A DNA stretch of 60,819 nucleotides, taken from Salinivenus iranica. Its GTDB lineage: Bacteria; Bacteroidota; Rhodothermia; Rhodothermales; Salinibacteraceae. The position numbers and the translations under genes were made by a program. Where the stretch lies: the NCBI GenBank assembly GCA_002894665.1, contig NCRB01000012.1, positions 1 to 60,819 of the forward strand, in the 5' to 3' direction. The notes beneath the pieces are model-generated. The model worked only from the letters and a program-made list of their open reading frames with translations. It had not been told where the DNA came from and did no database searches. Positions within the stretch are counted from its first letter, which is position 1; every line of letters begins with the position of its first letter. This document shows, in pieces, positions 1 through 60,819 of the stretch.

Positions 1-2741
1 GCCTGCAACTGCCCGCCCTCAATCAGATCGTCCGTGACGGTCGCCACCACGTGGACCTTTTCTCCCTCGTCGCCCACACTGCCGAGCACCCCGACCGCCC
101 CGTCGCCCAGGCGCTCGCGGAGCTGCTGGCCCAGCGACTGCAGATCGTCCATGGTGCCCCCCTCAATGCGCCCCGTGACCACTCGCACGTCCCCCACCCG
201 TGTGCCCCCCTCCTCCACGATCGCGTCGAGTTGCGCGGCCAGTTGCTCCTGCCGCAGCTGATCGACGCGCTCCTGCAGGCTGTCGCGCTCCTCCTGCAGG
301 GACGCAATCGCCTTCGAAACCGCCTCGGGCCCCGACGCAAACTGGCGACGGGCGCGCGAGAGTTCATTGAGCTCCGACTCGACATGCTCCATCGCGGCCG
401 GCCCGGCCACCGCCTCCACCCGACGCACGCCCGACGCGACGGACCCCTCGGACAGAAAGCGGAAAAACCCGATCTCGCCCGTAGCGTCGACATGGGTGCC
501 GCCGCAGAGCTCGACGCTGAAGTCCGGGTCAAACGTAATGACGCGCACGCGGTCGCCGTACTGTTCATCGAAGAGGGCCATCGCGCCCCGCTCCATGGCC
601 TCCTCGTAGGGGACGTTGCGCTCCTCCTGCTTCGGGATGTTCTGCTGGATGGCCCGGTTCACCTGTCGCTCGATGTCGCGCAGCGTATCTTCCTCCACCG
701 CATCAAAGTGGCTGAAGTCAAAGCGGAGGCGAGTGGGGGCCACGAGGGATCCCTTCTGCTGCACGTGGTCGCCCAGCGTGCGGCGAAGGGCGGCGTGCAT
801 GAGGTGCGTGGCCGTGTGGTGCGCCCGGATGCGGCGGCGGCGCTCCACATCCACCTCGGCCTCCACCGGCCCGCCCAGTCGATCGGGGAGGTGGTCCACC
901 GTGTGGACGATCCGCTCGCCGGACTGCTGCGTGTCTTCCACCCGCGCCTCTTTCCCCCCAAACCGAAGGCGGCCGGTGTCCCCCACCTGCCCCCCGGCCT
1001 CCGCGTAAAAGGGCGTATGGCTCAGTTCCACCTCGTACCGGGTGCCGTCCTCCGACTCGACGACGCGCACGGCGCGCACCTCGGCGTCCTCCACGCGGGT
1101 CTGGTCGTATCCGACAAAGACGGAGGACGCCTCCCCCTCCGTGACCGTCTGCCAGGCCTCCACTTCACTCTGATTCACGGAAAAGTCCGAGGCATCGCGG
1201 GCCCGCTGCTGCTGCCGCTCCATGAGCGTTTCGTAGCCGTCCATGTCGACGGACAGGTCGCGCTCCCGGGCCATCAGCTGGGTCAGGTCGATGGGGAAGC
1301 CGTAGGTATCGTGCAGGAGGAACGCCACGGGCCCCGGCACCTGCCCGTCGCGGGCCGTCGCCGCGAACGAACGCAGAATCTCGGCCCGGTCGTCGGCGTC
1401 CACAAACGCCTTTTCCAGCAGGTCCATGGCCCGGCTGTCGTTCTGCAGGTCCCCGAGGATCTCGTCGGTCGCCTCCCCGTCCATCCCGTCCAGGTCCTCG
1501 ATGTACGGCACCACCCGGTCGAAAAAGTCGATCCCCGTGCCCAGCGTTTCCAGGAAGCTTTCCTCCTCGGAGCGAATGACCTGCTCAATGTACTCCTGCT
1601 GCTCGGCGAGGCCGTCAAACTGCCCCCCCATCTTGTCGACGAGCGGGTCGACAAGGCGGTGAAGGAAGGGCTCGTCAAGCGCGAGGGTCTGATAGCCGTA
1701 GCGGACCGCCCGGCGCAGGATGCGGCGAATGACATACCCGCGGCCCGCATTGCCGGGCATCACGCCGTCGGTGATCGCAAAAGAAATGGCGCGGATGTGA
1801 TCGGCCACCACGCGCAGGGCAATCCGCACCCGCTCGCGCTCCTCCGGGTCGTCGAGGGCGATGTCGTCGTAGCCGCGGACGGCGTCGCGAGGCGACAGAT
1901 CGGCGGCCCCTTGCAGGAGGGGCGCAAAAAGATCCGTGTCGTAGGTGGAAGAGACCCCCTGCAGGACGGCCACCATGCGCTCAAAGCCCATGCCGGTGTC
2001 CACGTGCTGGTCCGCCAACGGCTCCAGGGTGCCGTCGGTGTGCGCGTTGTACTGGATGAACACCAGGTTCCAGATCTCCATCACCTGCGGGTGGTCGACG
2101 TTGACCAGCTCGCGGCCCGGCGTCTCTTCCCGGTCGGCCGCCGGGCGCAGGTCGACGTGCACCTCGGAGCAGGGCCCGCAGGGACCCGTGTCACCCATCA
2201 TCCAGAAGTTCTCCTTGGAGGGCTCGTACAGCACGTGCGACTCCGCAATGGACGTCTCCTCCAGCCACAGATCGTACGCCTCGTCGTCGGCCTCCACCCC
2301 AAAGTCGTCGTCCCCCTCATGCACGGTGGCGTACAGACGATCCGGTTCGAGCCCCCACTCGTCCACCAGCAGCTCCCACGACCACCGGATCGCTTCGCGC
2401 TTGAAGTAGTCGCCGAAGCTCCAGTTGCCCAGCATTTCGAAAAAGGTGTGGTGGTAGGTGTCGTGCCCCACCTCCTCCAGGTCGTTGTGCTTGCCCGACA
2501 CGCGCAGGCACTTTTGCGTGTCTACGGCGCGGTCGTAGGGCCGGTCGCCCGTGCCCAGGAAGACGTCCTTGAACTGGTTCATCCCCGCGTTCGTGAAGAG
2601 GAGGGTGCTATCGCCCTCCGGCACCAGCGAGGCACTGGGGACGACCTCGTGATCTTTCTCCGCAAAAAAGTCGAGGAAGTCCTGCCGGATGTCCTCCGAG
2701 GTGCGGTCGAGCGTGTCGGACGATTGTAGATGCTGATCCAT
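1..2741 (-). CDS. alaS: Alanyl-tRNA synthetase, 3' end cut by the window edge
   Basis: Charges tRNA-Ala with alanine in the cytoplasm and edits mischarged Ser/Gly. About 913 codons lie in the window with no stop, so the extreme C-terminus is missing. The start ATG at 2741 opens MDQHLQSSDTLDRTSEDIRQ and leads into the class II core (NAGMNQF). The editing and zinc motifs are visible in translation: HHTATHLMHAAL around 790-825 and CGGTHVDATGEIGFF around 465-510. The part nearest the edge reads like the C-Ala/oligomerisation domain (VTDDLIEGGQ). The long plus-strand open frame over the same bases is antisense and rejected. The gene runs in the same direction as the glycosylase upstream of it. A 10-bp palindrome (CGGACGTCCG, 2791-2800) lies about 50 bp before the start. 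Confidence 0.97.
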   Translation of the reverse strand, partial: MDQHLQSSDTLDRTSEDIRQDFLDFFAEKDHEVVPSASLVPEGDSTLLFTNAGMNQFKDVFLGTGDRPYDRAVDTQKCLRVSGKHNDLEEVGHDTYHHTFFEMLGNWSFGDYFKREAIRWSWELLVDEWGLEPDRLYATVHEGDDDFGVEADDEAYDLWLEETSIAESHVLYEPSKENFWMMGDTGPCGPCSEVHVDLRPAADREETPGRELVNVDHPQVMEIWNLVFIQYNAHTDGTLEPLADQHVDTGMGFERMVAVLQGVSSTYDTDLFAPLLQGAADLSPRDAVRGYDDIALDDPEERERVRIALRVVADHIRAISFAITDGVMPGNAGRGYVIRRILRRAVRYGYQTLALDEPFLHRLVDPLVDKMGGQFDGLAEQQEYIEQVIRSEEESFLETLGTGIDFFDRVVPYIEDLDGMDGEATDEILGDLQNDSRAMDLLEKAFVDADDRAEILRSFAATARDGQVPGPVAFLLHDTYGFPIDLTQLMARERDLSVDMDGYETLMERQQQRARDASDFSVNQSEVEAWQTVTEGEASSVFVGYDQTRVEDAEVRAVRVVESEDGTRYEVELSHTPFYAEAGGQVGDTGRLRFGGKEARVEDTQQSGERIVHTVDHLPDRLGGPVEAEVDVERRRRIRAHHTATHLMHAALRRTLGDHVQQKGSLVAPTRLRFDFSHFDAVEEDTLRDIERQVNRAIQQNIPKQEERNVPYEEAMERGAMALFDEQYGDRVRVITFDPDFSVELCGGTHVDATGEIGFFRFLSEGSVASGVRRVEAVAGPAAMEHVESELNELSRARRQFASGPEAVSKAIASLQEERDSLQERVDQLRQEQLAAQLDAIVEEGGTRVGDVRVVTGRIEGGTMDDLQSLGQQLRERLGDGAVGVLGSVGDEGEKVHVVATVTDDLIEGGQLQ

Positions 2742-2790
2742 AGAGGGCAAGAGAACCGCGAGTGCGTTGAAATCAATGTGAAAGGGGGAT

Positions 2791-2800
2791 CGGACGTCCG
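2791..2800. repeat. Palindrome upstream of alaS
   Basis: CGGACGTCCG is a perfect 10-bp palindrome in the 122-bp gap between alaS and the glycosylase gene. It could be an operator or chance in GC-rich DNA. No regulator is identifiable. Confidence 0.3.
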
Positions 2801-2863
2801 ACCGTTGAAAACAACAGCGACGTACGACCACCGGGTGTACGGGCGAGAGTGGCGAGGATTCCG

Positions 2864-3487
2864 CTACTGTTTCTCGGCGCTCGGCGTGGCGGGCGACACG
2901 TACGGACTGTCCTCCAGAAAAAAGCGCCATTCCCGTTCCACCCCCTTCGAGAGTCCGATGCGGGAGGACGTCCCAATGGGGGCGGCCCGGTCGGCCTCCT
3001 CAAAATACAGCGGGGACTGCGTGAGGGGCTCCTGGTGATAGTCGTCGTCCACATCGAACGCCTCCGCCAATTTTCCGGGGCCGTTCGTGAGAGCCACCTC
3101 GCGGCGGTCGGCCCCACGCCGTGCCCGCATGCGCTCGGTACCTTCAAGAGGTTCGACCGCCCGGATGAGCACCGCCCCGCCGGTGTCCTCCGGCTCGGTG
3201 ACCACGTTCAGCAGCCAGTGAATGCCGTAGATGAGGTACACGTACCCAAGCCCCGGCGCCGAAAACAAATCCGCCGCCCGGCCCTCCCGCCGCAGCGTGT
3301 CGGTCTCCGGATCGTACAAATTCCACCCGTGAAAGGCGGGATCGTCCTGCGTGTAGGCCTCGGTCTCCACGATCCGGCCCACCAAGCGCCCGTCCGTCGG
3401 GTGCTCGTGCACCAGTCGATCGCCGAGCAGGGCACGGGCCACGGTCAGGGTCGGCTGCGCAAAAAAAGGATCAGAGCGAGGGGCCAT
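2864..3487 (-). CDS. 3-methyladenine DNA glycosylase (AAG/MPG family)
   Basis: Base-excision repair enzyme of 207 residues that removes alkylated purines. The family signature is clear: ARALLGDRLVH near the N-terminus, then VGRIVETEAYTQDDPAFHG with the catalytic Glu and Tyr, then GYVYLIYGIHWLLNVVTEPE and LTNGPGKLAEAF. The length matches bacterial MPG-type proteins. It starts at the ATG at 3487. The gene is divergent from the DUF4097-like gene, with only 77 bp between the two starts, so the promoters must be compact. It lies upstream of alaS on the same strand, 122 bp away, and co-transcription is possible but not shown. Confidence 0.93.
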   Translation of the reverse strand: MAPRSDPFFAQPTLTVARALLGDRLVHEHPTDGRLVGRIVETEAYTQDDPAFHGWNLYDPETDTLRREGRAADLFSAPGLGYVYLIYGIHWLLNVVTEPEDTGGAVLIRAVEPLEGTERMRARRGADRREVALTNGPGKLAEAFDVDDDYHQEPLTQSPLYFEEADRAAPIGTSSRIGLSKGVEREWRFFLEDSPYVSPATPSAEKQ

Positions 3488-3564
3488 GTCCGAATCGGTT
3501 GGTTTGCGGAATCCTCGGTGGTATATTGTGCGGGCGCCGCCCCGTTTCGTCGTGCTGTTTTTCC

Positions 3565-4509
3565 ATGGCCGACCCCGCTCCGTCTTCCGACACCGCCTCT
3601 GTTCTCGCCCAGGAGTTCAAGGTGCCCGAGCAGTGTCGCGTTGAGGTCGACGTCCCGGATGTTCGCGTGCGGCTGCGTCCCGCCCCGACGCCGGAACGTG
3701 TGTCGGTTGATGTCACGGTGGAGGGGACCCAGGACGCCGGCGCCGACACCGTGGCGGACCGAATGGGCCTCGGCACCCGACAGGTCCAAGACACCATCCG
3801 CATTGTGGCCGCCCCGCCCCAGGCGCAGTCGGACTGGTGGCGCTGGCGTCGCCGCACCGACGCCCAGGTGTACCTCGACGTACAGGTTCCCTCGCCCATC
3901 GACGCATCGGTGCGGGTCCCCGGCGGCACCCTCGTTGCGTCCGGGTTGGAGGGCACGTTCGACCTGTCGGTGCCCGGCGGGGCCGTGCGGCTGGAGCGCC
4001 TCCGCGGACCGGTGGCACTCCGGGCACGACAAAGCGCGGTGGAGATTGAGGAGGTCGACGGCCCCCGCCTGTCCCTTCAATCGGCCGCGGCCCCCGTCCA
4101 GCTTCTCGACATCCAGAGTGACGAACTGAGCATCGAGGCCACCGCGGCGCCCGTCACCGTTCAACGGGCCTGCGGCACCTGTGAGATCAACGCCCATGCG
4201 GCCCCGGTTTCTCTCACCGAGCTGAGCGGGCCCTGCCGGGCCGTGGCCCACCGGGGGTCGCTCCGGTTTGAGGGCCCCCTCCGGGCCGACACGTCCCTCA
4301 CGACCATCGCCGATCCGCTGACGGTGCGCCTCCCCTCCTCGTCCGGCGCCGCCCTGGACGCCACGGGCACCGCCGTGCGGCTCGACGAGGCATTCTCGTT
4401 TTCCGGGGACCGGACCGCCGCCCCCCTGCAAGGCCTCCTCAATGGCGGAGGGCCGGCCCTCACGCTCCGGACCGTGCGGGGGCGCGTCGAGTGCCAGCAG
4501 GCGGCGTAG
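3565..4509 (+). CDS. DUF4097-like beta-helical protein
   Basis: 314 residues. The sequence repeats short beta strands of the type found in DUF4097/putative adhesin proteins, for example YLDVQVPSPIDASVRVPGG, LVASGLEGTFDLSVPGGAVRL, and later blocks built on VQLLDIQSDELSIEATAAPV. Such proteins are predicted beta-solenoids, often next to anti-sigma or stress genes, and no enzymatic role is known. There is no signal peptide or membrane segment when translated from the ATG at 3565. An in-frame upstream ATG at 3499 would add 22 residues rich in Cys that look non-coding. The gene converges with the thiolase, with 3 bp between the stops. Confidence 0.7.
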   Translation: MADPAPSSDTASVLAQEFKVPEQCRVEVDVPDVRVRLRPAPTPERVSVDVTVEGTQDAGADTVADRMGLGTRQVQDTIRIVAAPPQAQSDWWRWRRRTDAQVYLDVQVPSPIDASVRVPGGTLVASGLEGTFDLSVPGGAVRLERLRGPVALRARQSAVEIEEVDGPRLSLQSAAAPVQLLDIQSDELSIEATAAPVTVQRACGTCEINAHAAPVSLTELSGPCRAVAHRGSLRFEGPLRADTSLTTIADPLTVRLPSSSGAALDATGTAVRLDEAFSFSGDRTAAPLQGLLNGGGPALTLRTVRGRVECQQAA

Positions 4510-4512
4510 GCC

Positions 4513-5703
4513 CTACGCCACGAGCTCCACCGGCAGGGCCACGCCGCCGCCCGTGCCGTGGCAGATGGACGCGAGGCCGAGGCTCCCCTCGTGCTGCCGA
4601 AGGGCGTGGACGAGCGTCACCAGGATGCGGGTCCCGGAGGCCCCAATGGGATGCCCGAGCGCGATGGCCCCGCCGTGTACGTTGAGCTGGTCGTACGGCA
4701 CCCCCAGCTCGCGATGGAAGAGAATGTTGTTGAGCGCAAACGCCTCGTTGTTCTCGAAGAGGTCGTAGTCATCAATCGACGTGTCCGTCTCTTCGAGCAC
4801 CTGCTGCACGGCCGGGATCGGGGCCTCCGGAAAGCGCCACGACGCCCCAGCCGACCATTGCCCGCTGCCGACCGTCGCAAGCGGCGTCAGCCCGTGGGCC
4901 TTCACCGCGTCGGCACTGGCGAGGACCACCGCCGCGGCGCCGTCGGAAATCTGGCTGCTGTTGCCTGCTGTCAGCACGCCGTCCTCGCGAAAGGCCGGGC
5001 TCAGGTTGGAGAGCCCGTCGGCGGTCGTGTCGGGGCGAATGCCCTCGTCGGCCTCCAGCGTCTCCGGTCCCTTCCGCGTCCGATACTCCATCGGCGTAAG
5101 TTCATCGTCGAAGTGCCCCTCCCGCGTGGCCGCGGCAGCGCGCTGTTGTGAGGTAGCCGCGATTTCGTCGAGGGCCTCTCGCGTGACGCCGACATCGTCG
5201 CAGAGGCGTTCGGTCTGCTCGCCCATCGCCTCCCCACTCATCGGATCGCTCAGGCCGTCGCGGTGCATGATGTCCTGCACCTCGGCCCCGGTGGGGGCAA
5301 ACTTGTATCCCCACCGGGCCCCCGAGTCAAGGTAGAATCCGGCGTCGGACATCGACTCCGTCCCGCCGGCCAAGACGAGGTCCGCCTCCCCCGCCTTAAT
5401 CATCGTGGCCCCATTGATCACGGACATCATGCTGGAGGCGCACACCATGTCGACCGCGTAGCCGTCGATGCCCTCCGGAATGCCGGCCTGCAAGGCGGCC
5501 TGGCGCGGCACCAGCTGGCCGTGGCCTGCGCGAAGCACGTTTCCCATAATGTAGATGTCGAGCGCCCCCCCGTCGACGTCGGCCCGGTCGAGGGCCGCCT
5601 CCATGACCGGAGCGGCCAAGTCGACGGGCGACTGGTCCTTTAGGGCCCCACCAAAGCGGCCAATGGGCGATCGGACGGCGGCGGCGAGATACACGTCACG
5701 CAT
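4513..5703 (-). CDS. Acetyl-CoA acetyltransferase (thiolase)
   Basis: 396-residue thiolase, condensing or cleaving acetyl-CoA/acetoacetyl-CoA in fatty acid or polymer metabolism. The nucleophile is Cys88 in VCASSMM, the NEAFA-type loop is NNEAFALNN, and His351 lies in GHPIGASG. The C-terminal active-site Cys381 lies in CHGTGGG rather than the usual CxGGG, so the glycine loop is longer than in classical biosynthetic thiolases. The start MRDVYLAAAVRSPIGRFGG is typical. It lies downstream of the DUF255 gene on the same strand with a 129-bp gap, which holds a TTGCGC-17 bp-TATCCT promoter candidate. The exact substrate is not determined. Confidence 0.93.
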   Translation of the reverse strand: MRDVYLAAAVRSPIGRFGGALKDQSPVDLAAPVMEAALDRADVDGGALDIYIMGNVLRAGHGQLVPRQAALQAGIPEGIDGYAVDMVCASSMMSVINGATMIKAGEADLVLAGGTESMSDAGFYLDSGARWGYKFAPTGAEVQDIMHRDGLSDPMSGEAMGEQTERLCDDVGVTREALDEIAATSQQRAAAATREGHFDDELTPMEYRTRKGPETLEADEGIRPDTTADGLSNLSPAFREDGVLTAGNSSQISDGAAAVVLASADAVKAHGLTPLATVGSGQWSAGASWRFPEAPIPAVQQVLEETDTSIDDYDLFENNEAFALNNILFHRELGVPYDQLNVHGGAIALGHPIGASGTRILVTLVHALRQHEGSLGLASICHGTGGGVALPVELVA

Positions 5704-5832
5704 GACATCGAAAAGAAACTGTGGACGGAGAAGTGAACGACAGATTGTAGGATAGCGGGAGCGCTTCCGGAGCGCAAGCGAATTTTACGTTTTCCGCGCC
5801 CGCGTCTCCCCGCCCCCCTTGCCGCGCTCCGT

Positions 5833-7947
5833 CTACGTATCGGACGCGGGCGACGAGGCGCGAAGTTGCTCTCGGAGCGCCTCCGGATCGGTGACGGGCG
5901 CCTCACACCGAAAGTCCCGACACACGTACGCGGCGGGCTGGCCGTCGAGCGGCGTCTGGGCGGCGGTGAACGGGGCCATGCGCGAAATGGCCACCCGCTC
6001 TCCCGGCGGGCGGTGCAGCACCACCGTGTGCGGGTGATAGCCGTCGCGCACCGCCGCCAGGAGCCCCTCGGTTTCGGGATCGTCGCGGGCCCCCGCCACC
6101 ACGACCTCCCGGGACGCCCCTAGAGCGAATTCCAGAGCCGTGAGAAGGGCCGTAGCGCCCGTGGGCCGGCTGCGCACCTGCCGCGCCTCGCCTGCGGCCA
6201 GGGAATCGGCACGGTCCGCAAATTCGGTACGCCCCGTCATGTGGCTGAGCCGCAGGAGATTCTGCAGCTGCATCGAATTGCCGGACGGCAGGGCCCCGTC
6301 CGTGGCCTTCTTGGGCCGCGCAATGAGGGGCTCGGCGTCGGCGGCCGTCATGTAAAACCCGCTCCGCTCCGCGTCCCAGAACTGGTCGAGGCTCAGCTCC
6401 AGGTGCGTGAGGGCCGCCTGCAGCCAGGTCGGGTCGAAGGTGGTCTCGTACAGCTCGGTCAGGCCCCAGACCAGGAAGGCGTAGTCGTCGAGGTGGGCGC
6501 GCACGCCGGCCGAGCCGTCGCGGTACCGGTGCAAGAGCTGCCCGTCGTCGTTCCGCATCGTATCGAGCAAAAACGTCACCGCCTCTTCCGCCCTCGTCGC
6601 GTAGGCGGGCGCGTCGAAGGCCCGCGCCGCCCGCGCCAACGCCCCGACCATCAACCCATTCCAGTCGGTCAGGACCTTGTCGTCGAGGGTCGGGCGGGGA
6701 CGCGTCTCACGATCGGCCCGGAGCGCCGCCCGTGCCTCATCCACCCGCCCCCGCAGGTCCTCCACCGGCACGCCGCGCCGGTCGGCCTCCGCCGCCAGCG
6801 ACCGCTCCAGGTGCATCACATTCTTCCCGGTTCGGCGCCCGGTGCTTTCGTCCTGGTAATTGCCTTCCGGCGTCAGGTTGTAGAGATCGATCACGAGCTC
6901 GGCCGTCTCCTCGTCCAGCACCTCGCGGACGCGCTCCACGGACCAGACGTAGAAGGCGCCTTCTTCCATTTCCCCCTCCTCATTCCGGCTGTCCGCATCC
7001 TCGGCCGAGTAAAACCCGCCGCCGGGGGCCCGCAGCTGCCGTTCCACGTAGTCGATCACCTCCTCGGCCGTGCGCCGATACCGGTGCGCCCCGGTGGCCT
7101 GATACGCCTCGGCGTAGGCCCAGACGTGCATGGCCTGGTCGTAGAGCATCTTTTCGAAGTGGGGGAGCAGCCACCGCTGATCGGTCGAGTAGCGGTGAAA
7201 ACCTCCCCCCACCTGATCGTAGATGCCCCCCAGTCGCATCCGGTCGAGCGTAGTGGTCGCCATGTCGAGGGCCTGCTCCTCCCCCGTCCGGTGCCAGTGG
7301 CGCAGCAAAAAGAGAAGGGTGTGCGGGGACGGAAACTTCGGCGCGCCCCCAAAGCCGCCGTGGGTCTGGTCAAACTGACGGGAGAGTTGGTCGGAGGCCG
7401 CCGCGAGCGTGTTCTCGTCGGGCGCCGCTGTCGCCTCCTCCCCATTCTCCGAGCGGCGAAGCAGCTCCGTCACCTCCTCGGCGTCCTCCAGCAGCTTCTC
7501 CCGGTCGTTCTCCCACAGCCGCTTGATTTTCGGGACGAGGTCCACCATGCCCGCCTGCTGAAACCGCCCCTCCTTCGGCAGATAGGTGGCCGCGAAGAAG
7601 GGCTTGCCCTCCGGCGTGAGAAGGACCGTGAGGGGCCACCCGCCCTGCCCCCGCATCATCTGGCACACCTCCATATAGAGCGTGTCGATGTCGGGCCGCT
7701 CTTCCCGGTCCACCTTGATCGACACGAAGGTGTCGTTCATGAGGCGGGCCACGGTCTCGTCCTCGAAGGACTCCCGCTCCATGACGTGACACCAGTGGCA
7801 GGTGGAGTAGCCAATCGAGAGGAAGATGGGCTTGTCCTCGGCCCGCGCCGTTTCAAACGCCGCGTCCCCCCAGGGGTACCAGTCGACCGGATTGTCCTTA
7901 TGCTGGCGAAGGTACGGGCTCTGCTCGTCGGCAAGACGGTTGGACAT
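5833..7947 (-). CDS. DUF255 thioredoxin-domain protein (YyaL/SPATA20-like)
   Basis: 704 residues from the ATG at 7947 ([20 protein letters not shown]), which is where the family normally begins; the longer frame would add 14 unlikely residues. The N-terminal thioredoxin-like domain (DUF255) shows [22 protein letters not shown] and [12 protein letters not shown]. The rest resembles an N-acyl-glucosamine epimerase-type alpha/alpha toroid, for example EKMLYDQAM and [13 protein letters not shown]. Members occur widely from bacteria to human SPATA20, but the biochemical role is unclear. The protein is probably cytoplasmic. It shares its strand with the thiolase downstream and the M14 peptidase upstream, 81 bp away. 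Confidence 0.93.
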
Positions 7948-8028
7948 GAAGTCGGACAGATGTGGACGAAGAGAACGGGACGGCTCCAACGTCTGCCGCC
8001 CCGCCCCGTTCGCCGTCTCGGTCCCCGC

Positions 8029-10614
8029 CTACAGGACCTGCCCAAAGTGGACGGCGTTGAGGAAGAGGCCGTTCGTTCCGTACCAGAACGCCCGGAAGTT
8101 GGGGTTGTCCATAAACAGGATGACCTGTCCCCCGCCCACCTCGTGCGCCTCAATCGACGCCGCCCCGGCGGCCACCTCTTCCTGGTCGTCGGAAAGATAC
8201 CCGCTGAGGCGGGGCGTCTCGTCGTAGGTGCCCACGCTGGCGCCCGGCTCGTCGCTCGGGTCGTAGAACCCGGTGCCGACGCGGAAGACCGGGACCGTCT
8301 CGTCGTAGCCGTACGCCACGGGATGCGTGTTGTCGAGATTCGCCTCAAAGATGGAGCCGCCAATGCCCTGCGCGCCGTAGGCCTCCGGGAGGTCCGCGTA
8401 ATCCTTCTCCCGAACGAGCGAGTCGACATCGACGTCGCGCGCCTCCAGGGCCACAAACTCGTTCTCAATGGGCCATTCGACCCCGTCCTCGATCCCGATG
8501 AGGGTTCCGCCCGACTCGACCCAGTCCCTCACCTGCTCGGTGGGCAGATCGTCGTAGTCGCCCCCGGCGAGGATCATCGTATTGTAGCGGTCGAGGTCCG
8601 CCGCGGAAACGTCCGAGATGTCCAGCAGCGAGACGGGCACGTTCATGCGCTCACTCAGCAGGTGCCACACCTCCCCGGCATTGTAGGGGCTGGCTCCGCC
8701 GTACCGGGCGCCGCCGCCCGTTCCGGTGAGGATGGCGGCCTTGGGGGGCTCCAGGATCTCAGAGCCCGTACTCCCCAGGTCCGGTCCGCGGGGCGTCAGG
8801 CCCTTATCCACGGCGTAGATGTCCACGTAATCCTGCGCCGCCATGCGCTGCACCACCTGATGCACGGTGTCCGGGGACACGCCGCGCTGCTGCACCTGAA
8901 CGACGATGGCCCCCCGTCCGAAGGACTGCGTCGATCCATTGACGCGGGCCGTGAAGGGGTCGGACATCACCCGGGGCCGAATGTCGTTGTTGTGCAGCCG
9001 CTGCACGGCCCGCGGGGCAAAGTAGCGGCCCCATGGCAGAACGTACGTGTACTGCGAGCGCCCCCCAATCACTTCGCCGGACTGGTAGCTGACGTCATCG
9101 AGCGGCTGCCCTTCGCTCGGGGCGTCCGACACCTCCGCGTACTCCACCCCGAACGCCAGCGGCAGCGACCAGGTGGACACATCGTAGAAGATGGAGTCGG
9201 GGTAGGAGGAGGTGCGCTCCATCGCGGCCTTCACGAAGCGGCCCTGGGGCTGGTCAAGGGGAACGGTGTACGCCGATCCGGGCTCAAATGTCTGGCCGTC
9301 GGCCTCCACGGTCTCATTCAACTGGTACATCTGCACCTCGTGGCGATCGAGGACCTGGGCCAGGGCCCGCGCCTGCGTCGGCTGCTCGGACTGATCAATC
9401 ACAAAGGCCTCGGTGTCGGTCTCCTGCAGGGCCTCGTCCCGATTCGCCATGAAGTCGCGCTGGTACTCCAGCAGGTCGGTGCGCATCTCCACCACCGCCC
9501 GCATGGTCGAGAGCGACGTGAGGAACTGGTTGCGGATGGTAAAGTCGTAGCTCATCTCCCCCTTGCTCGTCTCCCGCTTTAGGGCGCGCGAGGAGGCCTG
9601 TTCGAAGAGAATCCCAATTGAGCCGTTGATGTCGGGGTACGTCGAGCCCTTGCCGTAGTAGAAATCGTCAAACGATTCGCGCGTGTAGTACAGCGACCCA
9701 ATCTGCTCCAGGTAGCTCGCGTGGCGCTCCGCGATGCGCCCGGTCAGCTCCTGGTTGATCTGCGGGGTGTTCGGGTTCGTCCGGCTCTGCACCCCCGGCT
9801 GGAAGAAGTACGTGGCTTCCGACCCCATCTCGTGGAAGTCGGTGAGCACCTGCGGCTTCCAGTCGTGAAAGTAGTCGATGCGCCCCTGCGAGGACGGGTG
9901 CTGGACCGGAAGCCAGTCACGGTTGAGGTCGAACCAGTAGTGGTTCGTGCGCCCGCCGGGCCACGTCTGATTGTGTTCGCGATCCTGCGGATCGGCCGTG
10001 GGCGTGCCCCCCCGATTGCCGTTCACCCAGTCGACGAATCGGTCTCGTCCGTCGGGGTTGAACATCGGATCGAGGAGGGTGACCGTATTTTCGAGGGCCG
10101 CCTCCACGCCGGGCCCCTCCCCCGCCGCCATGTGGTACAGGAAAAGCAGGGCCGCCTCGGTGCCACTCGCCTCATCGCCGTGGATGCTGTAGCCCTGAAG
10201 CACCACCGCCGGGCGGTCCTCCAGGTCGGCATCGGACACCTGTCCGGGCTGCAGGACCGCCTGCCGATTGGCCTGACGAATCTGCTCCAGATTGTCGTGG
10301 TTGCTGGGATCCGTCACGATGGCGTGGATGAGGCGACGCCCTTCGTAGGTGCGTCCATGCGATCGCAGGTCGACGCGGTCGCTGGCCTCCGCAACGGCCT
10401 CAAAGTAGTCGACCACCTGGGCCGGGCGGGTATGTTGCGTCCCGATCGGGTGACCAATGACTTCTTCCGGGGTGGGAACCGCGTCATTGTAGCTGTCGGT
10501 GCCCGGGAGCGGCGTGTCCATCGAGAACGGAAGCTCCTGCGCACCTGCGGGAACCGCAAGGCAAGCGGCGAGGACAACACAGACGGTGCCTCGGAGAACA
10601 GAGCGGAGTGACAT
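8029..10614 (-). CDS. Secreted M14-family zinc carboxypeptidase
   Basis: 861 residues beginning with an export signal (MSLRSVLRGTVCVVLAACLA, then PAGAQ). The peptidase M14 domain carries the zinc motif HGDEASG (His145, Glu148), LDPMFNPDGRDRF, WFDLNRDW and DFHEMG, and a likely catalytic Glu in GILFEQAS. The C-terminal third looks like a class I glutamine amidotransferase-like fold (MILAGGDYDDLPTEQVRDW, GGTLIGIEDG), as in other large bacterial M14 proteins. The ATG at 10614 is preferred over a TTG two codons earlier. The protein is expected in the periplasm or outside the cell, consistent with peptide use by a heterotroph. Substrate specificity cannot be read from sequence. Confidence 0.92.
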   Translation of the reverse strand: MSLRSVLRGTVCVVLAACLAVPAGAQELPFSMDTPLPGTDSYNDAVPTPEEVIGHPIGTQHTRPAQVVDYFEAVAEASDRVDLRSHGRTYEGRRLIHAIVTDPSNHDNLEQIRQANRQAVLQPGQVSDADLEDRPAVVLQGYSIHGDEASGTEAALLFLYHMAAGEGPGVEAALENTVTLLDPMFNPDGRDRFVDWVNGNRGGTPTADPQDREHNQTWPGGRTNHYWFDLNRDWLPVQHPSSQGRIDYFHDWKPQVLTDFHEMGSEATYFFQPGVQSRTNPNTPQINQELTGRIAERHASYLEQIGSLYYTRESFDDFYYGKGSTYPDINGSIGILFEQASSRALKRETSKGEMSYDFTIRNQFLTSLSTMRAVVEMRTDLLEYQRDFMANRDEALQETDTEAFVIDQSEQPTQARALAQVLDRHEVQMYQLNETVEADGQTFEPGSAYTVPLDQPQGRFVKAAMERTSSYPDSIFYDVSTWSLPLAFGVEYAEVSDAPSEGQPLDDVSYQSGEVIGGRSQYTYVLPWGRYFAPRAVQRLHNNDIRPRVMSDPFTARVNGSTQSFGRGAIVVQVQQRGVSPDTVHQVVQRMAAQDYVDIYAVDKGLTPRGPDLGSTGSEILEPPKAAILTGTGGGARYGGASPYNAGEVWHLLSERMNVPVSLLDISDVSAADLDRYNTMILAGGDYDDLPTEQVRDWVESGGTLIGIEDGVEWPIENEFVALEARDVDVDSLVREKDYADLPEAYGAQGIGGSIFEANLDNTHPVAYGYDETVPVFRVGTGFYDPSDEPGASVGTYDETPRLSGYLSDDQEEVAAGAASIEAHEVGGGQVILFMDNPNFRAFWYGTNGLFLNAVHFGQVL

Positions 10615-10732
10615 GAGCAAACGGTGGAATCTACGGGGAAAGAGCTATCGTGCGAACAAGCAGGTCTCGCAACCGGCGACAGTATAGGAACTGCGGATGG
10701 AAAGGTGAAACTAATGGGGCGGATCTAATTTC

Positions 10733-12070
10733 TCAGCCGTCGGGCCGCACCAGGCCGACGTGGACGTCCATAACATTGGTGTGGGTCGGGCCGGGGCGAA
10801 GCAGTTGGCCCAAGGCCTCAAACACGGGATACGAGTCGTTCCGATCGAGATGCGTCTCCGGATCGTGTCCGGCCTCGCGGGCCTGCCGGGCGGTGGCGGG
10901 CGTCCCCCAGGCGCCCGCGGCATCGGTCGGGCCGTCAATGCCGTCCGTGCCCCCACTCAGAAAAACGACGTCGCGGGGATCCCCATCGAGCACCTGGGCC
11001 GCCGAAAGCGCGACCTCCTGATTTCGCCCGCCGGTCCCGTCGCCCGTCACGGTCACCGTCGGCTCCCCGCCCCACAGCCAGCACGTGGGCCGGTCCACGT
11101 CGGCGTCCCGGAGCCGGTGCCCATGCCGTTTCCCGACTGATCGGGCCTCCCCCGTAACCCCCGGTGACACCGACCGCACCTCGTACCCCCGGTCCTCCGC
11201 GGCCGTCCGAGCCGCCTCCAGGGCAATCTCATTCGTTCCGATGAGGGTCGTCTGCGCCGTGTCGAAGCAGGCCGCCTCCGCCGTCGGGGTGTCGGGGTGT
11301 CGTCCGTCGGCCCCCTCAGTGAGGTGCGTGCGCACCGCTTCGGGGATGTCGTGCCACAGATCGGCCCTGTACAGCGCCCGAACCGCGTCCGCGTAGGTCG
11401 TAGGATCCGGCACCGTCGGCCCGCTGGCGACCGTAGCGAGGTCATTCCCCACGACATCCGACACCACGAGCCCGGCGACGTCGGCCGGGGCGGCGATACG
11501 CGCAAGCTGCCCCCCGCCCAGCGCCGTCAGGTGCTTCCGGACCGCGTTCATCGAACCGATGGGCACCCCGGCTGTCTGGAGCTGGTGGTACGTCGTGCGG
11601 AGGTCCGCCCGGTCGAGGCCCTCGGCCGGGAGCGTGGCGAGAGCCGTCCCGCCCCCCGACACGAGAACCAGGAGCAACTCCCCGTCCGTCGCGGCCTCGG
11701 CCTGGGCGCGCAGCCGACGCGCCGCCCGAACGCCGTCCGCCGACGGGAGCGGATGTCCTCCGGTCTCCACGGCAATGCGCTCCGGCGGCGGGAGCCGATC
11801 CGGGTAGGACTCGGGATAGCCCTCCGGGACGATCACGAGCCCCTCCGCCTCCCATCCCGAGCCCTGCGCCTCCAGCTGGCCCGCCATCGCCATGGCCGCC
11901 TTCCCCATCCCGACGACCTGCACCCGATCGTACGCCTCCGGGGCGCGCCGCGCCCAGTCGTCCGCCGCCAGGGGCGCCAGCAGCCGATCGGCCTGCACCC
12001 GGCGCACCGCCGCCCGAAACAGAGCCGTAGCGTCACGCACACATCGGGGCTCGCGCTCGGTCGAGGGCAT
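10733..12070 (-). CDS. Glycerate 2-kinase (MOFRL/GckA family)
   Basis: 445 residues, phosphorylating D-glycerate to 2-phosphoglycerate. The DUF4147 N-terminal domain contains VVGMGKAAMAMA, LVLVSGGGTALATLPAEGL and GSMNAVRKHLTALGGGQLA. The MOFRL C-terminal domain shows LWGGEPTVTVTGDGTGGRNQ and FLSGGTDGIDGPTDAAGAW. I start at the ATG at 12070 (MPSTEREPR); the open frame continues to 12124, but those residues look like read-through of non-coding DNA. It follows the DUF3467-like gene on the same strand by 46 bp, so the two may be co-transcribed. Confidence 0.93.
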   Translation of the reverse strand: MPSTEREPRCVRDATALFRAAVRRVQADRLLAPLAADDWARRAPEAYDRVQVVGMGKAAMAMAGQLEAQGSGWEAEGLVIVPEGYPESYPDRLPPPERIAVETGGHPLPSADGVRAARRLRAQAEAATDGELLLVLVSGGGTALATLPAEGLDRADLRTTYHQLQTAGVPIGSMNAVRKHLTALGGGQLARIAAPADVAGLVVSDVVGNDLATVASGPTVPDPTTYADAVRALYRADLWHDIPEAVRTHLTEGADGRHPDTPTAEAACFDTAQTTLIGTNEIALEAARTAAEDRGYEVRSVSPGVTGEARSVGKRHGHRLRDADVDRPTCWLWGGEPTVTVTGDGTGGRNQEVALSAAQVLDGDPRDVVFLSGGTDGIDGPTDAAGAWGTPATARQAREAGHDPETHLDRNDSYPVFEALGQLLRPGPTHTNVMDVHVGLVRPDG

Positions 12071-12116
12071 GCGACAGCTGGTCTGTGAAGCAGGACACGA
12101 TCGGCTTCTCGCCCTC

Positions 12117-12464
12117 CTACCCAAAGGTCTCCTTTCGCTGCTTCATGGCCTGCTGCGCATTGCGCTGAAGCCACTGCCCCAGCTGCATGGCGTGCTCCGG
12201 CGTCATCACCAGGGACGCCTGCACCTCGCGGGTCAGCTCTCCCCGGGAGACCTGGCCACTCTGCTCCCGGAGGTTGACCTGCCCATTCTCGTCGATCTGG
12301 TGACTCACATGGTGCGGAATGCTGGCCCGCTCGACGTACAGATTGGCGACGACCGAGGCCCCGTCGGGCGTGGGTCCGCCGTGGGCGCCGGTCGCGGCAA
12401 GGGTCCGCACGTCGTCGGTGTCTTCGTACACGAAAGTGACTTCATCGGGAGAATCGTCGGACAT
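12117..12464 (-). CDS. DUF3467-like small protein
   Basis: 115 residues, acidic at the N-terminus (MSDDSPDEVTFVYEDTDD). The middle and end (SVVANLYVERASIPHHVSHQ and ASLVMTPEHAMQLGQWLQ) resemble DUF3467, a small bacterial and archaeal family of unknown function in which a strand-rich front is followed by a helix after an MSP/MTP-x-HA motif. The start is taken at the ATG at 12464; the open frame runs further upstream, into the region before thiE, but without conserved-looking sequence. It lies directly upstream of glycerate kinase. No function is assigned. Confidence 0.7.
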   Translation of the reverse strand: MSDDSPDEVTFVYEDTDDVRTLAATGAHGGPTPDGASVVANLYVERASIPHHVSHQIDENGQVNLREQSGQVSRGELTREVQASLVMTPEHAMQLGQWLQRNAQQAMKQRKETFG

Positions 12465-12666
12465 GGGGGCGAGCGGATCGGTGGAAAAAGAGTGATCCCG
12501 ACAGGCGCCAAAAACGCAGGCCGGGCGGGATGGTCGATCTACCATCGCCGCCGGCAATCGTTCGGAGCCCGTCCCCGCTCCGCCTGCATCACGTTTTGGC
12601 GGAACTGCCCAGACCGACGAGTGTGCAGCATCCTGCACGACGCCGCCCCACAGCTTCTGGTTCCCT

Positions 12667-13338
12667 ATGGACGATTCATCTTCCGCCCCCTCTTCTGCCC
12701 CCGACATTGGCACCCTGCACGTCCTCACCGACTTTCACCTGCAGCAGGAGCACGCCCACGAAGAGCTGGCCCGCATGGCGATTCGGGGCGGGGCCGACAG
12801 CATCCAGTTTCGGCAGAAGCACGGCGGCATCCAGAACATCCTCATAGAGGCCCGTTCGGTCGCTGATGTCTGTCGAGACGCCTCCCTTCCCCTCATCGTC
12901 GACGACCGGATCGACGTGGCGCAGGCCGTCGACGCCCCCGGCGTCCACCTCGGCCAAAACGACTTTCCCGTCGACGCGGCCCGAGACATCCTGGGGCCCG
13001 ACGTGCTGATCGGAGCCACCGCGACCAAGCCCGGGCAGGCCGCCGACGCGTACGAGCAGGGAGCGGACTACATCGGATTCGGCCCCGTTTTTCCGACCAC
13101 CTCGAAGCGAAACCCCAAGTCGGTAAAAGGCCCCGAAGGCCTCGCCGACGCGTGTGAATCGGTGCCCATTCCCGTCATCGCCATCGGGGGCATCACCCAC
13201 GACCGGGTCCGCCCCGCGCTGGAGGCGGGCGCCCACGGAGTCGCCGTCCTGTCGGCGGTCGCCACCGCCACAGACCCTGAACAGGCAACGGCTCGCTTCC
13301 GCGCCGCCATCGACGGGTTTACGAAACGATCGGAGTAG
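12667..13338 (+). CDS. thiE: Thiamine-phosphate synthase
   Basis: 223 residues, joining the HMP-pyrophosphate and thiazole-phosphate moieties of thiamine. TIM-barrel landmarks are clear: LHVLTDFHL, IQFRQKHGG (the usual QLR-K equivalent), LIVDDRIDVAQAVDAPGVHLGQND, IGATATKPGQAADAYEQGADYIGFGPVFPT, and VIAIGGITHDRV. The gene stands alone, convergent with hemD, with only 2 bp between the stops. No THI-box (TPP riboswitch) is recognisable in the 200 bp upstream, so control by thiamine is not evident. It is divergent from the DUF3467-like gene. Confidence 0.95.
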   Translation: MDDSSSAPSSAPDIGTLHVLTDFHLQQEHAHEELARMAIRGGADSIQFRQKHGGIQNILIEARSVADVCRDASLPLIVDDRIDVAQAVDAPGVHLGQNDFPVDAARDILGPDVLIGATATKPGQAADAYEQGADYIGFGPVFPTTSKRNPKSVKGPEGLADACESVPIPVIAIGGITHDRVRPALEAGAHGVAVLSAVATATDPEQATARFRAAIDGFTKRSE

Positions 13339-13340
13339 CG

Positions 13341-14066
13341 CTACGACGCGTCGGCCGCCCGGATCGCCTGCACCAGCGCCTCCGGGGTGGGCGCGTCGGC
13401 AACGGCCGCGACCGTGTGCCCGGCCGTCCGAAGCACGCCGGCGGTGGTCGGCCCGATGGCCGCGAGTCGATAGGACGCGATCGGGACGTTGGCCGCCACC
13501 AGCGCCTCCCGTCCCGAGGGACTGAACACGACGAGCCACCCGGCCTCCGCGGGGGGCGGAAGGTCCAGCGTTGATCGGGTGTGCGTCTCGTAGACGACCC
13601 GCTCCTCGAACTCGATCCCCCCCTCGCAAACACCCTCCGGAAGCGTGTCGCGCCGCCGGTTGCCGGAGAGGAAGAGCAGCGCTCCCTCGGGGGCCTCGCT
13701 CACGATGTGGTCGACAAGGGCCGCCGCCGTCCCCGTCTCTTTCCCGCGCACCTCCAATCCCAGCTTCCGAAGCCAGCGCCCGGTCTTGGGCCCCACCGCG
13801 TACGCCCGGCGTCCCCGCCACTGCGTCCGAAGCGACGGCTCGGCCCGGAAGGCCTGGTGCAGGGCACGCCCCACCCGCGGGCTCGTCGCCACCAGCGCCG
13901 CGTACTCCGTCCCCCGGCGCAGATGCTCCCGGAGGGCGTCCTGATGCGGAAACGCAAACCGAAGCACAGGCTCACAGACGGCCGCGAGCCCCGCCTCATC
14001 GAACGCCTGCAGGTAGGGGTCCGGGTCGTCGGGCGAGCGGAGAAGAACGACGTCGGTCACACTCAT
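13341..14066 (-). CDS. hemD: Uroporphyrinogen-III synthase
   Basis: 241 residues from the ATG at 14066; a GTG two codons upstream is also possible. HemD cyclises hydroxymethylbilane with inversion of ring D. The family is poorly conserved, but the bilobed pattern is visible: VVLLRSPDDPDPYLQAF at the start, YAALVATSPRVGRALHQAF, AYAVGPKTGRWLRKLGLEV, GALLFLSGNRRRDTLPEGV, then LVVFSPSGREALVAA and LAAIGPTTAGVLRTAGHTV. Its position 39 bp after hemC on the same strand supports the call. Confidence 0.92.
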   Translation of the reverse strand: MSVTDVVLLRSPDDPDPYLQAFDEAGLAAVCEPVLRFAFPHQDALREHLRRGTEYAALVATSPRVGRALHQAFRAEPSLRTQWRGRRAYAVGPKTGRWLRKLGLEVRGKETGTAAALVDHIVSEAPEGALLFLSGNRRRDTLPEGVCEGGIEFEERVVYETHTRSTLDLPPPAEAGWLVVFSPSGREALVAANVPIASYRLAAIGPTTAGVLRTAGHTVAAVADAPTPEALVQAIRAADAS

Positions 14067-14105
14067 GGGCACGTCGGGCGACTGCGGGGGAAATGATCGA
14101 GGGGC

Positions 14106-15110
14106 CTACGGTCGAAACGGGGAGGCCCGGTTGACTTGATCCCCCAGGATGCGGTCGAGGACCTCCGCCCCGCCCTCGGCCAGCAGGGACTGCGCCAGCG
14201 CCCGCGCCTCCGCCGGCCCTTCCTCCGGGGCGCACGACCGCTGCCCACGGTAGTGTTCGCTGCCGTCAAGCGCCGCGATGCAGGCGTCGATCTCTAGCGT
14301 ATGGTCCTCCGTAAGGCGCGCCCAGGCCCCCATCGGCACCTGGCAGCCCCCCTGCACCTCCGCAAGAAAGGCGCGCTCGGCGTCCGTGGCGTAGCCCGCC
14401 GCGGCGTCGTGGAGGACCGTGTGCAGCCGGTCCGCGAGGGCCGGGTCATCCGCCGCACACGCAATGCCCAGCGCCCCCTGCCCCACCGCGGGAATCATGA
14501 TTTCGGAGTCGATGCGCTGGCGGATGCGGGCCGACAGGCCCATCCGAAGCAGCCCGGCCACGGCCAGGACCATGCCGTGCCAATCGCTTGCATCCAGCTT
14601 GTCGAGCCGCGTGTCCACGTTGCCCCGAACCGGCACCACCTCCAGGTCGGGCCGCCAGGTCCGCAGTTGGGCGGTCCGGCGGAGCGAGGCCGTAGCCAGC
14701 GTGGCGCCTTCGGGAAGGTCGTGCAGGTGCCCGTCGAAGGACGGGTGGGACACAAATGCGTCCAGCGGATTCTCACGTTCGGCCACCGCGGCCAGCTGGA
14801 TGCCCTCCGGGACCGTCGACGGAATGTCCTTCAGGGAATGAACCGCAAGGTGAATGTCTCCGGCCAGAAGGGCATAGTCGAGCTCTTTCGTAAAGACCGC
14901 CTCGTCGCCAATCTCAGAAATGGCCGTGTCGCGCGCCTCGTCGCCCCGCGTGGAGATGGTCTCGATCAAAACGCGATGGCCCCTCGCCTCCAACTTCGAC
15001 TTGACGTAGTTGGCCTGCCAGAGGGCAAGCGTACTGCCCCGAGTGCCGAGAACGAGGGGATCGGGGACGGCGGGACCGGAATCGGAATCAGACACAGAAA
15101 GGATGGTCAA
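14106..15110 (-). CDS. hemC: Hydroxymethylbilane synthase (porphobilinogen deaminase)
   Basis: 334 residues, polymerising four porphobilinogens to hydroxymethylbilane. It contains LGTRGSTLALWQANYV, Asp95 in HSLKDIPS (catalytic), ASLRRTAQL and RGNVDTRLDKLD, and Cys256 in GGCQVPMGA, which anchors the dipyrromethane cofactor. The initiation codon at 15110 is TTG, preceding a short Ser/Asp-rich lead (MTILSVSDSDSG) before the domain. The gene lies 41 bp after hemA and 39 bp before hemD, which indicates a hemACD operon on the minus strand. Confidence 0.97.
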   Translation of the reverse strand: MTILSVSDSDSGPAVPDPLVLGTRGSTLALWQANYVKSKLEARGHRVLIETISTRGDEARDTAISEIGDEAVFTKELDYALLAGDIHLAVHSLKDIPSTVPEGIQLAAVAERENPLDAFVSHPSFDGHLHDLPEGATLATASLRRTAQLRTWRPDLEVVPVRGNVDTRLDKLDASDWHGMVLAVAGLLRMGLSARIRQRIDSEIMIPAVGQGALGIACAADDPALADRLHTVLHDAAAGYATDAERAFLAEVQGGCQVPMGAWARLTEDHTLEIDACIAALDGSEHYRGQRSCAPEEGPAEARALAQSLLAEGGAEVLDRILGDQVNRASPFRP

Positions 15111-15151
15111 GCAGCAAGACAGCGAGCGCAGGGGGCCGAAACGATGGTACG

Positions 15152-16570
15152 TTACCCCTCACGAACAGCGGGGGCCTCCGATTGGGTCATGCGCAGCGCC
15201 TCATCGAGCGTGTCCTCGTCCGCGTCCCCCGGATCGTGCGTGAGGTACGGACACGTCGACGGGGCATCCGACAGGGTGGGTTGCGCCTCGTCCGAGGGTT
15301 CCTGCAACGCCCGCCCTTCCTCTTCCGAGGGCGCAAAGAGCGCATGGAGCAACTTGATTCCCTGAACGAAGTCGATGCTGTCGGGGTCGACGTTCTTCAG
15401 CCGAACGATCGGAACGGCCAGAAGCTTCTGCATAATGGACTTCGTGAGCTGCTCAACCTCGGCCCGGTCCATGTCCGTCCGGTGGGCGTGGCGCTCCACC
15501 TCCTGCTCGCGGATCGCATCGAACGTCTCGCGGATGGCCTGAATGGCCGGCTGCAGGGCCTGCTGGTGAAACACCCAGGTCACGAAATCGCTCAGGAGCT
15601 CCTCACAGATGTCCTCGGCCGCCGGCACGGCCGTCTCGCGACGCGCCTGCACCTTCTCGGTCCACTCGTTCAGGTCCTCAAAGTCTCGCACGTCGTAGCC
15701 GGGCACCTGCCCAAGAGCCGGGGCCACATTCCGAGGGCGCGCAATGTCGACGAGCAGCGTGGGCGCCCCCGACTCGTCCGGCAGGCCCTCGACCGTGAGG
15801 ATCGGCTCCGGCGCCCCCGTCGCCACAATCACAAGATCCGCCTCCGGCACCGCCGCGTGGCGATGGGCCCAGTCCACAACTTCCGCGTCGTGCGCCTCAG
15901 CGACGGCGTGCGCACGATCGGGAGACCGGTTGGTGACCTGAAGCACAGCCGGCGAGTCGCCGGGCATGGCCTTGAGGGCCAGCCGCCCCATCTTGCCCGC
16001 CCCCACAAGCAACACGTGCCCATCCGAAAGCGAGAGCCCGGGGCACCGACGCCGCAGGTGCCGGCGGGCCATCTCCACAGCCGCCGTCGAGACCGAGGCC
16101 GCGCCCTCCAGCAGCGAGGTTTCCGTTGACACGCGCTTGGCGGCGCGGAAGGCCGTATGCATCAGCCGGTGCAGGAGCGAGTGCACCTGGTTTGCGTCGA
16201 CCGCCCGCTGGTAAGCCGCTTTCACCTGGGCCAGAATCTGGCTGTCGCCCAGCACCATCGACCGCAGGCCGGACGTGACCTGCAAAACGTGACGAACCGC
16301 CGCCTCGTCGCGGTACCGGAAGGCACTCTCCGAGGGCCAGGACGTACCCACGGCACGCTCCAGCGCCTTCACCACGCGCTGCACGTCCGCGTCGCTGCCG
16401 TAGAGGTAGGCCTCCGTGCGGTTGCAGGTCGAGAGGACGACGACTTCGCCCTCCTCGCTCAGAATGAGATCGTCGTACAGGGCCGCCTGCGCATCCGCAC
16501 TCAGAGCAAACGCGTCGGTCTGGTCGAGAGACGCGCGCTCGTGGTTCAGCCCAAGGGCGTGGAAGGTCAT
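15152..16570 (-). CDS. hemA: Glutamyl-tRNA reductase
   Basis: 472 residues; reduces glutamyl-tRNA to glutamate-1-semialdehyde, the first step of C5-pathway heme synthesis. The catalytic Cys49 is in STCNRTE. GDSQILAQVKAAYQ and the NADPH-binding VLLVGAGKMGRLAL are present, followed by the dimerisation domain. The protein is about 50 residues longer than usual because of an acidic tail (DPGDADEDTLDEAL region). It is the first gene of hemA-hemC-hemD, with a 110-bp gap to the stress-protein gene that must hold the operon promoter. hemB and hemL are not in the window. Confidence 0.97.
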   Translation of the reverse strand: MTFHALGLNHERASLDQTDAFALSADAQAALYDDLILSEEGEVVVLSTCNRTEAYLYGSDADVQRVVKALERAVGTSWPSESAFRYRDEAAVRHVLQVTSGLRSMVLGDSQILAQVKAAYQRAVDANQVHSLLHRLMHTAFRAAKRVSTETSLLEGAASVSTAAVEMARRHLRRRCPGLSLSDGHVLLVGAGKMGRLALKAMPGDSPAVLQVTNRSPDRAHAVAEAHDAEVVDWAHRHAAVPEADLVIVATGAPEPILTVEGLPDESGAPTLLVDIARPRNVAPALGQVPGYDVRDFEDLNEWTEKVQARRETAVPAAEDICEELLSDFVTWVFHQQALQPAIQAIRETFDAIREQEVERHAHRTDMDRAEVEQLTKSIMQKLLAVPIVRLKNVDPDSIDFVQGIKLLHALFAPSEEEGRALQEPSDEAQPTLSDAPSTCPYLTHDPGDADEDTLDEALRMTQSEAPAVREG

Positions 16571-16680
16571 GAGCAGGTGGGAGCACTGATTGTGCTGCGA
16601 ATGTGTATTCGTACCTTTCGACTGCGCCCCTGTTCATTTTCCGGAGTTGAATAACGGTTGAGTTCACGTCTCTCGCCCCG

Positions 16681-17610
16681 TTAGCCCTCCCCGTCTGCGC
16701 CGTCTCGGAGGGTGAGGACGGGGCACGGCGCCCGACGCAGAACCCGCTCGGTGGTGCTCCCGACCCACCACCGGTCGCCCCTCTCCCGTCCCCGCGTGGC
16801 CATTACAATCAGGTCCGTGTCTGTGCGCTCCGCAAACGCGACGATGGCCTCCGCCGCCCGTCCCTCTTCGACATGCGCGGAGCGGCCCGGGGCGCGCGCG
16901 CCGAGACGGTCGTGCAACTGCCGCAGGGCCGCCTCGGCGTTGTCGACAATCTCCGGGTCCATCTGCACGACCCCGATCCCCGGCAGGCCCGTATCGCTAA
17001 AGGTGGGCACGGTCCGCTCCTCGGCCACGAAGAGAAGACGCAGGTGCGCGGCGTAGTCGTCCGCAAAATCGTCAGCTACCATGAGGGCCTCGTGGGACGC
17101 CTCCGAGAAGTCAATTGGGGCCAGGATGTTCTGAACCGTTGGGGTCCCTCCGTCCCCCTTGGCCCGTCCCTCCCGAACCGTCAGCACCGGGCAGGGCGCC
17201 CGCCGAAGCACCGTGTTGGTGACGCTCCCAAGCACAAGTCGGTTGAGGCCGCGCCGCCCGTGCGTGCCCATCGCAATCAGGTCGATGGTTTCCTCCTGCG
17301 CGTAGTCGACGATGGCCTCGTTCACCTCCCCGCGGGACCGGAGGGCGACTCTCGTGTCGACCCCGCCCCCACGCTCGCGATCCGCCAGGTCGCGGAGCCG
17401 GCGCTTCGCCTTCGCCGCGATGTCGTCGCGAAGGTCCACGGCCCGGTGCGCCGCGTCGGTCGCCCCCACCCAGTCGGGATCCAGTTCGTCAACCACGTGA
17501 AGGAAGTGGAGGGTCGCCCCCCGTCGCTCCGCCAGATTGAGGGCGTAGGCCCGCGCCTCGTCGGCGCAGGCCGAAAAGTCCGTCGGAAAGAGGATGTGAT
17601 TCAACGTCAC
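16681..17610 (-). CDS. Universal stress protein, tandem UspA domains
   Basis: 309 residues from a GTG at 17610 ([19 protein letters not shown]), chosen because the neighbouring paralogue begins at the same place in its domain. A frame starting at an ATG at 17670 would add 20 residues. The first UspA domain carries the nucleotide-binding signature [16 protein letters not shown]. The second carries the degenerate [15 protein letters not shown], suggesting that one half binds ATP better. It follows the next stress-protein gene on the same strand. Such proteins respond to starvation, redox and osmotic stress, but no specific role can be assigned. Confidence 0.88.
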
Positions 17611-17768
17611 GAGCAGGGGGTCAGCTTTTAAACGAGACAACGAGTGGGATCGCAGCGGTCCCGACAACACGGCCGATTTTTTCGCTCCAGGCGCGTGAGA
17701 CGGGGGCCCTCAAGCTCAGAGCAGCAGCTTCGGGGCGGCCCCAGAGCCCGTCGGGGTGTTCGAGGTGT

Positions 17769-18689
17769 TTAGTCGGACGACGCGGTCGGGGTCGACTCCT
17801 CCAGAACCAGCGATTTTCCGAACGGTTTCACCACGAAGACCGGACACGGGGCGCGGCGCACAATGCGCTCCGTGACGCTGCCCAGGAGCATGCGCTCCAG
17901 GCCGGTGCGCCCGTGCGACGCAATGACAATCAAATCGACGTCGGCGGTTTCCGCGTGGTCGAGGATGACGGAGGGGGCGTACCCAATTTTCGCCTCCACC
18001 ATCACGTGCTCGTATCCAATCTCTTCCCGGGCGATATTCGCCAGACTCTCCTCAACCCGATCCACAATGTTCGGGTTCGGGAGCGGAGCAGCTTCTATGC
18101 CGTACGCCGACGGGTAGACAGCCTCCTCCACGGCGTGCAGGAGCGTCACCTGCGACCCGTAGGTCAGGGCCAGCTCCTTGGCGTGCCGAACAGCGAGCGT
18201 GGCGGCGTCCGAAAAGTCGACGGGCGCCAAAATATTCCGGACGTTGCGGGCGGAGGTGTGGCCGTCAGCCGCCCGGATGGTAAAGACCGGGCAGGGCGCC
18301 GTGCGCACGACCTCCTCCGTCACGCTCCCGATCAGGAGCCGGCGGAGTCCACGCTTGCCATGCGTCCCCATGACCACGAGATCGATCCCCTCAGCCTCGG
18401 CGTAGCGGACAATCGTTTCGGCGGGGGCTGTTCCCTGTCGCTGCTCCTGACGAATCGACATCGAGTCGAGGGCCAACGGCGGCCCCGCGTCCTCGCTCGC
18501 CGGAAGGTAGTTTCCGAGTGTGCCCTCGGAAAGGGGAAACTCCTCGTCTGGCTCCGTGTCCTTGTTCGTGACGTGCAAGATGTGCAGGTCCGCGTCGTGC
18601 CATTCGGCAAGGGCGGCCGCCTGCGGGAACGCTCGTGCCGCTCCCTCGGAGAGGTCCGTGGGCCAAAGGATGTGATCAATCGAAAGCAT
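17769..18689 (-). CDS. Universal stress protein, tandem UspA domains
   Basis: 306 residues starting at the ATG at 18689 (MLSIDHILWPTDLSEGAARAF); an in-frame ATG 15 codons upstream is less likely. Both halves keep the ATP-type motif: GTHGKRGLRRLLIGSVTEEVV and ASHGRTGLERMLLGSVTERIV. It forms a same-strand pair with the stress protein gene downstream (158-bp gap), and the two are probable duplicates. The upstream 325 bp before the next gene on the other strand must contain its promoter. Confidence 0.9.
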   Translation of the reverse strand: MLSIDHILWPTDLSEGAARAFPQAAALAEWHDADLHILHVTNKDTEPDEEFPLSEGTLGNYLPASEDAGPPLALDSMSIRQEQRQGTAPAETIVRYAEAEGIDLVVMGTHGKRGLRRLLIGSVTEEVVRTAPCPVFTIRAADGHTSARNVRNILAPVDFSDAATLAVRHAKELALTYGSQVTLLHAVEEAVYPSAYGIEAAPLPNPNIVDRVEESLANIAREEIGYEHVMVEAKIGYAPSVILDHAETADVDLIVIASHGRTGLERMLLGSVTERIVRRAPCPVFVVKPFGKSLVLEESTPTASSD

Positions 18690-19014
18690 AGGTGCACTCA
18701 CTCTATGGGAAATGCGTGTGGCACTATCCAACATAGCCGTGCGCGCCGGAAATGTGAACTATTCGTCCCGATATTGCCTCATTCTCTCGCTTCCTCTTCC
18801 GTGGCCCCCGCCCATCCTGTCCACCACGGCTTCAACGGGGTACGCCCCTGCCCCTCGCCCAAGCGAACCCACTCGCGCAACAACCGTTGATGGGGAACTT
18901 TTATGAGGTCAGCCAATTGAGAATTTATCACCGACGCACCCACCTCCGGCCTGAGCATGCAGCGCATGCGGTGCGTTTCATTCGCCCCGATGGTCACGAA
19001 TCCTACCCCCGATT
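18690..19014. other. Intergenic region between divergent genes
   Basis: 325 bp between the divergent stress-protein gene and the 92-residue orphan. No tRNA, riboswitch or convincing small ORF is visible. An inverted repeat GCATGC-AGC-GCATGC lies at 18955-18969, about 45 bp before the orphan's start, and could be an operator. The stretch around 18890-18940 is relatively AT-rich, as expected of a promoter. Confidence 0.4.
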
Positions 19015-19293
19015 ATGAGAGGAGTTAGCTTCAAGCCGCAAGACGCCGAAGACTTTTCCACCGGAGAGATCAAGTCGTATGGGGGCATTTACGCCGCCAC
19101 GGCGGAAGATTTTGCCGGTGCCTTTGAGATGGACCCCACGGCCTTCATCGAAGCCGTGCAGTCCTCCGATGTAGAGCCCCTGACCGAGGTGGGCGATGAG
19201 GAGGAGCCCGGCAAGTACAGCCTCTCGTTTGAACGCGAGGAGTTCGAAAAGCTCAAGGACATCCTGGTTGGCCAGGCCTCCAAGAACGAGTAG
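19015..19293 (+). CDS. Small acidic protein of unknown function
   Basis: 92 residues, strongly acidic (MRGVSFKPQDAEDFSTGEIK to VGQASKNE). I do not recognise a family. The sequence predicts alpha/beta content with no membrane segment or signal peptide and no cysteine. Codon usage is like that of its neighbours, and it stands alone between a divergent stress gene and a convergent MFS gene. A GC-rich hairpin follows its stop at 19325-19356. It is probably a real gene because of the clean start, the terminator-like hairpin and ordered charge distribution, but a homology search is needed. Confidence 0.6.
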   Translation: MRGVSFKPQDAEDFSTGEIKSYGGIYAATAEDFAGAFEMDPTAFIEAVQSSDVEPLTEVGDEEEPGKYSLSFEREEFEKLKDILVGQASKNE

Positions 19294-19324
19294 ACCGTCG
19301 GTCCGACTACGTCCCTGTGTCTTG

Positions 19325-19356
19325 TGCGCCCGTTTCGGCTTCTCGGAGCGGGCGCA
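19325..19356. terminator. Hairpin between convergent genes
   Basis: Stem TGCGCCCG (19325-19332) pairs with CGGGCGCA (19349-19356) around a 16-base loop. It lies between the stops of the 92-residue protein and the MFS gene and could serve both strands. Neither side has a good U tract, so it is a modest terminator candidate. Confidence 0.5.
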
Positions 19357-19386
19357 TTGCAGTAGACAGGGGGGCTCAGCGCGTCG

Positions 19387-20643
19387 TCACGCCTCCGCCG
19401 GGTCCCACTCTCGAACCTGGGTGACGACCAGAAGCACCGCCCCTGCGGCCATCACGCCCCCCACGGCAAAGGGCACCCCAAAGCCGTACTGCACAAAGTA
19501 TCCGGCCGTGAGCTGACCGGCCGCAATTCCGAGGCCGAACGACACGGTCAGGACGGAAAGCTGCGCGCCCGACTGTCCCCGGGTCGTGTAATCGCCCGCC
19601 AGGGCAAGCGCCGGCGCAAAGACCATGGCCCCCGCGGCGCCCTGCGCCCCCCGCACCGCAATCATTTCCCACGGCACCGTCACCAGTCCCTGGAGGACTG
19701 TCGTCGGCACGAGCCCCACCAGTCCCAACACAATAAACGGCTTGCGCCCCACGGAGTCGCTGGCCTGCCCCACAAACGGCTGCAGGACGGCCAGCACCGC
19801 AATCAGGGCGACGAATTCCACCGCAAAGAGCACCGGGGTCTGATTCAGGCGTGCATTGACCTCGGGCTCAATCGCGGACAGCATGGCGAAGCAGGCCGCC
19901 ATGACGAGCGTCGCCAGCCCGAGCGCCAAGATGGGGTCCAGGCCCCGCCCCGCCGGGTCCCAGAGGCGAATGGCAACGCGTCGGGGCGCCGGAATGATGT
20001 CGTCCGGGTCCCGAACGAGCACGCCCACGAGTACGGCGCTCACCAGGGCCGCCCCCGCTGCCACCCCAAAGGTCGCCTGAAACCCCGTAACCTCCACCCC
20101 TCCCCCGAGAGCAAACGGGCCCGCCTCCACCAGAAGACTCGCCAAGAGGGGCCCGGCCCCAAACCCCACCAGCCGAAAGGAGTTATACGTCCCCATGTGC
20201 CGACCTCGGCTGCTGGACTGGCTGACCTCGTTTACGAGCGCCAGGCTGGCCGTAATTGTAAAGGCCGCCGCAATCCCCTGCAGCACGCGAAGGCCGAACA
20301 GCATCCAATACTGCGAGGCCCACACGAAGGACAGATTGACCAGGCTGAAAACGACCAGGCCCCCGAGCACGAATCGCTTTCGCTCGCCAAACCGATCCGA
20401 CAACCGTCCGGCAAGCGGTTGCGTGAGGCTGCTCGCAATCCCGAACAGGGCCAGCACGATCCCCGCAATCATAGAGGTCGAGAGCCCGAAGGCACCGCCG
20501 GCCACCGTGCCGCTCGACACGTACAACGGAAGCACAATGATGAGGAACGAGTTTCCCAGGGCGTCCGCCATGCGGGCAACCGCCAGGGCCAACACCCGGG
20601 AGTCAATCCCCAAAAAAGAGGACGAGGGAGGAGAAGATGCCAT
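19387..20643 (-). CDS. Major facilitator superfamily transporter
   Basis: 418 residues from the ATG at 20643 (MASSPPSSSFLGIDSR); the open frame extends 72 codons further upstream, but that part is Arg/Pro-rich and overlaps the divergent promoter region. About 12 hydrophobic segments can be counted. The MFS loop signature appears as GRLSDRFGERKRFVLGG between TM2 and TM3 and again as GQASDSVGRKPFIVLG in the second half, indicating the 6+6 arrangement. An efflux role for drugs or small molecules is likely. The substrate is unknown. It converges with the 92-residue gene and is divergent from the sirtuin gene. Confidence 0.9.
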   Translation of the reverse strand: MASSPPSSSFLGIDSRVLALAVARMADALGNSFLIIVLPLYVSSGTVAGGAFGLSTSMIAGIVLALFGIASSLTQPLAGRLSDRFGERKRFVLGGLVVFSLVNLSFVWASQYWMLFGLRVLQGIAAAFTITASLALVNEVSQSSSRGRHMGTYNSFRLVGFGAGPLLASLLVEAGPFALGGGVEVTGFQATFGVAAGAALVSAVLVGVLVRDPDDIIPAPRRVAIRLWDPAGRGLDPILALGLATLVMAACFAMLSAIEPEVNARLNQTPVLFAVEFVALIAVLAVLQPFVGQASDSVGRKPFIVLGLVGLVPTTVLQGLVTVPWEMIAVRGAQGAAGAMVFAPALALAGDYTTRGQSGAQLSVLTVSFGLGIAAGQLTAGYFVQYGFGVPFAVGGVMAAGAVLLVVTQVREWDPAEA

Positions 20644-20873
20644 TCGCTGGGGCGTGTCGGAAAATACCGAAAACCGGGGCGGGCACGCTCGCTCTAAAAC
20701 CGTGAGCGACGCCGGGTCTCGAGCGGGCACACCCGGAACGAATGCCCGTCTACACCACCAGAAAACGAGTGGGGACCTCCGAACGGTCCCACTGAACGAA
20801 ATCCTTGCACTTGGCTCGGCCTCTCCGGGCCTTTCCGATTTTGGCGCCCCTTTTCTCACCCCCCCTTCACTCT

Positions 20874-21725
20874 ATGCCCCACCCAACCCCGTGGTTTGGC
20901 TTTGAGCAGCTGGTCTCCCTCCTCCGGCAGGGCCCCACGGCGGTACTGAGTGGAGCGGGTGTCAGCACCGAGTCCGGCATCCCCGATTACCGGGGCCCCG
21001 ACACCCGCGATCAAGACCACGACCCCATCCGCTATCAGCAGTTTGTCGACAGTGCCGAGGTCCGGGCTCACTACTGGGCGCGGAGTGCAATCGGATGGCC
21101 GACCTTTGCCGCCGCCGAACCGAACGACGGGCATCGTGCCCTCGCCCAGTTGGAAGCGGCCGGTCGAGTCGCGGGCATCATCACCCAAAATGTTGATCGA
21201 CTTCACCAGGCGGCCGGAAGCAACCGGGTGGTGGAGCTCCACGGCAGCCTCTCCGACGTCCGGTGCCTGGACTGCGGAAAGACGGTCGACCGCTGGCAAC
21301 TGCAGGAACGCCTCCATTCTCTGAACCCCGGCTGGCCCGACCGCGCGGCGGATGCGGCGCCGGACGGCGACGCCCAACTGCCTCGCTCGGCCACACGAGA
21401 CTTCGTCGTCCCCTCCTGCGTCGCCTGCGGGGGAACCCTGAAACCCGGCGTCGTCTTTTTTGGCGAGAACGCCGCGCCGGAACGGGTAGACGCCGCCTGG
21501 ACCGTGCTCCGCGACGCCACCTCCCTGCTGGTCGTCGGCTCCTCCCTGACCGTCTACTCCGGCTATCGCTTCGTGCGCACGGCGGCCCAGGACGACATGC
21601 CCATCGGCATTGTGAATCTTGGCGAGACGCGGGGCACCCCCCACGCCGACGTACAGATAGATGCCCCCACCGGCGTCGTGCTTCCCCGTCTGGCCGACGC
21701 CCTCTGCTCGTCCGTGCATCCGTAG
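20874..21725 (+). CDS. Sir2-family NAD-dependent protein deacylase
   Basis: 283 residues from the ATG at 20874 (MPHPTPWFGFEQLVSLL). The NAD-binding signature GAGVSTESGIPDYRG is at 27-41, TQNVDRLH at 104-111, and the catalytic His123 is in ELHGS. Two zinc pairs are present, Cys131/Cys134 and Cys182/Cys185, followed by GVVFFGENA and VVGSSLTVYSGYRF. The STESGIPDYRGPD form and the widely spaced zinc pairs are like the SIRT4-type (class II) sirtuins rather than Escherichia CobB. The gene lies 12 bp upstream of the helicase gene and the two are almost certainly co-transcribed. It removes acyl groups from lysines using NAD; its targets are unknown. Confidence 0.93.
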   Translation: MPHPTPWFGFEQLVSLLRQGPTAVLSGAGVSTESGIPDYRGPDTRDQDHDPIRYQQFVDSAEVRAHYWARSAIGWPTFAAAEPNDGHRALAQLEAAGRVAGIITQNVDRLHQAAGSNRVVELHGSLSDVRCLDCGKTVDRWQLQERLHSLNPGWPDRAADAAPDGDAQLPRSATRDFVVPSCVACGGTLKPGVVFFGENAAPERVDAAWTVLRDATSLLVVGSSLTVYSGYRFVRTAAQDDMPIGIVNLGETRGTPHADVQIDAPTGVVLPRLADALCSSVHP

Positions 21726-21737
21726 TTTCCCCCTGCA

Positions 21738-24410
21738 ATGCCTTCGGCCCCGGACTTTACGGAGACGCAGCGAGCCATCATTACGCACGAGGACGGCCCC
21801 GCCGCCGTCCTCGCGGGCGCCGGCACCGGCAAAACAACCGTTCTGGCCCATCGCGTGCACCGCCTCGTGGCCGACCGCGGCGTCGCCCCCAGCAACATTC
21901 TGGTGAGCGCGTTCGGGCGGGCCCCCGTCGACGACCTGCAGTCCGCCCTCCAGGCGCTCGGGGTCTCCGGCGTCCACACGCGCACCCTTCACGCCCTCGG
22001 GCTCCAAATCCTCCGGTCTGCGCAGCCTCCCCCCGCTGCCTCGTCTCCCGAGGCCCCGGATCGCTCCCCCGCCGCCCAGGCCCGCAGGCTTGCCCAGTGC
22101 GCCCTCCGCGATGTCGCGAAGGACCGCGGCATCGAGCCGACCGACCTCGGGTACAGCGCCCCGGAGGTGGCCGACCGCGTCGCGACGTGGAAGCAGGCCC
22201 TCACCTATCTCCCCGACCGCTTCGAAGAGCTCCCGGCCGCAGCCCAGGCTCCTGCCCAGCAGTGCGCCCCCGAATCGGACGACCTCCTCGCCCTCTTCCA
22301 CCGCTTCGAGCGGCATCGGCGCCAGCGGGGATGGCTCACCTACGCCGACATGGTGCGGTCCGGCTGGGAACGCTTGGCAACTGATGCCTCGCTGCGGGAG
22401 GCCCTGCAGTCGCGCTATCGCTTCGTGCTGGTCGACGAGTTTCAGGACCTGAGCCGGGCGCAGGTACACCTGCTCGATCTCCTGACGGCCGACCACCGAA
22501 ACTACATGGCCGTGGGGGACGAGGACCAGTGCATCTACGGGTGGCGCGGCGCCGACCCGTCGTTTCTCCTTGACTTCCGCGACCGGTACGACGCCACGGA
22601 GTACCGCATGACGACGTCTTTTCGGTCGCCCGCCTCGGCCCTCGCCCTGGCGAACGCGGTCATCGCTCAGAACGACGAGCGACGCCCCACGCACCTCCGC
22701 TGCACACGCGGCCCCACCGGCCGAACCGAACTGCGTACCCCGGCCGACCCCACCGCCGAGGCCGACGCCGTGGCCCACCGAATAGAGACGCTGCACGCCT
22801 CCGGACTGCCCCTCCACGACGTCGCTGTTCTGGTGCGCACCTACGGCCAAACCCCTCCCCTGGAACGCGCCTTCCTGGAGCGCGACCTGCCCTACCGCCT
22901 GACCGGCGCCGCCCCGTTCTACGAACGGCCGGCGGTGCGCACGCTCCTGCAATACCTCTACTGGACCCTCCTGGACCGGCGGCGACAGCGCACCGGTTGG
23001 TTCTCCACCGAGCAACACGCGGACCGGTACGCCGATCGGTTCGCCCAGATTCTGAAGCGGCCCACGCGCTACATCCCCCACCGCCGCATCCGCCGGATAA
23101 GGCAGGAAATCCTGCGCGATCAGACCTCCGCCCTCCGCCGCCTTCGGGCCCACCGGTCGGCGCTCCCCGACCGCACGGCCGAGCGGGTCGATGACTTCAT
23201 TGCGATCGCCAGGGACCTGCCCTCCCGCCTCGACGATCCCCCCGCCGAAACGCTTGACTGGCTGGTCGACGCCCTCGACTACAGGTCTCACCTGCGCGAT
23301 ACCAGCGCCTTCTCCCGCCATGCCGAGGCCCAGAGTCGCGCCGTCGACGGATTGATCCAGTACGCCCGGCACCACGACACCTCCCAGGCCCTGCTCGAGG
23401 CCATTCGGTCGCTGTCCGCCCAGCAGGGAGCCGCCGATTCGGGCGACTCGGCTATCGACCTCCGCTCGATCCACCGGGCGAAGGGGCGCGAGTGGCCGGC
23501 CGTGCTCCTGCCCGGCTGCGTCGACGGCACACTGCCGCTCTCCTCCGACAGCACCTCGTCTCCCTCCACCGAGGAAGAACGGCGCCTCCTGTACGTGGCC
23601 CTCACCCGCTCCCAGGAGCACCTGCTGATCTCGTCGCCCGCCGATCAGACCCGCTCCCCATTTCTAACCGACGCCTCGGCCACAAAAACCCTCCAGGCGG
23701 TGCAACGCGTTCGGACCGGCCTCACGACTGCTCCCGATGCCTTGTCTGACAAAGACGTAATTACTCTCTGTCAAGATCTTATTAGGCTTCACCTCGGGTC
23801 ATACATCACAGATTGGTGGACGCCGTCCGAGGCCCGTCACTCGGCGTGGCGGGCGCGCCTCGACGACCTCCGCCCCGCAATCGCCACCGCCCAGCGACAG
23901 CGTCAGGCCTACCGGCAGCAGCGGGCCGAGTGGACGGCCCACCATCAAAAAACGATCGACGAGACGCGGGAGCGGCTCCGGTCGCTTCGGGAGCAGATCG
24001 GGACCGCGCCCATCACCGCAACCTACGAGTCCGCGTCCCCTGATCTTCCCCACGATGCCTCCCTCCGCTTCAAGTGGGACGAGCACGACGGGGAACTGTC
24101 CCTGCTGTGGGATGACCACCGCGTGGGGATCCTGTCGCCCCTCGATCGGCATCGCCTCGATCCTCACGCCGTGCTCACCCTTCCGTGGTCGCTCCTTGAG
24201 GGACGCGTCGAACGCGTACAGTCGTCGCGCCAGGCGCTCACCGTTCGGATCGACTGGGAAAATAGCATCCGGCACGTCGATGCTCAGATTGAGGCGCCGG
24301 AGGGCCCGCCCGATTCGCCCTCCGACACCACCCGCATGCTGTGTAGCGACGACTTCCAGGCGGGATACACCCTCCTCCGGGAGGCTCTTCGCTCCCCATC
24401 GTCGACCTAG
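21738..24410 (+). CDS. UvrD/Rep-type superfamily 1 DNA helicase with extra C-terminal part
   Basis: 890 residues. Motif I AGAGTGKT is at about 26-33, motif II VDEFQD at about 231-236, motif III GDEDQCIYGWRGAD, motif IV-type TTSFRSPASAL, motif V SIHRAKGREWPAVLL, and motif VI LLYVALTRSQEHL. Motif Ia is unusual (ILVSAFGRAPVDDLQ instead of the TFTNKAA type). After the helicase core ends near residue 660 there is a roughly 220-residue extension containing a charged coiled-coil-like stretch and no recognised domain. The DNA at the junction (23741-23820) is noticeably AT-rich, with codons such as ATT, CTT, AGG and ACA that are rare elsewhere. It is transcribed with the sirtuin gene and is probably a repair or replication-restart helicase. 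Confidence 0.92.
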   Translation: MPSAPDFTETQRAIITHEDGPAAVLAGAGTGKTTVLAHRVHRLVADRGVAPSNILVSAFGRAPVDDLQSALQALGVSGVHTRTLHALGLQILRSAQPPPAASSPEAPDRSPAAQARRLAQCALRDVAKDRGIEPTDLGYSAPEVADRVATWKQALTYLPDRFEELPAAAQAPAQQCAPESDDLLALFHRFERHRRQRGWLTYADMVRSGWERLATDASLREALQSRYRFVLVDEFQDLSRAQVHLLDLLTADHRNYMAVGDEDQCIYGWRGADPSFLLDFRDRYDATEYRMTTSFRSPASALALANAVIAQNDERRPTHLRCTRGPTGRTELRTPADPTAEADAVAHRIETLHASGLPLHDVAVLVRTYGQTPPLERAFLERDLPYRLTGAAPFYERPAVRTLLQYLYWTLLDRRRQRTGWFSTEQHADRYADRFAQILKRPTRYIPHRRIRRIRQEILRDQTSALRRLRAHRSALPDRTAERVDDFIAIARDLPSRLDDPPAETLDWLVDALDYRSHLRDTSAFSRHAEAQSRAVDGLIQYARHHDTSQALLEAIRSLSAQQGAADSGDSAIDLRSIHRAKGREWPAVLLPGCVDGTLPLSSDSTSSPSTEEERRLLYVALTRSQEHLLISSPADQTRSPFLTDASATKTLQAVQRVRTGLTTAPDALSDKDVITLCQDLIRLHLGSYITDWWTPSEARHSAWRARLDDLRPAIATAQRQRQAYRQQRAEWTAHHQKTIDETRERLRSLREQIGTAPITATYESASPDLPHDASLRFKWDEHDGELSLLWDDHRVGILSPLDRHRLDPHAVLTLPWSLLEGRVERVQSSRQALTVRIDWENSIRHVDAQIEAPEGPPDSPSDTTRMLCSDDFQAGYTLLREALRSPSST

Positions 24411-24563
24411 CCCGCGCTCCCCCCGCCCCCATCGGCGCCAGGAGGACGGACGCGCCCATCGGCGTTTCGTGGGCTCGCGGTTGAAGTGCTGTGAAGTCCT
24501 CTCGGAACCGGAACCTGTCCCTTGTTTGACGTTTTCCAGGGACCGACGACGAAGAAAACCCTC

Positions 24564-24636
24564 GGGCCGGTAGTTCAGCGGTTAGAATGCTGCCCTGTCA
24601 CGGCAGAGGTCGCGGGTTCAAATCCCGTCCGGCCCG
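24564..24636 (+). tRNA. tRNA-Asp (GTC)
   Basis: Cloverleaf: acceptor GGGCCGG (24564-24570) pairs with CCGGCCC (24629-24635); anticodon stem CTGCC/GGCAG with loop CTGTCAC gives anticodon GTC at 24597-24599; T arm GCGGG-TTCAAAT-CCCGT; discriminator G. CCA is not encoded. A strong terminator follows. Confidence 0.98.
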
Positions 24637-24641
24637 CTTCC

Positions 24642-24674
24642 CCGCCTGGCATTTTCGTGCCAGGCGGTTTTTTT
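24642..24674 (+). terminator. Intrinsic terminator after tRNA-Asp
   Basis: A perfect 10-bp stem, CCGCCTGGCA (24642-24651) with TGCCAGGCGG (24658-24667), surrounds a 6-base loop and is followed by seven T residues. This is a textbook rho-independent terminator starting 6 bp after the tRNA. Confidence 0.95.
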
Positions 24675-24745
24675 ATTTCGCCCCGCTCTCGCCGGCGTCC
24701 GCCCGCGCACCGGACGCTCCGAACGACATTTCCCATTTCCCTCCC

Positions 24746-25732
24746 ATGGAATACCGACACTTAGGCTCTTCCGGCCTCAACGTCTCCGCCCTCTCCTTCG
24801 GCTCCTGGGTGACCTTCGGCGACCAGATCGACACAGCACGGGCCGCCGAATGCATGCAGGTCGCCTACGACCACGGGGTCAACTTCTTCGACAACGCCGA
24901 GGCGTACGCCAACGGCCAGTCCGAGAGGATGATGGGCCAGATCATCCAGGACAAGGGATGGAGCCGGAGCGACCTGGTCCTCTCCACCAAGATCTTCTGG
25001 GGAGGCGACGGCCCGAACGACCAAGGCCTCTCTCGCAAACACGTGATCGAGGGCACGAAAGCGGCCCTGCGCCGGCTGCAGACCGACTACGTAGACCTCG
25101 TCTTCTGCCACCGGCCGGACCCGGAAACGCCCGTCGAAGAAACAGTTCGGGCCATGAGCTACCTGGTGGACCAGGGATACGCGTTCTACTGGGGCACGAG
25201 TGAGTGGAGCGCCGAGCAGATTCGGCACGCCCACGCCGTCGCCCGACGCGAGCACCTCGTGCCGCCCACCATGGAGCAGCCGCAGTACAACATGTTTCAT
25301 CGCGAGCGGGTGGAGCGCGAATACGCGCCGCTATACGACACGCCCGGCCTCGGCACCACCGTCTGGAGCCCCCTCGCCAGCGGCCTTCTCACGGGCAAAT
25401 ACAACGGCGGCATTCCGGAGGACAGCCGCCTCGCCACGGAGGGTTACGAGTGGCTCCAGGACCAGGTGCTCCGAGAGCAGCGGCTCGATAAGGTACAGCG
25501 CCTCGGCGCGGTGGCCGACGATCTCGGATGCAGCACCGCCCAGCTGGCGCTGGCGTGGTGCCTTCAGAATCCGAACGTGAGCACCGTCATCACCGGCGCG
25601 TCGAAGCCGCACCAGGTCGAGGAAAACATGCAGGCGATGGACGTGGTCGACCAGCTGGACGCCGAGACGAGAGAGCGCATCGAAACGATTCTCGACAATC
25701 AGCCCGCGCCCCCTCCCACCTACCGCAAGTAA
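24746..25732 (+). CDS. Aldo/keto reductase (potassium-channel beta-subunit type)
   Basis: 328 residues from the ATG at 24746 (MEYRHLGSSGLNVSALSFGSW), a typical family N-terminus; the frame upstream overlaps the tRNA and terminator and is rejected. The catalytic set is visible: Asp in FFDNAEAYANGQSE with the Tyr, Lys in LSTKIFWGG, and His in VFCHRPDP. YWGTSEWSAEQI, VWSPLASGLLTGKYN and a cofactor-binding VITGASKPHQVEENM are present. This subgroup includes Kv-beta and YghZ-type NADPH-dependent carbonyl reductases. A role in aldehyde detoxification is plausible. The gene converges with the next one, with 15 bp between. Confidence 0.95.
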   Translation: MEYRHLGSSGLNVSALSFGSWVTFGDQIDTARAAECMQVAYDHGVNFFDNAEAYANGQSERMMGQIIQDKGWSRSDLVLSTKIFWGGDGPNDQGLSRKHVIEGTKAALRRLQTDYVDLVFCHRPDPETPVEETVRAMSYLVDQGYAFYWGTSEWSAEQIRHAHAVARREHLVPPTMEQPQYNMFHRERVEREYAPLYDTPGLGTTVWSPLASGLLTGKYNGGIPEDSRLATEGYEWLQDQVLREQRLDKVQRLGAVADDLGCSTAQLALAWCLQNPNVSTVITGASKPHQVEENMQAMDVVDQLDAETRERIETILDNQPAPPPTYRK

Positions 25733-25747
25733 CGACCGGCCTCGCCG

Positions 25748-26092
25748 TCAGGCCGCGTGCACGGCGCTCACGTCCGCCGCCTTGCCCTGTCCCCGCAGGA
25801 TGTAGCACGCCCCGGCGCGCTCAAGCGTGGGCACCCCCACGGGCAGCCGGTACACCTCGTTCGACCCAAGCACGGTCACCTGGAGAGTGATCGGCTCTCC
25901 GTCCCCCTCCAGGTCGCTCAATCGATTGGATAGATTCTGGTCGTTGAATCGAGCCTCGATGCGAAGCGTAGACCCCTTGACCGTGGCCGTGCCCGTCGTG
26001 AACCCGCGAAGGGGACGAATTCCCTCCTCCCGCCCCTGGCGGCACCACTGTATGTTTGAAAGCATGTGTTTCCCATCGGGCAACGTGGACAT
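25748..26092 (-). CDS. Hypothetical protein
   Basis: 114 residues from the ATG at 26092; a second ATG at 26065 ([14 protein letters not shown]) is an equally possible start. It is predicted to be beta-rich, with [37 protein letters not shown] and a Cys near the end ([10 protein letters not shown]). No signal peptide or membrane segment. I do not recognise a family. It is divergent from the ZIP transporter, with about 190 bp between starts. Confidence 0.6.
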
Positions 26093-26281
26093 GAGACCAG
26101 CTGTCGTTGGACGAATGACGTGTTGGATCGATGTCGACTCGCTACGGTGTATTGCCGATCGCCCTCCAGGTTCGGTCCCAACCGGCCTGGGCCCAACCTG
26201 AATGCAGGATTCACAGGGCCGAGCCGGCAGCGGCCCCGTCCCTCTTGCGCCCCCTTCCCCGCACCTGTTCCGACGAAGCCG

Positions 26282-27112
26282 ATGGATCTCGTCACGACCT
26301 GGTTCAGCGGTTTGTCTCCCCTGTTGCAGTCCCTCCTGGCGGGGTGCTTCACCTGGTTCGTGACAGCGCTGGGGGCCTCAGTGGTCTTTTTGACGCGAAC
26401 CGTGAACCGACGGCTCCTGGACGTCATGATGGGGTTTGCGGCGGGCGTGATGATTGCCGCGAGCTTTTGGTCGCTGCTGCTGCCGGCCATCGACATGGCC
26501 GAGGCGCAGGGCCTCCCAGCGTGGATTCCCGCGTCCATCGGCTTTCTGGTCGGGGGGGTGTTTTTGCGCCTCGCCGACGCCCTCCTTCCCCACCTTCACC
26601 CTGGCGCCCGCATGGTGGAGGCGGAAGGCATCAACACGTCGTGGCGGCGGGCCACGCTGCTCGTGCTCGCCATCACCCTGCACAACATTCCGGAGGGGCT
26701 CGCGGTGGGGGTTACGTTCGGCGCTGCTGCACTGCAACTGGACGTGGCGACCGGGACCACCCTGGCCGCGGCGGTCGCCCTTTCCATTGGAATCGGGCTC
26801 CAGAACTTCCCGGAGGGCATCGCGGTGTCCCTTCCGCTTCGCGGCGAAGGCGCCTCCCGACTCCGCAGCTTCTGGTACGGCCAGCTCTCCGGATTTGTGG
26901 AGCCCATCTCGGCCGTGGTCGGCGCCGCCGCGGTGCTGGCCGTGCGCCCGGTGCTGCCCTATGCTCTTGCCTTTGCGGCCGGGGCAATGATCTACGTGGT
27001 CGTCGAAGAGCTTATCCCCGAGTCGCAACGACACGGCAATACCGACCTCGCCACCCTGGGGGCCATGAGCGGATTCACTGTGATGATGATTCTGGACGTC
27101 GCTCTGGGCTAA
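26282..27112 (+). CDS. ZIP family metal transporter (GufA-like)
   Basis: 276 residues with eight hydrophobic segments, importing zinc or another divalent cation across the inner membrane. The start ATG at 26282 gives [21 protein letters not shown]; the frame upstream is not membrane-like. The metal-binding signatures are [14 protein letters not shown] in TM4 and [13 protein letters not shown] in TM5, where Gln replaces the His of ZupT, as is usual for the GufA branch. A short His-containing loop ([14 protein letters not shown]) lies in the TM3-TM4 region. No metal-regulator site is recognisable upstream. Confidence 0.92.
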
Positions 27113-27192
27113 TTCCGTCCCCGCCTTGACCTCCGTGGCCCCTGCCATCTACCCTAGTAGCGGATCTCTCCTCGCAGATCGCCCCTTGTGCT

Positions 27193-28116
27193 ATGTCTTC
27201 TCCTCTCCCCGACGGCGTCCTCGCCGCCAGCCTCACGCCCCTGACCTCCGATGGGAGCCCCGACGGGCCGGTCCTCGCCCAACACGTCCACCACCTCCTG
27301 GAGACGGGGTGCGACGGGGTCCTCCTGTTCGGCACCACCGGCGAAGGGCTCTCCTTCACAGTTGAGGAACGAACCGCCGCCCTCGATGCGGTCCTCGAAA
27401 CCGACGTGTCGCCGCACCGCCTCCTCGTGGGCACCGGCGCCCTTCCCCTCCCCGACGCCGCGGCCCTTACGTCCCACGCCACGCGCCGGGGCGTCGGAGG
27501 GGTCCTGCTCATGCCACCCTTCCATCTGCCGACCCCAACCGACGATGGTATTTTGTCGGCCTACGACAATGTCATTCAGGAGGTTAACGCCCCTTCTCTA
27601 CAGCTCTACTTCTACCACTACCCCGAGCTCTTCGGCCCGTCCATCTCCTTCCCGGTGATCGAGGCGCTCCGATCGCGATACCCCGAACTCATCGCCGGGG
27701 TCAAGGACTCGACCGGCGAGTGGGATCACTTCGAATCGCTTTGCACCTCGTTCCCCACCCTCCAGATGTTCACCGGGACGGAGCGACTGCTCACCCCCGG
27801 GCTGGAGGCGGGCGGGGCCGGGTGCATCTCGGCCACGGCCAACCTCACGGCTCCCATTGCGCAGGCCGCCCGCCGGGCGTGGGAAGAGGGCGACGACCCG
27901 ACGCCCATTCAGTCCACCCTGACCCAGCGGCGGGAGGCCCTGTCGCGCTTTCACAACATCCCCGCCCTGAAGCAAATGATGGCGTGGCGGACCGATCGGG
28001 CCGGATGGGCGCGCGTTCGGCCGCCCCTGGCCCCGCTGGCCGACGAGATGGTGTCCGAACTCCGGACCGTCTACGAGGACACGGAGGCGGCCTGCGCAGA
28101 GTGGCGCGACGCTTAG
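27193..28116 (+). CDS. DapA/NAL-family class I aldolase
   Basis: 307 residues, a TIM-barrel lyase of the dihydrodipicolinate synthase/N-acetylneuraminate lyase superfamily. The phosphate/carboxylate loop is LLFGTTGEGLSF, the tyrosine segment is LYFYHYPELFG and the Schiff-base lysine is in AGVKDSTG. The tyrosine segment differs from the YNxPxRTG of true DapA, so a 2-keto-3-deoxy sugar acid aldolase or another lyase is more likely than lysine biosynthesis. The next gene converges and overlaps: the plus-strand stop TAG at 28114-28116 and the minus-strand stop TAA at 28113-28115 share the tetranucleotide TTAG. Confidence 0.88.
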   Translation: MSSPLPDGVLAASLTPLTSDGSPDGPVLAQHVHHLLETGCDGVLLFGTTGEGLSFTVEERTAALDAVLETDVSPHRLLVGTGALPLPDAAALTSHATRRGVGGVLLMPPFHLPTPTDDGILSAYDNVIQEVNAPSLQLYFYHYPELFGPSISFPVIEALRSRYPELIAGVKDSTGEWDHFESLCTSFPTLQMFTGTERLLTPGLEAGGAGCISATANLTAPIAQAARRAWEEGDDPTPIQSTLTQRREALSRFHNIPALKQMMAWRTDRAGWARVRPPLAPLADEMVSELRTVYEDTEAACAEWRDA

Positions 28117-28415
28117 CCGTCGCCCTCGGGGGCATCGGCGGAGGGGTCCGGGACCACCTGCCCCTCGGGCGTGATGCGCTCGCCCGGCTCGGGCGGGCGG
28201 GTCGGGAAGCGGCTGACCGGGACCTCCAGGTTGCGATCCTTCGGGACGTAATGGACGTGATCCCCGTGCGGGATTTCCTCGTAGTCCTGTCCCCGGTAGG
28301 GATTGATGACGGTCCACATGATAACCACGAAAAGGGTCCCAAACACCACCCCCGCCGTCCAACGTCGCCAGGAGCGGCGGGAGGAAGAGGGGTCCTCAGA
28401 CGGGTCGTTGCTCAT
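28113..28415 (-). CDS. Small single-pass membrane protein, unknown function
   Basis: 100 residues from the ATG at 28415 (MSNDPSEDPSSSRRSWRRW). A cytoplasmic acidic and then basic N-terminus is followed by one hydrophobic segment (TAGVVFGTLFVVIMWTVI), then an extracytoplasmic tail with NPYRGQDYEEIPHGDHVHYVPKD and a Pro-rich acidic end. The HGDHVHYVP stretch is reminiscent of periplasmic metal- or ligand-binding tails but no family is recognised. It overlaps the aldolase stop by 4 bp and lies upstream on the minus strand of nothing else, so it is a monocistronic or dcd-linked gene (dcd is 70 bp before it). Confidence 0.7.
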   Translation of the reverse strand: MSNDPSEDPSSSRRSWRRWTAGVVFGTLFVVIMWTVINPYRGQDYEEIPHGDHVHYVPKDRNLEVPVSRFPTRPPEPGERITPEGQVVPDPSADAPEGDG

Positions 28416-28485
28416 CGTGAAGGCTCCGCTTGAAACTGCCGATGGAGGATTCAAACGCGCCGCCCGGGGCCCGGTTCACGCGGCA

Positions 28486-29040
28486 CTACATCCGCGGGAG
28501 GGTGATCCCTTCCTGCTGCTGGTATTTCCCCGACCGGTCGGCGTACGAGATGTCAGGCTGCTCGCCCCGAAGGAAGACCACCTGCGCGATGCCCTCGTGA
28601 GCGTAGACCTTGGCGGGGAGAGGCGTGGCGTTGCTGATCTCGATGGTAACGTGGCCGGCCCACCCGGGCTCCAGCGGCGTCACGTTTACGATGATGCCGG
28701 AGCGCGCATACGTCGACTTGCCCACCACCAGGGCCAGTACATCCGACGGCATGCGAAAATACTCCACGGAGCGCCCCAGGACGTACGAGTTGGGGGGGAT
28801 GAGGATGTGGTCATCGACCTCATACTCCACCATCGCCCGCTCATCGATCGACTTTGGGTCCACCACGCTGTTATGAATGTTGGGCGTAAACACCCGAAAT
28901 TCGCCCGCCACACGCATGTCGTAGCCGAAGGAACTCAGGCCGTAGCTCACGACCTCGTCGCGCACCTGCCCGTCGACAAAGGGGTCGATCATGTCGTGCT
29001 CGGTCGCGAGGTCGCGGATCGTGTGGTCGGGGAGAATCAT
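28486..29040 (-). CDS. dcd: dCTP deaminase
   Basis: 184 residues; deaminates dCTP to dUTP in pyrimidine deoxynucleotide synthesis. Conserved parts are [34 protein letters not shown]-type ([16 protein letters not shown]), [21 protein letters not shown] and the catalytic Glu134 in HVTIEISN. The start at 29040 is the family start. The length matches the monofunctional enzyme. A cytidine deaminase and a ribonucleotide reductase are also found in this window but not nearby. Confidence 0.96.
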
Positions 29041-29137
29041 CGGATCGGGCGGTCGAATGCTGAGGGAAACGGCTACGCAGAAGCTATCACCGCGTCCCGC
29101 TCAACATCAACCCGCCGGCCCCGAACACGACGATGCC

Positions 29138-29818
29138 TCACGGAGATTCCTCCTGATAAAGCGTGCCGGCCTCCAGGAGGGGGCGCCGGGCCTCCGGTCC
29201 ATAGTTGAACAACAGGTCCAGCGCCGTCACGCCCGGCGCGAAACCGTCAAAATTCTGGTGATAGGTCGGGTGTTCAAAGGCGAAGCGCCGCCGGGGGGGC
29301 GCCCCGTCCGCCCCCCCGTCCGTCCCGTCGGGAAGCACGAGCGTGTCCGCCTCCACAGCCTCTAGGATCGCCTGGTAGGAGTCCGGCGCCCCTGGCAGGG
29401 CCGACGCTCGCGTCAGCGTGGTGTGAAGCCCAAACAGATCGGCCTGGAGCTCCACGGAGCGGCAGATGCAGTCCGCGAGCATCTCCCAGGACCGTTGGTA
29501 GAACGCATGGAGCGAGTCCTGGTAGTACTCGAAGTACATTGTGGACCGGTAATCGTACAGAAAGGAGCGCCAGTGCTTTTCCCGCCAGCGGCCTTTCGTG
29601 TCGATCTCGACGGTCCGGAGGGGCGCCCCCTCCGGCTTGCCAAAGAGCGGAATCGTAATCTCGTGCGTCCCCGGCGCATTGCGAAGCTTGCTACGGTTCT
29701 GGAACGATTCCTGACGATAGCGGAACGTGTCCGCGAGAACAAAGTGATCCACGTGGGCCAAAAGGGCCGTGTCGTGGAGGGCCGGAAAGTATGATGGGGG
29801 GTGAATTGCGAGGGTCAT
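29138..29818 (-). CDS. WbqC-like family protein
   Basis: 226 residues resembling the WbqC family (MTLAIHPPSYFPALHDTALLAHVDHFVLADTFRYRQESF to GVTALDLLFNYGPEARRPL). WbqC proteins occur in Bacteroidota and in some O-antigen loci; their biochemical role is unsettled. In this window there is no surface polysaccharide locus. The start ATG at 29818 is divergent from cruF, with 154 bp between, so a bidirectional promoter region serves both. Confidence 0.82.
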   Translation of the reverse strand: MTLAIHPPSYFPALHDTALLAHVDHFVLADTFRYRQESFQNRSKLRNAPGTHEITIPLFGKPEGAPLRTVEIDTKGRWREKHWRSFLYDYRSTMYFEYYQDSLHAFYQRSWEMLADCICRSVELQADLFGLHTTLTRASALPGAPDSYQAILEAVEADTLVLPDGTDGGADGAPPRRRFAFEHPTYHQNFDGFAPGVTALDLLFNYGPEARRPLLEAGTLYQEESP

Positions 29819-29972
29819 GCGAGCGAGGGGGAATTCTGAAAATTTGGGGCGCGGAGACCCCCACCGTCGGGGTCGGGCCTCGGACGCCCCCGGTTCGGGG
29901 CAGCGAAGCGCCGGGGCGCATCCTCGCGTTGAACCAACGAAGTTGTCGTCTTTTCCTCATCGTATTGACCTT

Positions 29973-30857
29973 ATGCCCTCGACCGAGACGCCCAACAGTA
30001 ATCTCTCGGACACGGCCCTCAGAGAGAATGTCGAGAACCTGTTTCAGTTTGCCTTCTGGCTGCTGGTGGGGTCGATCTCGTTTAGCGTTGCGGGGATGCT
30101 GCTCCTGAAGCTCTTTCCGTCCGCGATGGACCTGTTCGGGCCCATCTACACCAAGCTGGTGAAGACGCCCACGTGGACGTTCATGACCATGCTGGCCATC
30201 CTGCCGGTGCTCATGTACGGGCCGGGCCTGGGGTGGTGGCGCATGTTGGGGTTCGTTGTGTGGGGGTGCGTCATTGGCGCGGCCGGGGAGCTGATTGGCA
30301 CCACCGGCCTGCTGACGGTCGGAGACGTAGCGCTCCCGTTCGGGGCCTACGAGTACACGGAGTGGCTGGGCCCGAAAATTCTCGGCCACGTGCCCTACTT
30401 TATCCCGCCCTCCTGGTTCGCCATGTCGATCGTGTCGCTCGATCTGGCCCGCCGCGTGACCGGCACGCGCTGGCGGTATCTCTTGCTCGGCACGGTCTTC
30501 ATGGTCCTGTGGGACGTCTCCCTCGACCCGGCCATGAACCAGGCGTTCCCGTTCTGGACCTACGGCGTGGATGGGTTCTTTTTTGGAATGCCGTTCTCGA
30601 ACTGGTGCGGCTGGTTCGCCGTGACCCTGGTCATCCTGCTCGGCTACGAGGCAATGCGCGGCGACGCCCCGGTGCAGAATGAATGGGCCTCCTGGGTGTA
30701 CCTCCTCAACTGCCTGTTTCCGCTGTGCATCTCGCTGCTCCGCGACCTGTACCTGCCGGCCCTCATCGGCGTGCTGGCGACCGCCTTTCCCTTCCTGCTG
30801 CTCTGGTGGACCAACCCCGCCTACTTCAAGAGCTCCCTTCTCCCGGCGCGCCGGTAG
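29973..30857 (+). CDS. cruF: CruF-like carotenoid 1',2'-hydratase (DUF422)
   Basis: 294 residues from the ATG at 29973 (MPSTETPNSNLSDTALRE); an upstream in-frame start would place 52 charged residues that look non-coding. It is an integral membrane protein with about seven or eight hydrophobic segments and the DUF422/CruF pattern (FGAYEYTEWLGPKILGHVPYFIPPSW, LWDVSLDPAMNQAFPFWTYG, FFFGMPFSNWCGW). CruF adds water to the psi end of gamma-type carotenes, giving the tertiary OH that is later glycosylated. It lies 42 bp before crtB in a same-strand cluster with an acyltransferase and a GT2 glycosyltransferase. Confidence 0.9.
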   Translation: MPSTETPNSNLSDTALRENVENLFQFAFWLLVGSISFSVAGMLLLKLFPSAMDLFGPIYTKLVKTPTWTFMTMLAILPVLMYGPGLGWWRMLGFVVWGCVIGAAGELIGTTGLLTVGDVALPFGAYEYTEWLGPKILGHVPYFIPPSWFAMSIVSLDLARRVTGTRWRYLLLGTVFMVLWDVSLDPAMNQAFPFWTYGVDGFFFGMPFSNWCGWFAVTLVILLGYEAMRGDAPVQNEWASWVYLLNCLFPLCISLLRDLYLPALIGVLATAFPFLLLWWTNPAYFKSSLLPARR

Positions 30858-30899
30858 CGCCCGTCCTGATCGCTGCTCGCCTGGACCGTTCCCCTTGAT

Positions 30900-31805
30900 A
30901 TGTCAACGGCTGCCCTCGACTCCCGGGCCGACGAAAACCAGTGGATCTGGGACTCCTTCCAGTACCACTCGCGCACCTTCTCCCTGGCGGCCCGGTTCCT
31001 GCCTCGCACGGTCCAGCTGCCGATCGCGACCCTCTACCTCTTCTGCCGCCGCGTCGACTCGATTGCAGACCAGCGCGTGCTGGAAGTGGGGCCCCAGGCC
31101 GCCCTCGAGGAGGTGGAGACGGTCCGCAACCACCTCGACGAGACCCTGGCGGGCCAGCCTCCCGCCGACGAGCTGCTGTGGCGCCGCCTGGGCGAGGTGC
31201 ACAACCAGTACGGCCTCGACTCCGGCCCGCTCTACGAATTGATTGAGGGCGCCCTGTGGGACCTTGAGGACCGTCCCATCGAGACGCTCGACGACCTGAT
31301 CGACTACTCGAACCTCGTGGGGGGGAGCGTGGGGGCGATGATGCTGCCCTTCCTGGCCGACACCGACCGGCACGACAACCTGGAGCCCGCGGCGCGCGAA
31401 CTGGGCATCGCCATGCAGCTCACCAACATTGTACGGGACGTGGGCGAGGACCTTACGGAGCTCGACCGGGTGTACCTTCCCACCCGCTGGCTGCGCGAGC
31501 AGCAGGTCTCCCGGGATGTCCTGGCGAAGGGCCGCGTCGTCGATGGGTATTCCGCCCTCCTCGAGCGCGTGATGACAACCGCCGAGACACGCTACCGGGA
31601 GAGCTTCGAGGGCGTGGCCGCGCTGCCCTTCCGCACCCGGCTGGGCATCCGCGCCGCCGCCCGCATGTATCGCGAGATCCTGAACGAGGTGCGCAGCAAC
31701 GGGTACGACAACCTCACCGAGCGTGCGTACGTGTCGACGGGCCGAAAACTGATGCTCGTCGCCTTCGACAATTACGACTGGCGAAAAGCCCGCCTCCGCG
31801 CCTAG
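30900..31805 (+). CDS. crtB: Phytoene synthase
   Basis: 301 residues, condensing two geranylgeranyl diphosphates to phytoene, the first committed step of C40 carotenoid synthesis. The two Asp-rich motifs of the squalene/phytoene synthase family are DSIAD (Asp53-Asp57) and DVGED (Asp180-Asp184), with YLFCRRVDS and LGIAMQLTNIVRD around them. It follows cruF by 42 bp and precedes the acyltransferase by 63 bp. The desaturase (crtI), cyclase and ketolase genes expected for the final pigment are not in the window. Confidence 0.96.
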   Translation: MSTAALDSRADENQWIWDSFQYHSRTFSLAARFLPRTVQLPIATLYLFCRRVDSIADQRVLEVGPQAALEEVETVRNHLDETLAGQPPADELLWRRLGEVHNQYGLDSGPLYELIEGALWDLEDRPIETLDDLIDYSNLVGGSVGAMMLPFLADTDRHDNLEPAARELGIAMQLTNIVRDVGEDLTELDRVYLPTRWLREQQVSRDVLAKGRVVDGYSALLERVMTTAETRYRESFEGVAALPFRTRLGIRAAARMYREILNEVRSNGYDNLTERAYVSTGRKLMLVAFDNYDWRKARLRA

Positions 31806-31868
31806 GCCCGTCCACGACGGTCGGGGGGCCGCGGGGGAACGCGTCCTCCCTCACCGATCCCGATCCCC

Positions 31869-32543
31869 GTGGCTCCCGTTCCGTGGCTTGTCGAGCGCCT
31901 CCTTCGCTACGGCCTCCGCCGCACCTTTCGGCGGGTCTGCTGGGTGGGGCCCTGGCCGCCCCGCCTGCCGGACGGGCCCGTAATTGCCTACGCCAACCAT
32001 CACCACTACTACGACGGACACCTGGGATGGCTCCTCTTTCAGGAGCACCTGGGGCGCCCCACCACCCTGTGGATGGCCGAGTGGCACCGGTTCCCGTTTT
32101 TCGGGGCCGTGGGCGCCCAGCCGTTTCCGCCCGAGGACCCATCGGCCCGCGCCGCAACCATGCGCCGCACCGCCCGCCGCTTCCAGGACGCCCCGAACAC
32201 CGTCCTGCTCTACTATCCTGAGGGCGAGCTTCGTCGGCCCGACGACGGGCTCGGCCCGTTCCCGATGTCGTCGGACCGGATGGCCCGCCTCTACCCGTCG
32301 GCCACCTGGTGGCCCCTCGCCGTGCACGTGACGTGGGACGGTCACGCGGCCCCGACGGCCTACCTCCGAGGCGGCCCCCCGCACGCCGCGGACGGCTCCG
32401 AGCGGCAACGCCTCGCCCGCCAGTGGTCGGCCCTGCAAGGGTCCGCCCCCGCCCCGACCCGTGTGCTCCTCGATGGAACGCACGACGCGGCCGAACGCTG
32501 GAGCTTTTCCCTCACCGCCCCGTTTTTTCGGCGCTACCTGTGA
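31869..32543 (+). CDS. Lysophospholipid acyltransferase-like protein, candidate carotenoid glucoside acyltransferase
   Basis: 224 residues, starting with GTG at 31869. The PlsC-type catalytic motif HX4D is NHHHYYDG (His44-Asp49), and block III appears as YYPEGE (117-120). AEWHRFPFFGAVGAQPF is the substrate-binding region between them. The N-terminus is amphipathic with no long membrane segment. The location between crtB and the GT2 gene strongly suggests that it esterifies the sugar of a carotenoid glucoside with a fatty acid, the last step needed for a salinixanthin-type pigment. An ordinary phospholipid acyltransferase is the alternative. Confidence 0.85.
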   Translation: MAPVPWLVERLLRYGLRRTFRRVCWVGPWPPRLPDGPVIAYANHHHYYDGHLGWLLFQEHLGRPTTLWMAEWHRFPFFGAVGAQPFPPEDPSARAATMRRTARRFQDAPNTVLLYYPEGELRRPDDGLGPFPMSSDRMARLYPSATWWPLAVHVTWDGHAAPTAYLRGGPPHAADGSERQRLARQWSALQGSAPAPTRVLLDGTHDAAERWSFSLTAPFFRRYL

Positions 32544-32560
32544 TCCAGCCTCCCTGCGCC

Positions 32561-33187
32561 ATGCTTTTGCTTTGTTGTCTTCTGGCGGTCGTTCCCTCCC
32601 CTTTCGCCCAGGAGATTCAGGACGCCTACGCCCAGCAGGAGGCCGAGGCCCTCCGGGGCCTCTTGTCGCGGGCCGACACCCGGGCCGACTCGCTCCTGGT
32701 CCGCTACCGCCTCTACCCCCTCACCGAAGACGAGGCCGTGCTGGATGACCTACCGAAGTCGTTGCCGTCCGGCTCGGCTCGCGAGCTGGCGCTCCTGTCA
32801 GGGCTCTGGGCGTACCGGGCCGGGGAAGCCTCCGTCTTCCGGGTTGTGCAGTACGGCCGGCGGTCCAGCACCTTGCTGGAAGCAGCGAAAGCCCAGGACC
32901 CAGACGCCCCCTACGTGCTGCTGGTCGAGAGCCAGTCCCTCCTGTTCCGCCCCGCCATCGCGGGGCGCGACGCCGGGGCTGCCGCCGAGCGCCTGCGTCG
33001 CCTGGCGCGGCAGATCCAAGACACACCCGGCGTCGGCATTGCGGAGGTGGAAGCGCACACCTGGCGCTGGCTCGCCCTCCGCGAGGCGGGGCAGCGGGAA
33101 GATGCCCGGCGCCTCCGCCACCGACTGATGGAGCGTCCGTTGCCGCCGCTCTACCAGGAGTTTCTTCGCAATCCCCCCGACGTGTAG
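32561..33187 (+). CDS. Secreted helical protein of unknown function in carotenoid cluster
   Basis: 208 residues from the ATG at 32561, 17 bp after the acyltransferase. A hydrophobic signal (MLLLCCLLAVVPSPFAQ) precedes a helix-rich, TPR-like body (RELALLSGLWAYRAGE, LLEAAKAQDPDAPYVLLVES, AAAERLRRLARQIQDTP, LREAGQREDARRL). No catalytic motif is visible. It ends 18 bp before the GT2 gene, so it is embedded in the operon. It could be a periplasmic scaffold or lie there by chance. I do not recognise a named family. Confidence 0.75.
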   Translation: MLLLCCLLAVVPSPFAQEIQDAYAQQEAEALRGLLSRADTRADSLLVRYRLYPLTEDEAVLDDLPKSLPSGSARELALLSGLWAYRAGEASVFRVVQYGRRSSTLLEAAKAQDPDAPYVLLVESQSLLFRPAIAGRDAGAAAERLRRLARQIQDTPGVGIAEVEAHTWRWLALREAGQREDARRLRHRLMERPLPPLYQEFLRNPPDV

Positions 33188-33205
33188 CCCGTCCCCCTGC
33201 TCCTT

Positions 33206-34321
33206 ATGCTCGACCTCCTGCTCCCCGTGCTGGTCGGACTGCTGGCCCTCGCGCACCTCGTCACCTGGGGAGTTCTTCTCGCCAACCTCGCCTACCTCCG
33301 CCGCCCCCCATCGGGACGGGGCACGGCCGAGCCGCCGTCCCTTTCCATTTGCATCCCCGCCCGCAACGAAGCCTCCAACCTGCGGCGGCTCCTCCCGTCT
33401 CTCCTGCGCCAACGTTACCCCGACCTGGAGGTCCACGTGTGGGACGACGGCTCGGACGACGACACCTGGGCCGTCCTGCAGGCGATCGACGACCCTCGGC
33501 TCCACGCCCACCGCGGCAGCGGGCCGCCCGACGGCTGGATGGGCAAGGTGCACGCCCTGCACCAGTGCACCCGGCGGGCCGCGGGATCGTGCTACTTGTT
33601 CCTAGATGCCGACGCCGAACTCACCGACCCGGACGCCCTCCGGCGCCTGATCGATCGCCACGAGGCCTCCACGGGACGCGTGACCTCGGGCCTCCCGCGC
33701 CTTCAAGGAGCCGGACAGCTTCTGGTGAGCCTCGTCCCGCACGCCCTGCTCACGGGGCTGCCGTGGCCCCTGGTGCGCCGCACCTCCCTCCCCGCCCTGA
33801 GCGCTCTGAACGGCCAATGCTGGATGATTGACGCCGACGTGTACCACACCCACGAGCCGCATCGGGCCGTGAAGGGGGAGATCCTCGAAGACGTGGCCAT
33901 CGGCCGCTACCTGAAAGCGAAGGGCCATCCCCCCTCGCTTCTGGACGTACAGGACGAGATCACGGTCTACATGTACGAGGGCTTTCGGGCCGCCTGGCGA
34001 GGCTTTCGCAAAAACGCCTACCTCCTCCTCGGCGGCCGCCCCACGTCCTTTGCAGCCATGTGGACCGGCTTTCTGATGCTGTGGGTCGTCGCCCCGATGC
34101 TTTCGGGGTGGTTCCTCGCCTCCCTGTACGGGCTGAAAGCGGTAACGGATCGTGTCAACGGCGTCTCCCCCGTCATCACGCTCTTCGCGCCCGTCTCCTT
34201 TGTCCTCGGGATTGCGCTCCAGCTAGATTCGGCGCTTCATCATTGGAGCCATCGTGTGGAATGGAAGGGGCGAGCGGTCTCGTCCGTGGCGTCGGCGCCC
34301 GGCGACGCTGAGGACGGTTAG
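33206..34321 (+). CDS. cruG: Family 2 glycosyltransferase, CruG-like
   Basis: 371 residues with an N-terminal membrane anchor (about 5-28) and two or three C-terminal hydrophobic segments. The GT2 core has LSICIPARNEASNLRRLLPSL, VWDDGSDD, the carotenoid-type GWMGKVHAL (110-118), the metal motif DADAE (134-138) and the acceptor-side EILEDVAIGRYLKAKG. This arrangement is that of CruG, which puts a sugar on the 2'/1'-hydroxyl made by CruF. It closes the cruF-crtB-acyltransferase-orf-cruG cluster. The exact sugar and hydroxyl position cannot be read from sequence. Confidence 0.87.
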   Translation: MLDLLLPVLVGLLALAHLVTWGVLLANLAYLRRPPSGRGTAEPPSLSICIPARNEASNLRRLLPSLLRQRYPDLEVHVWDDGSDDDTWAVLQAIDDPRLHAHRGSGPPDGWMGKVHALHQCTRRAAGSCYLFLDADAELTDPDALRRLIDRHEASTGRVTSGLPRLQGAGQLLVSLVPHALLTGLPWPLVRRTSLPALSALNGQCWMIDADVYHTHEPHRAVKGEILEDVAIGRYLKAKGHPPSLLDVQDEITVYMYEGFRAAWRGFRKNAYLLLGGRPTSFAAMWTGFLMLWVVAPMLSGWFLASLYGLKAVTDRVNGVSPVITLFAPVSFVLGIALQLDSALHHWSHRVEWKGRAVSSVASAPGDAEDG

Positions 34322-34384
34322 ACATGAGCGGTCCCGTCTCTTACATTGACCTGTCCGTTCTCGTCCACCGATTCCCGCTCCCCC

Positions 34385-34684
34385 ATGCGCCTCGGCCTCA
34401 TTTCCGCCCTCGTGCTCGCCGTTGTGGCAGTGATTTTCGCCCTTCAAAACCCGCAGCCGATGGAGGTCAACCTGCTCTTCTTCCAGACGGAGGGGTCCAC
34501 CGCGCTGGTGCTTATTCTCACCTTTGCCTTTGGGGTCATCGTCGGACTGATTAGCTCGCTCCCCGGACGTCTTCGTGCCCAGCGCAAGGTGAAAGAGCTT
34601 CAGAAGGAACGCGGCAAATCGTCGGACAGTGCGCCGTCGCCGTCCACCTCGCGGGGCACCTCTCCGGGCGACCCGCCCCGATAG
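34385..34684 (+). CDS. LapA-family (DUF1049) small membrane protein
   Basis: 99 residues from the ATG at 34385 (MRLGLISALVLAVVAVIFALQNPQPMEV). Two membrane segments flank a short loop with the family-typical FALQNPQPMEVNLLFF, and the second is TALVLILTFAFGVIVGLI. A basic stretch (RLRAQRKVKELQKERGK) and a Ser/Pro-rich tail follow. LapA proteins are linked to lipopolysaccharide assembly control in enterics and are widespread elsewhere with unknown function. It follows the carotenoid cluster at 64 bp, probably as a separate unit. Confidence 0.85.
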   Translation: MRLGLISALVLAVVAVIFALQNPQPMEVNLLFFQTEGSTALVLILTFAFGVIVGLISSLPGRLRAQRKVKELQKERGKSSDSAPSPSTSRGTSPGDPPR

Positions 34685-34743
34685 AAAGGTCCCAGCCCCG
34701 CGCCCGGCACTGTTCATGATTCTCTCCTCGGCCCGCCCCGTCC

Positions 34744-35655
34744 GTGCCCGTTCGTCCCCCGGCATTGCGTCCCGGCGACCCCGTGGCGGTCGTGGCGCCG
34801 GCCAGTCCCCCCCGCACGAATGACGACTACCGGGCGGGCCTGGCCCAGCTCCACACGTTCTACGATGTTCGGCTCGCCTGGGCCCCCGGCGCCGAGCGCG
34901 GCTATCTCTCCGCCCCGGATGCCGATCGGGCAACCGCCCTCCACACCGCCATTCGGCGGCCCGACATCCGCGCCCTCTTCTGCGTGCGGGGCGGGTACGG
35001 CGCCCTCCGCCTCCTCGACCACATGCGCTGGCCGCTCGTCCGCCAACACCCCACCCTCCTCGTGGGCTACAGCGACATTACGGCGCTGCAGCTGGCCCTC
35101 TACGCTCGGGCCGGATGGACCAGCCTGTCGGGGCCCGTGGTGACCGAGTGGGCAAACGCGGACGACGACACGCTCGCCCACGTCCGCGACCTGGCGGAGG
35201 GACAGTGCCCGCTCCTCGACGCCGGCCTCACCCCTCTCTGCACGGGTACGGCCCAGGGCCCGCTGCTCGGCGGCAATCTATCGGTGATGAGCCGCCTCGT
35301 CGGGACCCCGTATGCGCCCCGCTTCCAGGGAAGCATCCTGTGTCTGGAGGACGTCGCCGAAGCCCCGTATCGCGTCGACCGCATGCTCTCGCACCTGCAG
35401 CACGCCGGCATCCTCCGGGCCGTGAATGGCGTGGTCCTGGGGGACTTCTCGGTCGGGACCGCTCCCTCCCCCCCGACCCTCTCTCTCGCGGACGTGTTTC
35501 ACGACTATCTGGGCGACCGCCCGTACCCCGTGGCGACGGGCCTCTCGTATGGGCATATGCTGCCGCGCCGCACACTCCCCCTCGGCGGGCGCGTCACGCT
35601 CGACGTGACGGAAACCACAGGGCGATTGCGTCTTCTGTCCCCCGTCGTACAGTAG
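34744..35655 (+). CDS. LD-carboxypeptidase (peptidase S66)
   Basis: 303 residues starting with GTG at 34744 (MPVRPPALRPGDPVAVVAPASPP). The serine-family S66 triad is visible: Ser110 in VGYSDIT, Glu202 in LCLEDVAEAPYRVDRML and His271 in SYGHMLP. It cleaves the L,D bond of murein tetrapeptides in cell-wall recycling, or in some members microcin-type or cyanophycin-like peptides. The enzyme is cytoplasmic in Gram-negatives, and no signal peptide is visible here. It converges with the 132-residue hypothetical gene, with 4 bp between the stops. Confidence 0.93.
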   Translation: MPVRPPALRPGDPVAVVAPASPPRTNDDYRAGLAQLHTFYDVRLAWAPGAERGYLSAPDADRATALHTAIRRPDIRALFCVRGGYGALRLLDHMRWPLVRQHPTLLVGYSDITALQLALYARAGWTSLSGPVVTEWANADDDTLAHVRDLAEGQCPLLDAGLTPLCTGTAQGPLLGGNLSVMSRLVGTPYAPRFQGSILCLEDVAEAPYRVDRMLSHLQHAGILRAVNGVVLGDFSVGTAPSPPTLSLADVFHDYLGDRPYPVATGLSYGHMLPRRTLPLGGRVTLDVTETTGRLRLLSPVVQ

Positions 35656-35659
35656 CCCC

Positions 35660-36058
35660 TCACGATGCCTCGTTGGGGGGCGAGACATGGTTCATCACCG
35701 CCTCGGTCAGTGCCCCGCCGCGCCGACCCGTGATGTCCACATCGAAGGGGTGGTCGGTTCCCTCCACCGGCACCCCCGGCAGGCCGCGACGCACATTCGA
35801 CACATCAATTCCGTGATTGGTCTTTAGCAGCATTGCGGCGGTGGACAGGTCGGGCACGTCCGCGTCGTCCACCAGCCGCATAAACGCTCGCTGGCCGTCC
35901 CGCCACACCTCCAGCGCACGGGCAATGGCCTGCAGGTGCTCCTCCGTCGCGTCGCCAGCCTGTGCAACATCCGCGAGCGCCTCCTCCAGCGCCTCCCGGG
36001 CGTCGTCACAGGTCGCGGCGGCGGATTCCATCTCTGAGGCAATCGAGTCGGAAAGCAT
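35660..36058 (-). CDS. Hypothetical acidic protein
   Basis: 132 residues from the ATG at 36058 (MLSDSIASEMESAAATCDDARE). The first half is a helical, acidic, Ala-rich segment; the second half contains FMRLVDDADVPDLSTAAMLLKTNHGIDV and a Gly/Arg-rich region (VRRGLPGVPVEG). No membrane segment. I do not recognise a family. It is divergent from the DUF3267 gene across a 330-bp gap. Confidence 0.65.
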   Translation of the reverse strand: MLSDSIASEMESAAATCDDAREALEEALADVAQAGDATEEHLQAIARALEVWRDGQRAFMRLVDDADVPDLSTAAMLLKTNHGIDVSNVRRGLPGVPVEGTDHPFDVDITGRRGGALTEAVMNHVSPPNEAS

Positions 36059-36388
36059 GGGAAACTGGATATATTTGAGAGCGCCCCCTGCCCCCCGATG
36101 GACAAGCGCCTGGAGGGCGCAATCGGCTGCGCCGGGGGAACTGGGCGTGATCTTTTATTTGGCACGGAGAGGCAACGTGCCGACGAACACTCTTGATTCC
36201 CACGGACAAGCGTCGGCCGATTGACCGTCCGGAAATCAATGTCTTCCGGTGCATCACAGGCGGCCCGTACCGCTTCCCTGTGGCCCCTCCCGCAGGTCAC
36301 GCCCCTGGCCGTCACGACGGCTCGTCCGGAACGCACCTCTCCTCTCAGCTTTCATATTTTCCTCTCTCTCCGTTTTCTCCTGACGTCA
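36059..36388. other. Intergenic region between divergent genes
   Basis: 330 bp between the hypothetical protein and the DUF3267 gene. It holds an inverted repeat GCGCA-ATCGGC-TGCGC (36117-36132) and a second one, GGCACG/CGTGCC, near 36162-36182. The stretch around 36345-36388 is pyrimidine-rich. No RNA gene or convincing ORF is visible; promoters for both flanking genes are expected here. Confidence 0.4.
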
Positions 36389-37126
36389 ATGCCCCGTCGC
36401 ACGTCTGCTCCCGAGGCCCTGGGCGACCGCCCGACTGCCTACTCTCGTCCGTCGCGTGCCGTGCTTCCCCCGGCGCAGGCCCAACTGCGCGCGGTCGTCC
36501 TGCTGATTCCGATCGCGCTGCTGTCCCTGGCACCCTACTTTGCTCTGTGGGGACTCCCAGAAGATCCCTTCCCAACGAGCGTAGCCGCAACCGTCCTCTT
36601 CCTTCTCGCTTTTGTCGCCGGAACGGCCCTCCACGAGGCCCTGCACGGCCTGGGGCACGTGTGGGGAGAGGCGTCGTGGAGCAATGTGCAGTTTGGCATG
36701 CATTGGGGCGCGCTCACGCCCTTTGCCCGCTGCCCCCTCCCATCGCGGGCCCGGTCCTACCGCCTCGCCGTGGCCCTGCCCGGACTCGTCCTGGGCGTCC
36801 TCCCCCTCGCGGCCGGGTTGTGGACCGGCCACTGGCTCACGACCTTCTACGGATTTCTAATGCTCGTCGCGGCCGCAGGCGACCTGCTTGTGCTCTGGAT
36901 TCTCCGCGGCGTGCCGTCGGGCGCCTGGGTACAGGACCATCCGGAGGAGGTCGGCTGCATTGTAGTGGCCGATGCGTCCGCCCCCGCACCGGATCCGGTG
37001 TCTCCGGAGGATCTGCCCCAGGATGCCGGCGAGGCACGGGATGATTTTTCCCTTGTCCACATCGGCCTACTGTTGGTCTTCTCGGCGATTTGTGCCGGTC
37101 TCGGGTTCCTCATCGCCCTGTCGTAA
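36389..37126 (+). CDS. DUF3267-type membrane metalloprotease homologue
   Basis: 245 residues with five or six hydrophobic segments and a metal-binding HEALH motif (82-86, in TALHEALHGLGHVWGE) inside the second segment, as in the DUF3267 branch of membrane zinc proteases. The start ATG at 36389 (MPRRTSAPEALGDR) is chosen; the frame continues upstream with no membrane-like or conserved sequence. After the last segments a loop contains DPVSPEDLPQDAGEARDD. Substrate and role are unknown; in Firmicutes, similar small proteins are uncharacterised. Confidence 0.75.
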   Translation: MPRRTSAPEALGDRPTAYSRPSRAVLPPAQAQLRAVVLLIPIALLSLAPYFALWGLPEDPFPTSVAATVLFLLAFVAGTALHEALHGLGHVWGEASWSNVQFGMHWGALTPFARCPLPSRARSYRLAVALPGLVLGVLPLAAGLWTGHWLTTFYGFLMLVAAAGDLLVLWILRGVPSGAWVQDHPEEVGCIVVADASAPAPDPVSPEDLPQDAGEARDDFSLVHIGLLLVFSAICAGLGFLIALS

Positions 37127-37279
37127 ATCCCCGACGCCCCCGCGAGGCCCCGTTGGTCGCCCCTCGTGCCGACCCGGGGCCGGATCGGCAACGTCTCACC
37201 GCGGACGCCGGAGAGACGTGGGCGAGTAGTCCGATCGTCAATCTGTCTTGGCACCCCGAAAACCTCCCCCATGGTGCCC

Positions 37280-37313
37280 AGAGAGCAACACGTCGGAGAG
37301 AGCAACACGTCGG
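37280..37313. repeat. 17-bp tandem duplication
   Basis: AGAGAGCAACACGTCGG occurs twice head to tail (37280-37296 and 37297-37313) with no mismatch, between the DUF3267 gene and tRNA-Leu. It looks like a recent slippage duplication. Confidence 0.9.
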
Positions 37314-37354
37314 TGCGTCTCTGTGCAATGCAACCACACTGCGACCGAAATAGA

Positions 37355-37396
37355 AAATGCCCCTGAGGTGGCGGTAAGCGCCGCTCAGAGGCATTT
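37355..37396 (-). terminator. Hairpin downstream of tRNA-Leu
   Basis: On the minus strand, 17 nt after the tRNA 3' end, a long imperfect hairpin forms: AAATGCC and CTGAG at 37355-37367 pair with 37384-37396, and GGCG (37370-37373) pairs with CGCC (37379-37382), with a mismatch and a small bulge. It is followed by ATTTTCTATTT. This is the likely terminator of the tRNA transcript. Confidence 0.7.
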
Positions 37397-37412
37397 GGGA
37401 CTGGTTGGATAG

Positions 37413-37498
37413 TGCCGGGAGTGGGACTCGAACCCACACGGTGCACATGCACCAACGGATTTTAAGTCCGTTGCGTCTGCCACTTCCGCCATCCCGGC
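37413..37498 (-). tRNA. tRNA-Leu (TAA)
   Basis: 86-nt class II tRNA. Acceptor GCCGGGA (37498-37492) pairs with TCCCGGC (37420-37414), discriminator A at 37413. Anticodon loop CTTAAAA gives TAA, the variable arm is TGGTGCATGTGCACC, and the T arm ends in GGGTTCGAGTCCC. CCA is not encoded. Confidence 0.98.
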
Positions 37499-37569
37499 GC
37501 CTCAGGCCTCGTTCTGTTTCTCCCGAACGGCCGATGGTAGCCAGAGATTCAGGGTGGCCCAACACACCG

Positions 37570-37600
37570 CCGGGGCGCCCGGTCTCGCCGAGCGCCCCGG
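37570..37600 (-). terminator. GC-rich hairpin downstream of nrdJ
   Basis: CCGGGGCGC (37570-37578) pairs perfectly with GCGCCCCGG (37592-37600). It lies about 60 bp beyond the nrdJ stop, but no U tract follows, so termination is only possible. Confidence 0.45.
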
Positions 37601-37657
37601 TCAAAGGAAACGGTTGACCCGCGACCGGCAGGGTAGACGCCGGCGCGGCCCAAGCAA

Positions 37658-40375
37658 TTAGCTGCAGCGCGAGTGTCCGCAGTCGGCGCACATCATGCAG
37701 CCTTCCACGTGGCGCACATTGTCGGAGCCACACTTGTCGCAGGTGACCCCGTGGGTGTCGGCGTGGGCCCGCAGGGCCTTCGCCATGGAGCGCCCGAAGC
37801 TGGCAATCGATCCCTCCGCCTTCTCCAGCTGCTCGACGAGGAAGTCGATCTTGGAGCCGTGACGGAGCGCCGTCGACACCAGCCGGGTCTCCACGCGCAC
37901 CTCGTCGGAGGGCATGTGGCTCGTGATGTCCTCGATCACCACGTCGCCCTCCGGCGTGAGCAGCGAGTAGTGTCGGCTCTCGTTCTTCCGGATCTGCCCC
38001 TTCCGGATCTGGTCTTCCTGCGCCTCACCGAAGAGCGGGGCGTCGCCCTCGGCCTTGAAGGCAAACACCTCGTACGGGTCGTCGTCGAGGAAGCCGACCA
38101 GGATGGTCCAGTGGTCGCCGCGGTAGCGGACACGGTGCACCGCGCACGGGAGCATGTCGGGCCGTTCCGGGGCCTCGGTGCGGGGCACCTTCTGGTTCTC
38201 CTCGTCCTCGTCGTCGCCCGACAGGACGGCGCTCATGGTGCCGGCGCGGTAGGTTGTTACTCCCTTAATGACGCCGGTCTCCCACGCGTCGAGGTAAAGG
38301 TCCTTGAAGTTCTCAAAGGGATAATCCTCGGGCACGTTGACCGTCTTGGACATCGAGGAGTCCACGAACGGCGCCAGGGCCTCCATCTGACGGAGGTGGT
38401 CCCGGACGTCGAGGTCGCGAGTCGTCACGGCCCAGTCGGCCTCCGGATCCCACTCGCCGCGCTCCTTGAGGCGACGGACGGCGTAGTCCTCCACCTTCTC
38501 GTCCTTGCAGGGCCCGCGCGTCGGGTGAATCTGCCACTGGGTGTAGCCCTGCTCCGCGCAGCGCAGGACGATCTCGTCGCCGTGCTCCTCGGCCGTCCAG
38601 GCCGTGCCGTCGGCGTCGATGTCCTGCCCCGCCGAGTAGGCATCGGGCGACATCGGCGGCGCGGTGATCTCGTCGGGCAGTGCCGGCTGCTCGGCCGTGC
38701 GGATGTAGCTGTGCATGAACACCGGCTCAATGCCACTCGACGGCGCATTCGCCAGCGTCGACGTGTTGCCGGTCGGCTGGATGCTGAGCAGGTGACTGTT
38801 GCGCAGGCCCAGGTCCCCGATCATCTCCTTGGTCTTGTCCGAGAGACGCTGGACGAACGGGTTCTTCAGGTACTCGTCCTTGTCGAAGAGCGGGAATGCG
38901 CCCTTCTCCTCGGCGAGGCGCGCGCTGGCCTGGTAGGCCTGGTTGGCGAGGTGCTCCTGGAACTCCCGCATCACCTGCACCCCATCCTCGGCCCCGTAGC
39001 GCTTCTCCATCATCATGAGGGCCGAGCCGTCGCCGTAGTGGCCGAGGCCGATGCGGCGCTTCTGCTGGAGGTTGCGGCGCTGCTCCTCCAGCGGCACGTA
39101 GCTGAGATCGTTCACGTTGTCGAGGAAGCGGACCGCGGAGGGGATGACCTGATCGAGCAGGTCGTAGTCGATGGCCCCGGCGTCCGCGTCCACAAACTGC
39201 GTGAGGTTGAGGTTGCCCAGCAGGCACACGCCGCCCACCGGCAGCACCTGCTCGCCGCACGGGTTCGTCGCGTTAATGTGCTCGCAGTACGCGAGGTTGT
39301 TCTCCCGGTTGATGGTATCGACGAAAATGACGCCCGGCTCATTCCGGTCGTACGTGGAGCGCGTGATCAGGTCCCAGATCTCACGGGCGTCGTAGATGGC
39401 CTTTTCGCCGGTGGCGGGGTCGCGCCACGTTTTTACCGTCCCGCCCTTGGCCTCGTACTCCTTGAGGTTTCCGTTCCAGTGTTCGCGGTAAAATTCGGGT
39501 TCGCCCTCAAAGTCCGGGAAGCGCAGCGCCCACGTGTCGTCATTCTTCACGGCCTTCATGAACGCGTCGGACACGAGGACCGACATGTTGAACTTGTGGA
39601 GGCGCCCCGGCTCCTGCTTCGCCTTGATAAACTCAATGATGTCGGGGTGCCACACGCCCATCGTCACCATCTGGGCGCCCTTGCGGATCTTGTCCTTGAC
39701 GTCGTCGCGGTCGGACTGCATGCCGGAGCCGGCGACGATCGTGGCGGCCTGCTCATTCCACACGTCCAGCATCTGCACGGCGCCGGGCGTCATCGAGCCC
39801 ACTCCGCCGATGCGCGACCCGCGCGGTCGCATCACATGACAGCAGAAGCCGTAGCCGCCCTCGGACGCCAGAATCTTGGCCTGGCGGGTCAGCTCCGCCT
39901 GGATCTCGTCCATCGAGTCCTGGTCGTGCCCCTGAAAGCCCGAGACGAAACAGTTGATGAGGGTAGCCTTGCCGAGGGACGTGCCGGCATTGGCGAAAAT
40001 GCGTCCACCGGGCGTGAAGGGAAAGGGCCCGGTGCCGAGTCCCCGGCCGCTCAGGAGCTTGTAGAACTCCTGAGCCCAGTATTCCTCATCGTCCTCGACA
40101 CTGGCGAGGTAGCGGGCGTTGCGATACCAGGTGTCGGGGACGTGGGTATCGGTCCCATACTGATAGTTTTGTTCGTAGACTTCCTCGGAGATTGTGGTTT
40201 CGAAGATGTCCGCGTTGGTCCGGTCATCGGTGATGAGCTCGCTCTGACCGATTTGGAACTGTTGCTCCGGCGCGTCGGCGGCAGGCGCCATTTCAACGGT
40301 GCCGTTCGCCCCCGAGGAACGAGCCGTGACCTGGGTTGCGGAGTCCGTGGAGGAGGGAGAAGTTGGGTCTGCCAT
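37658..40375 (-). CDS. nrdJ: Adenosylcobalamin-dependent (class II) ribonucleotide reductase
   Basis: 905 residues. It reduces ribonucleotides to deoxyribonucleotides with 5'-deoxyadenosylcobalamin as radical generator, needing no separate radical subunit. A Ser/Thr-rich leader of about 45 residues precedes the core. Markers: TPGGRIFANAGTSLGKATLINC, GGYGFCCHVMRPRGSRIGG, the catalytic NPCGEQVLP (Asn, Cys, Glu), RRIGLGHYGDG, SIQPTGNTSTLANAPSSGIEP, and a C-terminal zinc-ribbon tail (CDKCGSDNVRHVEGCMMCADCGHSRCS), typical of the NrdJ long form. No ATP-cone is seen. Its mRNA leader carries a cobalamin riboswitch and a terminator 20 bp before the start. Confidence 0.96.
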   Translation of the reverse strand: MADPTSPSSTDSATQVTARSSGANGTVEMAPAADAPEQQFQIGQSELITDDRTNADIFETTISEEVYEQNYQYGTDTHVPDTWYRNARYLASVEDDEEYWAQEFYKLLSGRGLGTGPFPFTPGGRIFANAGTSLGKATLINCFVSGFQGHDQDSMDEIQAELTRQAKILASEGGYGFCCHVMRPRGSRIGGVGSMTPGAVQMLDVWNEQAATIVAGSGMQSDRDDVKDKIRKGAQMVTMGVWHPDIIEFIKAKQEPGRLHKFNMSVLVSDAFMKAVKNDDTWALRFPDFEGEPEFYREHWNGNLKEYEAKGGTVKTWRDPATGEKAIYDAREIWDLITRSTYDRNEPGVIFVDTINRENNLAYCEHINATNPCGEQVLPVGGVCLLGNLNLTQFVDADAGAIDYDLLDQVIPSAVRFLDNVNDLSYVPLEEQRRNLQQKRRIGLGHYGDGSALMMMEKRYGAEDGVQVMREFQEHLANQAYQASARLAEEKGAFPLFDKDEYLKNPFVQRLSDKTKEMIGDLGLRNSHLLSIQPTGNTSTLANAPSSGIEPVFMHSYIRTAEQPALPDEITAPPMSPDAYSAGQDIDADGTAWTAEEHGDEIVLRCAEQGYTQWQIHPTRGPCKDEKVEDYAVRRLKERGEWDPEADWAVTTRDLDVRDHLRQMEALAPFVDSSMSKTVNVPEDYPFENFKDLYLDAWETGVIKGVTTYRAGTMSAVLSGDDEDEENQKVPRTEAPERPDMLPCAVHRVRYRGDHWTILVGFLDDDPYEVFAFKAEGDAPLFGEAQEDQIRKGQIRKNESRHYSLLTPEGDVVIEDITSHMPSDEVRVETRLVSTALRHGSKIDFLVEQLEKAEGSIASFGRSMAKALRAHADTHGVTCDKCGSDNVRHVEGCMMCADCGHSRCS

Positions 40376-40395
40376 AAGCTACGTGCCTTGGAATG

Positions 40396-40429
40396 AAAAA
40401 AACCTTCGGACGCCCCATCGTCGCGAAGG
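40396..40429 (-). terminator. Intrinsic terminator in the nrdJ leader
   Basis: On the minus strand CCTTCG-C-GACG (40429-40419) pairs with CGTC-CGAAGG (40412-40403) around a 6-base loop, with one bulged C, and is followed by seven T residues (40402-40396). It ends 21 bp upstream of the nrdJ ATG. Its position after the aptamer makes it the likely expression platform of the riboswitch. Confidence 0.85.
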
Positions 40430-40449
40430 CACAGAGGGGAAAGCGGAAG

Positions 40450-40685
40450 GGGCTGGCCCCCCGGACCGACGGGCTGACTCGGGGGGACCAGCACAGCTCC
40501 ACACGTTCCGACCGCTGCCCCCAGGACGCGTGGGGACACCCCTTCTGCCCGACGGGCGAAAGGGCGGACCTGCCTCCGAGCAGGCACTCGGACTGTTACC
40601 GTTGCGCGACAGCGCCGGAGTTGCACCGGGCTTTCCCTGAGATGCAGGCCCCGCAGAGGGCCTGCCTGCCGCACGACGGACGCGC
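40450..40685 (-). promoter_or_regulatory. Cobalamin (B12) riboswitch of nrdJ
   Basis: Read on the minus strand. A P2-type hairpin GCAGGCCC/GGGCCTGC is followed by the core GGGAAA-GCCC-GGTGCAACTCCGG (40638-40615 region) and GCTGTCGCGCAACGGTAACAG (about 40613-40593), which match the conserved class: GGGAA, GGTGnAAnTCCgg, and GCnGnCnCGCnACnGTnA. A further hairpin TCCGAG/CTCGGA follows, then a B12-box-like GAGTCAGCCCGTCGG at about 40485-40468. The match to the E. coli btuB aptamer core is close. Aptamer ends are approximate. The terminator lies downstream, so control is expected at transcription termination. Confidence 0.88.
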
Positions 40686-40716
40686 GGCCTCGGAGGAGAG
40701 GGAGTATGTATGTAAG

Positions 40717-40749
40717 ATTCTAAATACGGGGCCCGGGGGGAAGTATCAA
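40717..40749 (-). promoter_or_regulatory. Candidate promoter of the nrdJ leader
   Basis: On the minus strand TTGATA (40749-40744) is separated by 17 bp from TATTTA (40726-40721). A TSS about 10 bp later would begin the leader just before the aptamer. The -35 is 5/6 and the -10 only 3/6 of the sigma-70 consensus; an overlapping TAGAAT (40722-40717) is an alternative -10. Rhodothermota promoters are not well defined, so this is tentative. Confidence 0.35.
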
Positions 40750-41070
40750 GTCGACGGCCCGTGGCATCTGTTATTGGGAACGGCCCGCGATCCGCACAGG
40801 ATGAGACAGGGCCGTATTTCCGCGGTGGAGACCGTTTTTGTGAATTCAGTAACGTTCCCGCGACGGTTGGGACAGCGTCTCCTGGCGCCCCCGCCGATCC
40901 CGTCTTTCAGGACACGGTGCAACGCGCCCCCGGCCCGGTCGTTTGTCAATTTCAGGTTTGTCGCTGCCCACGCCCCCCGGCCGTCGTCGAGCTGGGGATG
41001 GAGGAACCTTCATCCGCGGTCACCAATAGGGGCGATCCGTCTTTGCTCTCGACTGTCTCGCGCTTGCTCC

Positions 41071-41874
41071 GTGTCTCTTCCGTCTACACTAGCCCCGATC
41101 CGCAATCAGGCGACGGCCCTTGCCACTCGGGCGCACGTTCCGTTCTCCAACCGGCCCACCGCCGCGGTGCTCCTTCTCGACGACGGCCAGTGGATTCCCG
41201 GGGTCCGCGTCGAAAGCGCCTCCTACTCCCTTACCATCCCCGCCCTGCTCAACGCCTATACCACGGCGGTGACCTGGGGCCGGTCCGCCGATGTGGTGGC
41301 GTTTGTTCTCTCCCGGCCGTTTCGGCGCGAGGAGAGGCTTTACGTGGAGGAGCTGCCGCACGGCCCCTACAAGGCGTACGCCGACGATGCCTGGCTCCGG
41401 GGCCGGTGGACCGACGACGGCGCCCGTGCTCCGTTCGGCGATCCCTTCTCCCCCTTCCTCGAGGGCCCCGTCCGCGAACCGGCCCGCGGCGTCCGGGACG
41501 CCCGTCGGACCGCCGGGCACGCCTACGTGCCGGCCTCGTCCTTCCACGTCGGCGCGATGTTCGAACTGGAGGATGACCGCCTCGTGCCCGGCGTCAATGT
41601 GGAACACCCCGACTGGGCCCGCATCCTCTGCGCCGAGCGGAACGCACTGGGGACCGTCTGCTCGTACGATGCCGCCCCCGCCCGGCGCCTCTTCCTCTCC
41701 TGCGCCGAAGACCCGGAGGGCACCCCCTGCGGCGCGTGCCGACAGGTCCTCATCGAACACTTTCCCGAGGCAGAGCTGTGGATGGACCGGCACGACGACC
41801 CGCCGGAACAGACCCCCCTGTCCGCGCTGCTCCCGGGCTCCTTTCGGGGCCGCGCCCTGCTGAACGACGACTGA
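41071..41874 (+). CDS. Tandem-domain cytidine deaminase, N-terminal domain inactive
   Basis: 267 residues from a GTG at 41071, the first standard start after which the sequence looks coding; the frame is open much further upstream across the nrdJ leader, which is rejected. Two cytidine-deaminase folds are visible. The first (about 20-90) aligns to the family as VPFSNRPTAAVLLL and VRVESASYSLTI, but the zinc CAE triad is replaced by PAL (57-59) and the PCxxC is absent. The second (about 145-240) keeps Cys187-Ala-Glu189 in LCAERNAL and Cys220/Cys223 in PCGACRQ. Escherichia Cdd has the reverse order, with the active domain first. It probably deaminates cytidine or deoxycytidine to uridine forms. 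Divergent from nrdJ. Confidence 0.85.
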   Translation: MSLPSTLAPIRNQATALATRAHVPFSNRPTAAVLLLDDGQWIPGVRVESASYSLTIPALLNAYTTAVTWGRSADVVAFVLSRPFRREERLYVEELPHGPYKAYADDAWLRGRWTDDGARAPFGDPFSPFLEGPVREPARGVRDARRTAGHAYVPASSFHVGAMFELEDDRLVPGVNVEHPDWARILCAERNALGTVCSYDAAPARRLFLSCAEDPEGTPCGACRQVLIEHFPEAELWMDRHDDPPEQTPLSALLPGSFRGRALLNDD

Positions 41875-41922
41875 CCGCCCGGCCGTCCCCTTGGTCCTCG
41901 GTGCCCTCTCCCCGCCCCCCGC

Positions 41923-42885
41923 ATGCTGCTGCACGCGCTCCTTTTTCTTGTTGGCATTGGTCTGCTGTACCTCGGGGCCGAGGGGCTCATCCAGGGGGCC
42001 TCGAGCCTCGCCCTGCGCTACGGCATCCGGCCCGGCCTCATTGGGCTCACCGTGGTCGCCCTCGGCACGTCGATGCCCGAGTTCCTGGTCAACCTCTTCG
42101 CGGTGTTCTCCAGCGAGTCGTCGCTCGCGTTGGGCAACATTGTGGGCTCCAACATCTCAAATGTCGCCCTCATCCTGGGCTGCAGCGCCCTGATCGTCCC
42201 ACTCACCGTGACGCCCCAGATTCTGCGGCGGGAATACCCCGTCATGCTCGGGGTCATGGTCCTCTTTTATGTCTGTGCCCTCGACGGCTGGATTGGGACC
42301 GCCGACGGGCTCATCATGGTCGGGCTCCTGTTGCTGATGGGCGCGTACCTGCTCTACGACACGCGCCGGGCCCGCTCGTCGGCGCTCCTGGAGGAAATGG
42401 AGCCCCCGCCCAAAGACGTGCGGACGGCCCTCCCCGTCTGGAAAAAGACCGGCTACCTCCTCGGAGGATCGGTGGCCCTCGGCGCCGGCGCCCACTTCAT
42501 GGTGCAGAGCGCAAAGTGGACAGCCCACCAGATGGGCATCGACCCCATGGTGATCGGCCTCACCATCCTCGCGGTGGGAACCAGCCTCCCGGAACTGGCG
42601 GCGTCCCTGGTGAGTGCGCTGCGCGAGGAGGCGGATCTTTCCGTCGGCAACGTGATGGGAAGCAACCTGCTGAATGTGCTGTTTGTGGTGGGAACGATCT
42701 CCATCTTCGACCCGCTGGAGGTCGGCGATCAGGCCCTGCGGGTCGACTTCCCCGTCATGATTGGCTTCTGTGCCCTCCTGTTTCCAATCATCTGGTATGA
42801 CTACCGGATCACCCGCTGGCGGGGCGCGCTCCTCCTCGCCGGATTCGCGGGGTACATGACCTACCTCTTGTTCCCGTACCTCTGA
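41923..42885 (+). CDS. Calcium/sodium antiporter (CaCA family, YrbG-like)
   Basis: 320 residues with about ten hydrophobic segments in two inverted halves. Each half has the alpha-repeat signature: GTSMPEFLVNLFAVF followed by GNIVGSNISNVAL, and GTSLPELAASLVSAL followed by GNVMGSNLLNVLF. An acidic cytoplasmic loop (LEEMEPPPKDV) separates the halves. It exports calcium in exchange for sodium, fitting a high-sodium environment. The gene starts at the ATG at 41923, 49 bp after the cytidine deaminase, and precedes the VWA protein by 20 bp, so these may form an operon. Confidence 0.94.
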   Translation: MLLHALLFLVGIGLLYLGAEGLIQGASSLALRYGIRPGLIGLTVVALGTSMPEFLVNLFAVFSSESSLALGNIVGSNISNVALILGCSALIVPLTVTPQILRREYPVMLGVMVLFYVCALDGWIGTADGLIMVGLLLLMGAYLLYDTRRARSSALLEEMEPPPKDVRTALPVWKKTGYLLGGSVALGAGAHFMVQSAKWTAHQMGIDPMVIGLTILAVGTSLPELAASLVSALREEADLSVGNVMGSNLLNVLFVVGTISIFDPLEVGDQALRVDFPVMIGFCALLFPIIWYDYRITRWRGALLLAGFAGYMTYLLFPYL

Positions 42886-42904
42886 TCGCTGCCCCTGGAC
42901 GTCG

Positions 42905-45052
42905 ATGGATCTGTTCTTCGAATCCTCTCCGTGGCTTCTGGTGGGCGGCCTGATCGCGGCCGCGGGGGCCACCTACTGGATCTACCGGGAGACCACACCC
43001 GGGCTGGGGTCGGGCTGGCGCCTCTTTCTGGGGGGGCTTCGGTTCCTGAGCCTGGCCCTCATTGTCGTCCTGCTCCTGCAGCCGGTGCTCCGCCAGCTGA
43101 ACGAGTCCACAGAGCCGCCCCTCCTGGCCGTGCTGGTCGACGACAGCCAGAGCATGCGGCTCGTCACCGGCGAGGGAGACAGCACCTCGGCGTCGACCGT
43201 CCGCTCGGGCCTTCGCCCCGTGCTTTCCTCCGTCACCGAGGGACTGGGCGAGGGCACCGCCCACTCCTTCGCCTTCGATCAGTCGATCCGATCCGCTCCC
43301 GCGCTCGACTCGCTCGCCTTCGGCGGGGGCCGCACCGACATTGGAACCGCGCTGGAGCAGCTGCCCGCCGAGGTTCGGGACCGCAACCTGCGGGGCGTCG
43401 TGGTGGTCTCCGACGGGCAGTACAACGCCGGGCCGACGCCGCTGCGCGTGGCCGATCGCTACCCCGTGCCCATTCACACGGTGACGGTGGGCGACACCGC
43501 CCACCAGCGCGACCTCCAGGTCCGTCGGGTTGCAACGAACGACGTGGGATACACCGACTCCGAGGTGCCGGTGCAGGCCACGCTTCAGGCCGAGCGCATT
43601 CCCGAGCAGGATGTGCGCGTGTCGCTGTCCGCCGGCGATTCGCTGGTCGCCGAGACCGACGTGCGCCTCCCGGGGGGCACGGCGGAGGTGCCGGTCGACC
43701 TGTCGTTTCGTCCCCAGACGCCGGGGCAGCGCCCGCTCTCAGTCCGAGTGGCGGCCGTTCCCGGAGAGGCGACGACGCGCAACAATGCTCGGTCGACGTC
43801 CCTGCGCGTGCTCGACCGCAAGCGGCAGGTGCTTCTGTTGGGGGCCGCCCCCTCGCCCTCCTTCACCGCGGTTCGTCGCGTGCTGGAGACAAACGCCGAC
43901 ACCCGCGTGACGGCCCGCGTGCCGCGCCGCGACGGGTCGTTCTACGGCGGCCCGCTCCCCGACACGCTCGACCGATACGACGCCATCGTCGCCGCGGGCT
44001 TCCCCAGTGAGCCGGTGCCGGCGGCGGCGACGGAACGGGTCGCATCGGTTCTGTCGGAGGGAACGCCGGGCCTCTTCTTCCTCGACCGGCAAACAGATGT
44101 AGCGGCCTGGGAGGAGGCCTTCGGGGCCGTGCTCCCGGCGCGCCCCCCGGCCTCTGAGATTGAGTGGGCGAGTCGTTCGCTTCAACCTGGAGCCCCGGCG
44201 CGCTCACATCCCGTCTTCGAGATGGAGGCGCCGCTCGACCTGATTGCGGACCTCCCGCCGCTTCGGACCCCCGCGACCGCCTGGACGCCGACGCCGGACG
44301 CCGACGTGCTCATGACCGCCCCCTCGGCGGACGACGCGCCGGCCCTCGTGCTCCGGGAACGCGCCGGGCGGCGCGCCGCCCTCCTCCTGGCCTCGGGCAC
44401 CGAGCGCTGGGCGACGCTCCCGCCCGCCCTCTCGGCCGCCGATCCGGTCTGGCCGTCCCTCGTCTCCAACCTTCTGCGGTGGACCACCACGCAGGCGCCC
44501 GACCGCCCGGTGCGGGTTCGGCCCCTCGCCTCCCAGTTCGAAGGAGATGAACCGGTCGAGTTTGAGGGACAGGTCTACGACGAAAATATGAGCCCGGTGC
44601 CCTCCGCCACCGTCGACGTGACGGTGACGGATTCAACGGGCACCGAGTACTCGTACGTCATGGACGCCGCGGGGAATGGACAGTACGACCTCGAGGTGGG
44701 CTCCCTTCCGGAGGGCACGTACGACTACCGCGCCGTTGCCCAGGAGTCGGGGGCGGTCGTGGGACGCGATCAGGGCTCGTTCTCCGTCGGGGCCCTGCAG
44801 ATCGAGTACCAGGCGACGCGGGCCGACCCCGTGCTGATGCGCCAGATCGCCGAGCGCTCCGGCGGGCGGGCCTACCGCCCGTCGAGCCTCTCGTCGTTCG
44901 CCTCGGACTTGACGCGCTCTTCCTCGTTCAGCGCCGAGGTGACGACCAACCCGACCGAGACTGAGTTGTGGCGCCAGTGGCCCTTCCTCGCCATTCTCCT
45001 GCTTCTGCTGGCTACGGAATGGACGCTTCGGAAGCGGCTGGGACTGTCGTAG
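42905..45052 (+). CDS. Membrane protein with von Willebrand factor A-like domain
   Basis: 715 residues. Two N-terminal membrane segments (about 9-27 and 42-62) precede a VWA-like domain in which DDSQS (79-83) gives the DxSxS metal site and RGVVVVSDGQYN the later strand. Ig/CARDB-like beta regions follow (LQAERIPEQDVRVSLSAGD), then a glutamine-amidotransferase-like region, then another beta region with YDENMSPVPSATVDVTVTD, and a C-terminal membrane segment (PFLAILLLLLATEW). This layout is common in Bacteroidota and Planctomycetota, often near aerotolerance Bat-type genes, but the function is unknown. It follows the antiporter by 20 bp. Confidence 0.85.
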   Translation: MDLFFESSPWLLVGGLIAAAGATYWIYRETTPGLGSGWRLFLGGLRFLSLALIVVLLLQPVLRQLNESTEPPLLAVLVDDSQSMRLVTGEGDSTSASTVRSGLRPVLSSVTEGLGEGTAHSFAFDQSIRSAPALDSLAFGGGRTDIGTALEQLPAEVRDRNLRGVVVVSDGQYNAGPTPLRVADRYPVPIHTVTVGDTAHQRDLQVRRVATNDVGYTDSEVPVQATLQAERIPEQDVRVSLSAGDSLVAETDVRLPGGTAEVPVDLSFRPQTPGQRPLSVRVAAVPGEATTRNNARSTSLRVLDRKRQVLLLGAAPSPSFTAVRRVLETNADTRVTARVPRRDGSFYGGPLPDTLDRYDAIVAAGFPSEPVPAAATERVASVLSEGTPGLFFLDRQTDVAAWEEAFGAVLPARPPASEIEWASRSLQPGAPARSHPVFEMEAPLDLIADLPPLRTPATAWTPTPDADVLMTAPSADDAPALVLRERAGRRAALLLASGTERWATLPPALSAADPVWPSLVSNLLRWTTTQAPDRPVRVRPLASQFEGDEPVEFEGQVYDENMSPVPSATVDVTVTDSTGTEYSYVMDAAGNGQYDLEVGSLPEGTYDYRAVAQESGAVVGRDQGSFSVGALQIEYQATRADPVLMRQIAERSGGRAYRPSSLSSFASDLTRSSSFSAEVTTNPTETELWRQWPFLAILLLLLATEWTLRKRLGLS

Positions 45053-45167
45053 CGCCGTCCGTAGGGGGCCCGGGAATCTCATGGGTCGACGGCCGGTATA
45101 CTGTGCAGCCAGTCTCTGCACTCTTGCGGTGGCTGGTGTCGACCGTGTCGAACGACGTCCCGCCCCG

Positions 45168-46463
45168 ATGATCTCGACCGTTTCTCCTACGACGCCCACG
45201 TCCCTCCCCAACGCCATCCAGAACAGCGCGAGCGGCGAAGTGTCGCTCGCGCAGCTGCTTGTCACCATTCGGCGCCACCTTCACCGGCATCCGGAGGTGG
45301 GCATGAACGAGCATGAGACTTCACGCTTCATCCGCGCCACGCTGGAAGCCTACGGCCTGAACGTGCACGGCCCCATCGCCGGCACCGGACAGTACGTCGA
45401 TATTGACGGAGGCGGAGAGGGAGGGGCCGTTGGCTACCGGGCGGACATCGACGCGCTGCCGGCCCAGGACCAGAAACGGGTGCCGTATCGCTCGCGCACC
45501 CCGAACGTGGCGCACCTGTGCGGCCACGACGCGCACACCGCCGTCGGCATCGGGGTCGCCCTGGTCCTTCACGCGTACCGAGACGAGATCAATGGGCGCG
45601 TCCGGGTCTTCTTTCAGCCCAACGAGGAGGGACTGCCTAGCGGCGCCCCTCTTATGATTCGGTCGGGGATTGTGGAAGGCCTCGACGGCGTGTATGCCAT
45701 CCACGTGGACCCGACGCTGGAGGTGGGTCGCTACGGACTCATCGTGGGCCCGGCCACGGCCTCCACCGACCGGTTCGACGTCCGCGTCCGGCAGGAAGGC
45801 ACGGGGCACTCCGCCCGCCCCCACGAAGGAGTGGATACCGTATGGGTGGTCACGCAAATCCTGAACCAGTTTTACCAGATTGCGGATCGAGTCACCGACG
45901 TGCGGACCCCGGCCATCCTCACGGCTACCCGCATGGCCGGCGGCGAGGCGCACAACGTCATCCCGGAGGAAGCCTCCATCGGGGGCACCCTCCGCACCGT
46001 GTCGCCCGACGATCGGGAGACGATCCGCACGCACATGCGGCGCCTCGTTCAGCGCTTCGGCGACCTGTATGAGGCGCACGTGGAGATCGATTTCCAGGAC
46101 GGGTCCCCCCCGGTCATGAACGACGCCACGGCCATCACCAACGTGGAGTCGACCGTCCAGGACGCCTTCGGGGAACAGGCCATTCACTGGATTAAGCAGT
46201 CGAGCATGGGCGGCGAAGACTTTGCCCACTACCTGAAGCACGTGCCCGGGGCCCTCATCCGCGTCGGGACCGCCTCCGGGCCCGATACCAGCTATCCGCT
46301 CCACCATCACCGCTTCGACCTCGACGAGACCCCGTTGGCCCCCACGGCCCGGCTTATGGCCCGCGTGCTGCTGAATCATCTCGACCAGGACCTCACGAAA
46401 GACGTCGCCCCCATCACGTCCGACTTCTCGACCAGCGACAACGGCCAGGCCGAGCGAGGGTGA
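45168..46463 (+). CDS. M20-family amidohydrolase
   Basis: 431 residues from the ATG at 45168 (MISTVSPTTPTSLPN); the upstream ATG at 45081 would add Cys/Arg-rich residues. Metal-binding motifs are HLHRHPEVGMNEHET, YRADIDALP, the CGHDAHTAV box, FFQPNEEG and the C-terminal MGGEDFAHYL. This is the aminoacylase/hippurate hydrolase/IAA-amino acid hydrolase branch, which hydrolyses N-acyl amino acids with two metal ions. The natural substrate is unknown. The protein is probably cytoplasmic. Confidence 0.94.
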   Translation: MISTVSPTTPTSLPNAIQNSASGEVSLAQLLVTIRRHLHRHPEVGMNEHETSRFIRATLEAYGLNVHGPIAGTGQYVDIDGGGEGGAVGYRADIDALPAQDQKRVPYRSRTPNVAHLCGHDAHTAVGIGVALVLHAYRDEINGRVRVFFQPNEEGLPSGAPLMIRSGIVEGLDGVYAIHVDPTLEVGRYGLIVGPATASTDRFDVRVRQEGTGHSARPHEGVDTVWVVTQILNQFYQIADRVTDVRTPAILTATRMAGGEAHNVIPEEASIGGTLRTVSPDDRETIRTHMRRLVQRFGDLYEAHVEIDFQDGSPPVMNDATAITNVESTVQDAFGEQAIHWIKQSSMGGEDFAHYLKHVPGALIRVGTASGPDTSYPLHHHRFDLDETPLAPTARLMARVLLNHLDQDLTKDVAPITSDFSTSDNGQAERG

Positions 46464-46574
46464 CCCGCTTCCGCCTCCAAATCCCCCAGAGCTGTTGACG
46501 AATTCCGGCGACCGGGCTATCCTTAAGGATCCATCTCTAGTCGTCGCTTCCCCTTCCGGTCTGCCGAGCCGCCC

Positions 46575-49094
46575 ATGTCTCACCTCGGGCCTTCCCTCCT
46601 CGTCCCCCTTGTTCTCGTAGGACTGCTGGCTCGGACCGCCGCGGCCCAGCCGGTTCCCGACTCCGCCGACGTCGTGGTGAACGAGATTCAGTACGCCCCC
46701 AGCCCGCCGTCGAACGAATACATTGAGCTCTACAACCGATCGGACACGGCCGTCGCCCTCAGTGGCCTCGGATATGCCGACGCCAACGGGGACTTCGCCC
46801 CGGTGACGACCACCGACACCCTGCTGTCCCCCGGAGAGTACGTCGTGCTTGTGCGGGACCCCGACGCGTTCGAGTCCGCCTTCTCCTCGGTAGACTATCT
46901 CGCCCCCAACGGGTGGGATGCGCTCAATAATGGCGGCGATGTCGTACAGATCCGGCACGCCGCCACCGGGGTGATCCTCGACACAGTCCCGTATGCCCCC
47001 TCCTGGGGCGGGGCCGAAGGGGCCTCCCTGGAGCGCATCGACCCCGGCGGCCCGTCCACTCAGGCGTCGAACTTCGGCACGAGCCCCGCGGACGCAGGCG
47101 GCACCCCCGCTGCCCAGAATGCCCTCTACGACCCGGATACCTCCCCCCCGACGCTCCGTCGGGTCACGCCCTCCCCGAGCGGCGACACCCTCGTGGCTCA
47201 GTTCTCAGAACCCCTGGCCGATACGAGTGTCTCCGCCTCCACGATCGACATTCTGGACCCCGACGCCCCACCGGTCACCTCCGCGGAGGTGATTGCCCGC
47301 ACTCCCGCCCGCGTCCAATGTGTCCTAGAGGCCCCTCTCCCAGCCGGACGCTACACGCTGGCGGCATACGACATCGCGGACCGGCGCAACAACGTTCAGC
47401 CCGAAACAAAAACGACCTTCTCCTATGTCGAGACGGTGCCGCCCGACTCGGGCGACGTGGTGATCAACGAAATCCAATACGCGCCGCCGCCCTCCTCCAG
47501 CGAATTCATTGAGCTGTACAACCGGTCGGACACCCCTATCGATGTGGGGGCGCTGTCGTACGCCGACGAGAACCGAGCTTTTGCTCCGGTCCGGACGCGC
47601 CGCACCCCGCTCGCCCCAGACAGCTTCGTAGTGCTTGCGCGAGACTCGGCCGCCTTCGCCGCGCGCTTTCCCGGGGTGGCGTTTGTCGCGCCGGACGGGT
47701 GGAATGCCCTCAACAACGGCGGCGACGAGGTCCTCCTTCGACATTCGCCCTCTGGGCGGCTCATCGACCGGGTGCCATACGCCCCCTCCTGGGGCGGCAG
47801 CGACACTGCCTCCCTCGAACGCATCGACCCGGCCGCCCCGTCGACGGACGCCTCCACCTTCGGCTCCGCCACGGCGCCTGCCGGGGCCACGCCGGGGGCC
47901 CAGAACAGCCGGTACGATCCGGATCGGACGCCGCCGTCGATCGTCTTCGCTGAAGAGACCCCGTCGGAAGAGGTCGCGGTGCACTTCTCTGAGCCCCTGG
48001 CGGCCCCGACCCTCACCTCCGCGGCCTTCGACGTCGGCGGGCAGTCGCCCACCTCCGTTCGGCTCCAGAACGACAGCGTCGCCGCCGTGGCCCTTCCCGC
48101 CCCCCCGGAGCCCGGGGCCGTCGAGGTGTCGGGCGTCGAAGACCGAGTGGGCAACCGACTCCCCCAGGGCCGCCACCCGCTCGCCTTACAGCCCGACTCC
48201 GGCGATGTGATCCTCAACGAACTCATGTACGCGCCCCGTGCCGACGACTTTGACGACCGGCCCAATCAGGTGGAGTACGTCGAGCTTCTCAACCGCTCGG
48301 ACCGCCGCCTTACCCTGAACGGGCTGCGCCTCACCGACCGCCCGGACGAAAACGGAGTCGCCGATACGGTGCAGGCCGGTCACCTCCGCTCCCTCCCCCC
48401 GAACGGATACGCCGTGGTAGCAGCGGCCCCAACGGACCCGCCCGATCCCGGCGCGAGTCAGCTGGCCGCCGCGTTTCCCGAGGCCCCGCTGACCGCCGAC
48501 TCGGTCGCCTACCTCCCCGTCGACGCCGCCCAGATCGGCCTCGCCAACGACGGCGACCGGGTGCGCGTCCACCGGGCCGATACGGCGATCGTGGCCGATG
48601 TGGCGTATCAACCGGACTGGCATGCGCCCGCCCTCGAAGACCCTCGCGGGACCTCTCTCGAGCGCATTAGTCCATCGGGGAGGGCCACTGCCCCCGACAA
48701 CTGGACCAGCAGCACAGCGCCCGCCGGCGGCACCCCGGGCGCCCCGAACGGGTCTACTCCCCCCTCCGCTCATCCCTCCACCGCCGGCATCGAGGTTGCG
48801 CCGAGCCCCTTCTCAATCGAGCGTGACGAGGCGACCCGGATTCGGTACCAGCTGGAGAACGAGCCCAATCTCGTTCGAGCCCGCATCTACGATGCTCGGG
48901 GACGAAAGGTGCGCTCCCTGGAGGAGGCCCGGCTGGCCGGCCGGAGCGGTACACTCGTGTGGAACGGACGCGACGGCAGCGGGACGCGGGTCCGGGTTGG
49001 GGTGTACGTGGTCGTGTTTGAGGCCGTGCACACCCGCGGCGGCTCTGTCACCCGGCACAAGGAACCCGTCGTCGTGGGGCGCCCGCTCGACTAG
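46575..49094 (+). CDS. Secreted protein with three lamin-tail domains and FlgD-like C-terminus
   Basis: 839 residues. A signal peptide (MSHLGPSLLVPLVLVGLLA, then ARTAAAQ) precedes lamin-tail domain 1 (about 33-195), an Ig-like spacer, domain 2 (about 293-455), another spacer and domain 3 (about 543-735). Domains 1 and 2 are near duplicates: NEIQYAP, FIELYNRSDT, GWNALNNGGD, VPYAPSWGG and SLERIDP recur. Domain 3 is more diverged. The last 100 residues (APSPFSIERDEATRIRYQL to YVVVFEAV) are a FlgD/Por-secretion-like beta domain. In Bacteroidota such proteins are extracellular or surface-bound and often DNA- or matrix-related. No catalytic domain is seen. Confidence 0.9.
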   Translation: MSHLGPSLLVPLVLVGLLARTAAAQPVPDSADVVVNEIQYAPSPPSNEYIELYNRSDTAVALSGLGYADANGDFAPVTTTDTLLSPGEYVVLVRDPDAFESAFSSVDYLAPNGWDALNNGGDVVQIRHAATGVILDTVPYAPSWGGAEGASLERIDPGGPSTQASNFGTSPADAGGTPAAQNALYDPDTSPPTLRRVTPSPSGDTLVAQFSEPLADTSVSASTIDILDPDAPPVTSAEVIARTPARVQCVLEAPLPAGRYTLAAYDIADRRNNVQPETKTTFSYVETVPPDSGDVVINEIQYAPPPSSSEFIELYNRSDTPIDVGALSYADENRAFAPVRTRRTPLAPDSFVVLARDSAAFAARFPGVAFVAPDGWNALNNGGDEVLLRHSPSGRLIDRVPYAPSWGGSDTASLERIDPAAPSTDASTFGSATAPAGATPGAQNSRYDPDRTPPSIVFAEETPSEEVAVHFSEPLAAPTLTSAAFDVGGQSPTSVRLQNDSVAAVALPAPPEPGAVEVSGVEDRVGNRLPQGRHPLALQPDSGDVILNELMYAPRADDFDDRPNQVEYVELLNRSDRRLTLNGLRLTDRPDENGVADTVQAGHLRSLPPNGYAVVAAAPTDPPDPGASQLAAAFPEAPLTADSVAYLPVDAAQIGLANDGDRVRVHRADTAIVADVAYQPDWHAPALEDPRGTSLERISPSGRATAPDNWTSSTAPAGGTPGAPNGSTPPSAHPSTAGIEVAPSPFSIERDEATRIRYQLENEPNLVRARIYDARGRKVRSLEEARLAGRSGTLVWNGRDGSGTRVRVGVYVVVFEAVHTRGGSVTRHKEPVVVGRPLD

Positions 49095-49177
49095 CCGGCC
49101 TGTGGAGAGGAACAGGGGAATTCGAAAGGGCGTACGTAGGCATCCATTGGGTCTTTTGCACCGCAGTCCTCAGTTCT

Positions 49178-49534
49178 ATGCCCGATACTGCCACCGTCGA
49201 CACCGACGCACCACTGCAAATCAGCCCAAACGCCGCGAAGGAGATTCGGAAAATCATCCGGAAAAAAAGCATTCCCGATGGCTATGGCCTTCGGGTCGGT
49301 GTCCAAGGCGGGGGGTGTTCCGGTATGAGCTACGTCTTAGGCTTCGACAAGAAGCGCGACAAGGATCGTGAGTTCGAGATCCAGGGCATCACGGTCTACA
49401 TGGACAAACGTCACGGCCTGTATCTGATGGGCACGACCGTCAACTACCACGACGGCCTGAACGCCCGCGGCTTCACGTTTGACAATCCCAACGCAACAGA
49501 AACCTGTGGGTGCGGCTCGAGCTTTGCCGCGTAA
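49178..49534 (+). CDS. IscA/HesB-family iron-sulfur assembly protein
   Basis: 118 residues, an A-type carrier that holds and transfers Fe-S clusters. The three conserved cysteines are Cys47 in GGGCSGMSY, and Cys110 and Cys112 in CGCGSSF near the end. The start ATG at 49178 gives a short Asp/Thr-rich lead of about 15 residues before the fold. The stop codon lies inside a 12-bp tandem duplication (49525-49548). No isc/suf genes are adjacent. It lies upstream of clpC, with 237 bp between the two. Confidence 0.95.
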   Translation: MPDTATVDTDAPLQISPNAAKEIRKIIRKKSIPDGYGLRVGVQGGGCSGMSYVLGFDKKRDKDREFEIQGITVYMDKRHGLYLMGTTVNYHDGLNARGFTFDNPNATETCGCGSSFAA

Positions 49535-49548
49535 CCTGCCGCGTAACC
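49525..49548 (+). repeat. 12-bp tandem duplication over the IscA stop codon
   Basis: TGCCGCGTAACC is repeated exactly twice, 49525-49536 and 49537-49548. The first copy contains the gene's last Ala-Ala codons and TAA stop, so the second copy is untranslated. Confidence 0.9.
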
Positions 49549-49551
49549 TTT

Positions 49552-49568
49552 CGTCTCGTTCTGAGACG
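49552..49568 (+). terminator. Small hairpin after the IscA gene
   Basis: CGTCTC (49552-49557) pairs with GAGACG (49563-49568) around a 5-base loop. It sits 17 bp beyond the stop with no U tract behind it. Termination is weakly supported. Confidence 0.4.
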
Positions 49569-49771
49569 GAGTGTCGCCCTCTTGTAACGCTTCCCGCTTC
49601 CGCTTCTCTCTGCTTTGAGGGAACGTTTCAAGAGGAACAGAGGCCGCGTACGACTGGTTAACCCCATTGAGGTTTTTCTCCGCTGAGAAACCCTTCAGCG
49701 CGGTCCTGGGGATGTTGCCCCTCTCGCATGCAGTGCCGTCCGGCACCTCTTCGTACCGCAACCATATTGGC

Positions 49772-52402
49772 ATGGAAGGAAACTTTTCGAACCGTGTTCG
49801 CGACGTGATTTCCTACAGCCGGGAGGAGGCTGTCCGTCTCGGCCACGACTACATTGGAACCGAGCACCTTCTGCTGGGAATCATCCGAGAGGGCGAAGGC
49901 ATCGCCGTAAAGATCCTTCGGAACCTTGGCTGTGACCTCCTGAAGCTGAAGGAGGCCGTCGAAGACACCGTTCGGAGCACCAGTAGCTCCACGTCGGTGG
50001 GCAACATTCCCCTGACAAAGCAGGCCGAAAAGGTACTGAAAATCACGTACCTGGAGGCGAAGCTGTACAAGAGCGACGTCATCGGGACGGAGCACCTGTT
50101 GCTGAGTTTGCTCCGGGACGACGAAAACATCGCCGCACAAATTCTCCAACAAGGATTTTCCGTGACCTACGACGACGTGCGAAACGAACTCGACTCAATC
50201 ATCAGCGGCAAGGCCTCTTCCTCTAGCTCCTCCAGCAGTGGAGGGGGCTCTGGGGGCCGTCTCTCATCTGGCTACGGACAAGAAGGTGGTGGTGGAAGCG
50301 AAATGGAAAAAAGCAAAACCCCGGTCCTCGACAACTTCGGCCGTGACCTCACCGAGCTCGCGGAGGAAGACGAACTCGACCCCATCATCGGGCGCGAGAA
50401 GGAAATTGAGCGCGTTGCCCAAATCCTGAGCCGCCGGAAGAAGAACAACCCGGTGCTCATTGGGGAGCCCGGCGTCGGGAAAACGGCCATCGCCGAAGGC
50501 CTCGCCATGCGGATCGTGGAGCGCAAGGTCAGCCGCGCGCTCTACGACAAGCGCATCATCACGCTCGACCTTGCCTCCCTGGTGGCCGGCACCAAGTACC
50601 GCGGCCAGTTCGAGGAGCGGATGAAGGCCGTCATGAAGGAAATCGAGAAGAGCCCGGACATTGTGCTCTTCATCGACGAGATCCACACCATCGTGGGGGC
50701 CGGGGGAGCCAGTGGCAGCCTCGACGCGTCGAACATGTTCAAGCCGGCCCTGGCGCGGGGAGACCTGCAGTGCATCGGCGCCACCACGCTGGACGAGTAC
50801 CGCCAGAACATCGAGAAGGACGGCGCACTGGAGCGACGCTTCCAGAAGGTGGTGGTGGATCCGTCCACGCCGGAAGAGACAGTCAACATCCTCGCGAACA
50901 TCAAGCCTTACTACGAGGAGCACCACAACGTCCGGTATTCCGAGGAGGCGATCAAGCTGGCGGTCAAGCTCAGCAACCGGTACATCACGGACCGCTTCCT
51001 GCCGGACAAGGCCATCGATGTGATGGACGAGGCCGGGGCCCGCGTGCACCTCGCCAACATTACGGTTCCGCCCGAAATCTTGGAGCTCGAGGAAAAGATC
51101 GAGGACGTACAGGAGGAGAAAAACGAGGTCGTGAAGAGCCAGCGCTTCGAGGAAGCCGCCCGGCTCCGCGACAAAGAGAAGACCCTCCAGGAAGAGCTGG
51201 AAGACGCCAAGAAGGAGTGGGAGGAGAAGGCCGACACCGAAATCCACGACGTGGACGAGGAAGACATCGCCCATGTGGTGGCGATGATGACGGGCATTCC
51301 GGTCGATAAGATCAGCGAGCCGGAGCAGAAGAAACTTCTCCAAATGGAAGAGGCCCTCAAGGAGCAGGTGGTGGGCCAGGACGAAGCCATCGAGAAGCTG
51401 TCGAAAGCCATCCGCCGCACCCGGGCCGGCCTCAAGGACCCCGAGAAGCCCATCGGATCGTTCATCTTTCTGGGGCCCACTGGCGTCGGAAAAACGGAGC
51501 TCGCCAAGGTCCTCACGGAATATCTCTTCGAGTCGCAGGACTCACTCATTCGCATCGACATGAGTGAGTACATGGAGAAATTCTCCGTGAGTCGGCTTGT
51601 GGGGGCCCCTCCGGGATACGTTGGCCACGAAGAGGGCGGCCAGCTCACGGAGAAGGTCCGCCGCAAGCCCTACTCGGTGATCCTGCTCGATGAGATCGAG
51701 AAGGCCCACCCCGACGTCTTCAACATCCTCCTTCAGGTGCTGGACGACGGCATCCTGACCGACGGCATGGGCCGACGGGTCGACTTCCGGAATACCATCC
51801 TCATCATGACGTCGAACATCGGCACGCAGGACATCAAGTCCTTCGGCAAGGGCATCGGCTTCTCGCAGTCCGACGCCAACGGGGACATGGACTACACGTC
51901 CATGAAGTCCACCGTGGAGGATGCGCTGAAGAACGTCTTCAATCCGGAGTTCCTGAACCGGATCGACGACGTCATCGTCTTCCACCCGCTCGACAAGCAG
52001 AACATCTTCGAGATCATCGACATCATGTCGGAGGATCTATTCGAGCGGGCCGAAGAGCTCGGACTGGAGCTTCAGTTCGACAAGCACGCGAAGGACTTCC
52101 TCACCGACAAGGGCTTCGATCCGAAGTACGGCGCCCGCCCGCTTCGTCGGGCCCTCCAGAAATACGTGGAGGATCCAATGGCCGAGGACATTCTCCACGG
52201 CGAGATCAACGAGGGCGACACGGTCCTCATTACCCACGAGGACGACGACGAAGAGCTGTCGTTTGAGGTCGTCGACCAGGCCGAGATCGCGGAGGAGACG
52301 GAGGCCAATGGCGAGCCCAAGGCCGAATCGGCGGACGACGAGGCCGAGCCGTCCGAGGATCCCTCCGAACAAGCCGCGGCGGAAGCGGACGAGGACGAGT
52401 AG
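49772..52402 (+). CDS. clpC: ClpC-type AAA+ protease ATPase
   Basis: 876 residues, an Hsp100 unfoldase that feeds ClpP. Start ATG at 49772 ([20 protein letters not shown]) is the family start; 35 upstream in-frame residues are rejected. The Clp N-domain repeats come first ([14 protein letters not shown] and [12 protein letters not shown]). An unusual Ser/Gly-rich linker follows (about 150-180). AAA1 has GEPGVGKT (about 231-238), a UVR/M domain ([14 protein letters not shown]) lies near 455-475, and AAA2 has GPTGVGKT (about 569-576). The C-terminus is a 50-residue acidic tail. A leader hairpin (49671-49692) lies before the gene, and a strong terminator follows it. mcsA, mcsB and ctsR are not nearby. 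Confidence 0.96.
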
Positions 52403-52433
52403 CCGCGCCCGCTCCAACGCCAAGCACACCCCG

Positions 52434-52473
52434 CGCCCCCGTTCCCTTTCGGAGCGGGGGCGTTTGTTTTTTT
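52434..52473 (+). terminator. Strong intrinsic terminator of clpC
   Basis: A 12-bp stem (CGCCCCCGTTCC, 52434-52445, with GGAGCGGGGGCG, 52451-52462; one G-T pair) is followed by TTTGTTTTTTT. It ends just before the stop of the convergent DUF71 gene at 52481. Confidence 0.93.
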
Positions 52474-52480
52474 GCACGCC

Positions 52481-53152
52481 TCAGTACCAGCGGAGCGTGG
52501 CGTACCGCATCTGCCCCTCCCCTCTCGTGCCCGTCGCCTCCACCTTAAGCGCCTCCCGGAACGGCGGCCCATCCACCACCACCGTGTGAAACGCCCCGTG
52601 CTCTCCGCAGGGGTCCACGTCTCCAGGCAGACCCTCCAAAAATGCCTCGTCGTAGGGCCGCCCCACCATCTCTGGGTCGAGCCTCGTCGTATCTACCGAG
52701 GTCACGAGCGCCCGGTATCCTCTTCGGAGGAAGTGGTGCGCCAGCCAGGGGGTGTCCCGCTTCCATAAGGGAAACAGCGACCCGATTCCGATTTCTGAAA
52801 AGACCCGCTCGCGGTAGGCCTTCACATCGTCCAGGAAGAGGTCGCCCACCAGGACTGTCGAATAGCCCTGCTCCCGGAGCGGACCGAGCGCATCGGCCAG
52901 CGCCGTTTCGTACACGGAATTGGACGCCTGGGGCGGCACCGACATCACGTGAAGCGGAAGGCCCAGACACTCGGCCTGACGCTCGATGAGGGCCTGCGGG
53001 GTGCCGTGCATCGTCACCGTCTGGTCATCGGCGCGGACCGTGGTCAGCAGCGCCCCGATCCGGCGGGGCGATTGGCTGTGGAGCACGTCAAGGGCGAGCA
53101 TGGCGTCCTTTCCCCCGCTCCACATCAACACGAATTGATCGTTCATCGACAT
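52481..53152 (-). CDS. DUF71-family PP-loop ATPase (diphthamide synthetase-like)
   Basis: 223 residues from the ATG at 53152 (MSMNDQFVLMWSGGKDAMLALD); a second ATG lies two codons later and a longer frame continues upstream without conserved-looking sequence. The PP-loop nucleotide-binding motif SGGKDA is near residue 12. VLVGDLFLDDVKAYRERVF, LVTSVDTTRLDPEMVGRPYDEAFLEGLP, and GEHGAFHTVVVDGPPF are conserved DUF71 features. The archaeal/eukaryotic members add ammonia in diphthamide synthesis, which bacteria lack, so this protein must do something else; links of bacterial members to cobalamin salvage have been proposed. It converges with clpC. Confidence 0.88.
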   Translation of the reverse strand: MSMNDQFVLMWSGGKDAMLALDVLHSQSPRRIGALLTTVRADDQTVTMHGTPQALIERQAECLGLPLHVMSVPPQASNSVYETALADALGPLREQGYSTVLVGDLFLDDVKAYRERVFSEIGIGSLFPLWKRDTPWLAHHFLRRGYRALVTSVDTTRLDPEMVGRPYDEAFLEGLPGDVDPCGEHGAFHTVVVDGPPFREALKVEATGTRGEGQMRYATLRWY

Positions 53153-53561
53153 CGGGGGCTTGCTACGAACAGGGCGACTGCTTCTGTCGTCGAGGATCCG
53201 TACCTGCGGATCGCCCGCGTGCTCCTGAGGGCCCGGAATTGCCTCGAACTTTTTCTTTGCAATAACAGAAAAGGAGCGGGGGCACCCTATTGACTGTGAG
53301 TCTTGTGTTATACCCCGCCCATCCACCCGCCCTTCATGCCACATTGGCAACGTCGGTCTCCGCCTGCACGTTGGAACGACTCAGCATCGAACGCTCCGGC
53401 TCAATTCGTCTCACGCAATCTTACGTTCCCTCCTCAACCCCGTCCGGACCTTCGTAGAAGCGATCGGGCGTGGCCTTTCGCGCCTCGGCCTGATCGATGC
53501 CCAACGGGGCCGGCGCATCTCGGACCTGGCGTGGCCCCGCATCGTCACCGGCATCGCTCGG

Positions 53562-54857
53562 ATGTCAAAAGCTACGGCGGACGTGGCCATGGTGGGCTCC
53601 GCGCTCGGGGCCTCCGCCATCGCGGGCGTGGGGTACGGCGTGCCGTTCTGGACGATGACCTACATGCTGGGGGGCGGCATCGCCGGCGGGACGATCAGCC
53701 TGGTGTCTCAACGATACGGCGCGGACCAGTCCGACCGCATCGGCTCGGCGGTCAAGGGAAGCATCGTCCTTGCCCTCCTCGTGACCCTTCCCCTGGTCGT
53801 CCTCTTCTGGACCGTCCCGGAACCGTTGATCCGACTCATCGGCTCCGGAGAGCAGGCCATTGACTACGGCGTCCGGTACCTGAAGGTCGCGTGCTTGGCC
53901 ATGCCCTTTGCCGCGCTGAACCTGATTGGCAGCCGCACCCTCATCGGCGCCGACGACGCCTGGACCCCGATGGTCGTGCGCGCCGGCGGCGCAGCGGCCA
54001 ACATCGTGTTGAACGCCGTGCTGATCTTTGGCTTCGGGCTCGGGGTGGTGGGAGCAGCCATCGGGACCGTCGTCGGGAGCATTGCCGGGGTCGCCCTCTT
54101 CGGCTGGGGGCTCGGGGCAGGCCGGCTGCCCTTCATCGGCCCGCTCCCGATCCAGATCGACTGGAGCCGCCTCGACTGGGACGCCGACACGGTTCGCCTC
54201 CTCGTCCGCATCTCCACCCCACTGGCCCTGCGCAAAGTGGCGCAGAACGGCGGGCAGTTTCCGATGTTGGCCATCGTCGGCCTCTTCGGTCCGCAGGTGG
54301 TGGCGGCGTATGTTGTGGCGCTGCGGGTGCGCGCCCTCATGAACACGCCGGGATGGGGCTTTGGCCTGGCCTCGAGCAGCCTCGTGGGCCAGTCGCTTGG
54401 GCAGGGACAGGAGCCGGAGGCCGACGCCTACGCGAAGGACACCCTCCGATATACGGTCACGGTGTACGCCCTGGCGGGGGCCGCGGTCTTTCTCCTCGCC
54501 GCCCCGATCAGCCGGCTCTTTGTGGGGGACCCGTCCACGCTGGCCACCACCACGGCCCTGGTCCGTGCAACCTGCGTGAGCGTCCTGCTCTGGGGCCTCA
54601 TGAACGGGGCCCTCGGCCCCCTCCGCACCAGCGGCGACACGACCTGGCCCTTCTACGGACAGTTGCTCGGCCTCTTCGCCTTCTCCCTCCCCGCCGCCTA
54701 CATCGGCGCCACCACCGCCGTAGGCCACTGGGGACTGTACGCATCCCTGGTCCTCGAAACCGGCATTCCGGCCGCCGTGGTCTACTATCGCTTCCGCACC
54801 GACAAGTGGAAAGCCATCAGCCGGTCGAACCGCGCAGCCGCCGTGGGGACCTCGTAG
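53562..54857 (+). CDS. MATE-family efflux transporter, true start uncertain
   Basis: 431 residues from the only standard start in frame, the ATG at 53562 (MSKATADVAMVGSALGASAIA). The family has 12 segments, but this start would cut away most of TM1. The same frame is open upstream to 53265 and reads like a MATE N-terminus: LNPVRTFVEAIGRGLSR, then RRISDLAWPRIVTGIAR, which joins MSKATADVAMVG directly. That stretch (about 53433-53561) has no ATG, GTG or TTG in frame, so the gene either starts at a rare codon or carries a start mutation or frameshift. The core has the typical GTISLVSQRYG and SRTLIGADDAWTPM regions. It exports cationic compounds using a sodium or proton gradient. Confidence 0.87.
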   Translation: MSKATADVAMVGSALGASAIAGVGYGVPFWTMTYMLGGGIAGGTISLVSQRYGADQSDRIGSAVKGSIVLALLVTLPLVVLFWTVPEPLIRLIGSGEQAIDYGVRYLKVACLAMPFAALNLIGSRTLIGADDAWTPMVVRAGGAAANIVLNAVLIFGFGLGVVGAAIGTVVGSIAGVALFGWGLGAGRLPFIGPLPIQIDWSRLDWDADTVRLLVRISTPLALRKVAQNGGQFPMLAIVGLFGPQVVAAYVVALRVRALMNTPGWGFGLASSSLVGQSLGQGQEPEADAYAKDTLRYTVTVYALAGAAVFLLAAPISRLFVGDPSTLATTTALVRATCVSVLLWGLMNGALGPLRTSGDTTWPFYGQLLGLFAFSLPAAYIGATTAVGHWGLYASLVLETGIPAAVVYYRFRTDKWKAISRSNRAAAVGTS

Positions 54858-54860
54858 CTC

Positions 54861-55784
54861 CTAGGCCGCGTCGGCCACGAGCGACCGCCCGAACGCCTTC
54901 ACGGTCAGGACGGGGCATCGCAGGTGCCGGACGAGCTTCTCCGCCACGCTCCCGAGCAGAAAGCGGTCCATGCCCGTCCGCCCGTGGGTGGAGGTCGTCA
55001 CCAGGTCGATCTCATGCTCCTCCACAAACGAGAGAATACTCGCGGCCGCCCGCCCCGGCACGGCGTGCACGTTGAGGTTCACCTTGGCCCCCGGAGTCTT
55101 GTTGGCAAACTTCTGCAGATGGGCCCGCGCTTTTTCTTCGATGTCGGGCTCCACGTCGTAAATCGACGATACGCCCCCCACATAGAAGGCTGGGTGAAGC
55201 GCCTCCTCCACCACGTAGAGCAGGTCGAGGTCGGCCCCGTAGAGCGAGGCCAGCTCCCGGGCGTGCCGGAGGGCTTCGCGCGAGGGGTCGGAAAAATCGA
55301 CGGGCACAAGCATCCGATCCACGCCGCCCACCGGCAGGTGCGTGGCGTCCTCTCCGCCCCGAACCGTCAGGACCGGCACATTCGCCCGCCGAACTACCTC
55401 CTCGGCCACGCTTCCCAACAGGATGCGCTTCGGACCGCGCCGGCCGTGCGTGCCGAGCGTGATGAGATCGATGTCGTTTTCGGAGGCGTACATGAGAATG
55501 GCCGGCCCGGCGGACACGTCGCGCTCCGTCACCTCGTGGATGGAGACGGCATCCAGCGCCTCGTCGGAGGCCGCCCGCGGATCGTTCTTCAGATCCTCTC
55601 GGATTTTGTCGAGCCCCGTGCCCGGCGATTGCTTCGCGTCGTCATCGTGGAGCACGTTCACGTGAAGGAGGTGGAGCGCGGCGCCCGTGCGGGCGGCCAG
55701 GTCAAGCGCATGGCGGAGGGCCCGGTCGGAAATGGAGGAGAAATCCCGGGCCAGCAATAGGTCGTCGAGGACAAGCATAGACAT
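54861..55784 (-). CDS. Universal stress protein, tandem UspA domains
   Basis: 307 residues from the ATG at 55784; an ATG two codons later is also possible. First domain: LLLARDFSSISDRALRHALDL, ending with GTHGRRGPKRILLGSVAEEVV. Second domain: RMLVPVDFSDPSREALRHARELA and STHGRTGMDRFLLGSVAEKLV. Both keep the G-2x-G-9x-GS nucleotide-binding pattern. It is the third tandem UspA gene in this window and lies 36-38 kb from the others. It converges with the MATE gene, 3 bp between stops. Confidence 0.93.
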   Translation of the reverse strand: MSMLVLDDLLLARDFSSISDRALRHALDLAARTGAALHLLHVNVLHDDDAKQSPGTGLDKIREDLKNDPRAASDEALDAVSIHEVTERDVSAGPAILMYASENDIDLITLGTHGRRGPKRILLGSVAEEVVRRANVPVLTVRGGEDATHLPVGGVDRMLVPVDFSDPSREALRHARELASLYGADLDLLYVVEEALHPAFYVGGVSSIYDVEPDIEEKARAHLQKFANKTPGAKVNLNVHAVPGRAAASILSFVEEHEIDLVTTSTHGRTGMDRFLLGSVAEKLVRHLRCPVLTVKAFGRSLVADAA

Positions 55785-55868
55785 CGGAGATTCATTCCGG
55801 AGTACGATGGCAGGACGGAAATGTAGGAATTAACCGGGACGAGGTCCACCGGTCGCAGCCTCGGCTCC

Positions 55869-56534
55869 TCAGTCGGACCCGTCGCGGGTCGCCCCCGTCT
55901 CCCGGCGTTGGGCCACCAGCCGCACCACGGCGGCCCGTCCCACGAGCACCCCCCCTTCATTCAACTGCGCGTCCTCAGGGGTGCAGCGATGAATGACATC
56001 CTCCGCAAAGGCCCCTCGGAGCTCCTCCACGGAGACCATCCGGTCGGCGCGACTGGGCCCGATGCGGTCGTACCCACCCTCTGCAAGGTGAGCCGGCCGA
56101 AACCATTCGCCGAGCATCCATCCGCCGGGTCGGGTGAGTGTACGCATGAGTTGATACAGTGCGGCACGCTCAGCGGGAAGAAGCTGGAGAAACGTCACGA
56201 TCACCGCATCCCACTGCCGTTCCGGCGCCCAGGTTCGCACGTCGGCCTCAACCGTCTGGAGCGAAATTCCTTCCTGTTCGGCCCATCGGTCGGCCTGCGC
56301 CAGGGCCGTCCGCGAAAAGTCGACGGCCGTGCCCCAATGCCCGTGCTGAGCACACAGCCACGCCACGGTCCGCCCCTCCCCCGCGCCCAGCTCCACGACG
56401 GCACACTCGGACGGCAGGCGATGGGCTTCCGCCGCGACAAAGGCATTTGGGTCCGTACCGAAGAGATGGTCGTGGGCGGCATACCGGGGGTCCCAGAACG
56501 ACGGGTGACTGCTGGCACGGTCGTCCTCCGGCAT
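55869..56534 (-). CDS. SAM-dependent methyltransferase (TehB-like)
   Basis: 221 residues. Motif I of class I methyltransferases is VVELGAGEGRTVAWL, followed by AVDFSRTALAQADRWAE (motif II acidic end), DVRTWAPERQWDAVIVTFLQLLP and LTRPGGWMLGEWF. The N-terminal FWDPRYAAHDHLFGTDPNAFV is like the TehB/thiopurine branch, suggesting a small-molecule or metalloid substrate. It lies 29 bp after the pepF gene on the same strand, so the two may be co-transcribed. The target is unknown. Confidence 0.9.
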   Translation of the reverse strand: MPEDDRASSHPSFWDPRYAAHDHLFGTDPNAFVAAEAHRLPSECAVVELGAGEGRTVAWLCAQHGHWGTAVDFSRTALAQADRWAEQEGISLQTVEADVRTWAPERQWDAVIVTFLQLLPAERAALYQLMRTLTRPGGWMLGEWFRPAHLAEGGYDRIGPSRADRMVSVEELRGAFAEDVIHRCTPEDAQLNEGGVLVGRAAVVRLVAQRRETGATRDGSD

Positions 56535-56563
56535 AGCGACCTCGGTCTCCTGCTGTTGGCTGA

Positions 56564-58375
56564 CTACGCATCCACGTTCCCTGCCGCCGCCCCTACGTCT
56601 GTCGTCTCGGCAAGGGCTTCGGCCTGATCAATGAGCCCCTCAATGTGCCCGAGTCCGTGATGCCATAGATCAGGGTCCTGCAGATCGACGCCGAGCGGGG
56701 CCACGAGGGACTGCGGCCAGTCCGATCCCCCGGCGCGGAGGAGATCGAGGTAGCGATCGGCAAAGGCATCGCCCGCCTCCTGGTACTGCGCGTAGAGCGA
56801 GAGCACGAGAAGCTCCCCGAAGGCGTAGGCGTACACGTACCCCGGGGTGTGCAGGAAGTGCGGCACGTAGCTCCACCAGTGCCGGTAGTGCGGGCCCAGG
56901 GTTACGCTTCCCTCAAACATGGCGCGCTGCGTCTCCATCCAATGCCGGGCGAAGGCATCGTGCGGAAGCTCCCCCTCCTCGCGCCGCGCCGTATGAATTC
57001 GATCCTCAAAGCGGTTCATCGCCACCTGCCGAAACACCGTCGCCAGCGTGTCGTCGATCTTGGCCACCAGCATGGCCAGTCGATTCCGAGGGTCTTCCTC
57101 GCGCCGCATGAGGCGTCGAAAGACGAGCATTTCCCCGAAGACCGAGGCCATCTCCGCGGTCGTCAAGGGCGTGCCGTGATGAAAGATCGACTGCTCCCGA
57201 GACAGAAACTGATGCACGCCGTGTCCCAGTTCGTGCGCAAGGGTCTGCACGTCGCGGGCCGTGCCGGTGTAGTTCAGCAGCACATACGGGTGCACGCTCG
57301 GCACCGTCCCGTGGCTAAAGGCCCCACTGCGCTTCCCCTCTGAGAGGGCGGCGTCAATCCACTGGCTGTCGAAAAAACGCTCGGCCACGGCGGCCATGTC
57401 GTCGTGGAAGTCGGCGTAGGCGTCCAACACGACCGCCCGCGCCTCCTCCCACTCGTACGTCGTGTCGGCCTCGCCCACCGGGGCGTACCGATCATAATCG
57501 TAGAGCTCCTCCAGCCCCAGCAGCCGCCGTTTCAGGTCGTAAAAGCGTGCCACGAGGTCGTATCGATCGGTTACGGCCTCGATGAGGGACTCGACCGTCT
57601 CCTCCTCCACCTCATTCGACAGGTTGCGGCTTTGCAGCCAGTGATCGTACCCTCGAAGCTGATCCGTCGACGCCTTGTCGGCCAGAACGGTGTTAAAGAC
57701 GAACGTGAGCGTCTCCTGCCGCTCCTGAAGCCCCTCCGTGAACGCCTCGGCGGCCTGCCGCCGGAGCGCACGGTCCGGCTCATAGAGCTTCGACAAGATC
57801 TCTTCCTGGGTCATCTCGTCCCCATTGAGCTCAAACCGAAGCGCCCCGACCGTCTCGTCGAAAAAGCGGGTCCACGCCTGCCGGCCCGTCACACTCTTTT
57901 CGGAGAGGATCTTTTCCTCCGGCTCCGTCAGCGTATGCTCCTTCTGCTCCTGCTCCAGGACCAGGTAGTGCCGGTAGTCGGCGAGGGCCTGCTCCGCCAG
58001 CAGTGCCTCCGCCCGCGCCGGGTCCACCGCCGCCCACTCCACCTCCACAAAAAGCAGCGTCTGATGAATGCGATTGTACTTCTCTCGTACAGACTGAAGC
58101 AGGGCCCCGCGCTCGGCGTCGGCCGTGTCGGTCGACCAGTGAAGATACGCGAACGCATACGCACGGCCCAACTCGTCCCGGATCGACGCGAGGGTGGAAA
58201 GCGCCTCGGCCAGGCCCTCGGCATCGAGGGTGGCAATCCGCCCCCGATAGCGATCGGCAAACCTCTCCGCGTCCTCCTCCGCCGCCGCGAGGCTATCGTG
58301 GACGGACGCCGGAGAGTCATGTAGGTCGTCGAGGTGCCATCGAACTGTGCCGGCCCCGTGGGCGTCGGAGGACAT
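56564..58375 (-). CDS. pepF: Oligoendopeptidase F (M3 family)
   Basis: 603 residues, a cytoplasmic zinc metallopeptidase cleaving oligopeptides. HELGHGVHQFL (about residue 380) is the HExxH zinc site, with the third ligand Glu in the TAEMASVFGEML segment (about 25 residues later). The N-terminal helical part (WHLDDLHDSPASVHDSLAAAEEDAERFADRYRG) is typical. Length is normal for PepF. It is upstream of the methyltransferase gene on the same strand, and divergent from ytxJ across 190 bp. Confidence 0.95.
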   Translation of the reverse strand: MSSDAHGAGTVRWHLDDLHDSPASVHDSLAAAEEDAERFADRYRGRIATLDAEGLAEALSTLASIRDELGRAYAFAYLHWSTDTADAERGALLQSVREKYNRIHQTLLFVEVEWAAVDPARAEALLAEQALADYRHYLVLEQEQKEHTLTEPEEKILSEKSVTGRQAWTRFFDETVGALRFELNGDEMTQEEILSKLYEPDRALRRQAAEAFTEGLQERQETLTFVFNTVLADKASTDQLRGYDHWLQSRNLSNEVEEETVESLIEAVTDRYDLVARFYDLKRRLLGLEELYDYDRYAPVGEADTTYEWEEARAVVLDAYADFHDDMAAVAERFFDSQWIDAALSEGKRSGAFSHGTVPSVHPYVLLNYTGTARDVQTLAHELGHGVHQFLSREQSIFHHGTPLTTAEMASVFGEMLVFRRLMRREEDPRNRLAMLVAKIDDTLATVFRQVAMNRFEDRIHTARREEGELPHDAFARHWMETQRAMFEGSVTLGPHYRHWWSYVPHFLHTPGYVYAYAFGELLVLSLYAQYQEAGDAFADRYLDLLRAGGSDWPQSLVAPLGVDLQDPDLWHHGLGHIEGLIDQAEALAETTDVGAAAGNVDA

Positions 58376-58565
58376 GCTGAAGGAAGAGGAGTAGTGAAAG
58401 AGACGACGGGTACAGTCAAAACCAGCGATTCCACGCCGAGCCCGAAGGCGCGTTCCCGGCCCTGCTCACCGATATTGACCGATTGTTCACCCCCATGGTG
58501 TATCATGGGTCCCGGCTTGTGGTACGGAAATTCTGCCGCCGAAACGCGAACGAACCTACAGTCTC

Positions 58566-58919
58566 ATGACCGACGAGGCCTTTCGTCCCCTTGACTCCAT
58601 CGCCGACTGGACTGACGCCCTGGAGCACTCCAAGCAGACCCCCGTTCTCGTATTCAAGCACAGTGCGACCTGCTCGATCAGTGCGAAGGCGAACAAGGAG
58701 GTGGCCACGCTCTCGACCGAAGCGGACCTTCCCATTTTCCGCGTCGTGGTGCAGGACAACCGGTCGGTGTCGGACGAAATTGCCGAGTCGCTCAACGTGC
58801 GGCACGAGACGCCCCAGGCCATCTTGATTCGGGACGAGAACGCCATCTTTGACACTTCGCACCTCAACGTCACGGTGGACACGTTGCGGAAGGAGCTGCG
58901 TCGCACCCCCGCCGAGTAA
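58566..58919 (+). CDS. ytxJ: YtxJ-type monothiol redox protein (DUF2847)
   Basis: 117 residues with a thioredoxin-like fold and a single redox cysteine (Cys36) in KHSATCSISAKAN, the YtxJ signature. The cis-Pro loop is HETPQAIL. These proteins are regarded as bacillithiol-disulfide reductases (monobacilliredoxins) in bacillithiol-making bacteria, which include many Bacteroidota. It lies 33 bp before the tlpA-like gene on the same strand, forming a redox pair. No bacillithiol biosynthesis gene is in the window. Confidence 0.92.
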   Translation: MTDEAFRPLDSIADWTDALEHSKQTPVLVFKHSATCSISAKANKEVATLSTEADLPIFRVVVQDNRSVSDEIAESLNVRHETPQAILIRDENAIFDTSHLNVTVDTLRKELRRTPAE

Positions 58920-58952
58920 CCCACTGTCCCCTCACGATGCCGCATCGTCCCT

Positions 58953-59546
58953 ATGCGTCTCTTCGGATCCACGCCCCGTCTCCTTAGCTGTGCGCTTTTC
59001 CTCGCGGCGAGTCTTCTCGGCTGCCAGGGAAATGACGACTCCGCGCGCTCCAACGCGCCGAAGACCAACCAGGACGTACAGCAGCACCGGATCAACGAAC
59101 CGGACCCCTACCCGGTCCCCGATACCACCCTACAGACGATTGAGGGGGACGAGTTGAACCTGGCCGCGCAGGACGGGCGCGTCCTGCTGGTCAACTTTTG
59201 GGCCACCTGGTGCGCCCCCTGCCGAAAGGAGATCCCCGACCTCATCGATCTGCAGAACGACCTGGGCGAGGAGGGGCTGACCGTCGTCGGCATCTCGCTG
59301 GATCAGGAGGGCGAGTCGGCGGTGCGCTCGTTTATGAGCGACTACGAATTCAACTACCCAGTTGTCGTCGACCCCCAGGGTCGAACCGAAGAAGGCTTTG
59401 GGGCGACGTACGGACTGCCGACCACCTTTGTCGTGAACCCCGACGGGGAGGTGGTAAAACGGGTGCTGGGCATTTTCCCGACGGAGGAGCTGCGGCCGGA
59501 GCTGGAATCAATGCTCCAGTCCGACGCCCAGGAAGACACGGCGTAA
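58953..59546 (+). CDS. TlpA-like thiol:disulfide oxidoreductase, lipoprotein
   Basis: 197 residues. A lipoprotein signal ends in ASLLGC (Cys24 acylated), then a linker leads to the AhpC/TSA-Redoxin fold with the redox pair WCAPC (Cys87, Cys90). VGISLDQEGESAV and the cis-Pro segment YGLPTTFVVNPDGEV follow. It is predicted to be anchored to a membrane facing the periplasm, keeping protein thiols reduced, for example in cytochrome maturation. No ccm/ccs genes lie nearby. It follows ytxJ in one transcription unit. Confidence 0.93.
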   Translation: MRLFGSTPRLLSCALFLAASLLGCQGNDDSARSNAPKTNQDVQQHRINEPDPYPVPDTTLQTIEGDELNLAAQDGRVLLVNFWATWCAPCRKEIPDLIDLQNDLGEEGLTVVGISLDQEGESAVRSFMSDYEFNYPVVVDPQGRTEEGFGATYGLPTTFVVNPDGEVVKRVLGIFPTEELRPELESMLQSDAQEDTA

Positions 59547-59568
59547 GGCGCACGACTGGCGGTGGGGG

Positions 59569-59991
59569 CTACTCCTCATCTTCCTCTTCACCTTCCTCCG
59601 CCCGCTCGCGCTCCATAAGGTAGTCCTCAATGCTCCCAACGACGACGCGGGTCTCTTCATCGACTTCAACATCTTTGACGTCCCCGGCCCGGATCAGCTT
59701 CTTGATCTTCTTCCGATCGATCTGCTTGAGGATGCGCCGGGCCTCGGTGCGGCTCACCACGTCGTCGCGGTAGTCTGCCGCAAAGTCTTCCAGAAACTCC
59801 AGCGTCTCGTCGGTGAGATCAATCATTCGGATCTCCTGGTTCGACTCGGAGAGCGACCAGTACAGATCCGCATCGATGAGGTGACGATCAATCCATCGAA
59901 CGATCGTCTGCTTCGAAAGTTGGAGATGCTCCGATAGATCGTTTAGCGGCATCGCTTTTGGCTGCCGCGATGTCGTCGGTTGATTGGCCAC
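59569..59991 (-). CDS. Small acidic protein with two helix-turn-helix-like segments
   Basis: 140 residues from a GTG at 59991; an ATG at 59952 (MPLNDLSEHLQLSKQTI) is an equally good start. An HTH-like segment LNDLSEHLQLSKQTIVRWIDR is followed by a second segment VSRTEARRILKQIDRKKIKKLI with a similar shape. The C-terminus is very acidic (ERERAEEGEEEDEE). It resembles excisionase/MerR-type DNA-binding proteins but has no recognised family. It converges with tlpA, 22 bp between the stops. Confidence 0.65.
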   Translation of the reverse strand: MANQPTTSRQPKAMPLNDLSEHLQLSKQTIVRWIDRHLIDADLYWSLSESNQEIRMIDLTDETLEFLEDFAADYRDDVVSRTEARRILKQIDRKKIKKLIRAGDVKDVEVDEETRVVVGSIEDYLMERERAEEGEEEDEE

Positions 59992-60101
59992 AATAGGAGG
60001 AGGAGAGCTTCAAATCGACACGAGCCTTTATTGGACCGTAGACTGGACGTTTTGTTCCTCCCCCGCACCTCCGCTCTCGCCCACTCAACGACGCCTCCCC
60101 T

Positions 60102-60755
60102 ATGTCTTCAGACGCGGATACGCTTTCCGTAGACGAGTGGAAGACACGCATCGAGCCCCACCTGTCTTCCTCCCTGGACACAGCCAGCGACCAGATCACC
60201 CACGCCGCGCCCGTGCAGGCGTGGTTACGAAAGGCCTCCACGAAAGCCGCCGAAGATCTCGGCCGCGCGCCCGGCATGCCCGGCGAAATGCAGGGCTACA
60301 TGCAGCTGACGGACGACCTGGAAGACACCTTTCCGAATCTGGTTGAGGCCGTGGAGTCCCTCACCGACGGATGGGGACGGCTAGATGTGGAGTGGCGGCC
60401 CTTGGCTCCCACCCAGAGCCGGCTCCATATCCGGTTCGACCGCAACTTCACCCCGGCGCTCTTCTGTCACCTGGAGGACTGTACCCGCTCGGCGGCGCGG
60501 GCCGTGCTGGACCTCATTTCAGACGCCCTGCCGGCGAGCGATCCTTTCCCCAAGCGGCCCAACACGGTCACGGGCCTCGTGGCTCATCGGGGCACGGCCC
60601 TGGGCGTGCGGGTGAAGGCGCACCGCTCCCCGGAGCAGGGACGCTACCGAACGGTTACCCTCCTGCCGGAGGACCGGTCCCCCCTCGAAGACCAGCCCTT
60701 CTCGGATGCCCCCCGGCGCCTCCTTCACTTCTTCTGCGACGACAGATCGGCCTGA
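60102..60755 (+). CDS. Hypothetical protein
   Basis: 217 residues from the ATG at 60102. Helical acidic start (LSVDEWKTRIEPHLSSSLDTASDQ), a Met/Gly loop (GRAPGMPGEMQGYMQL), then an alpha/beta section with WRPLAPTQSRLHIRF, CHLEDCTRSAARAVLDLI and a Cys near the end. No signal peptide or membrane segment. I do not recognise a family. It is divergent from the HTH protein, with a 110-bp gap. The last 64 bp of the window after its stop hold no feature that I can support. Confidence 0.65.
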   Translation: MSSDADTLSVDEWKTRIEPHLSSSLDTASDQITHAAPVQAWLRKASTKAAEDLGRAPGMPGEMQGYMQLTDDLEDTFPNLVEAVESLTDGWGRLDVEWRPLAPTQSRLHIRFDRNFTPALFCHLEDCTRSAARAVLDLISDALPASDPFPKRPNTVTGLVAHRGTALGVRVKAHRSPEQGRYRTVTLLPEDRSPLEDQPFSDAPRRLLHFFCDDRSA

Positions 60756-60819
60756 GCATCCGGAAGCGAGCGGAGCTCATCGCGCCCTCGAATCTCCCAC
60801 CCGCTCCCCTCTTCCCCCC

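Follow-up and report, generated by a model that had tools for sequence, protein, structure and literature searches.

The gene nrdJ, which encodes a class II adenosylcobalamin-dependent ribonucleotide reductase, is preceded here by a riboswitch that is, by its sequence, real, well conserved and of a known class, with cobalamin as its predicted ligand. We conclude that this riboswitch, of the Cbl-II type, probably represses nrdJ by terminating transcription when adenosylcobalamin is abundant. Its likely role would be cofactor-matched dosage of the enzyme, given that no reductase other than NrdJ was found and that NrdJ itself requires the ligand. It is counter-intuitive that a cofactor should switch off the one essential enzyme that depends on it. 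In the usual isozyme story, presence of the cofactor silences the cofactor-free enzyme; here the sensor sits on the enzyme that needs the cofactor.

Results

Layout of the nrdJ leader

The leader occupies positions 40396-40749 on the minus strand of the window, by which we mean the whole 60,819-nucleotide stretch of DNA analysed. Its aptamer, helices, terminator, antiterminator pairing and gene context are read from the sequence itself. In transcriptional order it comprises a promoter, an AdoCbl-II aptamer, the P13/L13 hairpin and a seven-T terminator, with nrdJ immediately after it (Table 1). The same layout was found before the B12-independent nrdBA operon of relatives.

Table 1. Features of the nrdJ leader and gene (positions in the window)
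Feature	Position	Strand	Remarks
Probable promoter, TTGATA-17-TATTTA	40721..40749	-	Conserved in relatives
Whole aptamer domain, P1 to P1	40568..40700	-	121 bits with the covariance model of 15 leaders, by construction, because the window is a source sequence of that model
AdoCbl-II core (P3-P6), L5 UCGCGC	40581..40639	-	RF01689, 42.2 bits (gathering score 36.5)
P13 hairpin with L13 (ACGCGUCC)	40518..40536	-	Kissing partner of L5; antiterminator strand in its 3' half
Long GC hairpin between P13 and terminator, drawing both together	40452..40492	-	Minimum-energy fold
Terminator hairpin, CCUUCG-C-GACG-AUGGGG-CGUC-CGAAGG	40403..40429	-	-13.5 kcal/mol
T7 tail of the terminator	40396..40402	-	20 bases before the ATG at 40375
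nrdJ, 905 aa, ribonucleotide reductase of class II (adenosylcobalamin-dependent)	37658..40375	-	TIGR02504, 440 bits

Of 14 nrdJ leaders from the genus and family, 13 show a motif of the form TTGATA/TTGACA-17-TAnnnn at the matching site, whether or not they carry a riboswitch. As a sigma-70 promoter it is a weak match that a consensus scan missed; position 40749, the upper bound of the region described in the earlier note, is its first base. That note had also reported a hairpin with a seven-T tail ahead of the nrdJ ATG, and this was recovered at 40396-40429, 20 bases from the start codon. A simple terminator scan missed it, probably owing to the bulge.

Upstream of the promoter, CAATAACAG and AATTCACAAA (window 40768-40777 and 40832-40846, minus strand) reappear in the genus ahead of nrdJ promoters and of some nrdB promoters, and may mark the site of a shared regulator. 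In four riboswitch-less nrdJ leaders (L066, L067, L068 and L076), DnaA-box-like sequences of the TGTGGA type (TGTGGAAAGAA, TGTGGATAGAA) lie just upstream of the -35 element; none was seen at the matching site in riboswitch-bearing nrdJ promoters.

Identity and conservation of the aptamer

Scanning the window by cmscan yielded a match to RF01689 in the nrdJ leader above its gathering score (E 9.1e-7). The cobalamin aptamer proposed in the earlier note was thus borne out, but under a different family: RF00174, which the note had named, gave no match to this leader at E 0.001. We ruled out the Cbl-I class (RF00174) for this site, as the sole RF00174 match of the genome lies on another contig (C50:28673-29008), as a second B12 riboswitch, before a TonB-dependent receptor gene. 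The covariance model in Table 1 was built from aptamers of the genus and family, the window sequence among them; the P1 strands lie at 40688-40698 and 40573-40580 (minus strand).

In 15 distinct leaders (8 nrdJ, 7 nrdBA), 98.1% of the cells in six aptamer helices were paired, compared with 34-54% in slid-structure controls; the structure was drawn partly from the same alignment, so some edge over the slid versions is expected. Two-sided changes occurred in 16 of 31 pairs (mean of shuffles: 6.2 pairs). They fell mainly in P1 and P2, and the helices of the binding core were nearly invariant. On this comparison of sequences, the leader RNA is under selection as a structure. Kissing complementarity between L5 and L13 was found, with CGCG in both loops, which lacks covariation support because it is invariant.

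The regulated gene and its genome

NrdJ exceeded the TIGR02504 cut-off of 399.95 and also matched PF02867 and PF00317. A class I NrdA from another family also scores barely over the TIGR02504 cut-off, so the absence of a small subunit matters for the class call. In the genome we found no class I small subunit (PF00268), no class III NRDD (PF13597) and no RTPR (TIGR02505) over cut-off, and nrdJ was the single gene with PF02867. Although the assembly is a draft (133 contigs, 98.8% complete), a class I gap caused by it is unlikely because the near-identical genome G307 also lacks a class I reductase. The closest named record, Salinivenus lutea DBO, has a 100% identical NrdJ. The enzyme directly behind the riboswitch is itself B12-dependent, as had been claimed. 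It also appears to be the only target, again in line with the earlier note: the next gene on the strand is a tRNA-Leu about 160 bp after nrdJ, and we rejected polycistronic control on this ground.

The divergent gene (window 40393-41874, plus strand) encodes a cytidine deaminase (PF00383, PF08211), likewise of pyrimidine nucleotide metabolism, and its open frame extends across the riboswitch on the opposite strand.

CobS is absent from the genome of this salt-loving host, and one cobalamin adenosyltransferase is present, consistent with uptake of B12 over its synthesis; judged from these two genes, the organism seems to be a B12 auxotroph. As no substitute reductase was found, its supply of DNA precursors should depend on B12 import.

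A ligand-excluded antiterminator

The L13 loop (CGCGUC, or CGCGCC in two) follows P1 in 22 of 22 leaders examined, and its CGCG is complementary to that of L5; in cobalamin riboswitches these two loops are known to kiss (PMC9600662). L13 and the 3' strand of P13 can also pair with the ascending terminator arm. In the genus, a terminator arm could be recognised in 16 nrdJ and nrdBA leaders (9 nrdJ, 7 nrdB), and in every one P13/L13 pairs with it, at -17.7 to -24.9 kcal/mol; the unbroken run reaches 15 pairs in G309 (nrdBA leader) and 13 in G199. When arms were permuted among species, the observed mean was -20.7 compared with -18.6, and 0 of 5000 permutations were as low, in a test that ignores relatedness and in which the nrdJ/nrdB split explains much of the difference. 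One antiterminator pair has changed on both sides (G-C in nrdJ, A-U in nrdBA leaders), and in G296 the P13 strand and the terminator arm are altered together; over the aligned set, the count of two-sided changes was not above that of column shuffles.

In the window, the duplex is interrupted, CCCCA, CGUC and UGGGGG of P13/L13 facing UGGGG, GACG and CCUUCG of the arm. As long as the 3' arm has not been transcribed, 14.6 antiterminator pairs are expected; among 200 dinucleotide-shuffled arms, 1 was as good. The helix was weaker in rank, with 2 of 111 sequence windows as good, and shuffling was less clear-cut for some other nrdJ leaders (as good in 24/100 for G147, 16/100 for G199 and 14/100 for G310).

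With L13 barred from pairing, the antiterminator shrank in every leader folded. Most kept hardly any of it or none; the window's own leader went from 10.7 pairs to 3.4. In the majority the terminator then formed; few pairs were seen in the terminator-like hairpins of G296 and G313. At equilibrium, the complete leader of the window has 9.9 terminator pairs versus 1.7 antiterminator pairs without ligand. Equilibrium thus prefers the terminator either way, and read-through would depend on kinetics during transcription. Since L13 is unable to both kiss L5 and form the antiterminator, the anatomy indicates an OFF switch with B12: a terminator together with an antiterminator that the ligand excludes. 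The alternative pairing between aptamer and terminator that the earlier note had envisaged was accordingly found, on the very loop that the bound aptamer sequesters. Where that note had left a choice between an ON switch and lowered expression at high cofactor, the anatomy backs the lowering and lends no support to the ON switch.

Distribution within the genus

The aptamer was present in 9 of 14 nrdJ leaders and absent from G308, G312, G311, G309 and G314; on these five, the genus covariance model gave nothing convincing (best E 0.2). Two changes on the nrdJ tree account for this distribution, a count that cannot tell gain from loss. The riboswitch looks ancestral in the genus, with probably two losses. 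As to a derivation of the window's riboswitch from a lost nrdBA operon, the aptamer tree is weakly resolved and two losses on the nrdJ tree suffice. In G312 a terminator-like hairpin with no T tail persists at that position, as expected if loss of the antiterminator forced the subsequent loss of termination, and G308 retains a weaker remnant.

The presence of class I does not follow that of the riboswitch across the genus: S. ruber-like genomes have both class I and the nrdJ riboswitch, G000 and G307 have only nrdJ, with the riboswitch, and G314 has only nrdJ, without it. Genomes of the genus thereby form a natural series, in which nrdJ occurs with or without the riboswitch and with or without class I, and comparing them can test what the switch is for.

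A third AdoCbl-II copy, close to the nrdJ leader and decayed, lies on a 35.5-kb replicon (L047, G147:C2:22522-22598); its L5 is altered (GCTTTCGCAAAACGG) and no Pfam-recognised gene stands behind it. Long in-frame inserts, probable inteins, occur in nrdJ of G309, G310, G296 and G314 (L073, L074-L076, L086-L089), and nrdA of G147 (L038:3110-4831) carries a LAGLIDADG domain and an intein-splicing match below cut-off. Repeated intein invasion of reductases in the genus is likely on these matches.

Riboswitches on reductases outside the genus

In another family of the order, an AdoCbl-II aptamer stands before class I nrdAB, and no Rfam riboswitch was detected at four class II nrdJ loci of that family (L132, L133, L135 and L137), which is the textbook arrangement. 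Thirty nrdJ loci of the phylum outside the genus, from other families and with green sulfur bacteria counted separately, gave no Rfam match. In the green sulfur bacteria (L155-L174; FMO gene in 4 of 4 tested), RF00174 stands directly before nrdJ in 13 of 20 loci (e.g. L164:1164-1431), of which 8 had been picked for a nearby riboswitch hit; among the other 12 loci, 5 carry it. Their nrdJ is of the B12-dependent type, in a different subfamily (PRK07562 type).

Discussion

From this anatomy we infer ligand binding, the direction of the switch in vivo and its physiological role as follows. Without ligand, the 3' half of P13/L13 would pair with the nascent ascending arm of the terminator, and the polymerase would continue into nrdJ. 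With ligand, L13 would be kept in the kiss with L5 and the antiterminator blocked, so that the terminator hairpin and seven U's would halt transcription 20 bases before the ATG. At high B12 the cell would make less enzyme, all of it chargeable; at low B12, more apoenzyme might catch the scarce cofactor.

Physiologically, an ON switch would be the simple arrangement: bound B12 would keep the terminator from forming and activate the B12-dependent enzyme. B12 does raise a B12-dependent enzyme in another bacterium, where no riboswitch is nearby (PMC11575231). We nevertheless regard it as very unlikely: none of the bound-aptamer helices searched overlaps a terminator arm, the sole antiterminator found uses L13, which binding sequesters, and the layout is shared with nrdBA leaders, for which the known logic is OFF. 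Control of translation instead of termination, for example via the ribosome-binding site, is hardly credible here. Many cobalamin riboswitches do act on translation, as stated for Chlorobi (PMC8620254), but this leader has a terminator with a T7 tail and, within the genus, a dedicated antiterminator.

The element might also be a relic of an ancestor that had class I as well, now insensitive or constitutively read through in a lineage with nrdJ only. The riboswitch is missing in two lineages of the nrdJ tree, a relative carries the decayed copy on a small replicon, and class I is absent here. Yet the window's aptamer scores above the gathering threshold, P1, P13, L13, the terminator and its T7 are all kept, and the antiterminator beats 199 of 200 shuffles; lineages without the aptamer are mostly also without an intact terminator. 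A relic therefore appears unlikely, and we favour a working OFF switch.

We give roughly even chances to a broader reading, drawn from these genomes: that a B12 auxotroph whose sole reductase is B12-dependent uses an OFF riboswitch to set its dose, and that this logic recurs with another riboswitch class in green sulfur bacteria. In the literature searched, with major B12-element surveys lying outside that search, we found no report of nrdJ as a riboswitch target. The element belongs to a known class, and what is unusual is its target, an enzyme that needs the repressing cofactor.

B12 riboswitches are known on B12-independent reductases, namely nrdABS of Streptomyces and nrdDG of delta-proteobacteria (PMC545781); Propionibacterium acnes has them on nrdAB and nrdDG, and its nrdRJ is explicitly without one (PMC3848588). 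Like the present riboswitch, these sense B12, control a ribonucleotide reductase and are expected to be OFF switches. However, they control the B12-free isozyme and leave nrdJ free, whereas here nrdJ is controlled and no other reductase was found. With AdoCbl-II (RF01689) riboswitches, ours shares the P3-P6 core, a short P6 without the large side domain, the L5-L13 partner hairpin and the terminator; their usual targets are transporter genes, biosynthesis genes or B12-independent isozymes, in contrast to the B12-dependent enzyme here. The repressing cobalamin riboswitch named for mutA in Veillonella parvula (PMC9600662) offers a precedent, as the gene is by its name that of a B12-dependent enzyme, methylmalonyl-CoA mutase. 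Unlike nrdJ, it does not encode an essential enzyme of DNA precursor synthesis. The green sulfur loci come close in arrangement, with a B12 riboswitch directly before nrdJ, but differ in their large P6 side domain, longer leader and other nrdJ subfamily.
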